Shown piece after piece: positions 1 through 64,000 of a stretch of DNA of 64,000 bases (position 1 is its first letter; each line of letters opens with the position of its first letter). Location of the stretch: NCBI RefSeq assembly GCF_900199375.1, contig NZ_LT900217.1, positions 3,162,001 to 3,226,000 on the forward strand, given 5' to 3'. The translations under genes were made by a program, and so were the position numbers. Origin of the DNA: Gordonibacter urolithinfaciens (GTDB lineage: Bacteria; Actinomycetota; Coriobacteriia; Coriobacteriales; Eggerthellaceae). Below the pieces are notes generated by a model. It did not search any database, was not told the DNA's origin, and worked only from the letters and a program-made list of their open reading frames with translations.

Positions 1-1142
1 CCAACTGGCTCATGCACGATCCCACCCTCGCGCGCTGGCTCAAGCTGCTCGAGGACGAGACGAAGATCGAGCTGCACGTGGTCACGGACGTGGTCATGAC
101 CCCGACGGCCGAGATGGCGGACTATGTGCTGCCCGCCGTCACCTGGATGGAGCGCAACTTCCTCAACTTCGGCACCGGCGGCGGCTCGAGCCCGCTGCAC
201 CAGGCCTACAACAAGGCCGTCGAGCCCCTCTGCGAGGCGCGCCACGACTACGATTTCGGCGCGATGCTCTCCAAGGCGCTTGGCAAGTACGACAAGCGCT
301 ACGTTGAGGGCCGCCTCAACCACGAGTGGACCAACCACTGGGCGGGGGAGTACGGGAAGTTCTGGCCCGCCGACACCATCGACGGACAGCGCGACCTCCT
401 GTCCCGCGAGTTTTTGGGCATGCCGTTCGAGGACGTGCTCAAGCGCCGCGTGGTGGCGGTCCCCGGTGCCGACACGCCGCCGTCCACGGAGCGCTTCCTG
501 ATAGCCGGGAAGTTCCCCACCGACACGGGCAAGGCGAACCTGTTCTCGACGATCCACCAGAAGTGCGGCTACCCGCCCCTGCCGGTGTACGTCGAGCCGG
601 CCGAGTCCCTGCTGTCGCGCCCCGACCTCGCAAAGGACTATCCGCTGGTTGGATCGTACGGCAAGCGGCAGGCGGGCTTCTTCCACTCGGAGTTCCGCCA
701 GCTGCCTTGGACGCGAGAGATGACGAGGACGCCCGACGTGTTCATCAACCCGGAGACGGCCGCGCAGTTCGGCGTCGCCGAGAACGACTGGATATGGGTG
801 GAGTCCCCGCCCACGGGAGGGCGCGCCCCCTACAACAAGATCATGGGCAAGGTGTCGTTCAGGTTCATGGTCGCTCCCGGCATTGTCTCGTACTCCCAGC
901 ACGCGTGGTGGCGTCCCGAGAAGACCGTGGAGGAGGAGCTGCACGGTGCCTTCGAGTGGAACACCGAGGCCCTGATCGAGGTGGAGAACAACTGCCCCGA
1001 GACCGGATCGGGCGGGTACCGCTCGCAGATATGCCGTATCTACAAGGCAACCGAGGAGGATATCGCGCGCTACCGGCCCGAGATCACGCGCGAACAGCTC
1101 GAGGCGCTCATGCCCATGACCCCGGAGGAGTGTGCAAAATGA
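1..1142 (+). CDS. Molybdopterin oxidoreductase, DMSO reductase family, catalytic subunit (C-terminal part)
   Basis: The gene enters from the left edge; the reading frame is open from base 3 and about 379 residues are visible. The visible part corresponds to the late molybdopterin-binding domains of the DMSO reductase family: a stretch beginning VVTDVVMTPTAEMADYVLP is the usual segment where the partner strand and cofactor pocket are described, and the end carries the molydopterin dinucleotide-binding fold (FGVAENDWIWVESP, then SYSQHAWW). The N-terminal Fe-S motif and the metal-ligand residue lie outside the window, so the substrate cannot be told. Its stop overlaps the next start as ATGA, so it is translationally coupled to the ferredoxin subunit. 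Probable role: reduction of an oxidised organic or inorganic acceptor in anaerobic respiration. Confidence 0.9.
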   Translation, partial: NWLMHDPTLARWLKLLEDETKIELHVVTDVVMTPTAEMADYVLPAVTWMERNFLNFGTGGGSSPLHQAYNKAVEPLCEARHDYDFGAMLSKALGKYDKRYVEGRLNHEWTNHWAGEYGKFWPADTIDGQRDLLSREFLGMPFEDVLKRRVVAVPGADTPPSTERFLIAGKFPTDTGKANLFSTIHQKCGYPPLPVYVEPAESLLSRPDLAKDYPLVGSYGKRQAGFFHSEFRQLPWTREMTRTPDVFINPETAAQFGVAENDWIWVESPPTGGRAPYNKIMGKVSFRFMVAPGIVSYSQHAWWRPEKTVEEELHGAFEWNTEALIEVENNCPETGSGGYRSQICRIYKATEEDIARYRPEITREQLEALMPMTPEECAK

Positions 1143-1732
1143 CGCAGCTAGGTTTGGTCGTATCCCTTGACCGTTGCATGGACACGCGCGGCTGCATGGG
1201 GGCGTGCAAGCAGGAGAACAACGTCGACCTCGGCGCGTTCTGGGTACGCACGTACACCTCCACCACCGGCGGGTTCCCCGATGCGGAGACGTACTTCATC
1301 CCGGTGATGTGCCAGCATTGCAGAAAGCCCTCCTGCGTTCCGGCCTGTCCCGAGCAGGCGATACGCAAGCGCGAGGACGGAATCGTCGTCATCGACACGG
1401 CACCTTGCGCCGCCTGCGGGGGGAAGGAGTGCATGGACGCCTGCCCCTACGGCGCCATCAGCTACAACGAGCGCGACAACACGGTGGGGAAGTGCGATAT
1501 GTGCGCTGCCCGCGTGGACCAGGGGCTCGCTCCCGCCTGCGCGTTCGCCTGCAACTCGAACGCGTGGATGTTCGGGGACGTGGACGATCCCGAGAGCGGT
1601 ATATCGCAGGTTCTCGCAGCGATGGGCGACAACGTCCACCAGCTCAAGCCGGAGACGGGCAACGAGCCCTCCTGTTACTACCTATTGAGCTCGAAGCGGT
1701 GGCAGGACATGGACGGGCTGCGCGCCCGCTAG
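1139..1732 (+). CDS. 4Fe-4S ferredoxin-type electron transfer subunit (DmsB-like)
   Basis: A 197-residue protein with four cysteine clusters of the DmsB/NrfC type, which pass electrons to the molybdenum subunit encoded just upstream. Clusters seen: CMDTRGCMGACK near residue 13, CQHCRKPSCVPACP near 60, CAACGGKECMDACP near 88, and CDMCAARVDQG near 115 with a later CAFAC. The first cluster is unusual: the expected CxxCxxCxxxC reads CxxTxxCxxxC, so one ligand appears to be threonine. The start is ATG at 1139, overlapping the previous stop (ATGA). No signal peptide is seen, as is usual for a subunit carried across by its partner. Family assignment is firm; the specific enzyme is unknown. Confidence 0.9.
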   Translation: MTQLGLVVSLDRCMDTRGCMGACKQENNVDLGAFWVRTYTSTTGGFPDAETYFIPVMCQHCRKPSCVPACPEQAIRKREDGIVVIDTAPCAACGGKECMDACPYGAISYNERDNTVGKCDMCAARVDQGLAPACAFACNSNAWMFGDVDDPESGISQVLAAMGDNVHQLKPETGNEPSCYYLLSSKRWQDMDGLRAR

Positions 1733-1740
1733 CAGGCACG

Positions 1741-1774
1741 CCGGCAGGCCGGGGCCTCTGCCCCGGCCTGCCGG
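1741..1774 (+). other. 15-bp perfect stem-loop between ferredoxin and chaperone genes
   Basis: CCGGCAGGCCGGGGC (1741-1755) and its exact reverse complement (1760-1774) are separated by a 4-nt loop, CTCT. There is no T tract after it. It begins 8 bases after the ferredoxin stop and ends 23 bases before the chaperone start, so it may be an mRNA stabilising or processing hairpin, or a partial terminator that lowers downstream expression. Confidence 0.7.
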
Positions 1775-1797
1775 GAAACAGGGAAGGAGGGGCTTCG

Positions 1798-2463
1798 ATG
1801 GAGAACCATGATGCCCTCGGGGAAGGTTTTTGCAAAGCTCAGGCCGAGCGTCTGAGCCTGCTCGCCCGGATATTCTGGAACGTCGCCGACCGCGAGGCGC
1901 TGGAATCGCTCGATCTCGCCCCGTTCGACGGCATGGGAGAGGCCGTCGAACGGGCGAGGGAGGGCGTCGAGCGGGACCGGAGGCGCGCGCTCGCCGACGA
2001 CGGCGCGGCGCGCGACCTGAGGGTGGAGTACACGGCCCTGTTCGCGAGCTCGCGGCTGGGCGCGCCCCTGCCCTACGAGTCGCTGTATGCCGACGGAGGG
2101 GGCCTTCTCATGCAGGGGGCCCGCGACGAGGTGCGCGAGCTGTATCGGGCGGGCGGTTACGCTGCGGGGCAGGAGGACGGCGAGCCGGAGGACCATCTTT
2201 CGAACGAGCTGCGCTTCCTCGCCTTCCTGTACGATCGGGCACGCCTCGCCCAGGAGGCGGGGCGGGACGCGGAGAGGGACGGGGCGCTGTTGGAGGCCTC
2301 GGCGTTCAAGGAAGCGCATCTGGCCAGATGGGTCCCTTTTTTCTGCGACCGCGCGTCCGCTACGGCCGAATCCGATTTTTACCGAAGCATCCTGGTCCTT
2401 CTGAGGTCGTGCGTGTGCGATCGGGCCTCTTGCCAGGATAGTGCTCACCCAGAGAGGGGATGA
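1798..2463 (+). CDS. TorD/DmsD-family molybdoenzyme maturation chaperone
   Basis: A 221-residue, mostly helical protein. The segment EPEDHLSNELRFLAFLYDRA near residues 130-150 matches the TorD/DmsD signature (acidic-DHL-x-x-E-L-x-F). Proteins of this family bind the twin-arginine signal and apo-form of a DMSO-reductase-family enzyme in the cytoplasm until the cofactor is inserted. It lies directly after the catalytic and ferredoxin genes, so its client is most likely the enzyme whose end opens this window. The ATG at 1798 follows a good GGAAGGAGG ribosome site. Its 3' end is 4 bases from the GTG of the transporter gene. Confidence 0.85.
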   Translation: MENHDALGEGFCKAQAERLSLLARIFWNVADREALESLDLAPFDGMGEAVERAREGVERDRRRALADDGAARDLRVEYTALFASSRLGAPLPYESLYADGGGLLMQGARDEVRELYRAGGYAAGQEDGEPEDHLSNELRFLAFLYDRARLAQEAGRDAERDGALLEASAFKEAHLARWVPFFCDRASATAESDFYRSILVLLRSCVCDRASCQDSAHPERG

Positions 2464-2467
2464 TATC

Positions 2468-3772
2468 GTGTCAGAAAAAGCAAAGGGGAAGTTCTTCACC
2501 CAAGGTTGGATCCAGGTGTTCCTCGTTTTCATCGTCTGCATCGTCACGCAGGGGTTCGGGCTGTACTCGTTCAGCATGCTCCGCATTCCCATGACGGAGA
2601 TGCTGGGAGCCGAGGCCTCCGTCGTGAGCCTGGGATTCTCGGTGTACCTCGTGGTGTCGGGGGTCGCCGGTCTCGCCGTGAACGGCCTGGTCTCCCGTAT
2701 CGGCATCAAGGGATGCCTGCTGATCGCCGCGGTCATGTACTCGGGCGGGTTCCTGATACTCGGCTTCGTCGACTCGCTGTGGATGGTGTTCTTGGCGTAC
2801 GCCGTCATGGGCATCGGCAACGGATGCGGCGGCTTCGTGCTCATCACGTCGATACCGGCGAACTGGTTCGTCAAGCGTCGCGGCCTCGCGACCGGCATCA
2901 CGCTCTGCGCGACGTTCCCCGCCTCGCTCATCACCACGAACCTGGTTGCCGTGCTGGCCGCCGCCGGCAGCTGGCAGAACGCCCCGCTGATCTTGGGCCT
3001 CATCTCGTTCGTCGTGCTTCTGGTCTCGGCGTTCCTCATCAAGTTCCGCCCGCAGGACGTCGGCCTGTACCCCGACGGGATGACCGAGGAGGAGGCGGCG
3101 CAGGTGAAGAGCGAGGAGACCGCCGGCGCGGTCAAGGTGGTCGGACTCAACCGCTCGCAGGCGGTGAAGACCTTCACGTTCTGGGCCATCATATTCAGCT
3201 TCGGCCTGATCGGCATCGGCGAGCAGGGCGTGTTCCAGAACTTCCCCACCTACATCGTCTACACCGGGTTCGACTTGGCGACGGCCGGCGTGTTCATGAC
3301 GTTCCTCTCCATCGCGGGCTGTGTGGGCAAGCTCCTGTCCGGCTACTTCATCGACCGGATCGGGCCGCGCATCACCTACGTCGTGGTCAACGTGCTCGCC
3401 GCCTGCGGCCTTCTGCTCATCGTGCTCTTCGGCGCCAACGTCGCGGTGCTCTACATCGGCGGCTTCTTCTTCGGCGCCGCCCTGAGCTCGGCGCCCGTGT
3501 GCTTCACGTCTGCCGTGTCCAAGTACCTGGGCCCCGCCTACTTCGCCGCCCTCTACAGCATCGCGTTTTTGGCGAAGACCGTCATGGACGCCATCGGCGT
3601 CCCCGCGCTCGCAGCGGTGGGCGGCTCGGCCTTCGGCTGGGACGGCGCGCTGATCGTCGGCGCCGCGTTCATCCTCGTGTCGGCTGCGTTCATGCTGTTC
3701 GGCGCCAAGAAGAGCAAGGAGCTGACGAAGATGGAGGAGGACGCCGTCAAGGAGCTGGGAGAGAGGGCGTAG
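2468..3772 (+). CDS. MFS transporter, OFA (oxalate/formate antiporter-like) family
   Basis: A 434-residue membrane protein with about 12 hydrophobic segments and a central cytoplasmic loop near residues 195-235 rich in charge. The glycine-rich segments (GVAGLAVNGLVSRIG, GIGNGCGGFVLIT) and overall pattern fit the OFA branch of the major facilitator superfamily, which moves small carboxylates. In this context it may import the acceptor of the molybdoenzyme or export its product; that is inference. I chose GTG at 2468 because AGAGGGGA lies about 7 bases upstream; an in-frame GTG at 2441 would overlap the chaperone. A terminator follows, so this is the last gene of the operon. Confidence 0.85.
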   Translation: MSEKAKGKFFTQGWIQVFLVFIVCIVTQGFGLYSFSMLRIPMTEMLGAEASVVSLGFSVYLVVSGVAGLAVNGLVSRIGIKGCLLIAAVMYSGGFLILGFVDSLWMVFLAYAVMGIGNGCGGFVLITSIPANWFVKRRGLATGITLCATFPASLITTNLVAVLAAAGSWQNAPLILGLISFVVLLVSAFLIKFRPQDVGLYPDGMTEEEAAQVKSEETAGAVKVVGLNRSQAVKTFTFWAIIFSFGLIGIGEQGVFQNFPTYIVYTGFDLATAGVFMTFLSIAGCVGKLLSGYFIDRIGPRITYVVVNVLAACGLLLIVLFGANVAVLYIGGFFFGAALSSAPVCFTSAVSKYLGPAYFAALYSIAFLAKTVMDAIGVPALAAVGGSAFGWDGALIVGAAFILVSAAFMLFGAKKSKELTKMEEDAVKELGERA

Positions 3773-3813
3773 GCCGACGCGCTTTCCATCCAACAACCTC
3801 GCGCAGCGGTTGC

Positions 3814-3855
3814 GGGCGGGTGTCGCCGACTTGCGGTCGGCACCCGCCCTTTTCT
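3814..3855 (+). terminator. Intrinsic terminator of the molybdoenzyme operon
   Basis: GGGCGGGTG near 3814-3822 pairs with CACCCGCCC near 3841-3849; five more pairs extend the stem after a three-base bulge, and TTTTCT follows. It lies 40 bases past the transporter stop and separates the operon from the regulator gene. Confidence 0.75.
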
Positions 3856-3883
3856 ATCCATGACCGAAATACGCGGCAAAAGG

Positions 3884-3894
3884 TGTGGTAGAAT
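3884..3894 (+). promoter_or_regulatory. Candidate promoter (-10) of the LuxR/ATPase regulator gene
   Basis: TAGAAT at 3889-3894 resembles the -10 boxes before other genes in this window (for example TAGAAT at 16279). No convincing -35 box is seen. If used, transcription would start near 3901, downstream of the ATG at 3860, which favours the ATG at 4019 as the true start. Confidence 0.45.
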
Positions 3895-4018
3895 CCTGAA
3901 AAAAGGTTCGGGTAAAGACGAACGGCCTTTCCGCCGCTATGAAGCGAACACCCGGCATGTCGGGGAAAGCCGGTGGGAAACGCAGGGTTTGCACGAAGGA
4001 GTCAGCGAGGCTCGGCTT

Positions 4019-6733
4019 ATGGAGAACCTTTCCGCATTGCGAACGGATCCCGGCGTATTCCCCTCGACGAAGCTCCGCGCCCCGCGCCTTCCCAACCGCC
4101 TCTACCCGCTTGGCGAGCTTTACGAGCTGGTGGAAAGGGCCTTAGACAAGAACTCGCTCATCCTCGCGGCCCCTGCCGGCTGCGGCAAGACCTCGCTCGT
4201 CGCCGCCTGGGAAAGGCATGCGAGGCAGTCCGAGGACGGTACGCCGACGAGCGTCTCGTGGGTCAGGCTCGATGCCGACGACAGCGATTACGCGCGGTTC
4301 TGCAGCCTGCTCCTTGCCGGTTTGGAGGCTTTCGTCCCGGACGTGCGGCAGCAGTTTTGCGAGGTGCTGGGGGACGGCGGGCCGGATGCGGTTCCGGGCG
4401 CCCTGGTAGTCGCCATCGAACGTGCCGGCCTGCCGGCGGCTTGCGGCAGGAACGTGCTCGTACTCGACAACTTCGAGGCTGCGAGCAACGGCCCGGTCGA
4501 CCGCCTCGTCAGCTATCTCATCGCCTACATGCCGGCCGGGTACAAGCTCGTTGTGTGCAGCCAGGAAGCGCCCTCTCTCTCAGCAGCGAGCCCGGTCCCG
4601 GATTTCGACGACATGGCCGCGCTCGTCACTGCGGAGCAGCTCGTGCTGGACGATAAGGCGGCCGCGGGGTTCCTCCGTTCCTCTCTCGGGGAGGAGGCAG
4701 GGGTGCCCGAGAGCATCCTCGGCTCGGCGGTCCGGGCGGCCGGCGGTCGGCTTCCGGCCTTGAACGTGGCTGCGCGCTGCCTTGCCGAGGCGCGGCCCCG
4801 CATGGACGAGGTTCCCGATTCTGCTGCATGCGGCCGGCTCTCGCTGCTGGACGAGCTCTTGGCGGCGCTCTCCGAACGGGAGCGGGACCTTCTGGTGAAA
4901 ACGTCCTTCCTCGACTTAGTGAGCCCGCCGCTTTGCGACGATGTCCTTGAAGCCGAGGGGTGCGACGGCGTCCTGGCGTCGATCGCGGCGAAAACCGGCG
5001 TCCTCGTGACGGTGGACGGCAAGAGGCGCTGGTACAAGGCGCAGAGCCCTTGGCCGCATTACCTGCAATCGAAGTTCAGGAAGCTCGATCGCGCCGAGGT
5101 GAGGGGGCTGTGCAAGAGGGCCAGCGCCTACCTGAAGAACCATAACCATGTGGGGCAGGCGATCGACTGCCTGTGCAAAGCGGCCCTTTGGGACGAGCTC
5201 GAAGACCTGGTCGGCGAGCATCACCTCTCGCTCATGTTCGACAACCGCTTCGACGTGTTCGGCGAGGTGCTCTCGAAGCTGCCGCGTCACGTCCTCGAAT
5301 CATCCCCGAAGCTGAGCATAGCCCAGGCATGGGTGCTCGCCAAGGCCGGCTCGGTCGAGGAGTCCGTACGCTTCGTGAAGATGTCGGAAAGCCTTACCGA
5401 TGCGGATTCCCCCGATGCTTCCCAGCTTAAGGCGGAACGCTTGGCCGTGCTATCCCTTTGCTGCGGTCACAGCGGCGACATCCGGGCGGGGAAGGATATG
5501 GTGGCCGAGCTTCTAAGCTGCGGCCAGGGCGACCCGGGAGTGCTCGCCAGCCTGGTGTACAACGCGGCGGGGTGCATCGTGGCGAGGGAGAAGGAGCCCG
5601 CAAGGGTAGTCGATTACCTCGAAAACTGCTTGGAGGTAGCCGCGGGCCAGGGTAACAGGCCCGCATGCTCGGTGCTTTGCTATTTCGCAGCGCGACAGCG
5701 CATCGATGCGGGGGACTTGCGGAGTGCCGAGAAGACTGCTTGGAGGGCAAGGGACGGCCTCGGCTTCTCCAGCATGGACGAGCTCGAGGTCCTCCCCGAG
5801 GTGATAGAGGCGACGGTCATGCGGAAAAGAGGGGAGTTCGCACGCGCCGAGGAGGCTTACTCCCGCTGTCTCGGCTCTCTCGGCCCCTCTTCGGGGATCG
5901 AGTTTTTCGCCGAGGCGGGGTGCGGCCTCGCCTTGGCGCTGCGCGCGCAGGGCAGGATGGGGGAGGCCGCCGACACGGCCCGCTCGATCCTGCAGCTCTG
6001 CGACAGGAGCCATGCGGAGCGGCCGCGGCTGATAGCCCTCGTGTACCTGGCGATGATCGAGATAGACGCCGGGAACATCGACCAGGCCGCCGACCATGTT
6101 CGGGCGCTGAGGGGCGCGAACCCCGCCTCGGCGGATCTTATCGGCGACCTGATCGCGCTCGCCCTTGCGCGCTTCCGCTTCGCGAGCGGCCAGGTGGAGG
6201 AGGCGGGGAAATCCCTCGACCGGCTTGCCGGGGCGTTCGAGGAGAGCGGGCGCTACGGGCTCCTCCTTTCCGCGCTCGTCGCCAAGGGCATGGTCCTCTA
6301 CGCCCAGGGCCTGCAGGGGCCTTCCTCGCATGCGGTCTTGCGCGCCTTGGAGCTGGCCCGGGACACCGGCGAGATAGAGGCGTTCGTCAACGAGGGGTTC
6401 TCCATGACGCGCCTGCTCGGGGGGATGCGCGAAAGGAGGCTCGTGGGCGACGGCCTGGACGCCCTTGCGCAGAGGATAACGCAGGAGATCGCCGAGCTGA
6501 ACATCCCGGAGCCCGCATGGCGCCTCGAACGGCGCGACGGCAGCCCCCTGACGGCACGCGAGCGCGAGGTCTGCGAGCTGCTCGCCCTCGGCTACAGCAA
6601 CCGGCAGATCGCCGAGAGCCTGTGCGTGTCCATCAACACCGTCGACACGCACCGCAAGAGGATATACCTGAAGCTGGGCGTAAACAACCGGAAGGACCTG
6701 GTCGAGAAGATCGGTGCAGCGGGGGGACGGTGA
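4019..6733 (+). CDS. Large LuxR-family regulator with N-terminal STAND-type ATPase (MalT-like)
   Basis: About 904 residues from the ATG at 4019. Near residues 50-59 there is a Walker A motif (APAGCGKTS) and near 150 a Walker B-like stretch (NVLVLDNFE), giving a STAND ATPase like MalT. The middle is helical and probably TPR-like, and the last 60 residues are a LuxR helix-turn-helix (LTAREREVCELLALGYSNRQIAESL). Such proteins switch on ATP and ligand binding and activate transcription. It follows the molybdoenzyme operon on the same strand behind a terminator, so it may control it, though no operator was identified. An in-frame ATG at 3860 would add 53 residues but lies before the likely promoter. 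Confidence 0.85.
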   Translation: MENLSALRTDPGVFPSTKLRAPRLPNRLYPLGELYELVERALDKNSLILAAPAGCGKTSLVAAWERHARQSEDGTPTSVSWVRLDADDSDYARFCSLLLAGLEAFVPDVRQQFCEVLGDGGPDAVPGALVVAIERAGLPAACGRNVLVLDNFEAASNGPVDRLVSYLIAYMPAGYKLVVCSQEAPSLSAASPVPDFDDMAALVTAEQLVLDDKAAAGFLRSSLGEEAGVPESILGSAVRAAGGRLPALNVAARCLAEARPRMDEVPDSAACGRLSLLDELLAALSERERDLLVKTSFLDLVSPPLCDDVLEAEGCDGVLASIAAKTGVLVTVDGKRRWYKAQSPWPHYLQSKFRKLDRAEVRGLCKRASAYLKNHNHVGQAIDCLCKAALWDELEDLVGEHHLSLMFDNRFDVFGEVLSKLPRHVLESSPKLSIAQAWVLAKAGSVEESVRFVKMSESLTDADSPDASQLKAERLAVLSLCCGHSGDIRAGKDMVAELLSCGQGDPGVLASLVYNAAGCIVAREKEPARVVDYLENCLEVAAGQGNRPACSVLCYFAARQRIDAGDLRSAEKTAWRARDGLGFSSMDELEVLPEVIEATVMRKRGEFARAEEAYSRCLGSLGPSSGIEFFAEAGCGLALALRAQGRMGEAADTARSILQLCDRSHAERPRLIALVYLAMIEIDAGNIDQAADHVRALRGANPASADLIGDLIALALARFRFASGQVEEAGKSLDRLAGAFEESGRYGLLLSALVAKGMVLYAQGLQGPSSHAVLRALELARDTGEIEAFVNEGFSMTRLLGGMRERRLVGDGLDALAQRITQEIAELNIPEPAWRLERRDGSPLTAREREVCELLALGYSNRQIAESLCVSINTVDTHRKRIYLKLGVNNRKDLVEKIGAAGGR

Positions 6734-6785
6734 CGGGGGCTTCCCGTCGCGCCCCCGCTTTGCGAGAATCTTACCGAATGCCTCC

Positions 6786-6814
6786 TTTACCTGCCCGCGT
6801 GCTCGTGCGACAAT
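6786..6814 (+). promoter_or_regulatory. Promoter of first EamA-GNAT gene
   Basis: TTTACC (6786-6791), a 17-base spacer and GACAAT (6809-6814), followed by GCGCTG. The same boxes, spacing and following bases stand before the second EamA-GNAT gene, which strongly suggests a real promoter copied with the gene. It predicts about 50 bases of leader before the GTG at 6871. Confidence 0.75.
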
Positions 6815-6870
6815 GCGCTGCGGCCTTTTCCGGCCGGGAATCCAGCGGACAACGAGGGGAGCGGGTGCAG

Positions 6871-8421
6871 GTGACAGAGGCGGCAGGGGCTCCGGCGGGA
6901 GGCCGGCATATGGCGCGCGGCATCGTGTGCGCGCTGGCGGGCGGGGTGTGCTGGGGCTTCTCGGGCACCTGCGCGCAGCTGCTCATGAACGACTACGGCG
7001 CGCCGGCGGAGTGGATCACCTGCGTGCGCATGGTCATCGCCGCCGTGTTCTTCCTGTTCCTAACCGCAGTGCGCGACTGGCGCGACCTCGTGGCCGTGTT
7101 TCGCGACCGCCGCTCGCTCGTGCAGATCGCGCTGTTCGCCGTCTTCGGCGTGCTGCTCACCCAGATGAGCTACCTGAACGCCATCAGGTACACGAGCGCC
7201 GGCGTGGGCACCACCATCGAGCAGATCGGCCTCGTGCTCATCATGCTCTACGTGTGCGTGCGCGCCCGGCGCCTGCCGCGCGTGCGGGAGGCGCTGGGGC
7301 TCGCGTGCGCCCTGGGCGGCATGCTGCTCATCGCCACGCAGGGCGAGATCGACCAGCTGGCCATCCCGCCCGAGGGGCTGGGATGGGGGCTCGTGTCGGC
7401 CGTGGCGCTGGCCTTCTACACGCTCATGCCCGTGCGCGTGCTGAAGAAATGGGGCGCCATGCTGGTCACGGGGCTGGCCATGCTGTTCGGCGGCTCGGCG
7501 GCGTCGGCCGTCGTGCAGCCGTGGGCCGTTCCGGTGCAGCTTTCGGGCGGCGCACTGGCGGCGCTCGTGGCCATCGTGCTCGTGGGCACGCTGGGCGCCT
7601 ACATGCTGTACCTGCAGGGCGTGGCCGACGCCGGCCCGGTGAAGGCCAGCCTGCTGTGCTGCGTCGAGCCGGTGTCGGCCATGGTGCTGGCCCTGTTCTG
7701 GCTGCATACGCCCGTGTCGGTGTGGGACCTGGCGGGCTGCGGCCTCATTGTGGCCATGATCTTCCTCGTGACCGAACGGGAGAAGAAGCCGCGGGCCGCA
7801 GACGGAGTCGCGGAGCCGATTGCCGCCGGCATGGTCGCCTACGACGATCCGCCGCTGTTCGCCGGCCGCGCCTCGGTGCTGGGCTACTACACGAGCCGTC
7901 CCGCCGTGCGCGAGGACTTCGACCAGGTGTCGGCCCTGCTCGATGCCGGGCACGAGACGTTCGCCGCGCTCGGCATCGACGAGGGGCGCAAGAAGTACCC
8001 CTCGGCGCGCCGCCTCATGCACAGCATAAAGAACGGCACGACGCACGTGGTGGAGGACGCGCATGGGCATATGATAGCCGTGTTCGCCGTGTCGTTCTCG
8101 CCCGACAAGAACTATGCGGCGGGCATCGACGGCGCCTGGCTCACCGACACGGACGAACAGCCCCAACCCTACGCCGAACTGCACTGGGTTTCGGTGGCGC
8201 CCGCGGCGCGGCGGCGCGGCGTGGGTCAGTTCATCCTGGAGACGGCGGGCCGCATCGCGCGCGCAGGCGGGCGCCGGAGCATCCGCGCCGACGTGTACGA
8301 GCGGAACGTGCCCATCCAGAAGCTCTTGGAGAAGCACGGCTATGCGCGCTGCGGCATCCTCTCCATGAGGGACGTGTTCGGCCGCCGGAAAACCCGGGTG
8401 GCCTACGAGCGCCTTCTGTAG
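6871..8421 (+). CDS. EamA-family transporter fused to a C-terminal GNAT acetyltransferase (copy 1)
   Basis: About 516 residues. Residues ~14-300 form ten hydrophobic segments with the two EamA/DMT repeats (WGFSGTCAQL, then GYMLYLQG-type second repeat); members export or import small metabolites. Residues ~335-516 are a GNAT domain whose acetyl-CoA loop reads RRRGVGQFIL. The two parts are joined in one uninterrupted frame. GTG at 6871 was chosen because GAGGGGAG precedes it and because it gives the same leader length and N-terminus as the paralogue at 8574; ATG at 6910 is the alternative. The fusion suggests acetylation coupled to transport, for example of an amino acid or antibiotic, but no substrate can be named. 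Confidence 0.85.
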   Translation: MTEAAGAPAGGRHMARGIVCALAGGVCWGFSGTCAQLLMNDYGAPAEWITCVRMVIAAVFFLFLTAVRDWRDLVAVFRDRRSLVQIALFAVFGVLLTQMSYLNAIRYTSAGVGTTIEQIGLVLIMLYVCVRARRLPRVREALGLACALGGMLLIATQGEIDQLAIPPEGLGWGLVSAVALAFYTLMPVRVLKKWGAMLVTGLAMLFGGSAASAVVQPWAVPVQLSGGALAALVAIVLVGTLGAYMLYLQGVADAGPVKASLLCCVEPVSAMVLALFWLHTPVSVWDLAGCGLIVAMIFLVTEREKKPRAADGVAEPIAAGMVAYDDPPLFAGRASVLGYYTSRPAVREDFDQVSALLDAGHETFAALGIDEGRKKYPSARRLMHSIKNGTTHVVEDAHGHMIAVFAVSFSPDKNYAAGIDGAWLTDTDEQPQPYAELHWVSVAPAARRRGVGQFILETAGRIARAGGRRSIRADVYERNVPIQKLLEKHGYARCGILSMRDVFGRRKTRVAYERLL

Positions 8422-8488
8422 GCAAGGGCCGTCTGCGCCCGGTTTTGGGCGCATGATCAAAAACGACGCAAAAGGCTCGCCAAACCTC

Positions 8489-8517
8489 TTTACCGTGGTG
8501 GGCTTCCGTGGGACAAT
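8489..8517 (+). promoter_or_regulatory. Promoter of second EamA-GNAT gene
   Basis: TTTACC (8489-8494), 17-base spacer, GACAAT (8512-8517), then GCGCTG. It matches the promoter at 6786-6814 in both boxes, the spacing and the start region, and lies 57 bases before the ATG at 8574. Confidence 0.75.
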
Positions 8518-8573
8518 GCGCTGATGGATGCAAGGGGGGCAAAGCCCCGCGAGACAAGGAGAGGGGGAGGGCC

Positions 8574-10154
8574 ATGGTCGGTCAGGCGGCAATCGCGCAG
8601 GCGGCGCCCAGGAAAAGCCATGTGGCACGCGGCATCGCGTTCGCGGCGCTCGGTGGCATCTGCTGGGGGTTCTCGGGAACCTGCGCCCAGCTCATGACGA
8701 GCGAGCTCGGGGTGCCGGTGGCGTGGATCACCTGCGTGCGCCTGCTGCTGGGAGCCCTCATCTTCCTCGTGGCGTGCCTCTTCAAGAACTGGCGCAGCCT
8801 GCGCGCCGTGCTGCGCGACAAGCGCTCGCTGCTCCGTATCGCGGCCTTCTCGATGTTCGGCGTGCTGCTCACCCAGATGAGCTACCTGTCGGCCATCTCC
8901 TACACGAATGCGGGCACGGGTACCGTGCTGGAACGCCTTGGACTCGTGGTCATCATGTTCATCGTGTGCGTGCGCGTGCGGCGCTGGCCGAAGCCGCGCG
9001 AGCTGTTCGGCCTCGTGTTCGCCCTGGGCGGCACGTTCCTCATCGCCACGAAGGGCAACATCGGAGCGCTCGCCATACCGGCCGAGGGGCTCATGTGGGG
9101 CGTCGTGTCGGCATTCGCGCTGGCGGCCTACACGCTGCTTCCCGGCAAGGTGCTGGCGAAGTGGGGCAGCTTCATCGTCACGGGCCTGGCCATGCTCCTG
9201 GGGGGCACGGTGGCCACCGTGTTCGTGCAGCCGTGGAGCATCCCCGTGGACATCACGCCCGAGCTCGTGGGCGTCATGGGTGCCATGGTGATCATCGGCA
9301 CGTTCGCCGCGTACCTGTTTTACCTGCAGGGCATCACCGATGCCGGCCCGGTGCGTGCCGGTCTCGTGGGCTGCGTCGAGCCGGTGTCGGCAACGGTCAT
9401 CTCGGCCGTGTGGCTGGGCACGCCCGTCACGCCGGTGGACGTGGCGGGCATCGCCATGATCGTGGTCATGGTGCTCTTGGTGACGCAGCGCGAGGAGGCG
9501 CCCGCGAAGGGCGAGGGCGGCCTGGACGGCTCGCCCGACGACCTGCCGCCCTTCGAGGGACGCGCCTCGCTTCTGGGCTATTATCGCTCCCGTCCTGCCA
9601 CGCACGACGACTTCGTGCGCTTCCAGGAGGTGCTGGAAGACGGCCACGAGGCGCTGGCCGCCTTGGGCATCGAGGAGAAGGGGTCGAAGAAGTACCCCTC
9701 CGAGCGCCGCGTCATGCGCGCCATCGACTGGGGCACCGCCCATGTGGTCACGGTGCCCGAGCGCACCGGCGACGAGGAGGCCGGCGGCGAGCGCATCATC
9801 GGCGTGTTTGCCGTCGACCCGCGCGGAGACGAGGCCTATGGCCGTTCCTCGGGCGCGGACTGGCTCACCGAGTCTGCCGAGCCTCCTGCCGGGGAGGCCC
9901 CGTATGCGGCCCTGCACTGGGTGTGCGTGGCATCGGAGGCGCGCCGCCGCGGCGTGGGCATGTTCATCCTGGGCGAGGCCGAGCGCCTCGCGAAGGCTGC
10001 CGGCAAGCGCAGCCTTCGCTGCGATGTGTACGAGGGCAACGAGCCCATGCGCGCGCTGCTCATGGAGTACGGCTTCTCGTCCTGCGGCACCGCTGTCCTG
10101 CGCGACCGCCTGGGCCGCGAGAGACGCCGCGCCGCGTTCGAGCGCCTGTGGTGA
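8574..10154 (+). CDS. EamA-family transporter fused to a C-terminal GNAT acetyltransferase (copy 2)
   Basis: A 526-residue paralogue of the preceding gene with the same order: EamA repeats (residues ~20-305, starting GGICWGFSGTCAQLM) and a GNAT domain (~340-526) with acetyl-CoA loop RRRGVGMFIL. The ATG at 8574 follows GAGGGGGAGG. The acetyltransferase half has an insertion near ERTGDEEAGGE that copy 1 lacks, so the two have diverged after duplication. Each copy has its own promoter, so they can be expressed separately. Substrate unknown. Confidence 0.85.
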   Translation: MVGQAAIAQAAPRKSHVARGIAFAALGGICWGFSGTCAQLMTSELGVPVAWITCVRLLLGALIFLVACLFKNWRSLRAVLRDKRSLLRIAAFSMFGVLLTQMSYLSAISYTNAGTGTVLERLGLVVIMFIVCVRVRRWPKPRELFGLVFALGGTFLIATKGNIGALAIPAEGLMWGVVSAFALAAYTLLPGKVLAKWGSFIVTGLAMLLGGTVATVFVQPWSIPVDITPELVGVMGAMVIIGTFAAYLFYLQGITDAGPVRAGLVGCVEPVSATVISAVWLGTPVTPVDVAGIAMIVVMVLLVTQREEAPAKGEGGLDGSPDDLPPFEGRASLLGYYRSRPATHDDFVRFQEVLEDGHEALAALGIEEKGSKKYPSERRVMRAIDWGTAHVVTVPERTGDEEAGGERIIGVFAVDPRGDEAYGRSSGADWLTESAEPPAGEAPYAALHWVCVASEARRRGVGMFILGEAERLAKAAGKRSLRCDVYEGNEPMRALLMEYGFSSCGTAVLRDRLGRERRRAAFERLW

Positions 10155-10270
10155 AGGCGGGCGGCCCCGCCGGCCGTGCAATCCTCTGACCGCGCCCCAA
10201 GGCGCCCCTGCGACCTGCGGGTCGACGCTTTGTTTCGAACGGCTCCTTTGAGAAGAAAGAGAACATCCCC

Positions 10271-10804
10271 GTGCAATTCCGCTCAACCCGCGCGTCGGAC
10301 GTCGACCGCATCATGGACATCCTCGCCGACGGCCGGCGCGCGCTCGCCGAGCTCGGCATCGACCAGTGGCAGGGCGGGTACCCGCATCGCGAGGCTATCG
10401 AAGCCGATCGTGCACGCGGAGAGTCCTACGTCGTGGTCGGCGACGAAGGCGACGTCGTGGCCACGGCTATGGTGGGCTTCTCGGGCGAACGCGACTACGA
10501 CCTGATCGATCGGGGCTCATGGCTCACCAACACGCGCTCGGATGATGCGTGCTACGGCGTGGTGCACCGCGTGGCGGTCTCGGCCTCGTGCAAGGGGCGC
10601 GGCGCCGCCTCGTTCTTGCTGGCCTGCGCCGAGGAGCTGACGCGCGACCGAGGATGCGAGAGCGTGCGCATCGACACGCATCCTGGCAACCTGCCCATGC
10701 GCCGTTTGCTGGAGAAGAGCGGCTACGCCGAATGCGGCGTCATCTACATCGCGCATGCCGAAGCGGGCACGCCCGAGCGCATCGCCTACGAGAAGCTGGT
10801 GTAG
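10271..10804 (+). CDS. Stand-alone GNAT-family N-acetyltransferase
   Basis: 177 residues, one GNAT domain with the acetyl-CoA loop CKGRGAASFLL near residue 110 and a C-terminal segment ending RIAYEKLV. Its start (RSTRASDVDRIMDILADGRRALAELGI) and end resemble the GNAT halves of the two fusion proteins upstream (SRPA..DF....L..GHEALAALGI; RVAYERLL), so it may be their free-standing relative. GTG at 10271 is preceded by a weak AAGAAAGAG site. Substrate unknown. Confidence 0.8.
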   Translation: MQFRSTRASDVDRIMDILADGRRALAELGIDQWQGGYPHREAIEADRARGESYVVVGDEGDVVATAMVGFSGERDYDLIDRGSWLTNTRSDDACYGVVHRVAVSASCKGRGAASFLLACAEELTRDRGCESVRIDTHPGNLPMRRLLEKSGYAECGVIYIAHAEAGTPERIAYEKLV

Positions 10805-10932
10805 ACCGGGTGAGCGGTCGCGCCGTCATCCCTTGCAGCGCCCGCGTCGGCGGGAGCGCGTAGCTGTCGAAATTCTGTCGGTTGCCCATCTGGGGGACGG
10901 CCTCAATGCGGCACGGTATAATGCTGAGCATT

Positions 10933-11766
10933 ATGTCGGTGAAATCTCGCGAGAAAATAGCGCTCTTCGTGTTCCTGGTCCTTATCGTCCTTAGCCTGTG
11001 CGGCTTGGGATGGTACCTGGTGGCAGGGCACTCTTGGAACGTGGCGGCATCGAACCTGGATGACACGTTCGGAAGCATGGACGGCTACACCGCCATCGTG
11101 TACCCGGGGACTGCCGTCGAACCGGTGGCCGGGAAGGGTGCGGGGGATGCGGCTGCGGAGGACGATGCGGTTGGGGACGCGGCCGACGGCAAGGAATCGG
11201 CCGAAGGCGCGGCTGCCGGCAAGGAGGCCGATGCCGGCTCGCCGGATGCCCCGGGGTCGTCCGGCGGCAAAGACGCCACCGGCACGGCAGGGACCGCGTC
11301 CGTCCCGGGAACGGATGCCGGGGAGAGCCTGCTCGGCTCGAAGAAGAAGACGCTCAGCGCCCAGGAGGCAAAGGAAGGCTACGAGGAGAAGGGCGCCACG
11401 GTGTTCTCGCTCGACACGGTCGACCTCGACGCGTACCGCGAGGGCGTCATCCTGAAGAAGGGCGGGCACCGCTTCGGCGTTTTCGGCATCGCCGAGCCCA
11501 CGTCCACCATCGTGCTGGAGAAGCAGATCGCCTACTTCAAGCGCCACAAGGTCGATTTCATCGTGCTCGTCACGCCCGACAAGGAGTACGCCGAGGACGT
11601 CTCGGGCATCGACATCGTGGTGTCCACCCAGGACGAGGACCTGTTCGTCATGGGCGAGACCATCGACGGCACGTTCTACGTGGACGCCCCGGCCGTCGGC
11701 TCGGTGGGCGCCATCCTCATATCCCCCAGCAACGTCGTGTCCGCCAAGGTGCTGCAGGCCTCGTAG
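10933..11766 (+). CDS. Membrane-anchored protein with a degenerate metallophosphoesterase-like domain
   Basis: About 277 residues. A single hydrophobic segment near residues 8-30 anchors it with most of the chain outside. An Ala/Gly/Asp-rich low-complexity linker follows (~residues 70-140). The C-terminal half (KKGGHRFGVFGIAEPTS.., HKVDFIVLVTP.., GIDIVVSTQDED, VDAPAVGSVGAILIS) has the strand order of the UshA/CapA phosphoesterase fold, but the histidines expected in the VLSH and GGHSH positions are absent, so metal catalysis is unlikely. This assignment is by eye. A TATAAT at 10917-10922 lies just before ATG 10933; ATG 10906 with GGGGGA upstream is the alternative start. Confidence 0.6.
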   Translation: MSVKSREKIALFVFLVLIVLSLCGLGWYLVAGHSWNVAASNLDDTFGSMDGYTAIVYPGTAVEPVAGKGAGDAAAEDDAVGDAADGKESAEGAAAGKEADAGSPDAPGSSGGKDATGTAGTASVPGTDAGESLLGSKKKTLSAQEAKEGYEEKGATVFSLDTVDLDAYREGVILKKGGHRFGVFGIAEPTSTIVLEKQIAYFKRHKVDFIVLVTPDKEYAEDVSGIDIVVSTQDEDLFVMGETIDGTFYVDAPAVGSVGAILISPSNVVSAKVLQAS

Positions 11767-11870
11767 GGCGTCGTCCGTTAGGCGCGGTTGGTGCCTCGTA
11801 CGAGGCGGGCGAGACCGTGTAGAGAGGTTCAAGCAGGCGGGAAATCCTCCCAGTTCAAAGCCTTTCACCA

Positions 11871-11879
11871 TGCTACAAT
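11871..11879 (+). promoter_or_regulatory. Extended -10 promoter of the GGDEF receptor gene
   Basis: TGCTACAAT is an extended -10 box. Six bases later is an in-frame GTG (11886), the same geometry as at pcrA and uvrC. A second start, ATG 11916, has AAGGAG nine bases upstream, so a 30-base leader with a normal ribosome site is also possible. Confidence 0.6.
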
Positions 11880-11915
11880 GCCTCCGTGGATCTAAAGGCG
11901 AAGGAGCGATACGTA

Positions 11916-13351
11916 ATGGCGGGCGAGGCGGGCAACGGGCAGGGGGCCTCCAGGTTCTCGTACAAGCAGATGGCGCTCTACGGTGTCATGCTGGCCGTTG
12001 TCTCCGTCATGGTGGTGTTCGCCTTCGGAGCGTTCATGGCGGTCTCCGACATGCGTCACGAGGCGGACGTGTCGATCGCGGCGGCCCTTCCCCGCGTGGA
12101 GGGGCGCATTGACGAGACGTTCAAGCTGCTCGAGACGCTCGCGGAGAGCGAGACGCTCTATGATCCCGACGTCGACGTAATGGAGAAGGTAGATTTCGTC
12201 GACAAGGTAAACGAGCATTTCGGGTTCTTCCTGCTCTGCTATGTGGACGCCGACATCAACGTGTGGGACGCAACGGGACCTGCCAGCCTGGCCAGCCGCT
12301 CGCACATGCAGCGCGTGTACTCCACCGGCGAGCGCTACGTCACCGACAGCTTCGTGGCGGGCGCCGACGGCACCACCCTCAACTACACCGTGATCGTGCC
12401 GTTGCGCGACGGGCAGGGTGCCATGCCACGTCGGGGCACGTGTACGACGATCCCTTTCTCGAGCCCATCCGCGATTCCATCGCCTTCGGCATGACCGCCG
12501 ACGTCGTGCAAAGCGAGCTTCTGGACCTGAACCCGGTGGCGTTCTGGACCGTGGACGGCCTCGATGTGCGCTACTACACTGCCTCTCCCGTGGCGGGTAC
12601 CGAGTGGGACGTCGTGAGCGTGGCAGGGTTCTGGGACGCGTATGCCAAGGTCATGCGCGTCATCTTCCCGCTGGCCATCGTGGCGGTGGCAGTCATCGCG
12701 GCGGCCTTCCTGCTTATGCAGCGCCCCTTCGCGCGCCAGATGAAGAAGGCGCGCCTTTTGGAGAAGTCGGTTGCCGAGCTGCAGAAGAAGGTCTACAGCG
12801 ACGGACCCGCCGACAGCGGCTTCGCCGACCTCATCGAGCTCACCTCATCGGGGCTTTCCGACGGCCTGACCGGCACGGTGACGCGCTCGGTGTTCACGAG
12901 CCGGCTGGCGAACGCGCTGGACGGCGCCGGCGACGGCATCTACGTGCTCTGCTTCATCGATATCGATGACTTCAAGGGCATCAACGACACGTTCGGCCAC
13001 GCAACCGGAGACATGGCGCTCAAAGCCGTGGGCTTCCTGCTGCGCGAGTTCGAGCGCCGCTACGACGGATTGGTCGGCCGCTACGGGGGAGGCGAGTTCA
13101 CCTTGCTCATGACCGACTTCGACGACGAGGCCGAACTGCGACGCGTCCTCGACGAGCTCACCGAGCGCCTGCACGTGGATATCCGGGCTGGAAGCGCCTC
13201 GTTCGCGGTGCACTGCAGCATGGGCGCGTCGGTGTGGGATCGCCAGGTGGACGCCGACGAGCTCTTGGAGCAGGCGGATCGTGCGCTGTACCTTGTCAAG
13301 CAGCGTGGCAAAGAAGGCTACTGCGTCTACCAGGACGAGGAGTGGTCATGA
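11916..13351 (+). pseudogene. GGDEF-domain membrane receptor disrupted by a frameshift
   Basis: Two overlapping frames together make one protein of about 478 residues. The first (from ATG 11916, AAGGAG upstream) has a membrane segment and extracellular sensor region up to about 12425; the rest, in the -1 frame (readable from about 12430 to 13351), has a second membrane segment (VIFPLAIVAVAVIAAAFLL) and a GGDEF domain (DIDDFKGINDTFGHATGD). A missing base near 12428-12430 would restore ..GHVYDDPFLEP. The signature reads RYGGGEF in place of GG(D/E)EF, so activity was probably weak or lost even before the break. Whether the shift is real or a sequencing error cannot be decided here. Confidence 0.75.
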
Positions 13352-14679
13352 GGCGTTCGGCGTGGCGAGGGGGCTTCGGATTCGCGTTGCTCTCCCTCGC
13401 GGCGGTCGCGCTGTGCGCCGCGCTCGGCATGGCCGTCTACAACGAGGTGAAGGACATTCGCCGGACCGATGCCGACAACCTGCTCGCCTCATTCCAGCAG
13501 ACCATCGAGTTGAAGCTGAAGGGCGGCTTGGGCGAGACGGGCGATTTGGTGGCCGCCCTCGAGGTCGATCCTTCCGACGAGGCATGGTTGCCCGCTGCTG
13601 CGGATGCCCTCCTCGCGCGCGACGAGGTGGTCGGCGTTCTCTACGTGGTGGACGATACGATGCGCTACGCGTTTCCTGAAAGCGACTTCGGCAACATGGT
13701 GGGGCGCGACCTCTCCCAGTTCACCTACGTGTTCACCTTGGCGAAGTATACCGACGGCTTCGTCGTGGAGGGGCCGGTCACGCTTGAGAACGGCGTTGAG
13801 TCGTTCGTGTTCGTGGAACCCGTCGATGTCGACGGCGCGTACCATGGCGAGGTTGCGGTGGCCCTCAAGGCGGATTTCGTCATCGAGCAGCTCGACCTTT
13901 CCCTGCTCGAGCAGGGCGGCTACCTCTACGAGCTGTGGGCGGTAAGCCCCCAGGACGGTCGCAAGGACGTCATCGCCGTTTCGGACGGGGGGCACGATTT
14001 CTCCCATGCGGCGAAAGCGACCTTCGGCATGCCCTCCGAATGGACGCTGTCCGTCATGCCGGCCGACGGCTGGGTTCCGGGCCTCTGGACGGCGGCCATC
14101 GTGGCCGTGGCGACCGCAATCTCGCTCCTTTTAGTCGGCCTTATGTTCCTCGGTGAACGGACGAGGCGGATGGAACGATGCGTCGAACGGGCGAAGCGCA
14201 CCGATCAGGAGACGGGCATGTACAACTTCGACGGCTTCGTTGAGATGCTCGAGAAAGAAAGGCTCGGCCCCGATTCGCCGCTCACGCTCATCTGCGCGAC
14301 GGTGGACGATTTCGAGGAAACGTCCATCGCAATGGGCCGGGACGCGCGACAGGAGTATCTTGGCAAAGTGCTCGGGGAGATAGACGCGGCGGTGCGCGGC
14401 AACCAGGTGGGCGCACGGGTGGGCTGCGGAACCTTCGCCGTCGCCATCCGCGGGCGGGTGGGCAAGCAGGTGCTCGTGGACACGATGCGCTCGCTCGAGC
14501 TCGCCCTCATGTGGAAGGTGCGCGCGGGCGACCGCAAGGCGTTCTGCCGCGCACGTTCGGCAGCTGTGTACTATCCCGAGGACGGCGACGACCTCGTGGC
14601 GCTCTTGGAGCGGACGATCAAGCTGCTCGATCGCGACAAGCCCGAGGGGTTCGGCTCCAATCGCAGGCGCCGGAAGTAG
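13348..14679 (+). CDS. Membrane sensor protein with degenerate GGDEF-like C-terminal domain
   Basis: 443 residues. Membrane segments near residues 9-29 and 247-271 flank an extracellular domain of about 210 residues (possibly Cache-like; I do not recognise it firmly). The C-terminal part has the layout of a GGDEF domain (TDQETGMYNFDGFVEMLE), but the signature position reads RVGCGTFAVA, so it should not make cyclic di-GMP. It could bind a nucleotide or regulate its neighbour. The start overlaps the end of the frameshifted receptor (ATGA), so the two were cotranslated. A bidirectional terminator follows. Confidence 0.75.
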   Translation: MRRSAWRGGFGFALLSLAAVALCAALGMAVYNEVKDIRRTDADNLLASFQQTIELKLKGGLGETGDLVAALEVDPSDEAWLPAAADALLARDEVVGVLYVVDDTMRYAFPESDFGNMVGRDLSQFTYVFTLAKYTDGFVVEGPVTLENGVESFVFVEPVDVDGAYHGEVAVALKADFVIEQLDLSLLEQGGYLYELWAVSPQDGRKDVIAVSDGGHDFSHAAKATFGMPSEWTLSVMPADGWVPGLWTAAIVAVATAISLLLVGLMFLGERTRRMERCVERAKRTDQETGMYNFDGFVEMLEKERLGPDSPLTLICATVDDFEETSIAMGRDARQEYLGKVLGEIDAAVRGNQVGARVGCGTFAVAIRGRVGKQVLVDTMRSLELALMWKVRAGDRKAFCRARSAAVYYPEDGDDLVALLERTIKLLDRDKPEGFGSNRRRRK

Positions 14680-14681
14680 AA

Positions 14682-14719
14682 CATGAAGAGGCCCCGTCGA
14701 TCGACAGGGCCTCTTCATG
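14682..14719. terminator. Bidirectional hairpin between GGDEF-like gene and gdhA
   Basis: CATGAAGAGGCCC (14682-14694) pairs perfectly over 13 bases with GGGCCTCTTCATG (14707-14719); the loop contains the palindrome TCGATCGA. It lies between converging genes, 2 bases past one stop and 22 bases past the other. There is no T tract. Confidence 0.7.
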
Positions 14720-14741
14720 CGCTCGCTTCGTCGCGTTCGCG

Positions 14742-16100
<1,359 letters not shown>

Positions 16101-16112
16101 TCACATGCCCTC

Positions 16113-16139
16113 ATTATAAGGTGCGAACGGTGATGACAA
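16113..16139 (-). promoter_or_regulatory. gdhA promoter
   Basis: On the minus strand, TTGTCA (16139-16134) and TATAAT (16118-16113) are separated by 15 bases, a short spacer. The -10 box is perfect. The leader to the ATG is about 35 bases. Confidence 0.55.
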
Positions 16140-16309
16140 TGATTATTTAAACGTTTTGAAACAAATCCGCTCCGGACGGGCGCATGCGGGATGCGCTCCC
16201 GCCCCTCCCGCCGCGTCCGACGGCGGAGGCTTCGACGAGTGTTCCGGACGTGGGACTGCCAGGGGCGGGCGGATGCGGTAGAATCGTCGGGACGCGAGAA
16301 GGAGAGAGC

Positions 16310-17665
16310 ATGAACGAGATCAAGTGCCCCCATTGCGGCGGGATGTTCACCATCGACGAGGCCGGCTTCGCGGCCATCCTCAAGCAGGTGCGCGACGCCG
16401 AGTTCGACAAGGAGGTGCGCCGCCACGCCGACTTGCTGGAAACCGAGAAGCGCCAGGCGGTGGAGCTCGCCGTGGCCCAAGCGCTCGGCGATGCGCAGGG
16501 AGCGGCGGCGCAGAAGGAGGCGCGCATCGCCGAGCTGGAGGCCCGCCTTGAGGCGGCGGCGCGCGAGCGCGAGAGCGAGTCGCGCCTGGCCCAGGCCGAG
16601 CGCGAGCGGGCGCTGGCCGACGCGGCGGCGGCGAAGGATGCCCGCATCGCCGAGCTCGAGCAGCGCCTGTCCGCGCAGCAGCGCGCCAACGAGGCCGAGA
16701 AGCAGCTGGCGGTCCAGCAGGCGCGCTCGGCCCTCGAGCGCGAGCGCGACGAGCTTGCGGCGCAGGTCAAGCTCAAGGATGCCGAGAAGTGCCAGGTTGC
16801 CAGCGCCCTCAAGGAGCAGCTGGCCATCGAGCTCAAGGCGAAGGACGACATCATCGCCTACAAGGAGGGCGAGATCGAGCGCTACAAGGACATGAAGGCG
16901 CGCCTGTCGACCAAGCTTGTGGGCGAGTCGCTCGAGCAGCACTGCGAGGTTGAGTTCAACAAGATCCGCGCCACGGCGTTCCCGCGCGCGTACTTCGAGA
17001 AGGACAACGATCAGTCCGGCGGCAGCAAGGGCGACTTCATCTTCCGCGAGTGCGACGAGGAGGGAAACGAGATCGTCTCCATCATGTTCGAGATGAAGAA
17101 CGAGTCCGACGAGTCGGCCTACCGCCACAAGAACGAGGACTTCTTCAAGAAGCTCGACGCCGACCGCACGAAGAAGGGGTGCGAGTACGCGGTGCTGGTC
17201 ACCTTGCTCGAACCGGAGAGCGAGCTGTACAACCAGGGCATCGTGGACGTGTCGTACCGGTTCGAGAAGATGTACGTCATCCGGCCGCAGTTCTTCATCC
17301 CGATGATCTCCATCCTGCGCAATGCGGCGCTGAACTCGATGGCGTACAAGGCGGAGCTGGCCGTCGTGCGCAACCAGAACATCGACATCACGAACTTCGA
17401 GGAGTCGATGGAGGCGTTCAAGACGGGCTTCGCGCGCAACTACGACCTGGCCAGCCGCAAGTTCCAGACGGCCATCGACGAGATCGACAAGACCATCCTG
17501 CACCTGCAGAAGACCAAGGACGCACTCGTGTCGTCCGAGAACAACCTGCGCCTGGCGAACAACAAGGCCCAGGACCTCACCATCAAGCGCCTGACCAGGA
17601 AGAACCCCACCATGAAGGCCGCCTTCGAAGCATTGAAGGCCGATCAAGACGGCGACGAGTCGTAA
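16310..17665 (+). CDS. DUF2130-family protein with zinc-ribbon, coiled coil and nuclease-like core
   Basis: 451 residues. It begins with a CPHCGG half zinc ribbon (residues 5-11), runs through about 190 residues of Ala/Glu/Arg-rich coiled coil, and ends in a DUF2130 core. The core has the pattern GDFIF..IMFEMKNE (~residues 240-265), which resembles the PD-(D/E)xK nuclease metal-site spacing, followed by ESMEAFKTGFARNY near 365. The function of the family is unknown to me; a DNA-processing or nuclease role is inference. The ATG at 16310 has AGAAGGAGAG upstream and TAGAAT at about 16278-16283 as the likely -10 box. Confidence 0.75.
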   Translation: MNEIKCPHCGGMFTIDEAGFAAILKQVRDAEFDKEVRRHADLLETEKRQAVELAVAQALGDAQGAAAQKEARIAELEARLEAAARERESESRLAQAERERALADAAAAKDARIAELEQRLSAQQRANEAEKQLAVQQARSALERERDELAAQVKLKDAEKCQVASALKEQLAIELKAKDDIIAYKEGEIERYKDMKARLSTKLVGESLEQHCEVEFNKIRATAFPRAYFEKDNDQSGGSKGDFIFRECDEEGNEIVSIMFEMKNESDESAYRHKNEDFFKKLDADRTKKGCEYAVLVTLLEPESELYNQGIVDVSYRFEKMYVIRPQFFIPMISILRNAALNSMAYKAELAVVRNQNIDITNFEESMEAFKTGFARNYDLASRKFQTAIDEIDKTILHLQKTKDALVSSENNLRLANNKAQDLTIKRLTRKNPTMKAAFEALKADQDGDES

Positions 17666-18253
17666 CGACGGGGAAGTCGGCATGCAGCCGCCCGCCTGTA
17701 CGGGGCACGCGCGGGCGGGCGCGCTCGTCGCAGTGCTCGCGGCATCGTCGGCTCGGTCGCCTCGGGCTCGGGGAGGGCGGGTTCCCGCTCCGCGCGGACT
17801 AGGGCGGCTTCGTCGAGAACGGCACCGGACCGCGCGTATCGGAAAGCGTTCGTCGAGCGGCGCCCGCACGGCATGAAGGGCTTGCAGCGGGGAATGGACG
17901 GGGCGGTCATCGGGTTCTCCGACCTGTCGGCCGAGGGCGTGCTGCGCGCGAAGGCGATCGTCGGCAACGACGACGCCTCGTCGGGCTACTGGGGAGAACA
18001 TGCCCGCCGCATGATGCGCCGGCTCTCGGGACCCGAAGGGCTCCCGGCCTTCACTGAGGCGCATGTGCGCTACAAAATCACCGATTTCGGCGTTGTGGCA
18101 AGTCGGGGAACGCCCCGTGCCTCGTATTGATTCGGAAGCCCTAGTCGAAAGTCCTGGTGGAAACGGTATCGAGGGTAATGGTTTTGCGACGGGCCTTTCG
18201 AGATCCCGTCGATGCGCCGAAATCGGTGATTTTACAGAAGGAACCTTCGCCAG
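17666..18253. other. 588-base non-coding stretch between DUF2130 and DUF188 genes
   Basis: No convincing gene is present. The longest frame with an ATG (17873-18130, 85 codons) has no ribosome site and no recognisable family, and ends in the inverted repeat described separately. The segment may be remnants of older genes. Confidence 0.4.
18074..18233. repeat. 19-nt inverted repeat, arms 122 bases apart
   Basis: AAAATCACCGATTTCGGCG at 18074-18092 and its exact reverse complement at 18215-18233. The flanks differ, so the match is limited to the arms. It could mark the ends of a small mobile or repeated element. No coding frame of note lies between the arms. Confidence 0.65.
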
Positions 18254-18757
18254 CTAGTGCTCTCGTTCTCCGTCGCGCAGCGACTCCTCCACGAGGCGGC
18301 GCAGGTTCGCCGCGAAGCGCTCGCGGTCGTCGTCCTCGAAGGGGGCGGGGCCGCGCGTGCGCCCGCCCTGCCGGCGCACCTTCTTCTCCTCGTGGCGGAT
18401 GTGCAGGTCGAGGTCGATGGTGGCCAGCGTGAACACGCGCCCGCGCACGCCGATGGCTCGCGCGCGACGCCCGAGCGCCATGGCGGCCAGGCCGATGTCC
18501 TGCGTCACCACGATGTCGCCGGGCTGGAGTTCCTGCACGATGGCGAAGTCGGCCGCGTCCGCGCCCACGCCTACGGGCAGCGTGTCGACCCAGAACCCGC
18601 CGGTGGGCGTGCGCGGGTCGCCCCGCCGCAGATGGCGCGCCAGGTTCTGCGTCGAGTTGCCCGCGATGACGGCGGGCACCTGGCACGCGCGCGCGACCGC
18701 GAGCGCCTCGGCCGTGACCGGGCACGCATCCGCATCCAGGTAGATGGTGGGTTTCAT
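18254..18757 (-). CDS. DUF188 / YaiI-YqxD family protein
   Basis: 167 residues beginning MKPTIYLDADACPVTAEAL, the signature of the YaiI/YqxD (DUF188) family, which has a PIN-like nuclease fold. The acidic residues DADACP near 8, GADAADFAI near 65 and VVTQDIGLA near 84 fit the metal site of that fold. RNA cleavage is a reasonable but unproven role. The ATG at 18757 has GGAGG a few bases upstream. It is on the minus strand, divergent from the dlt operon. Confidence 0.8.
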   Translation of the reverse strand: MKPTIYLDADACPVTAEALAVARACQVPAVIAGNSTQNLARHLRRGDPRTPTGGFWVDTLPVGVGADAADFAIVQELQPGDIVVTQDIGLAAMALGRRARAIGVRGRVFTLATIDLDLHIRHEEKKVRRQGGRTRGPAPFEDDDRERFAANLRRLVEESLRDGEREH

Positions 18758-18962
18758 GGCACCTCCGTCGCTTTCTGAACCCCCAACCAGTATAGGGCTG
18801 CGAACCGTGAGGTTTGCGCGCATTCCGTAACGGGCCGGTGACCGTTCTGTCAGGAGTCTGTGGCCGCAACAGCGCTTCCATAATCGGGTCCTATCTTTGA
18901 TCCGCCCGCTTGAGGAACGCAGTCGGGCTTCAACCACGACGAGAGAGACGGGGCGGTGGTAG

Positions 18963-20510
18963 ATGGCAGAGGAGAACGGATTCTTGCTTTCGGTTGAGAA
19001 AGCGGTGCGGTTGCGTCCGCAGGCGCCCGCCTACCGCGCGGCCGACGGGACGACGATGACGTACGGGGAGCTGTGGAAGCTGTCGGACGCCATCGCCGCG
19101 ACGCTGGCGGCGCGCACGGACGACCGCGCGCCGGTCGTGGTGCTGGGGCACAAGGCGCCGCTCATGGTGGCCGGCTTCCTGGGCTGCCTGAAGAGCGGGC
19201 ACGCGTTCGTGCCGGTGGACACGGAGATGCCCGCCGCGCGCCTCATGGACATCGTGTCCCAGCTGGGCGCGCCGCTGCTGGCAGCGACGGTGCCGGTGCC
19301 GGAGGCGCTGCGCGGCTGCGTGCCTGTCGGCCGCATCGTGGACGTGCGCGCGATCGCGTCGGCCCCCTGCCCGGTGCGCGCGCCCGACCGCGGGCGCTGG
19401 GTGACGGGCGAGCAGACGCAGTACCTCATCTTCACGTCCGGATCCACGGGCCGCCCGAAGGGCATCGAGGTGAGCGCGCGCAACGTCGCGCGCTTCATGG
19501 ACTGGGTGCGCACCTTCCCGGTGATCGGCGAGGGCGGGCGCGTGTTCCTCGACCAACCGCCGTACTCGTTCGACCTGTCCGAGTACGAGGTGGTGGGCGC
19601 GCTGTCCACGGGCGGCTGCCTGCACGCCGTCGCGCGCGAGGAGACGGAGGACCTGCGGGCGCTGTTCACCGACCTGCGCGCTTCGGGCGTGGAGGTGTGG
19701 ACGTCCACGCCGTCGTTCGCTGACCTGTGCCTGGTCGACCGCAGCTTCGACGAGCGGCTGCTGCCCGACGTGCGCCTGTTCCTGTTCTGCGGCGAGGCCC
19801 TGCGCCGCTCCACGGCCGCCGCCCTGCGCGAGCGCTTCCCCCGCGCCCGCATCGCGAACACGTACGGCCCCACCGAGTCCACGGTGGCGGTCACCTACGT
19901 CGAGATCGGGGACGCCGAGCTCGCCGGCGAGCGCCCGCTGCCGGTGGGCGCGGCGCGCCCCGGCACCGAGCTGCGCATCGTCGACCCCGAGACGGGCGCC
20001 CCGTGCGAGGCCGGGCGGACCGGCGAGATCGTCATCGTAGGCGACACGGTGGCCAAGGGCTACTTCCGCAACCCCGAGAAGACGGCCGCAGCCTTCTTCG
20101 ACGCGACGCTCGCCGACGGCTCGCCCGCGCGCGCCTACCGCACGGGCGACGCGGGGCACCTCGACGAGAGCGGCATGCTGTACTGCGACGGCCGCTTCGA
20201 CTCGCTCGTGAAGGTGAACGGGTTCCGCATCGAGCTGGAGGACGTCGAGGAGAACCTCGGCGCGCTGCCGCTCGTGAAGCAGGCGGCCGTGGTGCCCGTG
20301 CGCCGCCGCGAGCGGGTGGCGTACCTGAAGGCGTGCGTCGTGCTGCGCGAGCGTCCGGCCGGCACCGACTTCGAGATCGCGCGGCTCATCAAGGCGCGGC
20401 TCGCCGAGCGCGTGCCCGGCTACATGGTGCCGCGCGCGGTGACGCTCGTGGGCGAGCTGCCGCTCACCTGCAACGGCAAGGTGGACCGCAAGGCGCTGGC
20501 CGAGGCATGA
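18963..20510 (+). CDS. dltA: D-alanine--D-alanyl carrier protein ligase DltA
   Basis: 515 residues of the AMP-forming acyl/amino-acid adenylation family. The nucleotide loop reads FTSGSTGRPKGIE (~residues 157-169), and the C-terminal catalytic lysine lies in CNGKVDRKAL near residue 507. It activates D-alanine as an adenylate and loads it onto the DltC carrier for addition to cell-surface polymers. The four genes after it are dltB, dltC, dltD and a DltX-like gene in one transcription unit, which fixes the assignment better than the adenylation domain alone. Confidence 0.9.
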   Translation: MAEENGFLLSVEKAVRLRPQAPAYRAADGTTMTYGELWKLSDAIAATLAARTDDRAPVVVLGHKAPLMVAGFLGCLKSGHAFVPVDTEMPAARLMDIVSQLGAPLLAATVPVPEALRGCVPVGRIVDVRAIASAPCPVRAPDRGRWVTGEQTQYLIFTSGSTGRPKGIEVSARNVARFMDWVRTFPVIGEGGRVFLDQPPYSFDLSEYEVVGALSTGGCLHAVAREETEDLRALFTDLRASGVEVWTSTPSFADLCLVDRSFDERLLPDVRLFLFCGEALRRSTAAALRERFPRARIANTYGPTESTVAVTYVEIGDAELAGERPLPVGAARPGTELRIVDPETGAPCEAGRTGEIVIVGDTVAKGYFRNPEKTAAAFFDATLADGSPARAYRTGDAGHLDESGMLYCDGRFDSLVKVNGFRIELEDVEENLGALPLVKQAAVVPVRRRERVAYLKACVVLRERPAGTDFEIARLIKARLAERVPGYMVPRAVTLVGELPLTCNGKVDRKALAEA

Positions 20511-20526
20511 GGCATGGCGAGCATCG

Positions 20527-21699
20527 ATGACGTTCTACGCCGATCCGAGCTTCTTCGCGCTGCTGGCGCTGACCGTGGCGGGCGCCGCCTTCCTCGGCCT
20601 GCGCGAGAAGCCGCTCGCGCGCTACGGCATGGCCGCCTCGGCAGCGTTCCTGGCGTGCCTGTTCTGCAAGGACCTGCCCGGGCTGGCCGTGGCGTTGTGC
20701 TTCGTGGCGGTGGCCGTGCTCTCGACGCGCTGGGTGCTGGCGAAGCCCCGCTCGAACAAGCGCTTCGCCGTCGCGTTCGCGCTCATCCTCGCGCCGCTTC
20801 TCTCGGCGAAGGTCGGCGCGGTGTTCGACCAGAACCTGCTGGGCTTCATGGGCGTGTCCTACATCACGTTCAAGGCGCTGCAGGTGCTGTTCGAGGTGCG
20901 CGACGGCATCATCGAGGAGCTCGGCCTGTTCGACTACCTGTACTTCCTCCTGTTCTTCCCGGTGTTCACCTCGGGCCCCATCGACCGGTCGCGCCGGTTC
21001 GCCGAGGATGCGCACGCGGTGCGCTCGCGCGACGAGTACGCGGGCCTCTTGGCGCGCGGCATCCTGCTTTTGCTGGCCGGGCTCGTCTACACCTTCGTCG
21101 TGGCCGCGTGGCTGCATCGGTTCTACGCGCCGGCGGCCTGGGGCTCGGGCCCGTTTCTGGCCGAGCTGGGCGCGCAGGTGCAGACGGCGTACGCGTACGG
21201 GCTGTACCTGTTCTTCGACTTCGCAGGCTACAGCCTCATGGCCATGGGAGCCAGCTACTGCTTCGGCATCCGGACGCCGCGCAACTTCCGCGCCCCGTTC
21301 GCCTCCATCGACATCAAGGACTTCTGGAACCGGTGGAACATCACCCTGTCGTTCTGGCTGCGCGACTTCGTGTTCATGCGCTTCTCGCGCCTGGCGCTGA
21401 AGCGCCGCTGGTTCGACAGCCGGCTGGCTGTCGCGTGCTGGGGCTTCGTGTTCGACATGGCCCTCATGGGCGCCTGGCACGGCCTCACGGCGGACTACCT
21501 GCTGTACGGCCTGTTCCACGGCCTGCTGCTGGCCGGCACCGAAGCGTTCCAGAAGAAATCGAAGTTCTACAAGGCGCATAGGAAAGACCCCGCGTTCAAG
21601 GCGCTGTCCTGGTTCGTCACGCTGCAGCTGGTGATGTTCGGGTTCGCGCTGTTCTCGGGGCAGATCACGATGCTCGTGAAAGGAGCGTTCCATGGCTGA
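20527..21699 (+). CDS. dltB: D-alanyl transfer membrane O-acyltransferase DltB (MBOAT)
   Basis: 390 residues with about ten to twelve membrane segments and the MBOAT catalytic histidine region (MGAWHGLTADYLLYGLFHG, ~residues 314-332). Also seen is NRWNITLSFWLRDFVFMR (~258-275), the signature of DltB/AlgI-like acyltransferases. It moves D-alanine from DltC across the membrane. It begins 16 bases after dltA, and its last 8 bases overlap the dltC start. Confidence 0.92.
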   Translation: MTFYADPSFFALLALTVAGAAFLGLREKPLARYGMAASAAFLACLFCKDLPGLAVALCFVAVAVLSTRWVLAKPRSNKRFAVAFALILAPLLSAKVGAVFDQNLLGFMGVSYITFKALQVLFEVRDGIIEELGLFDYLYFLLFFPVFTSGPIDRSRRFAEDAHAVRSRDEYAGLLARGILLLLAGLVYTFVVAAWLHRFYAPAAWGSGPFLAELGAQVQTAYAYGLYLFFDFAGYSLMAMGASYCFGIRTPRNFRAPFASIDIKDFWNRWNITLSFWLRDFVFMRFSRLALKRRWFDSRLAVACWGFVFDMALMGAWHGLTADYLLYGLFHGLLLAGTEAFQKKSKFYKAHRKDPAFKALSWFVTLQLVMFGFALFSGQITMLVKGAFHG

Positions 21700-21946
21700 T
21701 AAGACGCACGAGGAGCTCGAAGAGAAGATGCTCGACATCCTCGAGGAGGTGTGCGGCGACGACGAGGTGCGCGTGCGCCGCGACGAGGACCTGTTCGCGC
21801 TCGGGCTGCTCGACTCGATGGGCGCCATCGAGCTGCTCGTGGACATCGAGGACGAGTTCGGCGTGTTCATCGCCCCCACCGAGGTGGAGCGCGCCGAGAT
21901 GAACACGGTGAACCTCATCATCCACCAGGTGGAGATCAGGCTGTAG
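21692..21946 (+). CDS. dltC: D-alanyl carrier protein DltC
   Basis: 84 residues, an acyl-carrier-type fold with the phosphopantetheine serine in LLDSMGAIELLV (Ser42). The usual length of DltC is about 78-80. It receives D-alanine from DltA and presents it to DltB. An AAAGGAG site precedes the ATG within the end of dltB. The stop is 6 bases from dltD. Confidence 0.92.
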   Translation: MADKTHEELEEKMLDILEEVCGDDEVRVRRDEDLFALGLLDSMGAIELLVDIEDEFGVFIAPTEVERAEMNTVNLIIHQVEIRL

Positions 21947-21952
21947 GCGACC

Positions 21953-23233
21953 ATGGCGAACCGGTCGGACACCCCGGGCGCGGCTCCGTCGGGCATGCGC
22001 CTTCTGCGCGCGGTGCTGGCGGGGCTGCTGGCGGCGGCGCTCGTGCTGGCGGGCGCGAACGCCCTGCTGCCCGCGCAGACCGCGCACGACCCCGCGCGCC
22101 TGTACGACTACGTGTACTCGGGCACGAAGTCCGAGAGCACGGCGTTCACGCTGGCCACCATGAGCGACGACGGCTACCTGGCGTTCGGGTCGTCGGAATT
22201 CTACATCTCGAAGGACAAGGTGGCGCAATGCCCGCAGCAGGTGCTCGGCGAGAACGTGACGGGCGTCGACCTCACCTACGTCGGTGAGGCGTACGACCAG
22301 AGCCTGTGGCAGGCCATCGCCGCGGGTGCGTACGGCAGCCAGGTGAAGAACAGAAAGGCGATGATCGTCGTATCGCCCCAGTGGTTCTTCAAGGGCAACG
22401 GCGACCAGGGCAAGTTCGCCTCGAAGTTCTCCTACGCGCTGTACCGCCAGTTCGCGGACAACCCGAGCATCTCGGATGAGACGAAGGCCTACGTGCGCTC
22501 GCGCGTGGAGCAACTGGGCGTGGACGCGAAGACCACGGCGTCGGCGCATCGCGACACGCCGCTCGACGCGGTGAACGACGCGGTGCGCACGGCGGCCGAC
22601 GACCTGCGATTGCGCTCCGAGCTGCCGAGCGTGGTGGGCCAGGCGCCGCTCAAGAGCGCCGTGCGCGCCGCGGGCGAGCCCACCGGCGAGCCCGACTGGG
22701 ACGCGCTGCTCGAGGAGGCCGACGCGTCGGGCGACGCCGCCTGCACCACGAACGATTACGGCGTCTACGACGCGTACTGGCAGAAGAACTCCGGCTACGA
22801 CGCCGAGCGCGGCCAGACCTTCTCGCAGGCCGACGAGGAGTACGCCGACCTCGCGTGCTTCCTCCAGGTATGCCGCGAGACGGGGATCGAGCCGCTCGTG
22901 GTCATCCTGCCGGTGCACGGGGCCTGGTACGATCGCGAGGACGTCTCCGCCGACGAGCGGCAGGCGTACTACGAGCGCGTGCGCGGCATCGCCGACGCGG
23001 CGGGCGCGGCCTACGCCGACTTCTCCACCTGCGAGTACGAGAAGTACTTCCTCTGCGACACCGTGCATCCCGGGTGGCGCGGCTGGGTGCGCATCGAGCA
23101 GGCGTTCTACGACTTCGTGCACGATCGCGACGACGCCTTCCTCGGCGGCGGCTCGTTCGGCGCGGCCGAGGGCCTCGACGCGGCGGGCAACGCGGGCGCG
23201 TCGCTGGCGGGCGCGGGGGAGGCGGCCTCGTGA
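21953..23233 (+). CDS. dltD: D-alanine transfer protein DltD
   Basis: 426 residues, membrane-anchored by a hydrophobic segment near residues 18-40 with the rest outside. The catalytic-type motifs are FGSSEFYIS near residue 75 and a late DTVHPGWRGW near residue 365, the SGNH-hydrolase pattern of DltD. It completes transfer of D-alanine to the outer polymer. It contains a polar insertion (~residues 180-260). Its stop overlaps the next start as TGATG. Confidence 0.88.
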   Translation: MANRSDTPGAAPSGMRLLRAVLAGLLAAALVLAGANALLPAQTAHDPARLYDYVYSGTKSESTAFTLATMSDDGYLAFGSSEFYISKDKVAQCPQQVLGENVTGVDLTYVGEAYDQSLWQAIAAGAYGSQVKNRKAMIVVSPQWFFKGNGDQGKFASKFSYALYRQFADNPSISDETKAYVRSRVEQLGVDAKTTASAHRDTPLDAVNDAVRTAADDLRLRSELPSVVGQAPLKSAVRAAGEPTGEPDWDALLEEADASGDAACTTNDYGVYDAYWQKNSGYDAERGQTFSQADEEYADLACFLQVCRETGIEPLVVILPVHGAWYDREDVSADERQAYYERVRGIADAAGAAYADFSTCEYEKYFLCDTVHPGWRGWVRIEQAFYDFVHDRDDAFLGGGSFGAAEGLDAAGNAGASLAGAGEAAS

Positions 23234-23406
23234 TGGCGCGGGCGATGCGGGCGGCGGCCGCGGTGCGCGCCGCGGTGGAGGCGCGGCCCCGGCTGCTCGG
23301 CGCGCTCGCGGCGCTGGCGACGTCGGCGATGGTCGCGCTGCTCGCGTGGTTCCTCGTGTTCTCGGGGCTGAACGGGCCGGTGCAGTTCGTGTACAGCAGC
23401 TTCTGA
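23233..23406 (+). CDS. dltX: DltX-like small membrane protein
   Basis: 57 residues: a basic start, one membrane segment (~residues 22-44) and the C-terminus GPVQFVYSSF. DltX proteins are about 50 residues, have one membrane segment and end in a FIYN(E/D)F-like motif, so size, topology and last residues agree. In firmicutes dltX usually opens the operon; here it follows dltD. The start shares one base with the dltD stop and its own stop shares one base with the next start (TGATG), so it is translated with both neighbours. Confidence 0.7.
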   Translation: MARAMRAAAAVRAAVEARPRLLGALAALATSAMVALLAWFLVFSGLNGPVQFVYSSF

Positions 23407-24998
23407 TGGCGCGCGACGACGACAGGCGGGCGCGCGCGTCGCGCGCGGGACGGGTTGCGCGGGCGCTCGCCGCAGCGGCGCTCGCGCTGGCGTGCGCGCT
23501 GCCGCTGGCATCGTGCGGGGCCGAGGCGGATACGGCGGATGACGAGGGCTTCGCCGCCGAAACGGCGGCGACGGCGGACGAGGGCCCCGCCGACGACGAG
23601 GAGGGGCCCGAGGACGCGGACGGCGCCGCGCCCGCAGGGCTCGAGCCGACGGGGGAGGACCTCGCCGCGCGCCTGGACGCCTACCTGTCCGCGAACTTCC
23701 CGCAGGTGGGCATGCCCGGGGCGGCGGTCGCCGTGGTCGACGCCGACGGCGTGCGCTACCTCGCCACGCTCGGCGACTGCCCCGGCGCCGACGCGCCGTT
23801 CGTCGTGGGCTCGCTTAGCAAGTCGTTCACGGCCGTGGCCGTCATGCAGCTGGTCGAGCAGGGGACGGTGGACCTCGACGCCCCCGCCGCCCGCTACGCG
23901 CAGGGCTACGACGTGCCCGACGAGGTGACGGTGCGCAGCCTGCTCAACCAGACGAGCGGGTTCGGCTCCCGCGATTCGCTCTCGGAGGCCGCCGACGGGC
24001 GGCTGGGCGACACGTTCGGCTCGTTCTCGTACGCGAACGCGAACTACGACCTGCTCGGGCGCGTCGTCGAGGGCGCGTCGGGCGAGCCGTACGCGCGCTA
24101 CCTCGACGAGCACGTGCTGGGCCCGCTCGGGATGACCGCTTCGACGGCCGATCCCGTTCGCGCCGAGACGCTCGGCATGGCGCCGGGGCACCGCGACTGG
24201 TTCGGCCTCCATCTGGCCGACGGGTTCCGGCACGCGCAGGGCGACGACGCATGGGGCGGCCCCGCGTCGGGCTACGTGGCGTCCAGCGTGCAGGACATGG
24301 CCGGTTACCTGCGCATGTACCTGAACGGCGGCGCGGCCGACGGCGGCGGGCGCGTGCTGTCGGCCGACAGCGTGCGGCGCATGTTCCTCGACCGCGTGCC
24401 CGATCCGGAGGGCGACACGTACTACGGCATGGGGTGGACGTCGTTTAACTGGGACGACGGCGAGCTCGTGCTGTCCCACGACGGCCAGGTGGAGAACTAC
24501 GTGGCCAGCATGTGCCTGCTGCCCGAGCGCGGCATCGGCGTGGTGGTGCTGGCGGACGCCAACGACAACGCCGGCGGCAACAGCCGATTCTTCGACCTGG
24601 TCAGCGGCGTTGTGACCGCGGCGGTGGGCGGTGTGCCCGCGCCGGTTGACGCGCAGTGGACCGCGCTGTGGCGCCAGCGCACCGACGTGCTGTACGCGTG
24701 CGCGGTGCTGGTCTGCGCCGCCCCGCTGCTGCTGGTACGCCGCTGGCCGCGGAGGCTGGCCTCGGCGCCTCCCCGCCGCCTGCTCGCGCAGGGACTCGCG
24801 CTGCACGCGGCGCTGCCCGCCGTCCTCCTCGCGCTGCCGCTCGCACGGGGCGTGCCCTGGCGCGACCTGCTCGCGTTCGCCCCCGACGCGGCGCTCGTGC
24901 TCGTCCTGAGCGCCGCGCTGCTCGTCGCCGCGGGGGCGGCGAAGCTCGCGTGGGTCGCGCTGGCGCGAAACGCTGCGCCGCCCGCGAACTTGCGGTAA
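23406..24998 (+). CDS. Lipoprotein serine hydrolase (beta-lactamase/FmtA-like) with C-terminal membrane segments
   Basis: 530 residues. A lipobox LPLASCGA puts the lipid cysteine at residue 37, followed by an acidic linker. The domain from ~85 to ~400 has the class C beta-lactamase/DD-peptidase pattern: SLSK (catalytic Ser-x-x-Lys), YANANYDLLGR (the Tyr-x-Asn position), and a late HDGQ. Three hydrophobic segments end the chain (~residues 430-525). It is the last gene of the dlt unit, joined by TGATG. FmtA, a D-alanyl esterase of teichoic acids in firmicutes, has the same fold, so removal of D-alanine is a plausible role; that is inference. Confidence 0.8.
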   Translation: MARDDDRRARASRAGRVARALAAAALALACALPLASCGAEADTADDEGFAAETAATADEGPADDEEGPEDADGAAPAGLEPTGEDLAARLDAYLSANFPQVGMPGAAVAVVDADGVRYLATLGDCPGADAPFVVGSLSKSFTAVAVMQLVEQGTVDLDAPAARYAQGYDVPDEVTVRSLLNQTSGFGSRDSLSEAADGRLGDTFGSFSYANANYDLLGRVVEGASGEPYARYLDEHVLGPLGMTASTADPVRAETLGMAPGHRDWFGLHLADGFRHAQGDDAWGGPASGYVASSVQDMAGYLRMYLNGGAADGGGRVLSADSVRRMFLDRVPDPEGDTYYGMGWTSFNWDDGELVLSHDGQVENYVASMCLLPERGIGVVVLADANDNAGGNSRFFDLVSGVVTAAVGGVPAPVDAQWTALWRQRTDVLYACAVLVCAAPLLLVRRWPRRLASAPPRRLLAQGLALHAALPAVLLALPLARGVPWRDLLAFAPDAALVLVLSAALLVAAGAAKLAWVALARNAAPPANLR

Positions 24999-25064
24999 GA
25001 TGGCTCCTTCACCGATGAGATCGCAGCGCAGGCTCTCGCCATGCGCACGGCGGGAAGGGATGTC

Positions 25065-26009
25065 GTGGAGATACTGGTCGTCATGGTCGCGGGGGTGCTC
25101 GTGGGAGCAACGGTGTTCCCCGCGCGGCTCAAGGGGCTGAACGAGAAGCTGACGCTCGCGGCCACCGGGCTGCTCATCTTCTCGATGGGCGTGCTGCTGG
25201 CCGGGCGCGAGTCGTTTCTGGAGGAGCTCGGCACCGTGGGGTGGGCCAGCGTCCTGTTCTGCCTCGTGCCGGTGGCGTTCTCGACGATCGCCGTGTACGC
25301 GCTGACGAGCCTGTTCATGTCCGACATCGCCCGCCGCCCGGCCGGTCCGCGCGTGGCCGCTGCGCAGGACGGCGCCGAGGGCGGGGCGGGCGTGCGCGGC
25401 GAGGCCGCGATGATCGGCGTGGCAGTGGGGGCGCTCGCGCTCGGCGCGGCGTACGGGCTGGCAAACGTGCCGATCGCGCCGGTCGACTTCGTAGCCGGCC
25501 ATTCCGAGGCCATCCTCTACGCGCTCATGTTCTTCGTGGGCATCAGCGTGGGCGGCAGCCGCGGCCTGCTGGGCAAGTTGCGCCAGTACCACGTGCGCGT
25601 GCTCATCGTTCCGGCGGGCATCGTGATCGGCTCGGTGCTGGGCGGCCTCGCGTGCGCGCCGCTTGCGGGCATGCCGCTGCCCACGGGCGCGGCCGTGGCG
25701 TCGGGCCTGGGATGGTACAGCCTTGCGGGCGTCATGATGACCGACATCGCCGGCGCCCAGGTGGGCAGCATCACGTTTCTGGCGAACCTGCTGCGCGAGC
25801 TCGTGTCGTTCTTCAGCATCCCCTGGATCGCGAAGCACCTCAACTACCCCACGTGCATCGCGCCCGCCGGCGCTACGAGCGAGGACACCACGCTGCCCAT
25901 GCTCATCCGCTGCACGAACGGCGAGACCGTGGTGCTCTCGGTGCTCAACGGCGTCATCTGCTCCGCGCTGGTCCCCGTGCTGATCGAGGCGTTCCATCAG
26001 CTGATGTAG
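25065..26009 (+). CDS. LysO-family (DUF340) amino acid exporter
   Basis: 314 residues with about eight membrane segments. Features of the LysO/YbjE family are GLGWYSLAGVMM (~residues 220-231) and SEDTTLPMLIRCTNG near residues 270-285. LysO exports L-lysine in Escherichia coli; here lysine or another basic amino acid is possible. GTG at 25065 was chosen because GGGAAGGGA is directly upstream; the ATG at 25041 is an alternative with eight more residues. It is on the dlt strand but 66 bases after the hydrolase, so coupling is uncertain. Confidence 0.72.
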   Translation: MEILVVMVAGVLVGATVFPARLKGLNEKLTLAATGLLIFSMGVLLAGRESFLEELGTVGWASVLFCLVPVAFSTIAVYALTSLFMSDIARRPAGPRVAAAQDGAEGGAGVRGEAAMIGVAVGALALGAAYGLANVPIAPVDFVAGHSEAILYALMFFVGISVGGSRGLLGKLRQYHVRVLIVPAGIVIGSVLGGLACAPLAGMPLPTGAAVASGLGWYSLAGVMMTDIAGAQVGSITFLANLLRELVSFFSIPWIAKHLNYPTCIAPAGATSEDTTLPMLIRCTNGETVVLSVLNGVICSALVPVLIEAFHQLM

Positions 26010-26086
26010 GGGGTGGGGCCAAGGGCCGCACCGTGCCGGCTTGCCGCATGGATCCCTCGTCCTGCCCCGGGTCCGTTCCTGCCGTC

Positions 26087-26182
26087 CCCTGGCCGCATTG
26101 GTCCTCCGCCCCCTGGCCGCGTCGGACCTCCGGCCCCTGGCCGCGCCGATTCCCCGTCCCCTGGCCGCGTCGGACCTCCCCG
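26087..26182. repeat. Four 24-nt tandem repeats
   Basis: Four head-to-tail 24-base units at 26087, 26111, 26135 and 26159, each starting CCCTGGCCGC, with small differences in the second half. The unit is a multiple of three, and one frame reads PGR-x-GPP-like eight-residue repeats, but no supported gene covers it. It lies between the exporter stop and the first parS-like site. Confidence 0.8.
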
Positions 26183-26209
26183 CGCGGCTCCGCCGCGCCG
26201 TCGCAAGAA

Positions 26210-26225
26210 TGTTTCACGTGAAACA
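26210..26225. promoter_or_regulatory. parS-like ParB-binding site 1
   Basis: TGTTTCACGTGAAACA is a perfect 16-base palindrome matching the bacterial parS consensus (TGTTNCACGTGAAACA). ParB is not encoded in the window. It lies 43 bases before pcrA. Confidence 0.85.
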
Positions 26226-26252
26226 TTTGTTCGGGAACATCCGTCCGTTTTC

Positions 26253-26267
26253 TGCTACACTGTACCT
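26253..26267 (+). promoter_or_regulatory. Extended -10 promoter for pcrA, probably leaderless
   Basis: TGCTACACT (26253-26261) is an extended -10 box. Six bases later is the ATG at 26268, so the expected transcription start falls on the start codon. No Shine-Dalgarno sequence precedes that ATG. Confidence 0.65.
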
Positions 26268-28466
26268 ATGGAACAGACGATCGAGACAACGACGAGCGTA
26301 CGGCAGGACGAAGACGACGGCCGAACGCGCCTGAACGCGGCCCAGCGCGAGGCCGTCGAGGCGACCGAGGGGTACGTGCGCGTGATCGCCGGCGCCGGCA
26401 CGGGCAAGACGCGGGCGCTCACCGAGCGCTTCGCCTACCTGGTGAACGAGTTGGGCATCATGCCGGGCACCATCCTGTGCGCCACGTTCACGAACAAGGC
26501 GGCCAGCGAGATGCGCCGCCGCATTCGACGGCTGATCGGCGACAGCGACACGGGCTACATCAACACGTTCCACGGCTTCTGCGTGTCGGTGCTGCAGGAG
26601 GACTGCCACGCCGTCCAGTACCCGAAGAGCTTCCTCGTGCTGGACAACGCCGACGTGGACGCCATGCTGCAGGTCGTCTACGAGGAGCGCGGGCTCACGC
26701 TGCGCGACATGACGTTCTCGAAGGCGCGCGACATGATCGAGATCGTGAAGCTGAAGGAGCGCCCGGACTACTACCGCGACATACTGGCCCTGCCGCTCGA
26801 GGGCCTGCGGCAGAAGTACCTCGATGCGACCGCCGCGAAGGACGTCATCTTCTACGGCTACCTCTACCAGGAGAAGAAGTGCTTCGGGCTGGACTACAAC
26901 GACCTCATCGTGTTCGTGCTGCACCTCTTCGAGCAGAACCCCGACATCCGGTCGAAGTGGCAGAAGCGGCTCGAGTACATTATGGTCGACGAGTTCCAGG
27001 ACATCGACGGCCTGCAGCACGAGCTCATGGAGGTGCTCGCCGGCTACCACAAGAACCTGTTCGTGGTGGGCGACCCCGACCAGACCATCTACACCTGGCG
27101 CGGCGCGGACGTGCGCTACCTGCTGGACTTCGACCGCGCGTTCCCGGGCACGCGCACCATCATGATGCTGGAGAACTACCGGTCGGCGCCGCGCGTGGTG
27201 GCCGTCGCGAACTCGCTGATCGAGAAGAACCGCGAGCGCATGCCGAAGAGGCTCGTCGCCGCGCGCGCGGCCCATGGGCCCACGGTGTGGCATCACGCCA
27301 AGAGCTCGGCCGACGAGGCCGCGTGGATCGCCCAGGGCGCCCTCGCGCTGCACGGCGAGGGCGTGGCGTACCGCGACATGGCGGTGCTCTACCGCGCCCA
27401 TTACGCGTCGCGGCCGGTGGAGGAGGCGCTGCTGCGCGCCGAGGTGCCCCACGCGGTGTACAGCGGCGTGCCGTTCTTCGGCCGGCGCGAGATCAAGGAC
27501 GCGCTGTCGTACCTGCGGCTCGTCGCCTACCAGGACGACCTGGACTTCGCGCGCGTGGCGAACGTCCCCAAGCGCAACCTGGGCCAGCGGCGCATGGCCT
27601 TCCTGCGCGAGAAGGCCGACGAATGGGGATGCAGCCTCATCGAAGCGCTCGCGCGCTCGGCGGACGACGAGCTGTTCAAGCGCACGAAGGCGCGGCAGCT
27701 CCTGCAGCTGGTCGATCGCTTCCGCTCGTCGTACGAGGGGCGTCCCGTGTCCGAGGTGCTGGCGGCCGTGCTGTCGGAAAGCGGCTACGAGGGCATGCTG
27801 CGCACCGAGGGCGGCCAGGAGCGGCTCGACAACCTGGCCGAGCTGAAGCAGTCCATCTACGAGTTCGAGTCGACATGCGGGGAAGAGGTGACCCTCGAGC
27901 ACTACCTGGCGCACGTGGCCCTGCTCACGAACGCCGACGCGATGGACGATGCGCAGGACAAGGTGCGGCTCATGACCGTCCATGCGGCGAAGGGCCTCGA
28001 GTTCGCGCACGTGTTCCTCTGCTCCATGAGCGAGGGCGTGCTCCCGTCGCGCAAGACGAGCACGCCGCAGGGCATGGAGGAGGAGCGCCGGCTGGCGTTC
28101 GTGGCCATGACGCGGGCGCGCGACGGGCTGTACCTCACTGAGGCGGAGGGGCGCTCGCACGAGGGCGCGCCGCGCTACCCCTCGCGCTTCCTGCTCGACA
28201 TCGACCCGGCGGCGCTCGAGTTCTCGAACAAGCCCGACGAGCGGCGGATCGAGGACGCGCGCGCCGCCTACGCGCTGACCGACCGCTGGATCGCCGACCT
28301 CGTCCGCGACGCGCGTTTCTCCCCGGGCGACCGCGTGGCCCACGCGGTGTTCGGCGTCGGGCGCGTGGCGGCCGTCGACACCGAGAAGCGCGCCTACGAG
28401 GTGGAGTTCGACGACATGGACACGCCCCGCACCATCTCGTTCAAAGCCAAGCTGGAAAAAGCCTGA
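26268..28466 (+). CDS. pcrA: UvrD/PcrA-family superfamily 1 DNA helicase
   Basis: 732 residues, the normal size for PcrA/UvrD. The helicase motifs are in order: Q-like LNAAQREAV (~22), Walker A AGAGTGKT (41-48), ATFTNKAASEM (~77), DEFQDIDG (~244), GDPDQTIYTWRGA (~270), and VRLMTVHAAKGLEF (~568). A C-terminal domain near 660-732 ends with a possible Tudor-like segment (GDRVAHAVFGVGRV) that binds RNA polymerase in PcrA. It unwinds DNA from 3' to 5' in repair and replication. It lies between two parS-like sites and next to uvrC, a fellow repair gene. Start codon ATG 26268 is at the predicted +1. Confidence 0.92.
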   Translation: MEQTIETTTSVRQDEDDGRTRLNAAQREAVEATEGYVRVIAGAGTGKTRALTERFAYLVNELGIMPGTILCATFTNKAASEMRRRIRRLIGDSDTGYINTFHGFCVSVLQEDCHAVQYPKSFLVLDNADVDAMLQVVYEERGLTLRDMTFSKARDMIEIVKLKERPDYYRDILALPLEGLRQKYLDATAAKDVIFYGYLYQEKKCFGLDYNDLIVFVLHLFEQNPDIRSKWQKRLEYIMVDEFQDIDGLQHELMEVLAGYHKNLFVVGDPDQTIYTWRGADVRYLLDFDRAFPGTRTIMMLENYRSAPRVVAVANSLIEKNRERMPKRLVAARAAHGPTVWHHAKSSADEAAWIAQGALALHGEGVAYRDMAVLYRAHYASRPVEEALLRAEVPHAVYSGVPFFGRREIKDALSYLRLVAYQDDLDFARVANVPKRNLGQRRMAFLREKADEWGCSLIEALARSADDELFKRTKARQLLQLVDRFRSSYEGRPVSEVLAAVLSESGYEGMLRTEGGQERLDNLAELKQSIYEFESTCGEEVTLEHYLAHVALLTNADAMDDAQDKVRLMTVHAAKGLEFAHVFLCSMSEGVLPSRKTSTPQGMEEERRLAFVAMTRARDGLYLTEAEGRSHEGAPRYPSRFLLDIDPAALEFSNKPDERRIEDARAAYALTDRWIADLVRDARFSPGDRVAHAVFGVGRVAAVDTEKRAYEVEFDDMDTPRTISFKAKLEKA

Positions 28467-28605
28467 CGGCTTTTTTCGCCATACGCAGGCTGCGTTGCGC
28501 AGCCTGCGCCTGCGTCCCGTTCGCGGCCCGTATTCCGCGCGGCTCGTGCGCCCGCATCCGTGCCCCAAACGTCTGCTTTCCGCGCCTCGAGCGTCCGATG
28601 CAGGA

Positions 28606-28621
28606 TGTTTCACGTGAAACA
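28606..28621. promoter_or_regulatory. parS-like ParB-binding site 2
   Basis: TGTTTCACGTGAAACA is identical to the site at 26210 and is also followed by TTTGTTC. A half-matching site, CACGTGAAAC, follows at 28708-28717. Confidence 0.85.
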
Positions 28622-28781
28622 TTTGTTCTGACCCTCTCCTTATCGCGCAGGACCGCGGACAACCACCCCGGCCCCCTGCGCGTGGCGGCGCCGATCCGGC
28701 AAGTGCCCACGTGAAACGTCGCCGAGGCGGGCGAGGGCCGCCCTGCAACCCCGCGCGGCGCCTGTCGGCATCGGGGCAGCG

Positions 28782-28977
28782 CGCGAAACCCCCCGTTCGT
28801 GGCATATTTCGACGGGAAATGATCATCGGCTCGGGAGCCGGTCGGCGACTCGAAGCCGCACGCCCTGCCGACCTGGGGCGATGCCGAAGGGGCGGTTTCG
28901 CCGCGGCGCTTTCGGCCCGGTGCGGGCTTCTCGATGATCATTTTCCGTCGAAATCTGCCACGAAACACGGTTTCGCG
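28782..28977. repeat. Imperfect 46-nt inverted repeat around a 103-base centre
   Basis: The left arm (28782-28828) and right arm (28932-28977) are reverse complements over about 46 bases with few differences; the inner 23 bases (ATTTCGACGG..ATGATCATCG) match at 22. Each arm contains a TGATCA palindrome. Unlike the other palindromes in the window, the centre is long, which would suit a mobile element end or a structured RNA. Confidence 0.7.
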
Positions 28978-29165
28978 TGCGCTGGGCGGTCGGGAAGGCC
29001 CGAACGGCGTCCGCCCTGTGCGCGACGAGCAGCGCCTTCCCCGAACACCCTTCCTCTCGCGTTTCCGGCGGGGGCTCGGGTGGCGGATCGCCCGTCGTCG
29101 GGGGGGGGCTTCCTTTTGCATTCCGCGTGGAGCGGAGCGTGCCCAGGGGAACGCTTGTGCGGTTT

Positions 29166-29179
29166 GCTATACTGGCGGT
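29166..29179 (+). promoter_or_regulatory. Extended -10 promoter for uvrC, probably leaderless
   Basis: TGCTATACT at 29165-29173 is an extended -10 box. Six bases later comes ATG 29180, the same geometry as pcrA. No Shine-Dalgarno sequence precedes it. Confidence 0.65.
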
Positions 29180-31528
29180 ATGGACGAACTCAACGAAACC
29201 AACAACGGAGCCGCCTCGTTTGACGTGGACGACGGCCTCGGGCCTGCCGACGCGGGCGGGTTCGAGCGCCTGGATCCCGAGCCCGCGCTCGATCCCGAGG
29301 ACGCCGAGCGCCTCGAGCGCGAGGGCCGGCGGCGGCCCGCGCTCAACCGCGCCGTGCGCGAGCGCGGGGATGGCTCCGCCGCCGACGATGCGCTCGCCGC
29401 CAAGCTCGAGCGCATCAAGCAGGAGCTGAACGCCGTGCCCACGCTGCCGGGCGTGTACCTGTGGAAGGACAAGTCCGGCCAGGTCATCTACGTGGGCAAG
29501 GCGAAGCAGCTGCGCGCCCGCATGCGCCAGTACGTGAACTACCAGGACGAGCGCGCGAAGATCCCGCTTCTGGTCGACCAGATCGACAGCTTCGACTACC
29601 TCGTGGTGGAGAACGAGCACGAGTCGCTCGTGCTGGAGAAGAACCTCATCAACCAGCACGCTCCGTTCTTCAACGCCGACTTCAAGGACGACAAGTCCTA
29701 CCCGTTCATCGCGCTCACGAAGGGCGACGTCTTTCCCGCCATCAAGTACACGCGCGAGAAGCACCGCCCCGACACCAAGTACTTCGGCCCCTACACCGAC
29801 AGCCGCGCCGCCCGCGACATGGTGGACATCGCCCGCCGCGTCGTGCCGCTGTGCGCCACGTCGTGCGCCGACTGGCGCGGGCTCAAGCGCCGCCTCGACA
29901 AGGACCCGCTCGCCCTGCTCGACCGCGACGCGCGCCCGTGCTTCGACGCGCACGTGGGCCTCGGCCCCGGCGCGTGCTGCGGCGGCATCACGCCCGAGGA
30001 GTACCGGGTCAACGTCAAGCGCATCGAGCGCTTCCTGTCGGGCCAGCACCGCGAGTTCGTCGAAGAGCTGACCGAGGAGATGCAGACCGCCGCCGCCGAG
30101 CTCGACTTCGAGCGCGCGGCGCGCATCAAGGCCCGCATCGACACGATCAACAGCCTCACCGACAGGCAGCACGCGGTGTCAACGCGCAACCTCGACGCGG
30201 ACGTCGTGGGCCTGTTCCGCGAGGAGACGGTGGCGGGCGTGCACGTGTTCATGGTGCGCGAGGGACGCATCATCAACTCCAACGAGTTCGTGCTGAACCG
30301 CGGCAAGGACGTGCCCGACCAGGACCTGCTGCACATGTTCCTCCTGCGCTACTACGACGCCACCACCTCCATCCCGCACGAGGTCATCCTGCGCGACGAG
30401 CCCGAGGACACCGAGGCCATGGAGGCATGGCTCACGGAGAAGCTGGCCAGCCCCCATGGCGCCAAGGTGCGCATCTGCGCTCCGCAGAAGGGCGAGAAGG
30501 CCGAGCTCGTTGGCATGGCCGAGACGAACGCGAAGCACACGCTCATGCGCTACAAGGTGCGCACGAACTACGACGACAAGCGCATCAACAACGCGCTTCT
30601 GCAGCTGGAGAGCGCGCTCGCCCTCGACGAGCCGCCGATGCGCATCGAGTGCTTCGACATCTCCACCATCCACGGCTCCTACACGGTGGCCTCGATGGTG
30701 GTGTTCACGAACGGCAAGCCCGACAAGAACCAGTACCGCCGCTTCAAGATCAAGACGCCGCTCGACGAGGCGAACGACTTCCTGTCCATGCAGGAGGTCA
30801 TGAGCCGCCGCTACGCGCCCGAGCGCATGGCCGACGAGCGCTTCGGCAGCAAGCCCGACCTCATCATCCTCGACGGCGGCAAGCCGCAGCTGTCCGCGGC
30901 GCTCGAGATGTTCGACCGGATGGGCATCGACGACATCGCGATGTGCGGCCTGGCCAAGCGCGACGAGGAGCTGTTCGTGCCGTGGCAGGACACGGGCCCC
31001 GTCGTGCTGCCCTCGGGCTCGGCGTCGCTCTACCTGGTGAAGCAGGTCCGCGACGAGGCGCACCGCTTTGCCATCACGTTCCACCGGGAGCTCCGCGGCA
31101 AGGGCATGACGGCCTCCATCCTCGACGACGTGGTCGGCATGGGCCCCGTGCGCAAGAAGGCGCTGCTCAAGCACTTCAAGTCGTTCAGGAACCTGAAGGC
31201 CGCCACGCTCGAGGAGATCAAGGAGGCGCGCGTCGTGCCGAACGAGGTGGCCGAGGAGCTCTACCGCGTGCTGCAGCAGTATAATAGGGATCGCAAGGAC
31301 GAGCGCGTCGTGGGCGGCGGAGTCGGGAGGGCGGAGGGCCCTGGCACATCCGAGGCCGCGTGCGGCCCGGACGCCTCCGACGCGCTCGACGAGCGTGCGG
31401 CCGCCTGCCCGCCCGCGGGCACGGGGCCAGCCGCCACGTGGTCGCCCGCCGTGGACGAGGCGGTGCGCGCGGCCGTGCAGGGCAGGGAGCCCGGCAGGGA
31501 AGGAAACGAGGGAAGGACGATCGCATGA
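29180..31528 (+). CDS. uvrC: UvrABC excinuclease subunit C, with terminal extensions
   Basis: 782 residues against about 600-650 for most UvrC. The GIY-YIG nuclease core starts near residue 92 (VYLWKDKSGQVIYVGKAKQLRARM), the UvrB-binding UVR segment near 310 (ELDFERAARIKARID), and the RNase H-like domain near 490 (IECFDISTIHGSYTV, LIILDGGKPQLSAA), with HhH motifs near 655. Extra parts are an acidic ~85-residue N-terminus and a ~80-residue Pro/Ala/Asp tail. It incises on both sides of DNA lesions held by UvrB. Its TGA overlaps the rapZ ATG. Confidence 0.93.
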   Translation: MDELNETNNGAASFDVDDGLGPADAGGFERLDPEPALDPEDAERLEREGRRRPALNRAVRERGDGSAADDALAAKLERIKQELNAVPTLPGVYLWKDKSGQVIYVGKAKQLRARMRQYVNYQDERAKIPLLVDQIDSFDYLVVENEHESLVLEKNLINQHAPFFNADFKDDKSYPFIALTKGDVFPAIKYTREKHRPDTKYFGPYTDSRAARDMVDIARRVVPLCATSCADWRGLKRRLDKDPLALLDRDARPCFDAHVGLGPGACCGGITPEEYRVNVKRIERFLSGQHREFVEELTEEMQTAAAELDFERAARIKARIDTINSLTDRQHAVSTRNLDADVVGLFREETVAGVHVFMVREGRIINSNEFVLNRGKDVPDQDLLHMFLLRYYDATTSIPHEVILRDEPEDTEAMEAWLTEKLASPHGAKVRICAPQKGEKAELVGMAETNAKHTLMRYKVRTNYDDKRINNALLQLESALALDEPPMRIECFDISTIHGSYTVASMVVFTNGKPDKNQYRRFKIKTPLDEANDFLSMQEVMSRRYAPERMADERFGSKPDLIILDGGKPQLSAALEMFDRMGIDDIAMCGLAKRDEELFVPWQDTGPVVLPSGSASLYLVKQVRDEAHRFAITFHRELRGKGMTASILDDVVGMGPVRKKALLKHFKSFRNLKAATLEEIKEARVVPNEVAEELYRVLQQYNRDRKDERVVGGGVGRAEGPGTSEAACGPDASDALDERAAACPPAGTGPAATWSPAVDEAVRAAVQGREPGREGNEGRTIA

Positions 31529-32544
31529 CCGACGAGAACACCGAGCTGGCGAGCATGCCCGAACTGGTCATCGTGAGCGGCATGAGCGGCGCCGGGCGCA
31601 CCGAGGCCATGCACTCGTTCGAGGATCTGGGCTACTTCTGCGTGGACAACCTGCCCTCCAGCCTCATCGGCAATCTGCTCGAGCTCACCGGCATGCCGGG
31701 CCAGCCCGACGAGCACCGCCGCCTGGCCGTGGTGTGCGACGCGCGCAACCGCGACTTCTTCGCCAACCTCACGGCCGAGCTGGCGAAGCTCAAGGCCCAG
31801 GGCATCGGCTACCGCATCCTGTTCCTGGATGCGGCCGACGAGAAGCTCGTCGCACGCTACAAGTCCAGCCGCCGCCGGCACCCGCTGTGCGCCGACGGCG
31901 CCTCCATCGCGCAGGGCATCGACCGCGAGCGCGACCTCCTGTTCGAGGTGCGCGAGGCGGCTCACCACGTGGTGGACACCACCGACATGCTGCCGGCGCA
32001 GCTGCGCGCGACCATCCGCGCGCTGTTCGCACCCGGCTCCGAGCAGCAGGGACTTGCCGTGACGGTGTACTCGTTCGGCTTCAAGCACGGCGCGCCGCTC
32101 GACGCCGACCTCGTCATGGACGTGCGCTTCCTGCCGAACCCTTACTACGAGCCGCAGCTGCGCGCGCTCACGGGCCTCGACAAGCCGGTGCGCGACTACG
32201 TGCTCTACCGACCGGAGACCGAGGAGTTCGAGCAGCGCTGGCGCGGCCTGCTGGATTGCGTCATGCCCGGCTACGTGGCCGAGGGCAAGCAGCAGCTCGC
32301 CATCGCCGTGGGCTGCACGGGCGGCCAGCACCGCTCCGTGGCGCTGGCGGAGTCCACGGGCGACTACCTAAAGACGAAGGGCTACCGGGTGAGCATCGCC
32401 CATCGCGACCTGGCGCTCGCCGAGGGCGCCGACGGCCGCCTCGCAGCGGACCCGCAGGCGGCGGCCCCCGGCCCCGACCCGGCGGCCGCCCCGCAGCCGC
32501 CAGCCCCGGCCCCCGACGGCCCCGTGGCCGCCCCGCAGGCGTAG
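31525..32544 (+). CDS. rapZ: RNase adapter/nucleotide-binding protein RapZ
   Basis: 339 residues. The P-loop region reads GMSGAGRT (residues 19-26), where the usual lysine is arginine, a variant I recall in actinobacterial members. The typical DLGYFCVDNLPSSL follows, and the C-terminal core has GCTGGQHRSVALAE near residue 275. RapZ controls the sugar-phosphate sensing route in Escherichia coli; in actinobacteria its partner is unknown. A Pro/Ala tail of about 45 residues ends the chain. It starts in the uvrC stop (ATGA) and lies in the conserved rapZ-yvcK-whiA set. Confidence 0.9.
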   Translation: MTDENTELASMPELVIVSGMSGAGRTEAMHSFEDLGYFCVDNLPSSLIGNLLELTGMPGQPDEHRRLAVVCDARNRDFFANLTAELAKLKAQGIGYRILFLDAADEKLVARYKSSRRRHPLCADGASIAQGIDRERDLLFEVREAAHHVVDTTDMLPAQLRATIRALFAPGSEQQGLAVTVYSFGFKHGAPLDADLVMDVRFLPNPYYEPQLRALTGLDKPVRDYVLYRPETEEFEQRWRGLLDCVMPGYVAEGKQQLAIAVGCTGGQHRSVALAESTGDYLKTKGYRVSIAHRDLALAEGADGRLAADPQAAAPGPDPAAAPQPPAPAPDGPVAAPQA

Positions 32545-32553
32545 GGCGCCCCC

Positions 32554-33656
<1,103 letters not shown>

Positions 33657-33678
<22 letters not shown>

Positions 33679-34589
33679 AGGACGAGCTCGCGCGCGTGCC
33701 GCCCACCTGCTCGCACTGCGAGAAAGCCACGCTGGCGGCGCTCGTGCGCATCGAGGGCACGCTGTTCTTCAGCGGGCAGGGAACCTACCGCATCGAGATA
33801 GCCACGGACGTGCCCAGCGTGGCGCGCCTCATCATTAAGCTGCTCCACGAGCTGTACCACCTGAAGACCGAGCTCACCGTGCGCCGCAGCGTGCTGCACA
33901 AGACGCCGAACTACCTTATAGAGGTGCCGGCACAGCCCCATCTGGCCGATGCGTTGCGCGACATGGGCGTGCTCTCGGAGGAGGGCGGCCTGGAGCTGGG
34001 CATCAAGGAGAGCCTCGTGGCGAAGGAGTGCTGCACGGCGGCCTACCTGCGCGGCGCTTTCCTCGGGAGCGGCTTCGTTTCCGACCCGCGCGGCGACTTC
34101 CACTTCGAGGTCACCGTGGAGAGCGGGGACCTGGCCGAGGGGCTCGTGGATCTGCTCGACCGCAAGGGCATCAACGCGCGCGTCATGCAGCGGCGCAGCT
34201 CGCACATGGTGTACTTGAAGAGCGGTGCCGCCATCCTCGAGTTCCTCGCGTTCACCGGCGCGCACCAGAGCGCGCTGTCCATGGAGAACGCGCGGGTCAT
34301 CAAGAGCGTGCGCAACGACGTGAACCGCATGACGAACGCCGAGATTGCGAACCAGGCGAAGGCGGCCAGCGCCTCGGTGGACCAGATCTACGCCATCAAG
34401 GAGGTGCTGGAGGCGCACGGCATGGAGAACCTGCCCCCGGCGCTGCAGGAGTTCATACGCCTGCGCGTGACCTATCCCGACGCCACCCTCAAGGAGCTGG
34501 GCGAGCGCGCGACCCCGCCCCTGTCCAAATCGGCCGTTTACCATCGCGTTCGCCGGATCGAGCAGATGGCGAAAGAGTTACACCGCTAG
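33657..34589 (+). CDS. whiA: Sporulation/division regulator WhiA
   Basis: 310 residues. The N-terminal homing-endonuclease-like domain (residues 1-200) has lost catalytic residues, as in all WhiA, and the C-terminal helix-turn-helix is near 255-300 (LRVTYPDATLKELGERA, SKSAVYHRVRRIEQMA). In actinobacteria it regulates division and chromosome segregation genes. It follows yvcK with overlap and ends 72 bases before gap. Confidence 0.92.
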
Positions 34590-34649
34590 AATGGTTTGCG
34601 TACGTGTTGTATCATCGTCTCAGCTTCAGCGAGCAAGAGTATCTTATGA

Positions 34650-35674
<1,025 letters not shown>

Positions 35675-35675
35675 T

Positions 35676-35800
35676 CTGTCGACGCTGCGGGGCGCTGGGG
35701 CACCCGATCTTCGCACGATGCCGCGGACTCGCGTACCCAAGTACGCATCGCCCGCGCCATCCCGCGAATCTCGGGCACCGCAGCGCCCCTCGCTGTCTTA
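35676..35800. other. Candidate structured element in the gap-pgk interval
   Basis: Nested complementary segments: GGGGCGCTGGGG..CCCGA (35689-35707) with TCGGG..CAGCGCCCC (35771-35789), 16 of 19 pairs; CGATG (35716) with CATCG (35746); GCGTAC (35731) with GTACGC (35741) around CCAA. It could be a folded leader for pgk or an intergenic repeat. No known RNA family is recognised. Confidence 0.45.
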
Positions 35801-35869
35801 CTACGCCAACCTGTGCGCCTGTTTTCACGCTTCGCGCGAATTAGACGCGCTTCGCAGAAGGAGGGCCCT

Positions 35870-37054
<1,185 letters not shown>

Positions 37055-37120
37055 GACCCGTTCCGTGCGGCCCCTGCAACGTGGACGGGCCGCACAACAC
37101 TCGAAGGAAAGGATACCCCA

Positions 37121-37891
37121 ATGGCACGCAAACCCATGATGGCGGGCAACTGGAAGATGAACAACACGGTGGGCGAGGCGGTGGTGCTCACGCAGGAGAT
37201 CTCGAACCAGTACGAGAAGGAGTGGCCTGAGTCGGTCGACATCGTCATCTGCCCGCCCTACGTGGACCTCAAGCCGGCCAAGACCGTGCTCGACTTCGAC
37301 AAGACGAAGATCGCCGTGGGCGCGCAGAACGTGTACTGGGAGCCGAAGGGCGCCTACACCGGCGAGATCTCGGTGCCCATGATCAAGGAGATCGGCTGCG
37401 CGTGCTCCATCGTGGGCCACTCCGAGCGCCGCGAGCTGTTCGGCGAGACGAACGAGGACGTCAACCTCAAGGTGAAGGCGCTCGTCGAAGGGGGCCTGTA
37501 CGCCATCGTGTGCGTGGGCGAGTCGCTGGCCGTGCGCGACGAGGGCACGACCGACGAGTACGTCACCGCCCAGGTGCGCGCCGCCTTCGCCGGCGTGGAT
37601 GCGAGCGATGCAGCAGGCTGCGTCGTGGCCTACGAGCCCATCTGGGCCATCGGCACGGGCCGGACGGCCACGCCCGAGCAGGCCGAGGCCGTGTGCGCCG
37701 CCATCCGCGCGACGCTCGCCGAGCTCTTCGGCGGCGAGGCGGCCGAGGAGATGCGCGTGCTGTACGGCGGCTCCATGAACCCCGGCAACGTGGAGGGCCT
37801 GCTGGCCCAGCCGAACATCGACGGCGGCCTCATCGGCGGCGCCAGCCTCAAGTGCGAGTCGTTCGTGCAGCTGATCGAGGCGTGCCTGTGA
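37121..37891 (+). CDS. tpiA: Triosephosphate isomerase
   Basis: 256 residues, start MARKPMMAGNWKMNNT, the active-site loop VAYEPIWAIGTG (~residues 167-178) and catalytic histidine in IVGHSERRE near 95. It interconverts dihydroxyacetone phosphate and glyceraldehyde 3-phosphate. AAGGAAAGGAT precedes the ATG. The stop TGA shares one base with the gpmI start (TGATG). Confidence 0.96.
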   Translation: MARKPMMAGNWKMNNTVGEAVVLTQEISNQYEKEWPESVDIVICPPYVDLKPAKTVLDFDKTKIAVGAQNVYWEPKGAYTGEISVPMIKEIGCACSIVGHSERRELFGETNEDVNLKVKALVEGGLYAIVCVGESLAVRDEGTTDEYVTAQVRAAFAGVDASDAAGCVVAYEPIWAIGTGRTATPEQAEAVCAAIRATLAELFGGEAAEEMRVLYGGSMNPGNVEGLLAQPNIDGGLIGGASLKCESFVQLIEACL

Positions 37892-39435
37892 TGGAGCGCG
37901 CTCGTCTCACGCTGCCGGCCTGCCTCGTCATCATGGACGGGTTCGGCTTGGCCGAGCCCGGCCCCGGCAACGCCATCTCGCAGGCGCGCACGCCGAACCT
38001 CGACGCGCTGTTCGCAGAGCGTCTGTGGACGTGCCTCGAGGCCTCGGGCGAGGCCGTGGGCCTTCCCGAGGGACAGATGGGCAACTCGGAGGTGGGGCAT
38101 CTCAACATCGGCGCGGGGCGCGTGGTGTTCCAGGAGCTCACGCGCATCAACCGCGCCTGCGCCGACGGCTCGCTGGCGGCGAACCCCGTGCTGAACGACG
38201 CGTTCGCCGCGGCGCGCGAGCCGGGCGCGGCGCTGCATCTCATGGGGCTCGTGTCCGACGGCGGCGTCCATTCCTCCAACGAGCATCTCTACGCGCTCGC
38301 GCGCGCCGCGAAGGAGGCCGGGGTCGGGCATATCGCGGTGCATTGCTTCATGGACGGCCGCGACGTGCCGCCGAAGAGCGGTGCGGGCTACCTGGAGGAG
38401 CTCGAGGCCGTGCTGGCCGAGCTGACCGACGACGCGTGCGCCGCCGAGATAGCCAGCATCTCGGGGCGCTACTTCGCCATGGACCGCGACAACCGCTGGG
38501 AGCGCGTCGAGCAGGCGTGGCGCGCCATCGTGGCTGCCGATCCGTGCACGGACGCAGCGCCGGCCGAGGTCATGGCGGCCTCCTATGCCGAGGGCGTCAC
38601 CGACGAGTTCGTCGTGCCCACGGCGCTCTCCGGGCGCGGGGTGCAGGACGGCGACGCCGTCGTGTTCTTCAACTTCCGGCCCGACCGTGCCCGCGAGATC
38701 ACGCGCGCGCTGGTGGACCCGGCGTTCGAGGGCTTCGGGCGCAGCCGGTTCCCGCGGGTGAGCTTCGTGTGCCTGACCGAGTACGACCCGGAGATCCCCG
38801 CGCCGGTGGCCTACCCCAAGGAGTTCCCCGGCAACGTGCTGGCCGACGTGCTGGCGGCGGCGGGCCTGCGCCAGTACCACATCGCCGAGACCGAGAAGTA
38901 CGCCCACGTGACGTTCTTCCTGAACGGCGGCCGCGAGGAGCCGAAGACGGGGGAGGAGCGCGCGCTCATCCCCAGCCCCAAGGTGGCCACCTACGACCTC
39001 AAGCCCGAGATGAGCGAGCCGGACGTGGCCGCCACGCTGGCCGCCGCCATCGACGCCGACGAGGCCGACGTCTACCTCGTGAACTTCGCGAACTGCGACA
39101 TGGTGGGCCACACCGGCGTCATCCCGGCCGCGGTGGCCGCCGTCGCGGCGGTGGACGCGGGCGTGGGCGAGGTGCTCGCCGCGCTCGAGCGCAAGGGCGG
39201 CGTGGCGCTGATCACGGCCGACCACGGCAACGCCGACAAGATGCTCGGCGAGGACGGCTCGCCGTTCACGGCGCACACCACGGCTCCCGTGCCGCTCGTG
39301 CTCGCGGACTTCGCCGGAACCGGCCGCACCCTCGACGGCCGCGAAGGTGCGCTCTGCGACATCGCGCCGACGCTGCTCGAGCTCATGGGCTTGCCGAAGC
39401 CCGCCGAGATGACGGGCAGGAGCCTGCTCGCGTAA
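37891..39435 (+). CDS. gpmI: 2,3-bisphosphoglycerate-independent phosphoglycerate mutase
   Basis: 514 residues. Catalytic features of the alkaline-phosphatase-type mutase: VIMDGFGLA near 13, GNSEVGHLNIGAGR near 64 with the serine nucleophile, DGRDVPPKSG near 153, and ITADHGNADKML near 440. It uses manganese to move the phosphate between C3 and C2. It overlaps tpiA by one base and is followed by a terminator. Confidence 0.95.
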   Translation: MERARLTLPACLVIMDGFGLAEPGPGNAISQARTPNLDALFAERLWTCLEASGEAVGLPEGQMGNSEVGHLNIGAGRVVFQELTRINRACADGSLAANPVLNDAFAAAREPGAALHLMGLVSDGGVHSSNEHLYALARAAKEAGVGHIAVHCFMDGRDVPPKSGAGYLEELEAVLAELTDDACAAEIASISGRYFAMDRDNRWERVEQAWRAIVAADPCTDAAPAEVMAASYAEGVTDEFVVPTALSGRGVQDGDAVVFFNFRPDRAREITRALVDPAFEGFGRSRFPRVSFVCLTEYDPEIPAPVAYPKEFPGNVLADVLAAAGLRQYHIAETEKYAHVTFFLNGGREEPKTGEERALIPSPKVATYDLKPEMSEPDVAATLAAAIDADEADVYLVNFANCDMVGHTGVIPAAVAAVAAVDAGVGEVLAALERKGGVALITADHGNADKMLGEDGSPFTAHTTAPVPLVLADFAGTGRTLDGREGALCDIAPTLLELMGLPKPAEMTGRSLLA

Positions 39436-39457
39436 CCCGGCATGATCGGCCGACCCC

Positions 39458-39496
39458 GAGAGGCGTTGCGGCCCGAGCCGCGGCGCCTCTCTTCTT
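39458..39496 (+). terminator. Terminator after gpmI
   Basis: GAGAGGCG (39458-39465) with CGCCTCTC (39484-39491), an inner GCGGC/GCCGC pair, then TTCTT. It ends the gap-to-gpmI unit. Confidence 0.75.
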
Positions 39497-39990
39497 GGTC
39501 GCGGGCGGCCCTGTGCCCATCGGGCTGTAGCGTAAAAAGCCCCCTTATGCCAAAAAAGGAGCGGTTTGGCAATCGTGGGAAGTGATTCGCCGCCTGCCTT
39601 TCCCATATCGTCCGGGAAAGGCCAGGTCGCGTCTTGCGACTTGGCCGTCGAGGGCGGCCTCCCTTGCCAAACCGACTCATTTTTGGCAGGGGAGGCCCGA
39701 AATGGCGACAAGGGGGCTGCACGCAACAGGGCTTCGTCGTGCACGGCGGGGTTCTGCCAGGCACGACAGAGTACCGTCGTGCCTGGCAGAGTTACGTCGC
39801 GCACGACAGGGTTCTTCTGCGTACGGCAGGGTCCCTCCAGACGCGGCAGGCGGAGCCGGCCGTCCGAAACCAAGGTACGGCCGGCTCCGAACCAAAGCCG
39901 GGCCGTCAGGCCGACGGCAGGGCGGCGTCCTGCATGTCGTCGGCGCGCTGTTCTGGACGTTTTGCGATACCCACGCCCTGTGACCCATCC
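39497..39990. repeat. Intergenic region with nested palindromes
   Basis: No supported gene. The clearest part is CTGCCAGGCACGAC (39754-39767) with its exact complement (39776-39789), amid several direct variants of (A/G)CGACAGGGTT. A second pairing is CCCTTGCCAAA near 39661 with TTTTTGGCAGGGG near 39677. It looks like an intergenic repeat unit. Confidence 0.5.
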
Positions 39991-39993
39991 CGC

Positions 39994-40023
39994 TTGCCAG
40001 GGAAGGCGCTTTTCGGGTATACT
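39994..40023 (+). promoter_or_regulatory. Promoter of secG
   Basis: TTGCCA at 39994-39999, an 18-base spacer, TATACT at 40018-40023. It lies about 49 bases before the secG start. Confidence 0.7.
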
Positions 40024-40071
40024 TCATGACTTGTGTAAACGTTCGTTCTCAATGGAAAGAAGAGAGACGCC

Positions 40072-40326
40072 TTGAACCCGTTCCTTATCATCATGCTCAT
40101 CCTGCTCGTCGTCTCGGGCTTGGGCCTCATCGTGTTCATCCTGCTGCACTCCGGCAAGGGCACGGGCATATCCGACATGATCGCCAGCTCCGTGTACTCC
40201 ACGCAGACGGGCACGAGCATCGTGGAGAAGAACCTCGACCGCATCACCATCATCTTCGCGGTAGTGTTCCTGCTGTCGCTCATCGTGCTGATGATCATCT
40301 ACCCGCAGGGAACGATCGCAAAATAG
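40072..40326 (+). CDS. secG: Preprotein translocase subunit SecG
   Basis: 84 residues, two membrane segments (~residues 3-23 and 58-79) around a polar loop with HSGKGTG near 27, typical of SecG. It aids SecYEG export. The start is TTG at 40072, with AAGAAGAGAG upstream. A tRNA-Leu gene follows 69 bases later. Confidence 0.9.
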   Translation: MNPFLIIMLILLVVSGLGLIVFILLHSGKGTGISDMIASSVYSTQTGTSIVEKNLDRITIIFAVVFLLSLIVLMIIYPQGTIAK

Positions 40327-40395
40327 CGAAAATTCGCTCTTCACAAGCAGCGAGGGTTCGGGTAGAATAACCAGCGTTGCTTGTGAGCAGCATAT

Positions 40396-40484
40396 GTCGG
40401 AGTGGTGGAACGGCAGACACGCTAGCTTGAGGTGCTAGTGCCCACACAACGGGTGTGCGGGTTCAAATCCCGCCTCCGACACCA
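40396..40484 (+). tRNA. tRNA-Leu (GAG)
   Basis: Acceptor GTCGGAG pairs with CTCCGAC. The anticodon stem CTAGC/GCTAG holds loop TTGAGGT, giving anticodon GAG. A long variable arm (class II) follows, then the T stem GCGGG/CCCGC with TTCAAAT. The 3' CCA is encoded (40482-40484). Confidence 0.95.
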
Positions 40485-40494
40485 TCGAAGCTAG

Positions 40495-40522
40495 AAGGAG
40501 AGTCCGAGTGGCTCTCCTTTTT
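40495..40522 (+). terminator. Terminator after tRNA-Leu
   Basis: AAGGAGAG (40495-40502) pairs with CTCTCCTT (40512-40519), followed by a run of T. Confidence 0.85.
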
Positions 40523-40563
40523 CGTATTCTGGCCCCTGACGAGAAGATGCGGAGGAATCGAGC

Positions 40564-41469
40564 ATGGCGAAGGCGCTTGCTGCCAAGGACGCGGTCTCCA
40601 CGCGCATGCGGTCGATCCGCCGGGTGCTGTGGATCGTGCTCGTGCTGAACCTGGCCGTGGCGGCTGCGAAGTACGTGTACGGCGCCGTCACCGGGTCGGC
40701 GTCCATGCAGGCCGACGGCATCCATTCGGTGTTCGACTCCGCCGGCAACGTGGTGGGGCTCGTGGGCATCGCCCTGGCCTCGCGGCCGGCCGACGAGGGG
40801 CACCCCTACGGCCACGCGAAGTTCGAGACGTACGCGAGCCTCGTCATCGGCGTGCTGCTGCTCCTGGCCGCCTTCGAGGTGGGATCGAGCGCCGTAGCCA
40901 AGCTCGCGTCGGGCTCCTATACGGCAGAGGTCACGCCGCTGTCGTTCGTGGTCATGGCAGGCACGCTGGCCGTGAACCTGGGGGTCACCACCTACGAGCG
41001 GCGCTGCGCCAAGCGCCTCAAGAGCGAGGTGCTGGCGGCTGACGCCAACCATACGCTCTCCGACGCGCTCGTGTCCGTCGGCGTCATCGTGGGCTTGGCG
41101 GCCGTGGCGCTCGGGTTCCCCATGGCCGACCCCGTCATGGCGCTCGTGGTGACGCTCGCCATCCTGGCCACGGCCTGGGACGTGTTTAAGCACGCTCTGG
41201 CCACGCTCTCGGACCGGGCGCGCATTCCCGAGGAGGACGTGCGCGCGGCGGCCCTGGCGGTGCCCGGCGTGCGCGACGCGCACCGTATCCGCACGAGGGG
41301 CACGGAAGGGGAGGTCTACGCGGATCTGCACGTGCTCGTCGCGCCGGAGATGACGGTGAAGGACGCCCACGGCCTCTCGGAGCGCGTGGAGCGCGCCGTG
41401 GAGGAGCGCTTCCCGAACGTGGCGGAGGCGCTCGTGCATATCGAGCCCGACGACGGGCACGTGGACTAG
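40564..41469 (+). CDS. Cation diffusion facilitator (CDF) metal transporter
   Basis: 301 residues with six hydrophobic segments and a cytoplasmic C-terminal domain (~210-301). Both metal-site motifs are HxxxD: ADGIHSVFDSAGN (~residue 50) and ADANHTLSDALVS (~160). The family exports zinc, iron or manganese using protons; the metal is not settled here. An AGGAATCGAGC lies before ATG 40564. It is 12 bases from the HAD gene. Confidence 0.85.
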   Translation: MAKALAAKDAVSTRMRSIRRVLWIVLVLNLAVAAAKYVYGAVTGSASMQADGIHSVFDSAGNVVGLVGIALASRPADEGHPYGHAKFETYASLVIGVLLLLAAFEVGSSAVAKLASGSYTAEVTPLSFVVMAGTLAVNLGVTTYERRCAKRLKSEVLAADANHTLSDALVSVGVIVGLAAVALGFPMADPVMALVVTLAILATAWDVFKHALATLSDRARIPEEDVRAAALAVPGVRDAHRIRTRGTEGEVYADLHVLVAPEMTVKDAHGLSERVERAVEERFPNVAEALVHIEPDDGHVD

Positions 41470-41481
41470 GAGGGGAGCCGC

Positions 41482-42174
41482 ATGGTGGAGGCCGTTTTCT
41501 TCGACGTGGGATCGACGCTCATCCGGCCGTGCCCGTCGGTTGCCGAGACGATGGCGCGTGCAGCCGCCGAGCGCGGGCACGCGCTGACCGTGCGCGACTT
41601 CGAGCTCCACATGCCCGCCATGGACGCCTACTACGAGGCGGAGTACCTGCGCGACGGGGACTTCTGGTGCTCGCACGAGGGCTCGACGGCCATCTGGCTG
41701 GACCAGTACCGCTACGTGTGCCACCTGGCGGGCATCGGGCACGACGCGGAGGGGATGGCTGCCGCGGTGAACGGGGCGTACCGCCACGCGGCGAGCTGGG
41801 AGGTGTACGCGGACGTCGCGGGCTGCCTGCGCGCCCTCAAGGAGCGGGGGCTCGCCCTGGGCGTCGTGTCGAACTGGGACGCCGAGCTTGAGGACTTGCT
41901 CCGCGACCTGCGGCTGCTGCCGTACTTCGACACGGTGGTTTCGAGCGCCGCAGTGGGCTACCGCAAGCCGAACCCCGTGATCTTCGACCTCGCCTGCGAG
42001 CAGCTGGGCGTGCGGCCCGGCGCGTGCGCGCACGTGGGCGACCGCCCCGACGCGGACGGGGACGGGGCCGCGGCCGCCGGCATCCGCCCCGTCATCATCG
42101 ACCGTCACGGCGCCGAACCTGACTGCCCCTACGACCGCGTGGAAACCCTCGGAGACATCCCGAGCTTCCTATAA
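41482..42174 (+). CDS. HAD-superfamily hydrolase (HDHD3-like)
   Basis: 230 residues. Motif I is FFDVGSTLI (residues 6-14), a D-x-G-x-T form; the second Asp of the usual DxDxT is missing, as in the HDHD3 group. Motif II is in GVVSNWD near 132, lysine in YRKPNP near 157, and motif IV HVGDRPDADGDGA near 182. Probably a phosphatase acting on a small phosphate ester. It follows the CDF gene by 12 bases. Confidence 0.8.
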   Translation: MVEAVFFDVGSTLIRPCPSVAETMARAAAERGHALTVRDFELHMPAMDAYYEAEYLRDGDFWCSHEGSTAIWLDQYRYVCHLAGIGHDAEGMAAAVNGAYRHAASWEVYADVAGCLRALKERGLALGVVSNWDAELEDLLRDLRLLPYFDTVVSSAAVGYRKPNPVIFDLACEQLGVRPGACAHVGDRPDADGDGAAAAGIRPVIIDRHGAEPDCPYDRVETLGDIPSFL

Positions 42175-42255
42175 GGAATCCCCCACAGGTCGACCCCTCT
42201 CGCCCCGCACGGGCGCCCGGGCCCCCGGTTGCAAAAGCACACCACGGCACCGAGA

Positions 42256-42338
42256 GGCCCTGTAGGCGGCGGCAGGCGGGACGAGGAGCTTTCGCGCAGT
42301 GTGTGCGACGAGTTCCGCCTGCCGCCGCCTACAGGGCC
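42256..42338. repeat. 24-bp perfect inverted repeat with 35-base centre
   Basis: The arms GGCCCTGTAGGCGGCGGC.. (42256-42279) and its exact complement (42315-42338) are identical over 24 bases. It lies between the convergent HAD and radical SAM genes and could end transcription from both sides. Confidence 0.8.
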
Positions 42339-42358
42339 GGCCTCGCAGGTCCGTGGAG

Positions 42359-43747
42359 CTACTTCCGCCTCCCCGCGTTAGGCCCGCTCGTCCAGTGCCC
42401 CTCCTCCCACAGGCGCTGCGCCACGGGCTCCCAGCGGTCGGCTGCGGCGTGCGTCTTCGCGCAGAGCGCCGCCGCGTCCTCCGGCTCCTCCAGGTCGGTG
42501 GAGCGGGCGCCCGAGGCCTCCACCATCTGGGCCAGGCGGTCCTTGTTGTCCAGCACGGGGCAGGGCCGCAGGTGGTTGCCGTTGAAGGGCTGGTTGTCGT
42601 GGTAGGCCATGAACAGCGGCCGCTTGAGTGCCTCCAGAAGGGGGGTGTCGCGGATGTTCGCGTCCGAGTAGTGGATGAACGCGCAGGGCTCAATGTCGCC
42701 GTTCGCGTTGATGTGCAGGTAGCGCCGCCCGCCGGCGATGCACCCCTGCGTGAACTCGCCGTCGTTCCAGAAGTCCATGGTGAACAACGGCTTCGTCTCG
42801 CGAAACGCGCGTATCCGGCGGTACATGAACGCGCGGTCCTCGGCCGTGGCCAACAGGTCGGTCGGTGCGGAGGCCCCTACGGGCATGTAGGTGAAGAACC
42901 AGGCGAACTTCGCCCCGCGCGCCACGAGGTCGTCGAAGAACGCCTCGCTGCCGATGGAGGCGGCGTTTGCGTGCGTGTAGCAGCACGACACGCCGAAGGG
43001 CAGGCGATGGCGCCTCAGCACGTCCATGGCCCGCACGACGGCGGCGTAGGTGCCCTTGCCGCGGCGGGCGTCCGTGGCCTCCTCGAAGCCCTCCACCGAG
43101 ATGGCGGGGATGAGGTTCCTCACCCGCAGCATGTCCTCGGCCAGCGCGTCGTCGATGAGCGTGGCGTTCGTGAACGCCGTGAAGGCGCAGTCGTCGTGCT
43201 TCTCGCACAGGCGGATGACGTCGCGCTTGCGCACGAGCGGCTCGCCGCCCGAGAACAGGTAGAAGAACACCCCCAGCTCCTTGCCCTGCTCCACGATGGA
43301 GTCCAGCTCCTCGAACGTGAGGTTGAGCCGGTCGCCGTACTCGGCTGCCCAACAGCCGGTGCAGTGCAGGTTGCAGGCGCTCGTGGGGTCCACGAGCAGG
43401 GCCCATGGCACGTTGCAGCCGTGCTCGGCCGCCGCGGCGTCCTGGCGGCGCAGCCCGATGAGGCTCGCGTTCACGAGGAAGTTCTCCAGCACCTTCTGGA
43501 GCACGCCAGGGTCGATGTCGGCCCACAGGCTCTTCAGCAGCACCATCCAGTTGTTGTCGGGATGGTCGATGACCTCGTGGAACAGGGCGCGCTGTTCCAC
43601 GAGGTAGTCCTTGGGAACCAGCGCGTCCACGGCTTTGAGCATCTTGGGCAGCTGCACGTCGGGGTCGCCTCCCTGTGCGTACGCCAGCAGCTTGCGCGCG
43701 ACTGCCGACTGCGCGCCCTCCGCGATGGTCTTCTTCGTGGATGACAT
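42359..43747 (-). CDS. Radical SAM protein with SPASM-like C-terminus
   Basis: 462 residues. The radical SAM motif is in TSACNLHCTGCWAAEYG (CxxxCxxC, ~residue 123), and a GGEP motif follows (FSGGEPLV, ~165). Late cysteines lie in CIAGGRRYLHINANGDIEPCAF near 350-370 and CPVLDNKD near 410, as in SPASM-type auxiliary cluster proteins. Such enzymes make peptide or cofactor modifications or act in anaerobic metabolism, but no partner peptide is seen nearby. A GGAAAGGAG site precedes the ATG. A longer frame upstream overlaps a tRNA gene on the same strand and is not supported. Confidence 0.85.
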   Translation of the reverse strand: MSSTKKTIAEGAQSAVARKLLAYAQGGDPDVQLPKMLKAVDALVPKDYLVEQRALFHEVIDHPDNNWMVLLKSLWADIDPGVLQKVLENFLVNASLIGLRRQDAAAAEHGCNVPWALLVDPTSACNLHCTGCWAAEYGDRLNLTFEELDSIVEQGKELGVFFYLFSGGEPLVRKRDVIRLCEKHDDCAFTAFTNATLIDDALAEDMLRVRNLIPAISVEGFEEATDARRGKGTYAAVVRAMDVLRRHRLPFGVSCCYTHANAASIGSEAFFDDLVARGAKFAWFFTYMPVGASAPTDLLATAEDRAFMYRRIRAFRETKPLFTMDFWNDGEFTQGCIAGGRRYLHINANGDIEPCAFIHYSDANIRDTPLLEALKRPLFMAYHDNQPFNGNHLRPCPVLDNKDRLAQMVEASGARSTDLEEPEDAAALCAKTHAAADRWEPVAQRLWEEGHWTSGPNAGRRK

Positions 43748-43931
43748 TGGTCTGCTCCTTTCCGGGGGATATCGCAGAACATGATGGCAGAAGGCCTGGA
43801 ACAGGGGGCGGTTTGTCATCCGGTTGGAACGGGGAGGTTGTCGAGCTGTTGGAGTGCAGCTGCATCGGGGGGGGGCTGGCCGCGGGACGCTGCCGGACGA
43901 GGGAACCCGTCGCCGTATGCCGCAGGATAAG

Positions 43932-43961
43932 AAAAAACCCGCCGGATCGATGTCCGGCGGG
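43932..43961 (-). terminator. Terminator of the minus-strand tRNA cluster
   Basis: CCCGCCGGA (43938-43946) pairs with TCCGGCGGG (43953-43961); on the minus strand the stem is followed by six Ts (43937-43932). Confidence 0.88.
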
Positions 43962-43971
43962 CGGGGTTTCG

Positions 43972-44047
<76 letters not shown>

Positions 44048-44098
44048 ATTGTGAAGCGTGCAGTGCTTTGGTCATCCGTCCTCGCAAGGAGGAGCGAA

Positions 44099-44172
44099 TG
44101 GAGGCGACGCCCGGATTCGAACCGGGGGTGAAGGCTTTGCAGGCCTCTGCCTTACCACTTGGCCACGTCGCC
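44099..44172 (-). tRNA. tRNA-Cys (GCA)
   Basis: Acceptor GGCGACG pairs with CGTCGCC. Anticodon stem GAGGC/GCCTT holds CTGCAAA; anticodon GCA. CCA is encoded. Confidence 0.95.
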
Positions 44173-44242
44173 GTGTTGCGGCAAAACCGTCATGGAAAAG
44201 GCCGGCCAAAACTTTGGAGTATGACCGGCCTCGTGATGACGA

Positions 44243-44318
<76 letters not shown>

Positions 44319-44331
44319 GTCGCGAGGAGAT

Positions 44332-44360
44332 ATAATACTGGAACGACCACTTTCGCGCAA
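44332..44360 (-). promoter_or_regulatory. Promoter of the tRNA Gly-Cys-Gly cluster
   Basis: On the minus strand TTGCGC (44360-44355), a 17-base spacer and TATTAT (44337-44332). It sits 14 bases upstream of the first tRNA. Confidence 0.75.
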
Positions 44361-44494
44361 GACCCCATTTCTGATTTTTTCACATCTCGATGACAACTCT
44401 TTCCAAAGGCCGCGTTTTCCGCTGCGCTGCGGGATACCGCGTCCACGCCAAGCCCGCAATTCGAAACTTTTCGTCCGAAAAGTGAAAAGGCCCT

Positions 44495-44522
44495 TTGACA
44501 CGGCGCCGTGTTCTGGTAACAT
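44495..44522 (+). promoter_or_regulatory. Promoter of tRNA-Val
   Basis: TTGACA (44495-44500), a 16-base spacer and TAACAT (44517-44522) with a TG two bases before the -10 box (extended -10). Confidence 0.78.
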
Positions 44523-44563
44523 ACCAATTCGTCGGTACGGACGGCGTCCGAACCGCGGAATGT

Positions 44564-44638
44564 GCGCGATTAGCTCAGGGGGAGAGCATCACCTTGACAC
44601 GGTGGGGGTCGCAAGTTCAAATCTTGCATCGCGCACCA
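44564..44638 (+). tRNA. tRNA-Val (GAC)
   Basis: Acceptor GCGCGAT pairs with ATCGCGC. Anticodon stem TCACC/GGTGG holds TTGACAC; anticodon GAC. T loop TTCAAAT and encoded CCA are present. Confidence 0.95.
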
Positions 44639-44648
44639 TCGAAACTCG

Positions 44649-44674
44649 AAAGGCACCCTTGCGGGTGCCTTTTT
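44649..44674 (+). terminator. Terminator after tRNA-Val
   Basis: AAAGGCACCC (44649-44658) pairs with GGGTGCCTTT (44663-44672), TTGC loop, then Ts. Confidence 0.88.
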
Positions 44675-44771
44675 CATGCAGCCGCCCCTCGCGGGCGCCT
44701 GTCTGGCGCGGACCTCGCGCAGGCCGGCACCCTTGCGGGCGCTGGCCTGCCATCGTTTCGGCCCGCGCGCG

Positions 44772-44924
44772 TCAGTCCTCGTCCTCGAGCTTCTCGAACT
44801 CGTGGTGGCCGCAGTTGGGGCAGGCGGGCAGCTTCTCGGTATCGCTCGTAATGCGCACGATGTAGCCGCAGTTCTTGCAGCGGTAGCGCCCTTCGCCGGG
44901 CTGGTCTCCGGTATGGAACTCCAT
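44772..44924 (-). CDS. Small zinc-ribbon protein
   Basis: 50 residues with two CxxC pairs (CKNCGYIVR near 16, CPNCGHHEFE near 35), so it probably binds a single zinc or iron. No larger family is recognised; it resembles short zinc-ribbon proteins often found near tRNA or stress genes. The ATG at 44924 has AAAGGAG upstream. It stands alone on the minus strand. Confidence 0.75.
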   Translation of the reverse strand: MEFHTGDQPGEGRYRCKNCGYIVRITSDTEKLPACPNCGHHEFEKLEDED

Positions 44925-45193
44925 GTCGCGCTCCTTTCGCTTGTCGGGGGGATCCTTCGGCAAGCAGCCTACCACGCGGCCGCCCCTGGGCGGTGGCGGC
45001 CCTGCAACGGCACGGCGAGCATTCGGCGACGCCCCTGCGGCGGGCAAGGCGCGCCGCAGGCTCCTGCGCAGGCGCGCGCGGGCCGAATGTCGTGCAACGG
45101 CACGCGAAATAGGGGATAATGGGGAAGAGCAAGGGGAGGCCGTTTCGCGGAGACGGCGGCAGCTGCATCCGCACCGAGGCGAGGGGGAGAGGC

Positions 45194-46393
45194 ATGGGGG
45201 CGTCGAATTTCTGCGAGGACGTGCTTGCGGGCAGGAGCGAGGTCTACGCGCGTGTCGTGGAGGACCTGAAGGAGCGCTACGGGTTCGACTTCGTGGGCTT
45301 GGGGTTGACGGCGTTTTTGGGGGCGCCGCTCAAGTGGATCTACAGCGCGGGCGCCACCGACGAGCGGCACCACCGCATCGTGCTCGCGCCCGGGCACGGC
45401 ATCGGCGGCATCGTCATCAAGGCGGGAAAGCCCATGCTGTTCACGAACATAGATGCCGAGATCGACCCGCGCGAGTACTCGTCGTACCCCATCGTGTTCG
45501 CCGAGGACCTGCACAGCTTCTGCGCCCTGCCGCTCGTGAAGGAGGGCCGTGTCGTGGGGGCCATCCTGTGCGCGTTCCGCACCGTGAGCGACGCGCACCG
45601 CACGAGCTACAGCCGCTTCATAGCCGACCAGAAGGGCCGGCTCGCCGACTTCGACCTGGTATCGAGCGACTTCATGGACTTCGAGCGCATCGCCGAGGAG
45701 AAGCGCGACGACGAGGCGGACAGCCCGCTGCTCGTCCACTCGGAAGTGTCGCGCGTCATCGCCGCCCAGGAGGCCGAGCGCAAGCGCATCTCGCGCGAGC
45801 TTCACGATGGCATAGCCCAGGAGCTCCTGGGCATCTCGTTCGTGCTCAAGCGCCTTGAGCCGTACCTGAGCCGCGACGCGGAGGCGCGCCAGCTCTTCAC
45901 GGAGGCCAACAACGACATCGACCGCATCCTGGACGAGCTTCACAACATCTCGGTGGAGCTGCGCCCCTCGGCGCTCGACCACCTGGGCTTCATCCCGGCC
46001 CTGCGCTCGCAGGCGGCCGTGTTCGAGAAGACCTACGGCGCCGAGATCGTGTTCGAGGGGAACCTGTCGCGCAAGCGCTTCGACCCCGCGCTCGAGACGC
46101 AAACCTACCGCATCTGCCAGGAGGCCGTGCTGAACGCCTGCAAGTACTCGGGCGCCGACAAGGTCTACGTGACGCTGGAGGACGCCGACGGCTGGATGCA
46201 CGCCACCGTCGTGGACCATGGCTGCGGCTTCGACGTGGAGCACCCCGAGGTGAAGGGGAGCGGCTGCGGGCTCTCCGGCATGCGCGAGCGCGCACGTCTG
46301 ATCGGCGCCACCCTCACGATGGCCTCCGACGGGGGCGGCACCGTCGTGACGCTCGTCGCGCCCATGAAGATGGCGGAAGGCGGTGCGGCATGA
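45194..46393 (+). CDS. Cytoplasmic GAF-sensor histidine kinase (NarX/NreB-like catalytic type)
   Basis: 399 residues with no membrane segments. A GAF domain covers about residues 20-165 (LGAPLKWIYSAGATDE.., HSFCALPLVKEGRVVGAI), followed by the HisKA_3 dimerisation helix with the phosphorylated histidine in ERKRISRELHDGIAQELLG (~200) and an HATPase domain ending GLSGMRERARLIGATL (~365). I chose ATG 45194 because GAGGGGGAGAGG precedes it; the ATG at 45119 lies in a GATAAT box at 45115-45120 (with GTGCAA 17 bases before it), so it cannot be used if that promoter is real. It overlaps the regulator gene by 4 bases, and its signal is unknown. Confidence 0.88.
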   Translation: MGASNFCEDVLAGRSEVYARVVEDLKERYGFDFVGLGLTAFLGAPLKWIYSAGATDERHHRIVLAPGHGIGGIVIKAGKPMLFTNIDAEIDPREYSSYPIVFAEDLHSFCALPLVKEGRVVGAILCAFRTVSDAHRTSYSRFIADQKGRLADFDLVSSDFMDFERIAEEKRDDEADSPLLVHSEVSRVIAAQEAERKRISRELHDGIAQELLGISFVLKRLEPYLSRDAEARQLFTEANNDIDRILDELHNISVELRPSALDHLGFIPALRSQAAVFEKTYGAEIVFEGNLSRKRFDPALETQTYRICQEAVLNACKYSGADKVYVTLEDADGWMHATVVDHGCGFDVEHPEVKGSGCGLSGMRERARLIGATLTMASDGGGTVVTLVAPMKMAEGGAA

Positions 46394-47034
46394 TACGCGT
46401 GGTGCTGGCCGACGACCACGAGGTGGTGCGCGCCGGGTTCAAGATGATCTTGGAGCAGGACGCCGAGATCAAGGTGGTGGCCGAGGCTGCGGACGGCACG
46501 CAGGCCTATACGATAGTCTCGCGCGAGAGGCCCGACATCCTGCTCATGGACATCTCCATGCCGCCCGGCCAGAGCGGCCTGGTGGCCTGCGAGAAGATCG
46601 CGCGCGACTTCCCCGGCACGCGCATCGTCATCCTCACCATGTTCGCCGAGCCCGAGTACCTGTTCTACACGCTGCGCGGGGGAGCTGCGGGCTACGTGCT
46701 GAAGAACTCCACGTCAGAGGAGCTGCTCTCCGCCGTCCACGCCGTGGCCGGGGGCGGCAGCTACATCCACCCGAAGATGGCCGCGCTGCTCACCAAGCAA
46801 CTCGTGGGCGCCGGCGAGGAGGAGGACCGCTCCTACCAGCAGCTGTCGAACCGCGAGCTGGAGATACTGCAGCTTCTGGCGAAGGGGTACACGAACAAGG
46901 AGATATCGGAGCAGGTGTACCTCTCCGTGAAGACCGTGGAAGCCCATCGCTCGAAGATCTACAAGAAGCTCGGGTTCAAGACCCGTGCCGATTTGGTGTC
47001 CTACGCCCTGGAGCACAAGCTGCTGGACGTGTGA
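46390..47034 (+). CDS. NarL/LuxR-type response regulator
   Basis: 214 residues. The receiver domain has D8/D9, the phosphorylation site D54 in DILLMDISMP, and a lysine in YVLKNS near 107; the LuxR helix-turn-helix starts at LSNRELEILQLLAKGYTNKEI (~153). It starts in the kinase stop (ATGA), so they form a two-component pair. It is followed by a hairpin and then the nap cluster in the opposite direction, making nap a natural target, though no binding site was found. Confidence 0.92.
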   Translation: MIRVVLADDHEVVRAGFKMILEQDAEIKVVAEAADGTQAYTIVSRERPDILLMDISMPPGQSGLVACEKIARDFPGTRIVILTMFAEPEYLFYTLRGGAAGYVLKNSTSEELLSAVHAVAGGGSYIHPKMAALLTKQLVGAGEEEDRSYQQLSNRELEILQLLAKGYTNKEISEQVYLSVKTVEAHRSKIYKKLGFKTRADLVSYALEHKLLDV

Positions 47035-47105
47035 GCCCTTGTGGCCGGCCGGAGGGGAGCTTGCCTGTTGGGGGAGGTGCTGTCCGGCGCATGCGATCGA
47101 CCTCG

Positions 47106-47137
47106 GCGGGACCGCCCGGCGTGCTGGGCGGTCCCGC
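47106..47137. terminator. 12-bp hairpin between the regulator and napH
   Basis: GCGGGACCGCCC (47106-47117) pairs perfectly with GGGCGGTCCCGC (47126-47137). It stands between convergent genes; no T run on either strand. Confidence 0.7.
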
Positions 47138-47174
47138 ATCGCGCAGGTGCCTTCGACCGGCTATGGGAGCGCCC

Positions 47175-48089
47175 TTACGCTTTCGCGGGGACCTCGTCGG
47201 CGGAGGCTTCGGGCGCCTCCTTGGCGCCCTTGCCCAGGCCCAGCGACAGGGCGCGGGTGGGGCAGGCATCCACGCAGGAGCCGCAGGCCATGCAGTCGCC
47301 GGCGCGCACGTACGTCTCGTCTCCGGCGAGCACCGGGTTCAGGATGGACGGGTCGGCCAGGCACGCCTTGCGGCACGCGTCGCAGTGGATGCAGGCCGTG
47401 CGGTCGTACCTCGCGTTCACCACGCCCACGCGGCCGATGGCCTCGTAGAAGCCGCCGAGCGGGCAGAGCGCGCGGCACCACACGCGGTGGCCCCAGAAAA
47501 GCTCCGCCGCCACGATGGCCCCGAGCGTCCAGAGCCCCGCCACGCTGCCGAAGAGGATGCCCTTGTTCACGGCGCCGATGGGCGAGAACGACTCGAACAG
47601 CGGCACGCTGGTGGCCGCCGACAGCACGAGCACGGCCAGCGCGACCCCGATCTTCGCGCGGCGCGGCACGGGCGCCTCGCTTACCTTGATGCCCAGCTTG
47701 CGGCGCAGCGCGTCCACCAGCTCCAGCAGCAGGTTCACCGGGCACACCCAGCCGCAGAACGCCCGGGCGCGCACGAGTCCGTAGAACGCCACGACCGGCA
47801 GCGCGAACCAGAGCCACTCGAGCTCGAACGTCTTGGAAGCGGCGACGACCTGAAGAACCCCGAACGGGTCCAGGAGGGTGACCCCTCCTATCGATGAAGA
47901 GGAAAGGCTGCCGAAAAAGGGAAGGTCGGCAGGAGTGGGAACAGGGTCGTCGCCGCCGACGGACACCCCGAACAGGCCCCAGCCGGCAACGAGCAGCGGC
48001 GCGGCGAACAGCAGCAGGGCCGCTATCTGCACCGCGTGCCGCAGCCAGGACCACTTGAGTGAATGCGAGGTGTTCGGGGTGCGCATCAT
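47175..48089 (-). CDS. napH: Quinol dehydrogenase membrane component NapH
   Basis: 304 residues with four to five membrane segments. Two CxxxCP motifs (CGWVCPVNLL near 125, CRALCPLGGF near 207) and two 4Fe-4S clusters in the C-terminal part (CIHCDACRKACLADP, CMACGSCVDACP) are those of NapH. It takes electrons from menaquinol to NapG for nitrate reduction. It is last in the nap transcript and overlaps napD by the ATGA. Confidence 0.9.
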   Translation of the reverse strand: MMRTPNTSHSLKWSWLRHAVQIAALLLFAAPLLVAGWGLFGVSVGGDDPVPTPADLPFFGSLSSSSIGGVTLLDPFGVLQVVAASKTFELEWLWFALPVVAFYGLVRARAFCGWVCPVNLLLELVDALRRKLGIKVSEAPVPRRAKIGVALAVLVLSAATSVPLFESFSPIGAVNKGILFGSVAGLWTLGAIVAAELFWGHRVWCRALCPLGGFYEAIGRVGVVNARYDRTACIHCDACRKACLADPSILNPVLAGDETYVRAGDCMACGSCVDACPTRALSLGLGKGAKEAPEASADEVPAKA

Positions 48090-48343
48090 CTCTCGGCTGC
48101 CTTCTGCACCGTGGGGTCGTCCTCGAAGTTGGCGTACACCAGGTTGATGCCGATGACGCCCTCGAGGGCGACGAACGTGCTGGCGATGTCGTGCGACTCG
48201 TCGAGCGTCTCGGCCTCTATGGTCACCACGACCTTGTAGCCGTTCGTCTCGTGCACCTCGACGCCCTCGATGCGGCCGAGGTCCTCGGCCACGCGCGCCG
48301 TGGTTTCGGGCGTCGTCTCCACGACGAGGCTTGATATGACCAT
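48086..48343 (-). CDS. napD: NapA maturation chaperone NapD
   Basis: 85 residues beginning MVISSLVVETTPETTARVAEDL and containing the VEVHETNGYKVVVTIEAE strand pattern of NapD, which holds the NapA signal peptide in the cytoplasm. AAGGAGAACAGC precedes the ATG. It overlaps napH by 4 bases and lies 161 bases past napB. Confidence 0.87.
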   Translation of the reverse strand: MVISSLVVETTPETTARVAEDLGRIEGVEVHETNGYKVVVTIEAETLDESHDIASTFVALEGVIGINLVYANFEDDPTVQKAAER

Positions 48344-48504
48344 GCTGTTCTCCTTGCATTCGGGTGCCCCGCATCGGGGCACGTTCCGTTTGGCTGTCCG
48401 CGAAAGCGGTCGCAGGGAACGCTTTCGCGGACAGCCAAGGTGGCGAAGGGGGTTGGGGCGGCGGAGGGAGCCGCCCCAACGGGGAAGGGTGCTTTCTCGA
48501 CGTG

Positions 48505-48837
48505 CTAGCCCTGCACGTGGCAGGTGTTGCACTGGTCGTGCGTGGGATCGAGCTCGAGCGTCTGGGACGAGCCGTCCGCATAGTGGTCCTCGGGCATGGC
48601 CTTGGAACCGTTCAGCATCGGGTTCGAGCGCTCGCTCGCGCCGTGGCAGCCGTAGCAGCCGGAGGCGCCCAAGGTCTCGAACCGGTCCTGATGGGTGGCG
48701 GGCATGAGCGGCGGCGCGCCGACCGGCACGTTCGCGTTCACGTCCTCCGCGGGCGCGGGGCCCGAGCATCCGGCCGCGGCCAGCGTACCGAACGCCATCG
48801 CAACCACGAGGGCGCCGGCAACCAAATGTTTCCTCAT
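48505..48837 (-). CDS. napB: Diheme cytochrome c subunit NapB-like lipoprotein
   Basis: 110 residues. A lipobox LAAAGCSG anchors it outside the membrane at Cys24. Two CxxCH heme sites, CYGCH near 62 and CNTCH near 103, with a PMLNGSKAMPEDHY stretch between them, match the layout of NapB. It passes electrons to NapA. It starts 5 bases after the napA stop. A lipid anchor is unusual for NapB but suits a Gram-positive envelope. Confidence 0.82.
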   Translation of the reverse strand: MRKHLVAGALVVAMAFGTLAAAGCSGPAPAEDVNANVPVGAPPLMPATHQDRFETLGASGCYGCHGASERSNPMLNGSKAMPEDHYADGSSQTLELDPTHDQCNTCHVQG

Positions 48838-48842
48838 AGCGA

Positions 48843-51413
48843 TCACCCCTCGACCTTCGTGATAGAGACGCAGGTCTTCTTGTAGTCGGGCTCCTTCGAC
48901 AGCGGGCAGTACGTGTCCTGCACCGCCAGGTTCACCAGCGTCTCCTCGGCGAAGAAAGGCGCGAACACGATGCCCTCCTGCGGTTCGGTGCGACCGGCCG
49001 TGGAGGCCTTGATGTCGAACTCGCCGAAGCGCGATTTCACGTGCACGAGGTCGCCGTCCTTCACGCCGAGCTTCGACGCGTCGTTCGGATGGATGTTCAG
49101 CAGCGCCTCGGGCAGCGCGCGGTCGAGCTCGGGCACGCGGCGCGTCATGGTGCCGGTGTGCCAGTGCTCCAGGAGGCGCCCTGTGCAGAAGTAGAACGGG
49201 TACTCGTCGTCGGGCTCTTCTGCCGGCGGCTCGTAGGGGCGGAACACCACCGAGGGCTTCAGGTTGGCGGACTTGTAGAACGACAGGTTGTTGGCCAGGC
49301 CCTGCTTGCCGTACTTCGCCACGCCTATCTCGTCGAAGCCGTCGGCTTGCTTGCCGTCGGCGAAGCGCCAGTGCGTCTCGAGCCACTTTCCGTCCACGTT
49401 GCGCACGGGCCAGGTCATGCCGTGGCGCGCCAGGTACTCCTCGTAGGGCGCCAGCTGCTTGGCCTCCATCTTCAGCTTCGCGTTGAACTTCCCGTCGGCG
49501 TCGTCGTTGATGGCCTTGGCCTTCTCGTTCATCTCGGGGTTCGAGAAGATGCGGTACTCCTCCCACAGCAGGCGGTTCGTCTCGCGCCCGTCGTTCTTGA
49601 AGTCGTGCGCGCCCTTGTCGTAGATGAAGCCGAACAGGTGGTCGAAGGCGTCCTTGCCGTCGATCTGCTCGCCGTCGAGCACGCGGTGCGCCACCTCCAT
49701 GAACGCCCACAGGTCCCACTTGGCCTCGCCCGGCGGGTCCACGGCCTTCTCGAACACCGCCGTGCGCCGCTCGGCGTTGCCGAACTGGCCCTCTCGCTCC
49801 ACCCACAGGGCCACGGGCAGCACGACGTCGGCGTACTGGGTGGACAGCGTCGGGTACACCTCGTTCACCACGATGAACGTGTCGAAGATGCCCTTCTTGT
49901 CGCCCTGTCCCAGGAAGCGGGTGAGGTTCGGCATGGACTGCGCCCAGTTGTTGTGCGCGGTCCACAGGAAGTCGAGGTTGCCCTTCGACATCTCGCGGAA
50001 GATCTTCACCGTGTGCATGCCGGGCTTCTGGATGGCGTCGAGGTAGCCCTCGGGCAGATCCCAGATGGCCTCGGTGTAGCGGCGGTGCTGGGCGTTGGCC
50101 ACCAGGAGGTCGGCGGGCAGGCGGTGAGAGAACGTGCCCACCTCGCGGGCCGTGCCGCAGGCCGTGGGCTGGCCGGTGAGCGAGAACGGGCCGCAGCCGG
50201 GGCGGGCGATCTTGCCGGAGAGCAGGTGGATGTTGTAGAGGTTGTGGTTCATCCAGGTGCCGCGGTTGTGCTGGTTCACGCCCATCGTCCACAGCGACAT
50301 GATGTTCTTGTCAGGGTCGGCGAACTCGAGCGCGAGCGCCTTCAGGTCCTCTGCCGGCACGCCGGAGAGCTCCGAGGTGTACTCGAAGGTGTAGGGCGCC
50401 AGGCGCGCGGCGTACTCCTCGAACGTGATGGGGCTCACGGCGTCGACGGTCTTGCCCACGTCGCTGGCGTCGTAGCCGTCGTCGGTGGCATTGCCGATGT
50501 TCTCGGTGCCCTGCTTGAACTGCAGGTGGTCGTTCACGAAGGCCTCGTCGTACTTCTTGTTCTGCACGAGGTAGTTCGCGATGCAGTTCGCGATGGCCAG
50601 GTCGGTGTTCGGCTTGAACAGCATGACCGTATCGGCGCTAACAGACGTGCGGGTGCGCAGCGTGCCCAGGTCGTAGTGCTTCACGTTCTTGCCCGAGAGC
50701 TTGCGGGCCGTGAGGCGCGAGTACAGCATGGGGTGCGCCTCGGCCATGTTGGCGCCCCAGGTGACGAACACGTCGGCGTTGTCGAGGTCGGCGTAGCAGC
50801 CGGCCGGCTCGTCGGTCTGGAACACGTTCATGAAGCCCACCACGGCGCTGGCCATGCACAGGCGCGCGTTCGGGTCGACGTTGTTGGACAGCAGGCCCGC
50901 CTTGATGAACTTGGCGCAGGCGTAGCCCTCGGTGATGGGCTGCTGGCCGGAGAGCCAGAACGCCAGGCGGGTCTTGTCGGCCTTCCACGTTTCCTTGAGC
51001 TTCGCGGACACGAGCTCCAGCGCCTCGTCCCACGTGGCCTCGCGCAGGCCCTCGTCGGTGCCCTTCGTGGCCTTGTCCTCGCGGATGAGCGGCTTGGTCA
51101 GACGGTCGTCACCGTAGAGGATCTTGCCCAGGTAGTAGCCCTTCACGCAGTTGAGTCCCTTGTTGGAAAGGTTCTCCGGGTCGCCCGTCACGCTCACGAG
51201 CTTGCCGTCCTTCACCTCGCAGATCACGCCGCATCCGCAGCCGCAGAACCGGCACACGGCCGTGTGCTTCTGCCCCTCGCCGCCCGACGCGGCGCCCGTG
51301 GAGCCCGAACCGCCGCCCGCGCAGCCGGTCATCGACGCTAAGCTGCCCGCCGCTGCGGCGCTCGCCAGCGCGACGGCCGTCGCCTTGACGAATGCTCGTC
51401 TTGAGATGTCCAT
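48843..51413 (-). CDS. napA: Periplasmic-type nitrate reductase catalytic subunit NapA
   Basis: 856 residues. A twin-arginine signal (SRRAFVKA) begins the chain, the Fe-S motif is CRFCGCGCGVICEVKDGK with the fourth cysteine at LNCVKGYYLG (~residues 54-90), and the molybdenum cysteine lies in NARLCMASAVVGF near 177. Several later motifs (HPMLYSRL, MGVNQHNRGTWMNH, WVEREGQFGNAERR) match NapA. The organism is probably Gram-positive, so it acts at the outer face of the membrane. It lies between napG and napB. Confidence 0.93.
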   Translation of the reverse strand: MDISRRAFVKATAVALASAAAAGSLASMTGCAGGGSGSTGAASGGEGQKHTAVCRFCGCGCGVICEVKDGKLVSVTGDPENLSNKGLNCVKGYYLGKILYGDDRLTKPLIREDKATKGTDEGLREATWDEALELVSAKLKETWKADKTRLAFWLSGQQPITEGYACAKFIKAGLLSNNVDPNARLCMASAVVGFMNVFQTDEPAGCYADLDNADVFVTWGANMAEAHPMLYSRLTARKLSGKNVKHYDLGTLRTRTSVSADTVMLFKPNTDLAIANCIANYLVQNKKYDEAFVNDHLQFKQGTENIGNATDDGYDASDVGKTVDAVSPITFEEYAARLAPYTFEYTSELSGVPAEDLKALALEFADPDKNIMSLWTMGVNQHNRGTWMNHNLYNIHLLSGKIARPGCGPFSLTGQPTACGTAREVGTFSHRLPADLLVANAQHRRYTEAIWDLPEGYLDAIQKPGMHTVKIFREMSKGNLDFLWTAHNNWAQSMPNLTRFLGQGDKKGIFDTFIVVNEVYPTLSTQYADVVLPVALWVEREGQFGNAERRTAVFEKAVDPPGEAKWDLWAFMEVAHRVLDGEQIDGKDAFDHLFGFIYDKGAHDFKNDGRETNRLLWEEYRIFSNPEMNEKAKAINDDADGKFNAKLKMEAKQLAPYEEYLARHGMTWPVRNVDGKWLETHWRFADGKQADGFDEIGVAKYGKQGLANNLSFYKSANLKPSVVFRPYEPPAEEPDDEYPFYFCTGRLLEHWHTGTMTRRVPELDRALPEALLNIHPNDASKLGVKDGDLVHVKSRFGEFDIKASTAGRTEPQEGIVFAPFFAEETLVNLAVQDTYCPLSKEPDYKKTCVSITKVEG

Positions 51414-51504
51414 GACACCCCTCCTTCTCTCCCTTTTAGCTCTTAGCTTTTAGCTCTTCGCTCTTCTATCCCACCGTTCCTCGAACGGATTGGCAGTGCT
51501 TGGG

Positions 51505-52113
51505 TCAGGCGCCGGCACGGGGATGCTCGGCGTCGGTCCTGATGCGGATGGCGACGTCCGGCTCGTCCACCACGCAGCGCTCGACGCACAGGCCGCAGCC
51601 CACGCACTGCTCCTCGTCGATGACGGGAGCGAACACGGAATGGATGGCATCGCCCTCGCGCAGGCGGTAGTCGATCGAGATAGCCTGGTCGATGAGCGGG
51701 CAGGTGCGGTAGCACACCTCGCAGCGCATGCCCTGGAACGCGATGCACAGATCCTCGTCGATCACGGCCGTGCCCATGCGCACGTCGGAGCGCTCCTCGA
51801 TGCCGCGCAGCGCGTTCGTGGGGCAGGCCTCGACGCAGGGAAAGTCCTCGCACAGGCGGCAGGCCTGGGCGCGCGCGTCGACCATGGGGGTCCCGGCGGC
51901 GAGTCCCTGGTTGCCGGGTGCAGGGAAGAGGGCGACGTACGGGCAGGCCTCCACGCACTTGCCGCATTTGATGCAGCGGGCCGAGAAATCGGCCTCGCCC
52001 TGCGCCCCGGGGGGTCGCAACAGGCTCTTTGCGGGGCCCTGCACGGCATAGGCGACGCCCTGGAAGGCCACGGCAGCGGCTGACAGGCCGGCTATGACGC
52101 TTGATAGTCTCAT
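51505..52113 (-). CDS. napG: Ferredoxin-type quinol dehydrogenase subunit NapG
   Basis: 202 residues. A hydrophobic start (~residues 4-26) without an obvious twin-arginine, then four cysteine clusters: CIKCGKCVEACP near 47, CRLCEDFPCVEACP near 87, CEVCYRTCP near 131 and CVGCGLCVERC near 169, as in NapG. With NapH it moves electrons from menaquinol to NapAB. It is the first gene of the nap transcript. The region upstream (52114-52440) has no clear promoter but contains a palindromic element. Confidence 0.87.
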   Translation of the reverse strand: MRLSSVIAGLSAAAVAFQGVAYAVQGPAKSLLRPPGAQGEADFSARCIKCGKCVEACPYVALFPAPGNQGLAAGTPMVDARAQACRLCEDFPCVEACPTNALRGIEERSDVRMGTAVIDEDLCIAFQGMRCEVCYRTCPLIDQAISIDYRLREGDAIHSVFAPVIDEEQCVGCGLCVERCVVDEPDVAIRIRTDAEHPRAGA

Positions 52114-52440
52114 TCGCTCCCTCTTTCCTCACCTCGTATGATGCGCCGAAGGCGAGGTCCTGCCAATCGGGGTAGCCCCGAGGATGCACCGGGGAAGCCC
52201 CTCAAGGGGGCAAGGGTTTTCTTCTATTTTTTGCGGTGGATAATTAAAGAGGAGACAGGGGAGACAGGGGGACGGGGATAACGTCATCATTTTTGGCAAA
52301 CAAAAATGATGACGTTATCCCCGTCCTGTGTCACGCTGCGTCATGTCCTGTGTCATCAGGGAGGTACCGCCCTTGGCTGCGCCGCAGAACGAGGCATCGT
52401 TCCCGTCCCCCTGTCTCACCTGCCTCCTGCGGCGGGGCGT
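52114..52440. other. Intergenic region upstream of napG
   Basis: 327 bases without a gene. It contains the palindrome at 52271-52325, and an outer variant of its arm at 52399-52418. AT-rich bases at 52215-52250 may hold the nap promoter, but no box can be fixed with confidence. Confidence 0.4.
52271..52325. repeat. 24-bp perfect REP-like palindrome
   Basis: GACGGGGATAACGTCATCAT.. (52271-52294) and its exact complement (52302-52325) are separated by seven bases. It begins with the same GACGGGGAT as the element at 60003, but the inner arm differs. Confidence 0.85.
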
Positions 52441-53217
52441 CTAGGCGTACAGGCGGATGCCCACGTACACGGCGGTGTCCGGCAGTCCCTTGATGTCGTA
52501 GACGCTCGAGAGCTTGATGGCGGACACGCGCCAGTGGTACGTGGCGTCGCCTGCGGCGACCGTGCCCTCCTGGAACGTGTTGCCCGACTCGTCGACGGCC
52601 ATCTCGCCGGCCGTGGCCGGATCGAAGCCCTCGGAGGCGATGGCCGTCTGCACGGCGGCCTCCACGCTGCCGGACGAGAAGTCGGCGTACTTCACGCGCA
52701 TGTTCACGGAACCGCCCGCCTCGGACGTGAACTGCCATGATCCGTTGAGCAGCAGGGTGGCGTCGGCCGCGGACAGGCTGGATACGTTGCTGTACATGAG
52801 AAGGGCCTGGGCCTCGCTCACGTCGTCGGGCAGCTTGATGAGGTCCAGGTTGCCGCTTTCGTCGCCGGAGAGCGCGCCCTTGTCGGCGATGGACCAGCCG
52901 GATTCCGCGAACGCGGTCTTGACGCCCTCGGCATCGAGGCCGACGAGCGAGGCGAGGTTCGGCAGGCTGGCCATGGAGGCGGGGCGTGCGAGGTTCTGCT
53001 CGACCGTCGCCCGCGTGCGCTCGGCCGAGTGCGTCACGTTGTCGATGACGTTGAACAGGAAGACCCCGCCGATGACGGCTGCGGCCAAGACGAACGCGGC
53101 CATGGCGAGCATCTGGGGCCGGGGCGCCTCCAGCGGGCGGGTGAGCGAGCTGCCGTCCAGGTAGCGGACGGGGCCGTCGCCCGCGTCGTAGCCGTTCTTT
53201 CGCGCGTTGAAAAACAT
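52441..53217 (-). CDS. Hypothetical membrane-anchored protein
   Basis: 258 residues with one membrane segment near residues 37-58; the rest should face outside. The chain after it is polar and strand-rich, with no recognised family. An AGGAG site precedes the ATG at 53217, and TGCTATAAT on the minus strand (53252-53260 region) is its likely extended -10 box. It is divergent from terC. Function unknown. Confidence 0.7.
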   Translation of the reverse strand: MFFNARKNGYDAGDGPVRYLDGSSLTRPLEAPRPQMLAMAAFVLAAAVIGGVFLFNVIDNVTHSAERTRATVEQNLARPASMASLPNLASLVGLDAEGVKTAFAESGWSIADKGALSGDESGNLDLIKLPDDVSEAQALLMYSNVSSLSAADATLLLNGSWQFTSEAGGSVNMRVKYADFSSGSVEAAVQTAIASEGFDPATAGEMAVDESGNTFQEGTVAAGDATYHWRVSAIKLSSVYDIKGLPDTAVYVGIRLYA

Positions 53218-53251
53218 GAGCGTACTCCTGAGGGGTTTGTGTGCTTTGGGC

Positions 53252-53260
53252 ATTATAGCA
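53252..53260 (-). promoter_or_regulatory. Extended -10 of the hypothetical gene
   Basis: On the minus strand TGCTATAAT, with TATAAT at 53257-53252. The extended -10 allows use without a clear -35 box. Confidence 0.65.
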
Positions 53261-53288
53261 TTGTTCCCACACCGCTCCGTGATAGGAT
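53261..53288 (+). promoter_or_regulatory. Candidate promoter of terC
   Basis: TTGTTC (53261-53266), a 16-base spacer and TAGGAT (53283-53288) with TG one base before it. The start predicted is near 53295, a few bases inside the proposed P1 stem, so the exact box is uncertain. Confidence 0.5.
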
Positions 53289-53290
53289 AC

Positions 53291-53435
53291 GTCTCGCCCG
53301 TGGGGGAGTAGTTGGCTCGCGCTCTGGAAGCGCGAGCGGCACGTTCAACATCATGGCCGAAAAGCCTGGCGTGTCTTGAATAACGAGACTCATGGCGCAG
53401 CTTGCATGCATGCAGCCGCGCCATGAGTCTTTTTT
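53291..53435 (+). promoter_or_regulatory. yybP-ykoY-like manganese riboswitch with overlapping terminator
   Basis: The conserved GGGGAGTAG (53303-53311) is followed by a strong hairpin GCTCGCGCT/AGCGCGAGC and TTCAACAT (53344-53351), both hallmarks of this class. Outer stem P1 is GTCTCG (53291) with CGAGAC (53384). The terminator AGACTCATGGCGC (53386-53398) with GCGCCATGAGTCT (53418-53430) and T6 shares bases with P1. Ligand binding should therefore stop the terminator and allow terC expression. That logic is read from pairing, not tested. Confidence 0.82.
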
Positions 53436-53492
53436 GTGGACTCTGCCCGCCTGCGGTACGGACGAGGAACCCGACAAAGGAGCTAGCAACCC

Positions 53493-54596
53493 GTGGATCT
53501 GTCAATCTTCGCATCGCCCGAGGCATGGATCAGCCTGGTCAGCCTCATCTTCCTGGAAATCGTGCTCGGCGTGGACAACCTGGTGTTCATCTCGATCACC
53601 ACGAACCGCCTGCCCGAGGACAAGCAGCACATCGGCCGCAAGCTCGGCCTGGCGGGCGCGCTCGTCATGCGCATCGTCTTCCTGTGCTTCGCGTCGTTCC
53701 TCGTGCATATGACCACGCCGCTGTTCACCATCGACCTCGGGCCCTACGCGCACGGGTTCTCGGTGCGCGACCTCGTGCTGCTCGTCGGCGGCGCCTACCT
53801 TATCTACAAGGGCATCGCCGAGCTGCGCGACACGCTCAAGCTCACCGAGCTCAAGGCCGAGCACTGCGAGGAGCACAAGGCGCTCCACCGCATCGCGCTG
53901 CCGCAGGCGGTGGGCACCATCATGGTCATGGACCTCGTGTTCTCCATCGACTCGGTCATCACGGCCGTGGGTATGGCCGACCACCTCATCATCATGATCA
54001 TCGCCGTCATGCTGGCCGTGTTCCTCATGATGATCTTCATCGACCCCATCTCCAACTTCATCAACGGGCACCCCGAGATGAAGATGCTCGCGCTCACGTT
54101 CATCGTGGCCATCGGCTGCCTGCTGGTCATCGACAGCGCGGGCTTCCACACCGGCATCGAGCTCATGCACATGCCGCTCGAGAAGCTGATCGTGTACTTC
54201 GCCATGGTGTTCTGCATCGTGCTCGAGGTCATCCAGATGCGCTATAACGCGAACGTCCTCGCGTGGCGCAAGGAGCGCTGGCAGAACGAGACGGCCGCGC
54301 AGATCGACAGCGTGCGCGCCGAGATGATGGAGCAGATGAAGCGCGATGCCGACGGCGATGCCGCCGCAGGGGCTTCGGCCGAGGGCGCGAAGGCGGCCGC
54401 CGCCGAGCGCATCCGGCCCGTCATCATCGGCAACAACGTGTACGTGATGATGCCGATGGCCGGAGAGGACGCCGCATCGTTCAAGGAGCTCATGGCCTCC
54501 TCGAGCACCGCGAGCGCCGCCTTCGACGCCCCGCTGGAGATAGGCGCCCAGGTGGAGGACGTCGAGCCGACGTACGAGGAGCCCGCGGAGAAGTAG
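53493..54596 (+). CDS. terC: TerC-family membrane protein, probable manganese exporter
   Basis: 367 residues, about seven membrane segments with the acidic motifs EIVLGVDNLVFI (residues 22-33) and DLVFSIDSVITA near 147, which are the metal-linked positions of the TerC family. The last ~80 residues form a polar tail. Members of this family export manganese or load it onto exoproteins. Its leader has a yybP-ykoY-like riboswitch, which is known to sense manganese, so the assignment is strengthened. GTG at 53493 has AAAGGAG upstream. Confidence 0.88.
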   Translation: MDLSIFASPEAWISLVSLIFLEIVLGVDNLVFISITTNRLPEDKQHIGRKLGLAGALVMRIVFLCFASFLVHMTTPLFTIDLGPYAHGFSVRDLVLLVGGAYLIYKGIAELRDTLKLTELKAEHCEEHKALHRIALPQAVGTIMVMDLVFSIDSVITAVGMADHLIIMIIAVMLAVFLMMIFIDPISNFINGHPEMKMLALTFIVAIGCLLVIDSAGFHTGIELMHMPLEKLIVYFAMVFCIVLEVIQMRYNANVLAWRKERWQNETAAQIDSVRAEMMEQMKRDADGDAAAGASAEGAKAAAAERIRPVIIGNNVYVMMPMAGEDAASFKELMASSSTASAAFDAPLEIGAQVEDVEPTYEEPAEK

Positions 54597-54649
54597 GCGT
54601 GCCCCTCTTCTCCAGCCGGCCGTGAGGCAGGGGGCGGGGATGGCGTCTG

Positions 54650-54683
54650 GCGTGGCAGGGGGACGGGCGTCCCCCTGCCACGC
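54650..54683. terminator. 16-bp palindrome between terC and the lipid kinase gene
   Basis: GCGTGGCAGGGGGACG (54650-54665) and its exact complement (54668-54683) are 2 bases apart. It stands between convergent genes, ending 1 base from the kinase stop. It shares CAGGGGGACGGG with two longer palindromes in the window. Confidence 0.75.
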
Positions 54684-54684
54684 C

Positions 54685-55596
54685 CTATTTCTCGGCGAAG
54701 AGGCTCCAGCCTTCCTCGCTCACGAAGAAGCGGGCGGCGCGGCGCATGATGTGGGCGGTGAACGGCGTGGTGAGGTTGGTGGCCTCGCCGTCGTACTGCA
54801 CCTCCATGGGCGGGTCGGCCTCCACGCGCACCTCGCGGGCGCGGTGGATCTCGAGCGAGCCCGTGCGTTCGGGGAAGTCGCCGCCGCGGTCGAGCAGGCC
54901 GGCGAGGAGCGCGGGGATGAGCTCGAAGGCGTTCTGGGCCTTCAGCACCACCACGTCGAACACGCCGTCGCGCGGCTCGTTCTCATGCGTGACCGTGATG
55001 TCGAACTGGATCTTCGAGAAATTCACCAAAAGGATGCCCAGGCCCTCGCTCTCAACGTGCTCGCCGTCGAGGTCCAGCTTGAACTTGGAGGTCTGCGGCA
55101 AGGGGTTCGCCAAGGCGGCCGAGAAGTAGGCCATGGGGCCCAGGAGGCGCTTCGCCGGCGCGGCGCCGTGCATGATGGCCGCGTCGTAGCCGGCCCCCGC
55201 CATGATGCCGAAGCCGAAGCGTTGCCCGTCCACCTCGATCTCGCCCAGGTCGAAGTCGAGCGTGCGCTCCTCGCGCACGAGCTTCGCGAGCGCGTGGGGC
55301 TCCATGGGCGAGGCCAGGTTCGCGGCCAGCAGGTTCGCCGTGCCCGCGGGAAACGGCAGGATGGGGACGCCCGTGTTCGCCAGACGGTAGCTCACGGTGG
55401 CCACCGTGCCGTCGCCGCCGCTCGCCACCACGGCGTCGAACGCCTCCGCGTCGCCCAGGAGGTCGCGCACGTCGGTGGTGCCGTCGGTCGAGCGCACGCA
55501 CACCTCGTCGCCGTCGCGGGCGAACGAGCGGATGAAGTCGTAGACGGACCCTTCTCCGAAACCCGAGGCAAGGTTGTTGATGACGAGCAGTTTCAC
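54685..55596 (-). CDS. Diacylglycerol kinase-family lipid kinase
   Basis: 303 residues. The nucleotide loop is ASGGDGTVATV (~residues 59-69), and the glycine-rich LPFPAGTANLLA (~79-90) follows, as in the DAGK/YegS family. It phosphorylates a lipid such as diacylglycerol or a sphingoid base. The start is GTG (55596-55594) with AAAGGGA upstream. It diverges from rnd and has no other operon partner. Confidence 0.83.
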   Translation of the reverse strand: MKLLVINNLASGFGEGSVYDFIRSFARDGDEVCVRSTDGTTDVRDLLGDAEAFDAVVASGGDGTVATVSYRLANTGVPILPFPAGTANLLAANLASPMEPHALAKLVREERTLDFDLGEIEVDGQRFGFGIMAGAGYDAAIMHGAAPAKRLLGPMAYFSAALANPLPQTSKFKLDLDGEHVESEGLGILLVNFSKIQFDITVTHENEPRDGVFDVVVLKAQNAFELIPALLAGLLDRGGDFPERTGSLEIHRAREVRVEADPPMEVQYDGEATNLTTPFTAHIMRRAARFFVSEEGWSLFAEK

Positions 55597-55669
55597 ACAA
55601 TCCCTTTCTGTTTGCTATGATGGCATAGTACAACATGGAGCGCGGATGACAAGGCAAGGAATCTCGTAC

Positions 55670-56827
55670 ATGTATATTGCTACCCAGGAAAACCTCGCGG
55701 CATTCGTGGAGCGGGCGCGCTCGTCGAGCGTGCTCGCCATCGACACGGAGTTCTTGCGCGAGAAGACGTACTACGCCAAGCTGTGCCTTTTGCAGATGGC
55801 CACCGACGACGAGGTGGTGATCGTCGACCCCTTCGAGATGGACGACCTTTCCGTGATGGCGCCGCTTTTGGAGGACGAGCGCATCGTGAAGCTCTTCCAC
55901 GCGGCGGGGCAGGACCTGGAGATCATCCTGCGCGAGGTGGGCGTGCTCCCGCGCCCCGTATTCGACACGCAGATCGCGGCGGCGCTGCTGGGCCACACGC
56001 AGCAGATCGGCTACGCGGCGCTCGTGCATGCCGAATGCGGCGTGTCGCTCAAGAAGATCGACTCGTTCACCGACTGGTCGCGCCGGCCGCTGTCTGCCTC
56101 GCAGCGCGACTACGCGGCCGACGACGTGGTGTACCTCCCGCGGCTGTATGCGGGCATGCGGGCGGCGCTGGAGGAGAAGGGGCGGCTGCACTGGCTCGAC
56201 CACGACTTCGAGGAGCTGTCCGACCCGGCGCGCTACGAGGCGAACGAGCGCGAGCGCTTCCGGCGGCTCAAGCGCGTGTCCCAGCTGTCGCGCCGGCAGC
56301 TCTCGGCCGCGCGCGAGGTGGCGGCCTGGCGCGAGCTGGAGGCGCAGCGCCGCGACGTGCCGCGGAAGTGGGTGGTCACCGACGAGCAGATCGTGGAGGC
56401 GTGCAAGCGCGAGGCGCGCACGATCGACGAGCTGTTCATGGTGCGGGGGCTGTCCGACCGCCTGTCCACGAAGGACGCGCGCGCGGTGGTGTCGCTCATC
56501 TCCTCGGCGCTCTCGGCGCCGCCGGACACGTGGCCCGAGCTCGACCGCTGCGGCAAGAGCGAGCCGAACGTGGATGCAGAGCTCGACCTCATGAGTGCGC
56601 TCGTGCGCCTGAGGGCCAAGGAGAACGGCATCGCGTTCCCCACGCTGGCCAGCCACGACGACCTGGCGCGCGTCGCGCGCGGCTACCGCGAGGGCGTGGA
56701 CCTGCTGCGCGGCTGGCGGCGCGCCATCGTGGGCGAGGAGCTGCTGGAGCTGCTGGACGGCCGGCTGGCGCTTAGCCTGGACGGCGGGCTCAAGGTGGAG
56801 CGGCGGGAGGGCCCCGGCGCCGCGTGA
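55670..56827 (+). CDS. rnd: Ribonuclease D
   Basis: 385 residues. The DEDD exonuclease motifs are AIDTEFLREKTYYAKLCLLQM (residues ~23-43), HAAGQDLEIIL near 77 and YAADDVVYLPRL near 145; an HRDC domain starts near 210. It trims the 3' ends of tRNA and other RNAs. I chose ATG 55670 with AAGGA upstream; ATG 55646, with GGAG, would add eight residues. Confidence 0.9.
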   Translation: MYIATQENLAAFVERARSSSVLAIDTEFLREKTYYAKLCLLQMATDDEVVIVDPFEMDDLSVMAPLLEDERIVKLFHAAGQDLEIILREVGVLPRPVFDTQIAAALLGHTQQIGYAALVHAECGVSLKKIDSFTDWSRRPLSASQRDYAADDVVYLPRLYAGMRAALEEKGRLHWLDHDFEELSDPARYEANERERFRRLKRVSQLSRRQLSAAREVAAWRELEAQRRDVPRKWVVTDEQIVEACKREARTIDELFMVRGLSDRLSTKDARAVVSLISSALSAPPDTWPELDRCGKSEPNVDAELDLMSALVRLRAKENGIAFPTLASHDDLARVARGYREGVDLLRGWRRAIVGEELLELLDGRLALSLDGGLKVERREGPGAA

Positions 56828-57069
56828 GGCCGGCCGGGTTCGCGCGGCCCGGAAAGGCGGCGGGCACCTGGGCAGGCCGCTCCTGATAAAGGCCCGCGGC
56901 CGCAAGGTTGCGGGAAGATCACGGCTCGGTAACGCGCCTTTGGTGATTCCGCGCTGTTTGCCGCGCGTTTTCAGCCCGATTTCACGCTCTTGTATAATAC
57001 AGGTGTACGGTAAAAAGCGGCCGCCATGCGGTCGCGGAAGCAACCTCTTCGAAGGAGTGGTTACGTCCT

Positions 57070-57744
57070 ATGTTTTTCGGATTGAGCTATGAATACCTGC
57101 TGCTGATCGTGGCCACGCTCGCCATCGGCGGGCTCGCCACGTGGTACGTGAACTCGCAGCTTAAGAAGTACACGAGGGTGCCCATTTCCAACGGGCTCAC
57201 CGGCGCCGAGGCCGCGCGCCGCATGCTCGCCTACTACGGCGTGACGGACGTGGCGGTGCACCGCGGCGGGCCGGGCCAGGACTTCTTCGACCCGCGCACG
57301 AACTCGGTGACGCTCTCGCCCGACGCGTTCGACGGGCGCTCCATCACGGCCACGGCCACCGCGTGCCACGAGGTGGGGCATGCCTGCCAGTACGCCGAGA
57401 ACTACGCGCCCATGAAGATCCGCGGGGCCATCGTGCCCGTGGTGAACCTGGCCTCGAACGCGTGGATCTTCCTGCTCATGCTGGGCATCATACTGGTGAG
57501 CAATCAGCTCACGACGCTCGCCATCGTCATGTACGCCGTGGTGGTGCTGTTCCAGCTGGTCACGCTTCCGGTGGAGTTCAACGCCTCGCGCCGCGCCATG
57601 ACCTATATGGACACCATCGCGCTGCCGCAGTCCGAGCAGGGCGGTGCGTTCAGCGTGCTGCGCGCCTGCGCGCTCACCTACGTGGCGGCGGCCCTCACGT
57701 CCATCCTGCAGCTGCTGTGGCTGCTGGGCCAGCGCCGGGAATAG
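57070..57744 (+). CDS. YugP-type zinc metallopeptidase
   Basis: 224 residues. HEVGH at residues 100-104 is the zinc motif. A first membrane segment spans residues 8-27 and two more lie near 128-180, so it is membrane-bound with the active site in the cytoplasm. The family is DUF1252-like/YugP; its substrate is unknown. A TATAAT at 56993-56998 is a likely -10 box, and GAAGGAG precedes the ATG. Its stop is 11 bases before xseA, so it shares that unit. Confidence 0.8.
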   Translation: MFFGLSYEYLLLIVATLAIGGLATWYVNSQLKKYTRVPISNGLTGAEAARRMLAYYGVTDVAVHRGGPGQDFFDPRTNSVTLSPDAFDGRSITATATACHEVGHACQYAENYAPMKIRGAIVPVVNLASNAWIFLLMLGIILVSNQLTTLAIVMYAVVVLFQLVTLPVEFNASRRAMTYMDTIALPQSEQGGAFSVLRACALTYVAAALTSILQLLWLLGQRRE

Positions 57745-57755
57745 CGGAGGCGTAC

Positions 57756-59342
57756 ATGGGGGATCGAGGAGAAGGGACGCGCGCGGCCCTGGCCGACGCG
57801 CTCGAGCGGGCGCGCGCCGCGACGGCCGGCTCCTCCGCGGCCGACTCGTGCGCTGCCGCGCCTGTGGGCGGCCCTGCGCGCGGAGGGCACGAGGCGGGCG
57901 CCGGGGGCGCGTCTGCGGCGCTCTCCGTCTCCGCGGCCATGGCCCTTGCGAAGGGCGCGCTCGAGGGCGTGGTCGTGCGCCTGGTGGGCGAGGTGTCCGA
58001 GACGAGCAGCAAGCGCGGCTACAAGGCCGTGTACTTCACGGTGAAGGATGCCGACGCCGCGCTGCCCTGCATGATGTGGATGGGCCGCTACAAGGCCTCG
58101 GGCGTGGATCTGGCCGTGGGGCAGCTGGTCGAGCTGACCGGCAGGTTCACGCTGTACGCGGCCAAGGGCCGCATGAACTTCGACGTGTTCTCGATCGAGC
58201 TTGCCGGCGAGGGGCGCCTGCGCGCCCAGGTGGCGGCGCTCGCGCGCAAGCTGGAGGCCGAGGGGCTCATGGACCCGGCGCGCAAGCTGCCCATCCCGCA
58301 GTTCCCGCTGACCATCGGCATCGTCACCTCGCCGCGCGGCGACGCCGTGCACGACATGCTGCGCACGCTGCGCAACCGCTTCCCCGTGGCGCGCGTGTTC
58401 GTGGCGGGCGTGCAGGTGGAGGGCGCCCAGGCCGCCGCCAGCATCGTGGAGGGCATGCGCTGCATGTACCGCGCCGGCGTGGAGGTCATGCTGGTCGGGC
58501 GCGGCGGCGGGTCCTACGAGGACATGATGCCCTTCAACGACGAGGCCCTGGCGCGCGCCATCGCGGCGTGCCCCATCCCCGTGGTCACCGGCATCGGGCA
58601 CGAGCCGGACACGTTTATCGCCGACATGGTGGCCGACCGGCGCGCCTCCACGCCCACCTACGCGGCCATGGCCGTCACGCCCACGCGCGAGAGCCTGGCG
58701 GAGCTGTTCTGCGCGCATGCCCGCTCGCTGTCCATGAGCGCCGGGCGCGCCGTGGAGCGGGCGGCCGCCGAGGTGCGCCGCTGCGCCGAGCGCCCCGTGC
58801 TCCGGGACCCGAACCTGCTGCTCGCCGCCCCGATGCAGGGCGTCGACCTGGCCTCGGAGCGGCTGTTCCGAGCCATCCCCGCCAACCTGGAGCGCGACCG
58901 CGCCACGCTCGACCGCCAGCGCGAGCGGCTGGCGCGCCTCCTGCCCGAGGGCGTGGCGCGCGAGCGGGCCGCGCTCGAGCGGTACCGTGAGCGTCTGCTG
59001 CCGGCCCTGCCCGCCAACCTGGAGCGCGATCGGGTGCAGGTCGGGCACGCGCGGCAGCGGCTCGCGTCGCTGGGGCCCGGGCTCGTGCCCCGGTTCGGCC
59101 AGCAGGCGGCGCTCGCGGCCGCGCGCTTGGAGGACCTGTCGCCCCTGTCCGTCCTCGGGCGCGGCTACGCCATCGCGCGCACCCAAGAAGGCGCCGTGGC
59201 GAAGCGCGTCGAGGACGCGCCGCCTGGCTCGGCGCTCGAGGTGACGGTGTCGGACGGCGTGCTGGCGTGCCGCGTGGAGTCGGCTCGGCGCGAGGACATC
59301 GAGATGATACTATGGGAGGATGAGGACAATGGAGACCGGTGA
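57756..59342 (+). CDS. xseA: Exodeoxyribonuclease VII large subunit
   Basis: 528 residues. An OB-fold begins near residue 70 (GEVSETSSKRGYKAVYFTVKD), the core has RLPIP-like KLPIPQFPLTIGIVTSPRGDAVHD near 180-205 and GRGGGSYEDMMPFNDEALARAI near 249-270, and a long coiled region follows. It degrades single-stranded DNA with XseB. The first ~65 residues are Ala/Gly-rich and not typical. GGAGG precedes ATG 57756. Confidence 0.92.
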   Translation: MGDRGEGTRAALADALERARAATAGSSAADSCAAAPVGGPARGGHEAGAGGASAALSVSAAMALAKGALEGVVVRLVGEVSETSSKRGYKAVYFTVKDADAALPCMMWMGRYKASGVDLAVGQLVELTGRFTLYAAKGRMNFDVFSIELAGEGRLRAQVAALARKLEAEGLMDPARKLPIPQFPLTIGIVTSPRGDAVHDMLRTLRNRFPVARVFVAGVQVEGAQAAASIVEGMRCMYRAGVEVMLVGRGGGSYEDMMPFNDEALARAIAACPIPVVTGIGHEPDTFIADMVADRRASTPTYAAMAVTPTRESLAELFCAHARSLSMSAGRAVERAAAEVRRCAERPVLRDPNLLLAAPMQGVDLASERLFRAIPANLERDRATLDRQRERLARLLPEGVARERAALERYRERLLPALPANLERDRVQVGHARQRLASLGPGLVPRFGQQAALAAARLEDLSPLSVLGRGYAIARTQEGAVAKRVEDAPPGSALEVTVSDGVLACRVESARREDIEMILWEDEDNGDR

Positions 59343-59583
59343 TCGCAAGCCCGTCGAGGAGCTGACGTTCCGCGAGGCCATGGGCGAGCTCGACGGCATC
59401 GTGCGGGTTCTGGAGAGCAACTCGCTGGAGCTCGAGGACAGCCTGGTCAGCTACGAGCGCGGCGTGTCTTTGCTGCGCGCGCTGCAGGGCCGCCTGAACG
59501 AGGCGCAGCAGAAGGTCGAGGTGCTGATGGGCGAGCTCGAGGGCGAGGTGGACGACGCCACGCGCGACGCCACGCTGTCGTAG
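59329..59583 (+). CDS. xseB: Exodeoxyribonuclease VII small subunit
   Basis: 84 residues from ATG 59329, which has GGGAGG nine bases upstream; ATG 59320 sits on that site itself. The pattern LTFREAMGELDGIVRVLESNSLELEDSLVSYERG is that of XseB. It overlaps the end of xseA by 14 bases. Confidence 0.9.
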   Translation: METGDRKPVEELTFREAMGELDGIVRVLESNSLELEDSLVSYERGVSLLRALQGRLNEAQQKVEVLMGELEGEVDDATRDATLS

Positions 59584-59633
59584 GCTGACGCCGCCCCGAC
59601 GGGGCGGCGCACGGAAAGGAAGGAGAGGGCGCC

Positions 59634-59987
59634 ATGCGCAAGGAAGACTGCCTGTTCTGCAAGATAGTGGCGGGGGAGATCCCGTCGACGAAGGTGTACG
59701 AGGACGAGCGGGTGCTCGCGTTCGAGGACGTGAGCCCGCAGATGCCGGTGCACACGCTCATCGTGCCGAAGGACCACTACGACAACATCGGCGACGGCGT
59801 GCCGGACGAGGAGCTGGGCTACCTGTTCAACATGGTGCGCAAGGTGGCCGACATCAAGGGCATCGCCGAGAGCGGCTACCGCGTGATCGTGAACACGAAC
59901 GACGACGCGCAGCAGTCGGTGCACCACCTGCACGTGCACGTGCTGGGCGGCGCCCCCATGAACTCGGGCGACCCTTCGCGGAAGTAG
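59634..59987 (+). CDS. HIT-family nucleotide hydrolase
   Basis: 117 residues. The zinc site near the start is CLFCKIVAGEIP (residues 6-17) and the catalytic HIT is HLHVHV (H98, H100, H102). It acts on purine nucleoside phosphoramidates or similar in the cytoplasm. GGAAAGGAAGGAG precedes the ATG. A perfect palindrome lies between it and ackA. Confidence 0.9.
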   Translation: MRKEDCLFCKIVAGEIPSTKVYEDERVLAFEDVSPQMPVHTLIVPKDHYDNIGDGVPDEELGYLFNMVRKVADIKGIAESGYRVIVNTNDDAQQSVHHLHVHVLGGAPMNSGDPSRK

Positions 59988-60002
59988 CTCTGCGGCAACG
60001 GG

Positions 60003-60100
60003 GCGTGACAGGGGGACGGGGATATTGTCACATTCACGTTCGTCATGCCTGGTCGTGATGCGTCACGGAATGTGACAATATCCCCGTCCCCCTGTCACGC
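60003..60100. repeat. 33-bp perfect REP-like palindrome with 32-base centre
   Basis: The left arm GCGTGACAGGGGGACGGG.. (60003-60035) and right arm (60068-60100) are exact complements over 33 bases, and TTTTTC follows. It shares its first part with the elements at 52271 and 54650, while the inner arm TATTGTCACATTC is different. It may also terminate the upstream unit. Confidence 0.85.
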
Positions 60101-60214
60101 TTTTTCGGTGAGCGGCGCGCCGTTTGCCGAATGAACGGGCCGTATCCATTCAACGACCGCAGTGCTTCCCTAAACTAATTGTTTCAGGAATTGAGCCCAA
60201 AAGGAGGCAGGTCG

Positions 60215-61456
60215 TTGAACGTTCTCGTTATCAATGCAGGATCATCTTCCTTGAAGTACCAGCTGGTGAACGTGGAGCAGCACGAGCTGCTCGCGAAGGG
60301 CATCTGCGAGCGCGTGGGCTCGGCGGAGGCCTTCCACAAGCACGGCCTCGACAAGAACGAGGAGGTCATCGACGCCAAGATGTCCGACCACGACGACGCC
60401 ATGGCGCTCGTCCTGGAATCGCTCACGTCGGGCCCGGCGAAGGCCATCGACTCGCTCGACGAGATCGACGCCGTGGGGCACCGCATCGTGCAGGGCGGCA
60501 AGTACTTCGACCGCTCGGTGCTCATCGACCAGGACGTCATCGACAAGATAGACGAGCTGGCCGAGCTCGCGCCGCTGCACAACGGCGCCGCCCTCATGGG
60601 CATCCACGCCTGCCAGAAGCACATGCCGGACGTGCCCATGGTGGCCGTGTTCGACACGTCGTTCTTCCAGACGCTGCCCCCGAAGGCCTACATGTACCCG
60701 CTGCCCTACGAGCTGTACGAGAAGTACGCCATCCGCAAGTACGGCGCGCACGGCACGAGCCACCGCTACATCTCCGAGCGCGCCGCCGCCGTGCTCGACG
60801 AGCCGATAGAGGACCTCAAGCTCATCACGTGCCACCTGGGCAACGGCTGCTCCATCAGCGCCATCGACCACGGCGTGGCCGTGGACACGTCCATGGGCCT
60901 CACGCCGCTCGACGGCCTCATGATGGGCACGCGCTGCGGCGCCATCGACCCGGCCATCGTGCCCTTCGTCATGGAGCACGAGAACCTGACCGGCGCCGAG
61001 ATGAACGACCTCATGAACAAGAAGTCGGGCCTGCTGGGCATCTCGGGCATCTCGAACGACCTGCGCAGCGTGCGTGACGCCTCCGAGAAGGGCGACGAGC
61101 GCGCCATGCTCGCCTACGACATGTACTCGAACTCCGTGAAGAAGTACATCGGCCAGTACATCGCCGTCATGGGCGGCGTGGACGCCATCGTGCTCACGGC
61201 CGGCGTGGGCGAGAACTGCGAGAAGATGCGCCGCATGATCTTCACCGGCCTGCAGCCGCTCGGCATCATCCTCGACGAGGAGAAGAACCGCCAGCGCGGC
61301 TTCGAGCGCGAGATATCGGCCGACTCCTCGCAGGTGAAGATCATCATCATCCCCACGAACGAGGAGTACATGATCGCGCGCGACACCTACGACATCGTCC
61401 ACGAGCAGATGCGCGTGGAAGGCACCGTGTTCGACGAGGAGCCGGTGCTGGCGTAG
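60215..61456 (+). CDS. ackA: Acetate kinase
   Basis: 413 residues. The signature NAGSSSLKYQL is at residues 7-17, FDTSFFQTLP near 147, HLGNGCSISAIDHG near 208 and GLTPLDGLMMGTRCG near 225. It makes ATP and acetate from acetyl phosphate. The start is TTG at 60215 with AAGGAGG nine bases upstream. Unusually it faces pta instead of sharing an operon. Confidence 0.95.
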   Translation: MNVLVINAGSSSLKYQLVNVEQHELLAKGICERVGSAEAFHKHGLDKNEEVIDAKMSDHDDAMALVLESLTSGPAKAIDSLDEIDAVGHRIVQGGKYFDRSVLIDQDVIDKIDELAELAPLHNGAALMGIHACQKHMPDVPMVAVFDTSFFQTLPPKAYMYPLPYELYEKYAIRKYGAHGTSHRYISERAAAVLDEPIEDLKLITCHLGNGCSISAIDHGVAVDTSMGLTPLDGLMMGTRCGAIDPAIVPFVMEHENLTGAEMNDLMNKKSGLLGISGISNDLRSVRDASEKGDERAMLAYDMYSNSVKKYIGQYIAVMGGVDAIVLTAGVGENCEKMRRMIFTGLQPLGIILDEEKNRQRGFEREISADSSQVKIIIIPTNEEYMIARDTYDIVHEQMRVEGTVFDEEPVLA

Positions 61457-61487
61457 GGCGCTTTCTCCTGCGAGCCCAGAACCTGGA

Positions 61488-61514
61488 GCGGCCCCGCGCA
61501 ACGCGCGGGGCCGC
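61488..61514 (+). terminator. Terminator after ackA
   Basis: GCGGCCCCGCGC (61488-61499) and GCGCGGGGCCGC (61503-61514) pair over 12 bases with an AAC loop, followed by CTTGG. Only two Ts follow. Confidence 0.75.
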
Positions 61515-61565
61515 CTTGGTATGCCGTGCATGGCCGTCCGGGGGAGCAGGAAATCCCCTGCGCTC

Positions 61566-61597
61566 GGCCGCCCCCTTGCGCATAGGCGGGGGCGGCC
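61566..61597 (-). terminator. Hairpin after pta
   Basis: GGCCGCCCCC (61566-61575) pairs with GGGGGCGGCC (61588-61597). It stands 13 bases past the pta stop on the minus strand. Confidence 0.55.
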
Positions 61598-61610
61598 TGC
61601 AGGCGCTTCG

Positions 61611-62609
61611 CTATTCGGCGGCTTTCGCCTGGGCCTGCACGCAGGTGATGGCGATGACGCCCACGATGTCATCGGCGGAGCAGCCGCGCGACAGGTCGTT
61701 CACCGGCGCGGCGATGCCCTGGGTGACGGGGCCGTACGCCTCGGCGCGGGCGAGGCGCTGCACGAGCTTGTAGCCGATGTTGCCGGCGTCCAGGTCGGGG
61801 AACACGAGCACGTTCGCGCGGCCGGCCACGGGGGAGCCGGGCGCCTTCGACGCGCCCACGGAGCCGATGATGGCCGCGTCGAGCTGCAGCTCGCCGTCCA
61901 ACGCCAGGTCCGGCGCCAGCTCGCGTGCGATCTCGGTCGCCTCCACCACCTTGGCGGCGTCGGCGTTCTTGGCCGAGCCATGGGTCGAATGCGAGAGCAG
62001 CGCCACGCGGGCCTCCTCGCCCATGAGGGTCTCCCACGACTTCGCGGAGTTCACGGCGATGTGCGCCAGCCTCTCGCTGTCGGGCTGCACCTCCAGGCCG
62101 CAGTCGGAGAACAGGAACGTGCCGTTCGCGCCCAAGTCGCAGTCGGGCACGCACATGACGAAGAACGAGCTGACCAGCTTCACGCCGGGCGCGGTCTTGA
62201 GTATCTGCAGGCTCGGGCGCAGCACGTCGCCCGTGGCGTGGCAGGCGCCGGCCACCATGCCGTCGGCCAAGCCCTGCTTCACCATCATCACGCCGAAGTA
62301 CAGCACGTCGTCCATGAGGGCCTCGGCCTGCTCGGGCGTCAGGCCCTTGTGGCGGCGCAGCTCGTAGAGGGCGGCGGCGAACTCGGCGCGCTCGGCGGCC
62401 GTGCGCACGTCTACGATGCGGGCGCCGTCCAGCGCGTAGGGGCTCGCCTCGATGGCCGCGGCATCGCCCAGGATGACGAGGTTCGCAACCCCTTCGGCCA
62501 AGATGCGCTCGGCCGCCTGCAGCGTGCGCTCGTCGTCGCCCTCGGGCAGCACGATCGTCTGCAGGTCGCCCTTGGCGCGGGCCAGCATGGAATCAAGAAA
62601 TGCACTCAT
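61611..62609 (-). CDS. pta: Phosphate acetyltransferase
   Basis: 332 residues, the short single-domain form. Motifs are QTIVLPEGDDERTL near 17, MVAGACHATGDVLRP near 120, and GRANVLVFPDLDAGNIGYK near 255. It interconverts acetyl-CoA and acetyl phosphate, which ackA then uses. AAAGGATA precedes the ATG at 62609. It converges on ackA, so they are transcribed apart. Confidence 0.94.
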   Translation of the reverse strand: MSAFLDSMLARAKGDLQTIVLPEGDDERTLQAAERILAEGVANLVILGDAAAIEASPYALDGARIVDVRTAAERAEFAAALYELRRHKGLTPEQAEALMDDVLYFGVMMVKQGLADGMVAGACHATGDVLRPSLQILKTAPGVKLVSSFFVMCVPDCDLGANGTFLFSDCGLEVQPDSERLAHIAVNSAKSWETLMGEEARVALLSHSTHGSAKNADAAKVVEATEIARELAPDLALDGELQLDAAIIGSVGASKAPGSPVAGRANVLVFPDLDAGNIGYKLVQRLARAEAYGPVTQGIAAPVNDLSRGCSADDIVGVIAITCVQAQAKAAE

Positions 62610-62796
62610 CGGCACTATCCTTTCGCGTATATGATCGAAGCTCGCACGACGGAAGGCATGCGAAAAAAACGATGGTTGTATGATAGCGTGCCCGCGGGCT
62701 GGGTTTTTCGGTAAACTGGCTTCTCGGTGCAATATGCGCATACTTCGGGCCGGGAGAGGCCCTACCGCTGGTATAGAGACTAAAGGAAGGTGCCCC

Positions 62797-64000
62797 ATGG
62801 GTGTGCAGTACTGCGATTTCAAGGACGTCGATATCGACGAGGTGGACGCCCTCGTCGTGGGAAGCGGGTTCGCGGGCGGCGTCATGGCGCGCGAGCTGGC
62901 CGAGCGCGGCGGCAAGCGCGTGCTCGTGGTGGAGAAGCGCCCGCACATCGGCGGCAACATGTACGACGAGGCCGACGAGGCCGGCATCCTCGTGCACCGC
63001 TACGGGCCGCACATCTTCCACACCAACGACGAGCGCGCCTTCGACTACGTGCGCCGCTTCACCGAATGGCGCGACTACCAGCACGAGGTGCTGGCCGACT
63101 GGTACGGCACCTACCTGCCCGTGCCGTTCAACAAGAACTCCATGGAGATCGCCTTCGGCGAGGAGAAGGCCGCGCGCCTCACGGAGAAGCTCGTGGACAC
63201 GTTCGGCGACGAGCGCAAGGTGACCATCACCGAGCTGCGCGCCCAAGACGACCCGGAGCTCTCCGAGATCGCCGACTTCGTCTACAAGAACGTGTTCCTC
63301 TACTACACGCAGAAGCAATGGGGCCTCACGCCCGAGGAGGTTGACCCCTCCGTCACGGCGCGCGTGCCCGTGTTCGTGTCGCGCGACAACCGCTACTTCC
63401 AGGACGCCTTCCAGGGCATGCCGCTGCACGGCTACACCCCGCTGTTCGAGCGCATGCTCGACCACGAGAACATCCAGGTGTGCCTGGGCGTGGAGGCGGA
63501 GAGCGTGTTCGACCTGGAGTTCGAAAGCGACGACGAGGACGCTCCGCTGTCCGCCATCAACGTCAAGGATCGCCCGTTCACGGGGCCCATCGTCTACACC
63601 GGGCCGCTGGACGAGCTCTTCCTGTCGCGCTTCGGCCGCCTGCCGTACCGCAGCCTGGACTTCGTGTACGAGACGCACGACGCCGACCACGTGCTGCCCT
63701 GCGGCACGGTGAACTTCACCGTGACCGAGGACTACACGCGCATCACGGAGTTCAAGTACCTCACGGGCCAGGAGGCCGACAAGACCACCATCATGAAGGA
63801 GTACAGCCACTCCTACGACGACCCCAAGACGCAGACGCCGTACTACGCCATCATCAACGACGAGAACGCCGCGCACTACGAGCGCTACCGCGCGCTGACG
63901 AAGTCGCTGCCGAACTTCCACCCGTTGGGCCGGTTGGCCGAGTACCGCTACTACAACATGGACGTCATCATCGGGCGCGCGCTGGCGCTGGCAGACGAGC
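62797..64000 (+). CDS. glf: UDP-galactopyranose mutase (5' part)
   Basis: The frame is open to the window end; about 401 residues are visible. A flavin dinucleotide motif ALVVGSGFAGGVMARELAERG (residues ~18-38) is followed by HIGGNMYDEADEAGI and HRYGPHIFHTNDE (~60-80), which are typical for Glf. It converts UDP-galactopyranose to UDP-galactofuranose for surface glycans. AAAGGAAGG precedes the ATG at 62797. The C-terminus is missing here. Confidence 0.93.
   Translation, partial: MGVQYCDFKDVDIDEVDALVVGSGFAGGVMARELAERGGKRVLVVEKRPHIGGNMYDEADEAGILVHRYGPHIFHTNDERAFDYVRRFTEWRDYQHEVLADWYGTYLPVPFNKNSMEIAFGEEKAARLTEKLVDTFGDERKVTITELRAQDDPELSEIADFVYKNVFLYYTQKQWGLTPEEVDPSVTARVPVFVSRDNRYFQDAFQGMPLHGYTPLFERMLDHENIQVCLGVEAESVFDLEFESDDEDAPLSAINVKDRPFTGPIVYTGPLDELFLSRFGRLPYRSLDFVYETHDADHVLPCGTVNFTVTEDYTRITEFKYLTGQEADKTTIMKEYSHSYDDPKTQTPYYAIINDENAAHYERYRALTKSLPNFHPLGRLAEYRYYNMDVIIGRALALADE

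Follow-up and report, generated by a model that had tools for sequence, protein, structure and literature searches.

Two neighboring genes of Gordonibacter urolithinfaciens, referred to here as A and B, each encode a transporter of the EamA (drug/metabolite transporter) family and an acetyltransferase of the GNAT family joined in a single chain. Together with gene C, a free-standing GNAT that follows them, they belong to a cassette of Eggerthellaceae, and each fusion gene is preceded by its own copy of a conserved promoter that is nearly unique in the genome. In the most plausible reading, to which we give roughly even chances, a small amine or amino acid is acetylated in the cytosol and, in a coupled step, exported by the EamA half of the fusion, A and B being paralogues that act on related substrates.

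Two transporter-acetyltransferase fusions and a free acetyltransferase

All three genes are on the forward strand of the window (the whole 64,000-nt stretch of DNA analyzed). Gene A (positions 6871 to 8421; 516 amino acids, GTG start) and gene B (8574 to 10154; 526 amino acids, ATG start) are each a single uninterrupted frame that contains both Pfam domains, EamA and Acetyltransf_1. The joining of the two domains was thus recognized properly in the original prediction, which also placed the locus correctly, at 6786 to 10804. The EamA half occupies positions 6871 to 7806 in A and 8574 to 9527 in B; the GNAT halves are located at 7858 to 8418 and 9549 to 10151. Between A and B, the EamA halves are 57% identical and the GNAT halves 55%. 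Comparison with related sequences indicates that GTG 6871 is the most likely start of A, since GTG-(GCN)-GA(A/G) is kept in orthologues and ATG 6910 is replaced by CTG in relatives L067 and L069.

EamA (PF00892) was matched in two stretches of each fusion, with E-values of 9e-32 for A and 8e-33 for B and scores (110.6 and 114 bits) above the gathering threshold of 28.2. Both A and B have ten hydrophobic segments, predicted to be transmembrane helices, with positive-inside loops, and ten helices are present in the AlphaFold model of B (m490e706cfc32). Because the positive loops are on the side of the termini, both ends of the EamA half are predicted to be cytosolic, which would place the GNAT in the cytosol. 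Two EamA repeats and ten helices are also characteristic of EamA/YddG exporters (DMT superfamily, TC 2.A.7.3), from which A and B differ by the fused GNAT, the exporters being ~300 amino acids long and devoid of an enzyme. The EamA half of the B model, whose confidence is low (block pLDDT mostly 38 to 70), resembles in fold structure 5i20 (Z of 19.0), which we take to be YddG, and LicB (Z of 20.0). Proteins of the EamA fold can also import, as LicB does, an observation that runs counter to an export assignment. The top NCBIfam match of the EamA half is TIGR00950 (carboxylate/amino acid/amine transporter); its score, 101 to 103, is below the cut-off of 230, so this function is not transferable to A and B. 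None of the NCBIfam equivalogs that name an EamA or GNAT function reached its curated cut-off for A, B, or C.

The presence of the choline importer LicB among the best solved fold matches would agree with a transporter half that imports an amine or amino acid, which the tethered GNAT would then trap or detoxify by acetylation on entry. We consider this unlikely: the exporter YddG (5i20) matches equally, the two Z values being a tie or at the edge of one, and the members of 2.A.7.3 characterized so far are mostly exporters. Export by characterized EamA relatives has been described for O-acetylserine/cysteine, aromatic amino acids, C3 amino acids, and lysine (PMC11005379, PMC9048822).

Matches to Acetyltransf_1 (PF00583) were obtained for A (E-value of 3e-8; 34.3 bits), B (4e-7; 30.8 bits), and C (8e-13; 49.2 bits), all above the gathering threshold of 20.7. 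The acetyl-CoA pyrophosphate loop, (R/Q)xxGx(G/A), reads RRRGVG in A and B; orthologues show little or no variation in this loop or in YPS, LHWV, N-x-P, and CG of the fused GNATs. Residues 329 to 526 of the B model have a GNAT fold whose best solved relative is 2pc1 (Z of 20.4, rmsd of 2.3, 168 residues aligned); the match to the acetyl-CoA–bound structure 3f0a has a Z of 17.9. An absent acetyl-CoA pocket, named in the original prediction as an argument against its export-and-acetylate function, does not agree with this intact motif and fold, and the function is not refuted on that ground. Values of dN/dS were 0.09 to 0.13 for the EamA halves and 0.17 to 0.22 for the GNAT halves, the latter indicating purifying selection, and the GNAT half is therefore not a decaying tail. 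By profile and fold, the fused GNATs are related to the GIDQWQ-GYP–type GNATs 2pc1 and 3h4q, but they contain DEGxKKYPS or a similar sequence where that type has DQWQ-GYP and form a clade of their own. The PDB titles of 2pc1 and 3h4q give no function.

The conserved acetyl-CoA motif would serve equally well in a regulatory GNAT half, one that gates the export of unmodified amino acids, the usual cargo of EamA exporters, either by acetylating the transporter or by sensing acetyl-CoA; the fusion would also fix the stoichiometry and position of such a regulator. However, YP, GxWLT, the beta-4 His, and CG, which are shared with C and located outside the cofactor loop, are kept as well, suggesting catalysis on a molecule, and no DMT transporter gated by a GNAT domain is known to us. 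We therefore regard a regulatory role as quite improbable.

Gene C (10271 to 10804), the conserved third member of the cassette, encodes a lone GNAT of the GIDQWQ-GYP type, related by sequence to the 2pc1/3h4q group (E-value of 2e-19 with 2pc1). Its acetyl-CoA loop is KGRGAA, with a lysine at the first place. The proposed kinship of C with the fused GNATs holds at the level of overall resemblance (33 to 35% identity), but in the tree, which was obtained by a quick search, C belongs to a separate clade (SH-aLRT of 100). There is no support for C having become detached from B; judged by this placement, C is a relative that has been conserved along with the fusions but comes from a different clade, and not a fusion fragment.

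Distribution and age of the fusion

The EamA-GNAT fusion recurs, at ~50 to 97% identity, in 39 of 138 Eggerthellaceae genomes (14 of 48 genera), which rules out a frame or sequencing artifact. In the other Coriobacteriia sampled, the EamA half is free-standing: these proteins are ~35 to 46% identical to it, and there is no GNAT in the match. The order A-B-C is kept in the genera designated g1, g6, g22, g25, and g37. In the tree, the A and B clades are older than the genera, and the fused GNATs lie apart from C. Comparative sequence evidence thus identifies the A/B pair as a conserved family feature of Eggerthellaceae, and A and B would have arisen when a gene that was already a fusion was duplicated long ago. 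A recent local duplication is ruled out by the trees and synteny. Of the duplication with retained promoter that was initially proposed, the retention is upheld, both copies having kept the promoter in several genera, while the event itself was neither local nor recent, the clades predating the genera. The suggested divergence of the second copy is also seen: between Gordonibacter and g22, B is ~69% identical compared to ~81 to 82% for A.

The B copy consists of EamA alone in Ca. Gordonibacter avicola and in genus g5, which can thus dispense with the GNAT half of B, a point against coupled acetylation and export; the EamA-only B is still followed by C in avicola, as it is in one of the two g5 genomes. 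One scan of genome contigs for the fusion returned matches from Gordonibacter only. Among plasmid records, 87 matched, none with 80% coverage of A. A role in defense was rejected, as A, B, and C have no match to the PADLOC models of anti-phage defense proteins.

A nearly private promoter of the fusion genes

The promoter of A (6786 to 6820) comprises the −35 element TTTACC (6786 to 6791), the extended −10 TGC (6806 to 6808), the −10 element GACAAT (6809 to 6814), and GCGCTG (6815 to 6820). That of B (8489 to 8523) has the −35 element TTTACC at 8489 to 8494, the extended −10 TGG at 8509 to 8511, the −10 element GACAAT at 8512 to 8517, and GCGCTG at 8518 to 8523. As noted originally, the two genes share this arrangement: TTTACC-N(15-19)-GACAATGCGCTG occurs in the window at exactly two sites, 6786 and 8489, whereas shuffling gave an expectation of 0. 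In the entire 3.29-Mb genome, TTTACC-N(16-18)-GACAAT is found only before A and before B. Leaders of ~50 nt, also part of the original prediction, were obtained for both genes if the start site is assumed to be ~7 nt past the −10 element; no riboswitch or other Rfam RNA was found in them.

The promoter of A is kept before A orthologues in g1, g6, g13, g22, g25, and g37, as well as before the A-like gene of g36, and that of B before B orthologues in g1, g6, g22, and g37. Across the 138 genomes, 25 of 29 exact promoter sites are at the A/B locus, and the EamA-only relatives inspected within Eggerthellaceae lack this promoter. The extended −10 TG is present in 27 of 27 promoters of A/B orthologues, although TG was not a criterion when they were picked; the GC directly downstream of −10 (after GACAAT) is kept too. 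Further conserved bases are C at 1 and 4 positions before TTTACC and CG before TGC. With their 17-nt spacing and TGn before −10, the A and B promoters have the sigma-70 extended −10 layout. They are missed by a stricter consensus scan (9/12 matches), meaning that the hexamers are far from consensus. The element is best read, from its sequence, as a predicted conserved promoter of the sigma-70 extended −10 type, TTTACC-N14-TGC-GACAAT-GC.

TTTACC-N14-TGNNANNNT has just three sites genome-wide, the third being a related promoter before an unrelated DUF2201 gene. A common housekeeping promoter sequence was rejected on account of this number, with the caveat that TTGAC...TGNTANNNTG has two matches, so consensus searches are no guide to the acting sigma factor. 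The small number of sites and the conserved bases outside the hexamers would agree with the element also being bound by a dedicated regulator that acts at very few sites. Such binding, which concerns the promoter only and is compatible with coupled acetylation and export, is possible but doubtful: sigma-70 extended −10 recognition with 17-nt spacing explains most of the conservation, the third site precedes an unrelated gene, and there is no conserved adjacent regulator. The LuxR gene at 3860 to 6733 was rejected as a candidate, being unconserved: of the loci read, no other than this one and that of Ca. G. avicola has it.

Proposed coupling of acetylation and export

The export-and-acetylate function put forward in the original prediction fits the anatomy of the proteins. 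A and B would be bifunctional membrane proteins with ten membrane passes in the transporter half. The C-terminal GNAT, on the cytosolic face, would acetylate a small amine or amino acid with acetyl-CoA from the cytosol. The product would then leave the cell through the tethered exporter, so that acetylation and export proceed in one chain. Substrates of A and B are probably related but different, and C, inherited along with them, may be an acetylating enzyme of the cytosol that belongs to the same broad family. Since each fusion gene has its own copy of the conserved promoter, joint expression of A and B is expected. More tentatively, the cassette may be a family-wide device in which the GNAT hands its product directly to the EamA exporter, the two paralogues and the free GNAT cover related amines or amino acids, and the near-private conserved promoter links both fusions.

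In agreement with the original statement, the literature searched yielded no description of such a system. Nothing combining Eggerthella with EamA was retrieved, and among the papers listed for EamA and GNAT, no title or abstract describes a fusion. The PA2576-PA2577-PA2578 region of Pseudomonas aeruginosa likewise has an EamA gene and a GNAT gene in one neighborhood, but these are separate, divergent genes accompanied by an Lrp/AsnC regulator and, unlike A and B, are neither fused nor in tandem; the authors tied them to stress response, e.g., to polymyxin B (PMC8707732).

Genes of transporters and modifying enzymes often adjoin, and a conserved single chain would offer a clean test case for coupled modification and export. 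Gut bacteria of the Gordonibacter and Eggerthella groups are known for drug and polyphenol metabolism, so A and B could act on an amine derived from the diet or the host, or on an end product of amino-acid metabolism. The near-private promoter makes coexpression of A and B directly testable. Overall, the conservation of the A/B pair, C, and the promoter suggests a device of the “acetylate, then pump out” kind that has not been described before.

Tandem fusion genes and their neighborhood

The original prediction of two neighboring genes that each join an EamA transporter to a GNAT acetyltransferase in one chain was borne out by Pfam, which finds a GNAT domain and two EamA stretches in the single uninterrupted frame of gene A (GTG 6871 to 8421, 516 amino acids) and likewise in gene B (ATG 8574 to 10154, 526 amino acids). 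The free GNAT said to follow them, gene C (10271 to 10804), is a lone GNAT by Pfam. The likely start of A is 6871, since orthologues carry GTG-GCN-GA(A/G) where the window reads GTG-ACA-GAG and the alternative ATG at 6910 is CTG in two relatives; with this start, the leaders of A and B are both about 50 nt, as anticipated. A and B are 57% identical over the EamA half and 55% over the GNAT half; C is 33 to 35% identical to the fused GNATs. No NCBIfam model reached its equivalog cut-off for A, B, or C.

C and the gene after it (10882 to 11766) usually lie downstream of the fusions. The latter encodes a predicted N-terminal membrane anchor and has no Pfam match; it is conserved downstream of the A-B-C cassette in most genera and also adjoins some EamA-only relatives. 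A large MalT-like LuxR regulator gene (3860 to 6733) directly upstream of A was found, among the loci read, only here and in Ca. Gordonibacter avicola (56% identity) and is therefore probably not the regulator of the cassette. Among the loci read, Gordonibacter alone has, beside the cassette, two adjoining GGDEF genes (12263 to 14679; the domain of the second is just below the Pfam cut-off).

Spread and age of the fusion family

The window derives from a Gordonibacter chromosome, for which the closest named records are Gordonibacter pamelaeae 7-10-1-b (97% for B) and two other Gordonibacter (91%). By our count, 39 of 138 Eggerthellaceae genomes carry at least one full fusion, representing 14 of 48 genera (denoted by g numbers). 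A and B are adjacent in 16 genomes of g1, g5, g6, g22, g25, g31, and g37, with both genes fused in 13; in the G. pamelaeae 7-10-1-b assembly, a run of N interrupts the A gene. Only the A-type fusion occurs in g13, g40, and, judging from tree position, probably g17; g2 and g41 have only the B-type, an assignment that also holds, with low support, for g7. One g36 genome carries both types at separate loci. Outside Eggerthellaceae, EamA and GNAT never fell in one match among the matches listed for 398 Coriobacteriia and 396 Actinomycetota genomes; each covered either the EamA half or a separately encoded counterpart of the GNAT half.

In trees of both halves, A and B orthologues form their own groups that predate the genera, and C falls in a clade apart from all fused GNATs. 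These results indicate that the fusion arose before the duplication, after which both copies were inherited together for a long time. Between Gordonibacter and g22 (which we take to be Eggerthella, recognizing genome G053 as presumably E. lenta DSM 2243), A is about 81 to 82% identical and B about 69%; thus, B diverged faster, in line with the predicted divergence of the second copy.

The GNAT half of B is absent in Ca. G. avicola and g5. In the former (L004:6001-7587), a metagenome-assembled genome in which an assembly error at the shortened gene is possible, B ends just past the EamA half. C lies directly downstream of the GNAT-less B there and in one g5 genome (the contig ends in the other), which weakly hints that C can substitute for the missing half.

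A conserved promoter element

TTTACC-N17-GACAATGCGCTG, claimed for both fusions, was located at 6786 and 8489; chance would give no occurrence in the window. TTTACC-N(16-18)-GACAAT has no third copy in the 3.29-Mb genome. The 138 genomes contain 29 copies of TTTACC-N17-GACAAT, of which 25 lie at the cassette locus or the A-like gene of g36; reading the pattern backwards gave 7. When 27 promoters of A and B orthologues were aligned, positions unused in selection were also fixed or nearly so: the extended −10 TG (27 of 27), the C of TGC (25 of 27), the C immediately before TTTACC (27 of 27), and the G (25 of 27) and C (27 of 27) after GACAAT. The spacer and leader are mostly variable. This conservation across both orthologue groups agrees with the proposal that the duplication kept its promoter.

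More distantly related members still show remnants: TTTACG-N17-CACAAT or CAAAAT in g2, TTTACC-N17-GACTAT before A in g31, and TGCGACAATGC, retained before the A genes of g37 and g5. In g5, C itself is preceded by TTTACG-N17-GAAAAT with TGC; at one such locus (L055:8728-9411), where B is EamA alone, the likely promoter of C is TTTACG-N14-TGC-GAAAAT. Among the EamA-only relatives read, the element is missing from all but the GNAT-less B of Ca. G. avicola.

The sole other genomic site of this grammar, TTTACC-N14-TGC-TACACT-GCC, lies upstream of a DUF2201 VWA-like/metallopeptidase-like gene (TTTACC-N14-TGNNANNNT; G000:C1:2354778-2354806, minus strand, locus L106), and sites of identical or near-identical sequence recur in several other Eggerthellaceae genera. 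The element is therefore better read as a sigma-70 extended −10 promoter, conserved but with weak hexamers, than as a private operator, although the additional fixed positions would allow for a regulator.

EamA and GNAT domains are each well known, and no published description of tandem EamA-GNAT fusions was found in the open literature searched. What is new is that such single-chain fusions stand as a conserved tandem and have a conserved promoter of their own; the fusion survey covered Eggerthellaceae, Coriobacteriia, and Actinomycetota.

Predicted function of the two halves

Comparing the window with two other Gordonibacter gave dN/dS values of 0.10 to 0.13 (A) and 0.09 (B) for the EamA halves, and 0.17 to 0.18 (A half), 0.19 to 0.22 (B half), and 0.20 to 0.25 (C) for the GNATs. 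Checked for a missing acetyl-CoA pocket, the GNAT halves of A and B both proved to carry the acetyl-CoA loop (RRRGVG), which is retained in orthologues. Residues common to the fused GNATs and C (YP, GxWLT-like, the β4 His, N-x-P, and CG) are largely kept, whereas the DQWQ-GYP motif of C is replaced by DEGxKKYPS in A and similarly in B. This pattern suggests a functional enzyme whose specificity has changed.

In an AlphaFold model of B, the GNAT half is predicted well, and its structural matches include 2pc1 (Z 20.4) and GNATs with bound acetyl-CoA. The EamA half, which is poorly predicted, matches 5i20 (Z 19.0), which we take to be the exporter YddG, and the choline importer LicB (7b0k, Z 20.0) about equally, a fold compatible with either direction of transport. 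The transporter half has ten hydrophobic segments, and its positively charged loops face the same side as the two termini; by prediction, this places the GNAT half in the cytosol, on the same side as acetyl-CoA.

EamA relatives export O-acetylserine/cysteine, aromatic amino acids, C3 amino acids, and lysine (PMC11005379, PMC9048822). In Pseudomonas aeruginosa, EamA and GNAT genes share one neighborhood (PA2576/PA2578; PMC8707732) but are unfused, unlike A and B. Given the fold, motifs, topology, and known exporter role of EamA relatives, the most economical reading is acetylation followed by export within one chain: the GNAT half would acetylate a substrate at the cytosolic face, and the product would then leave through the EamA half of the same polypeptide.
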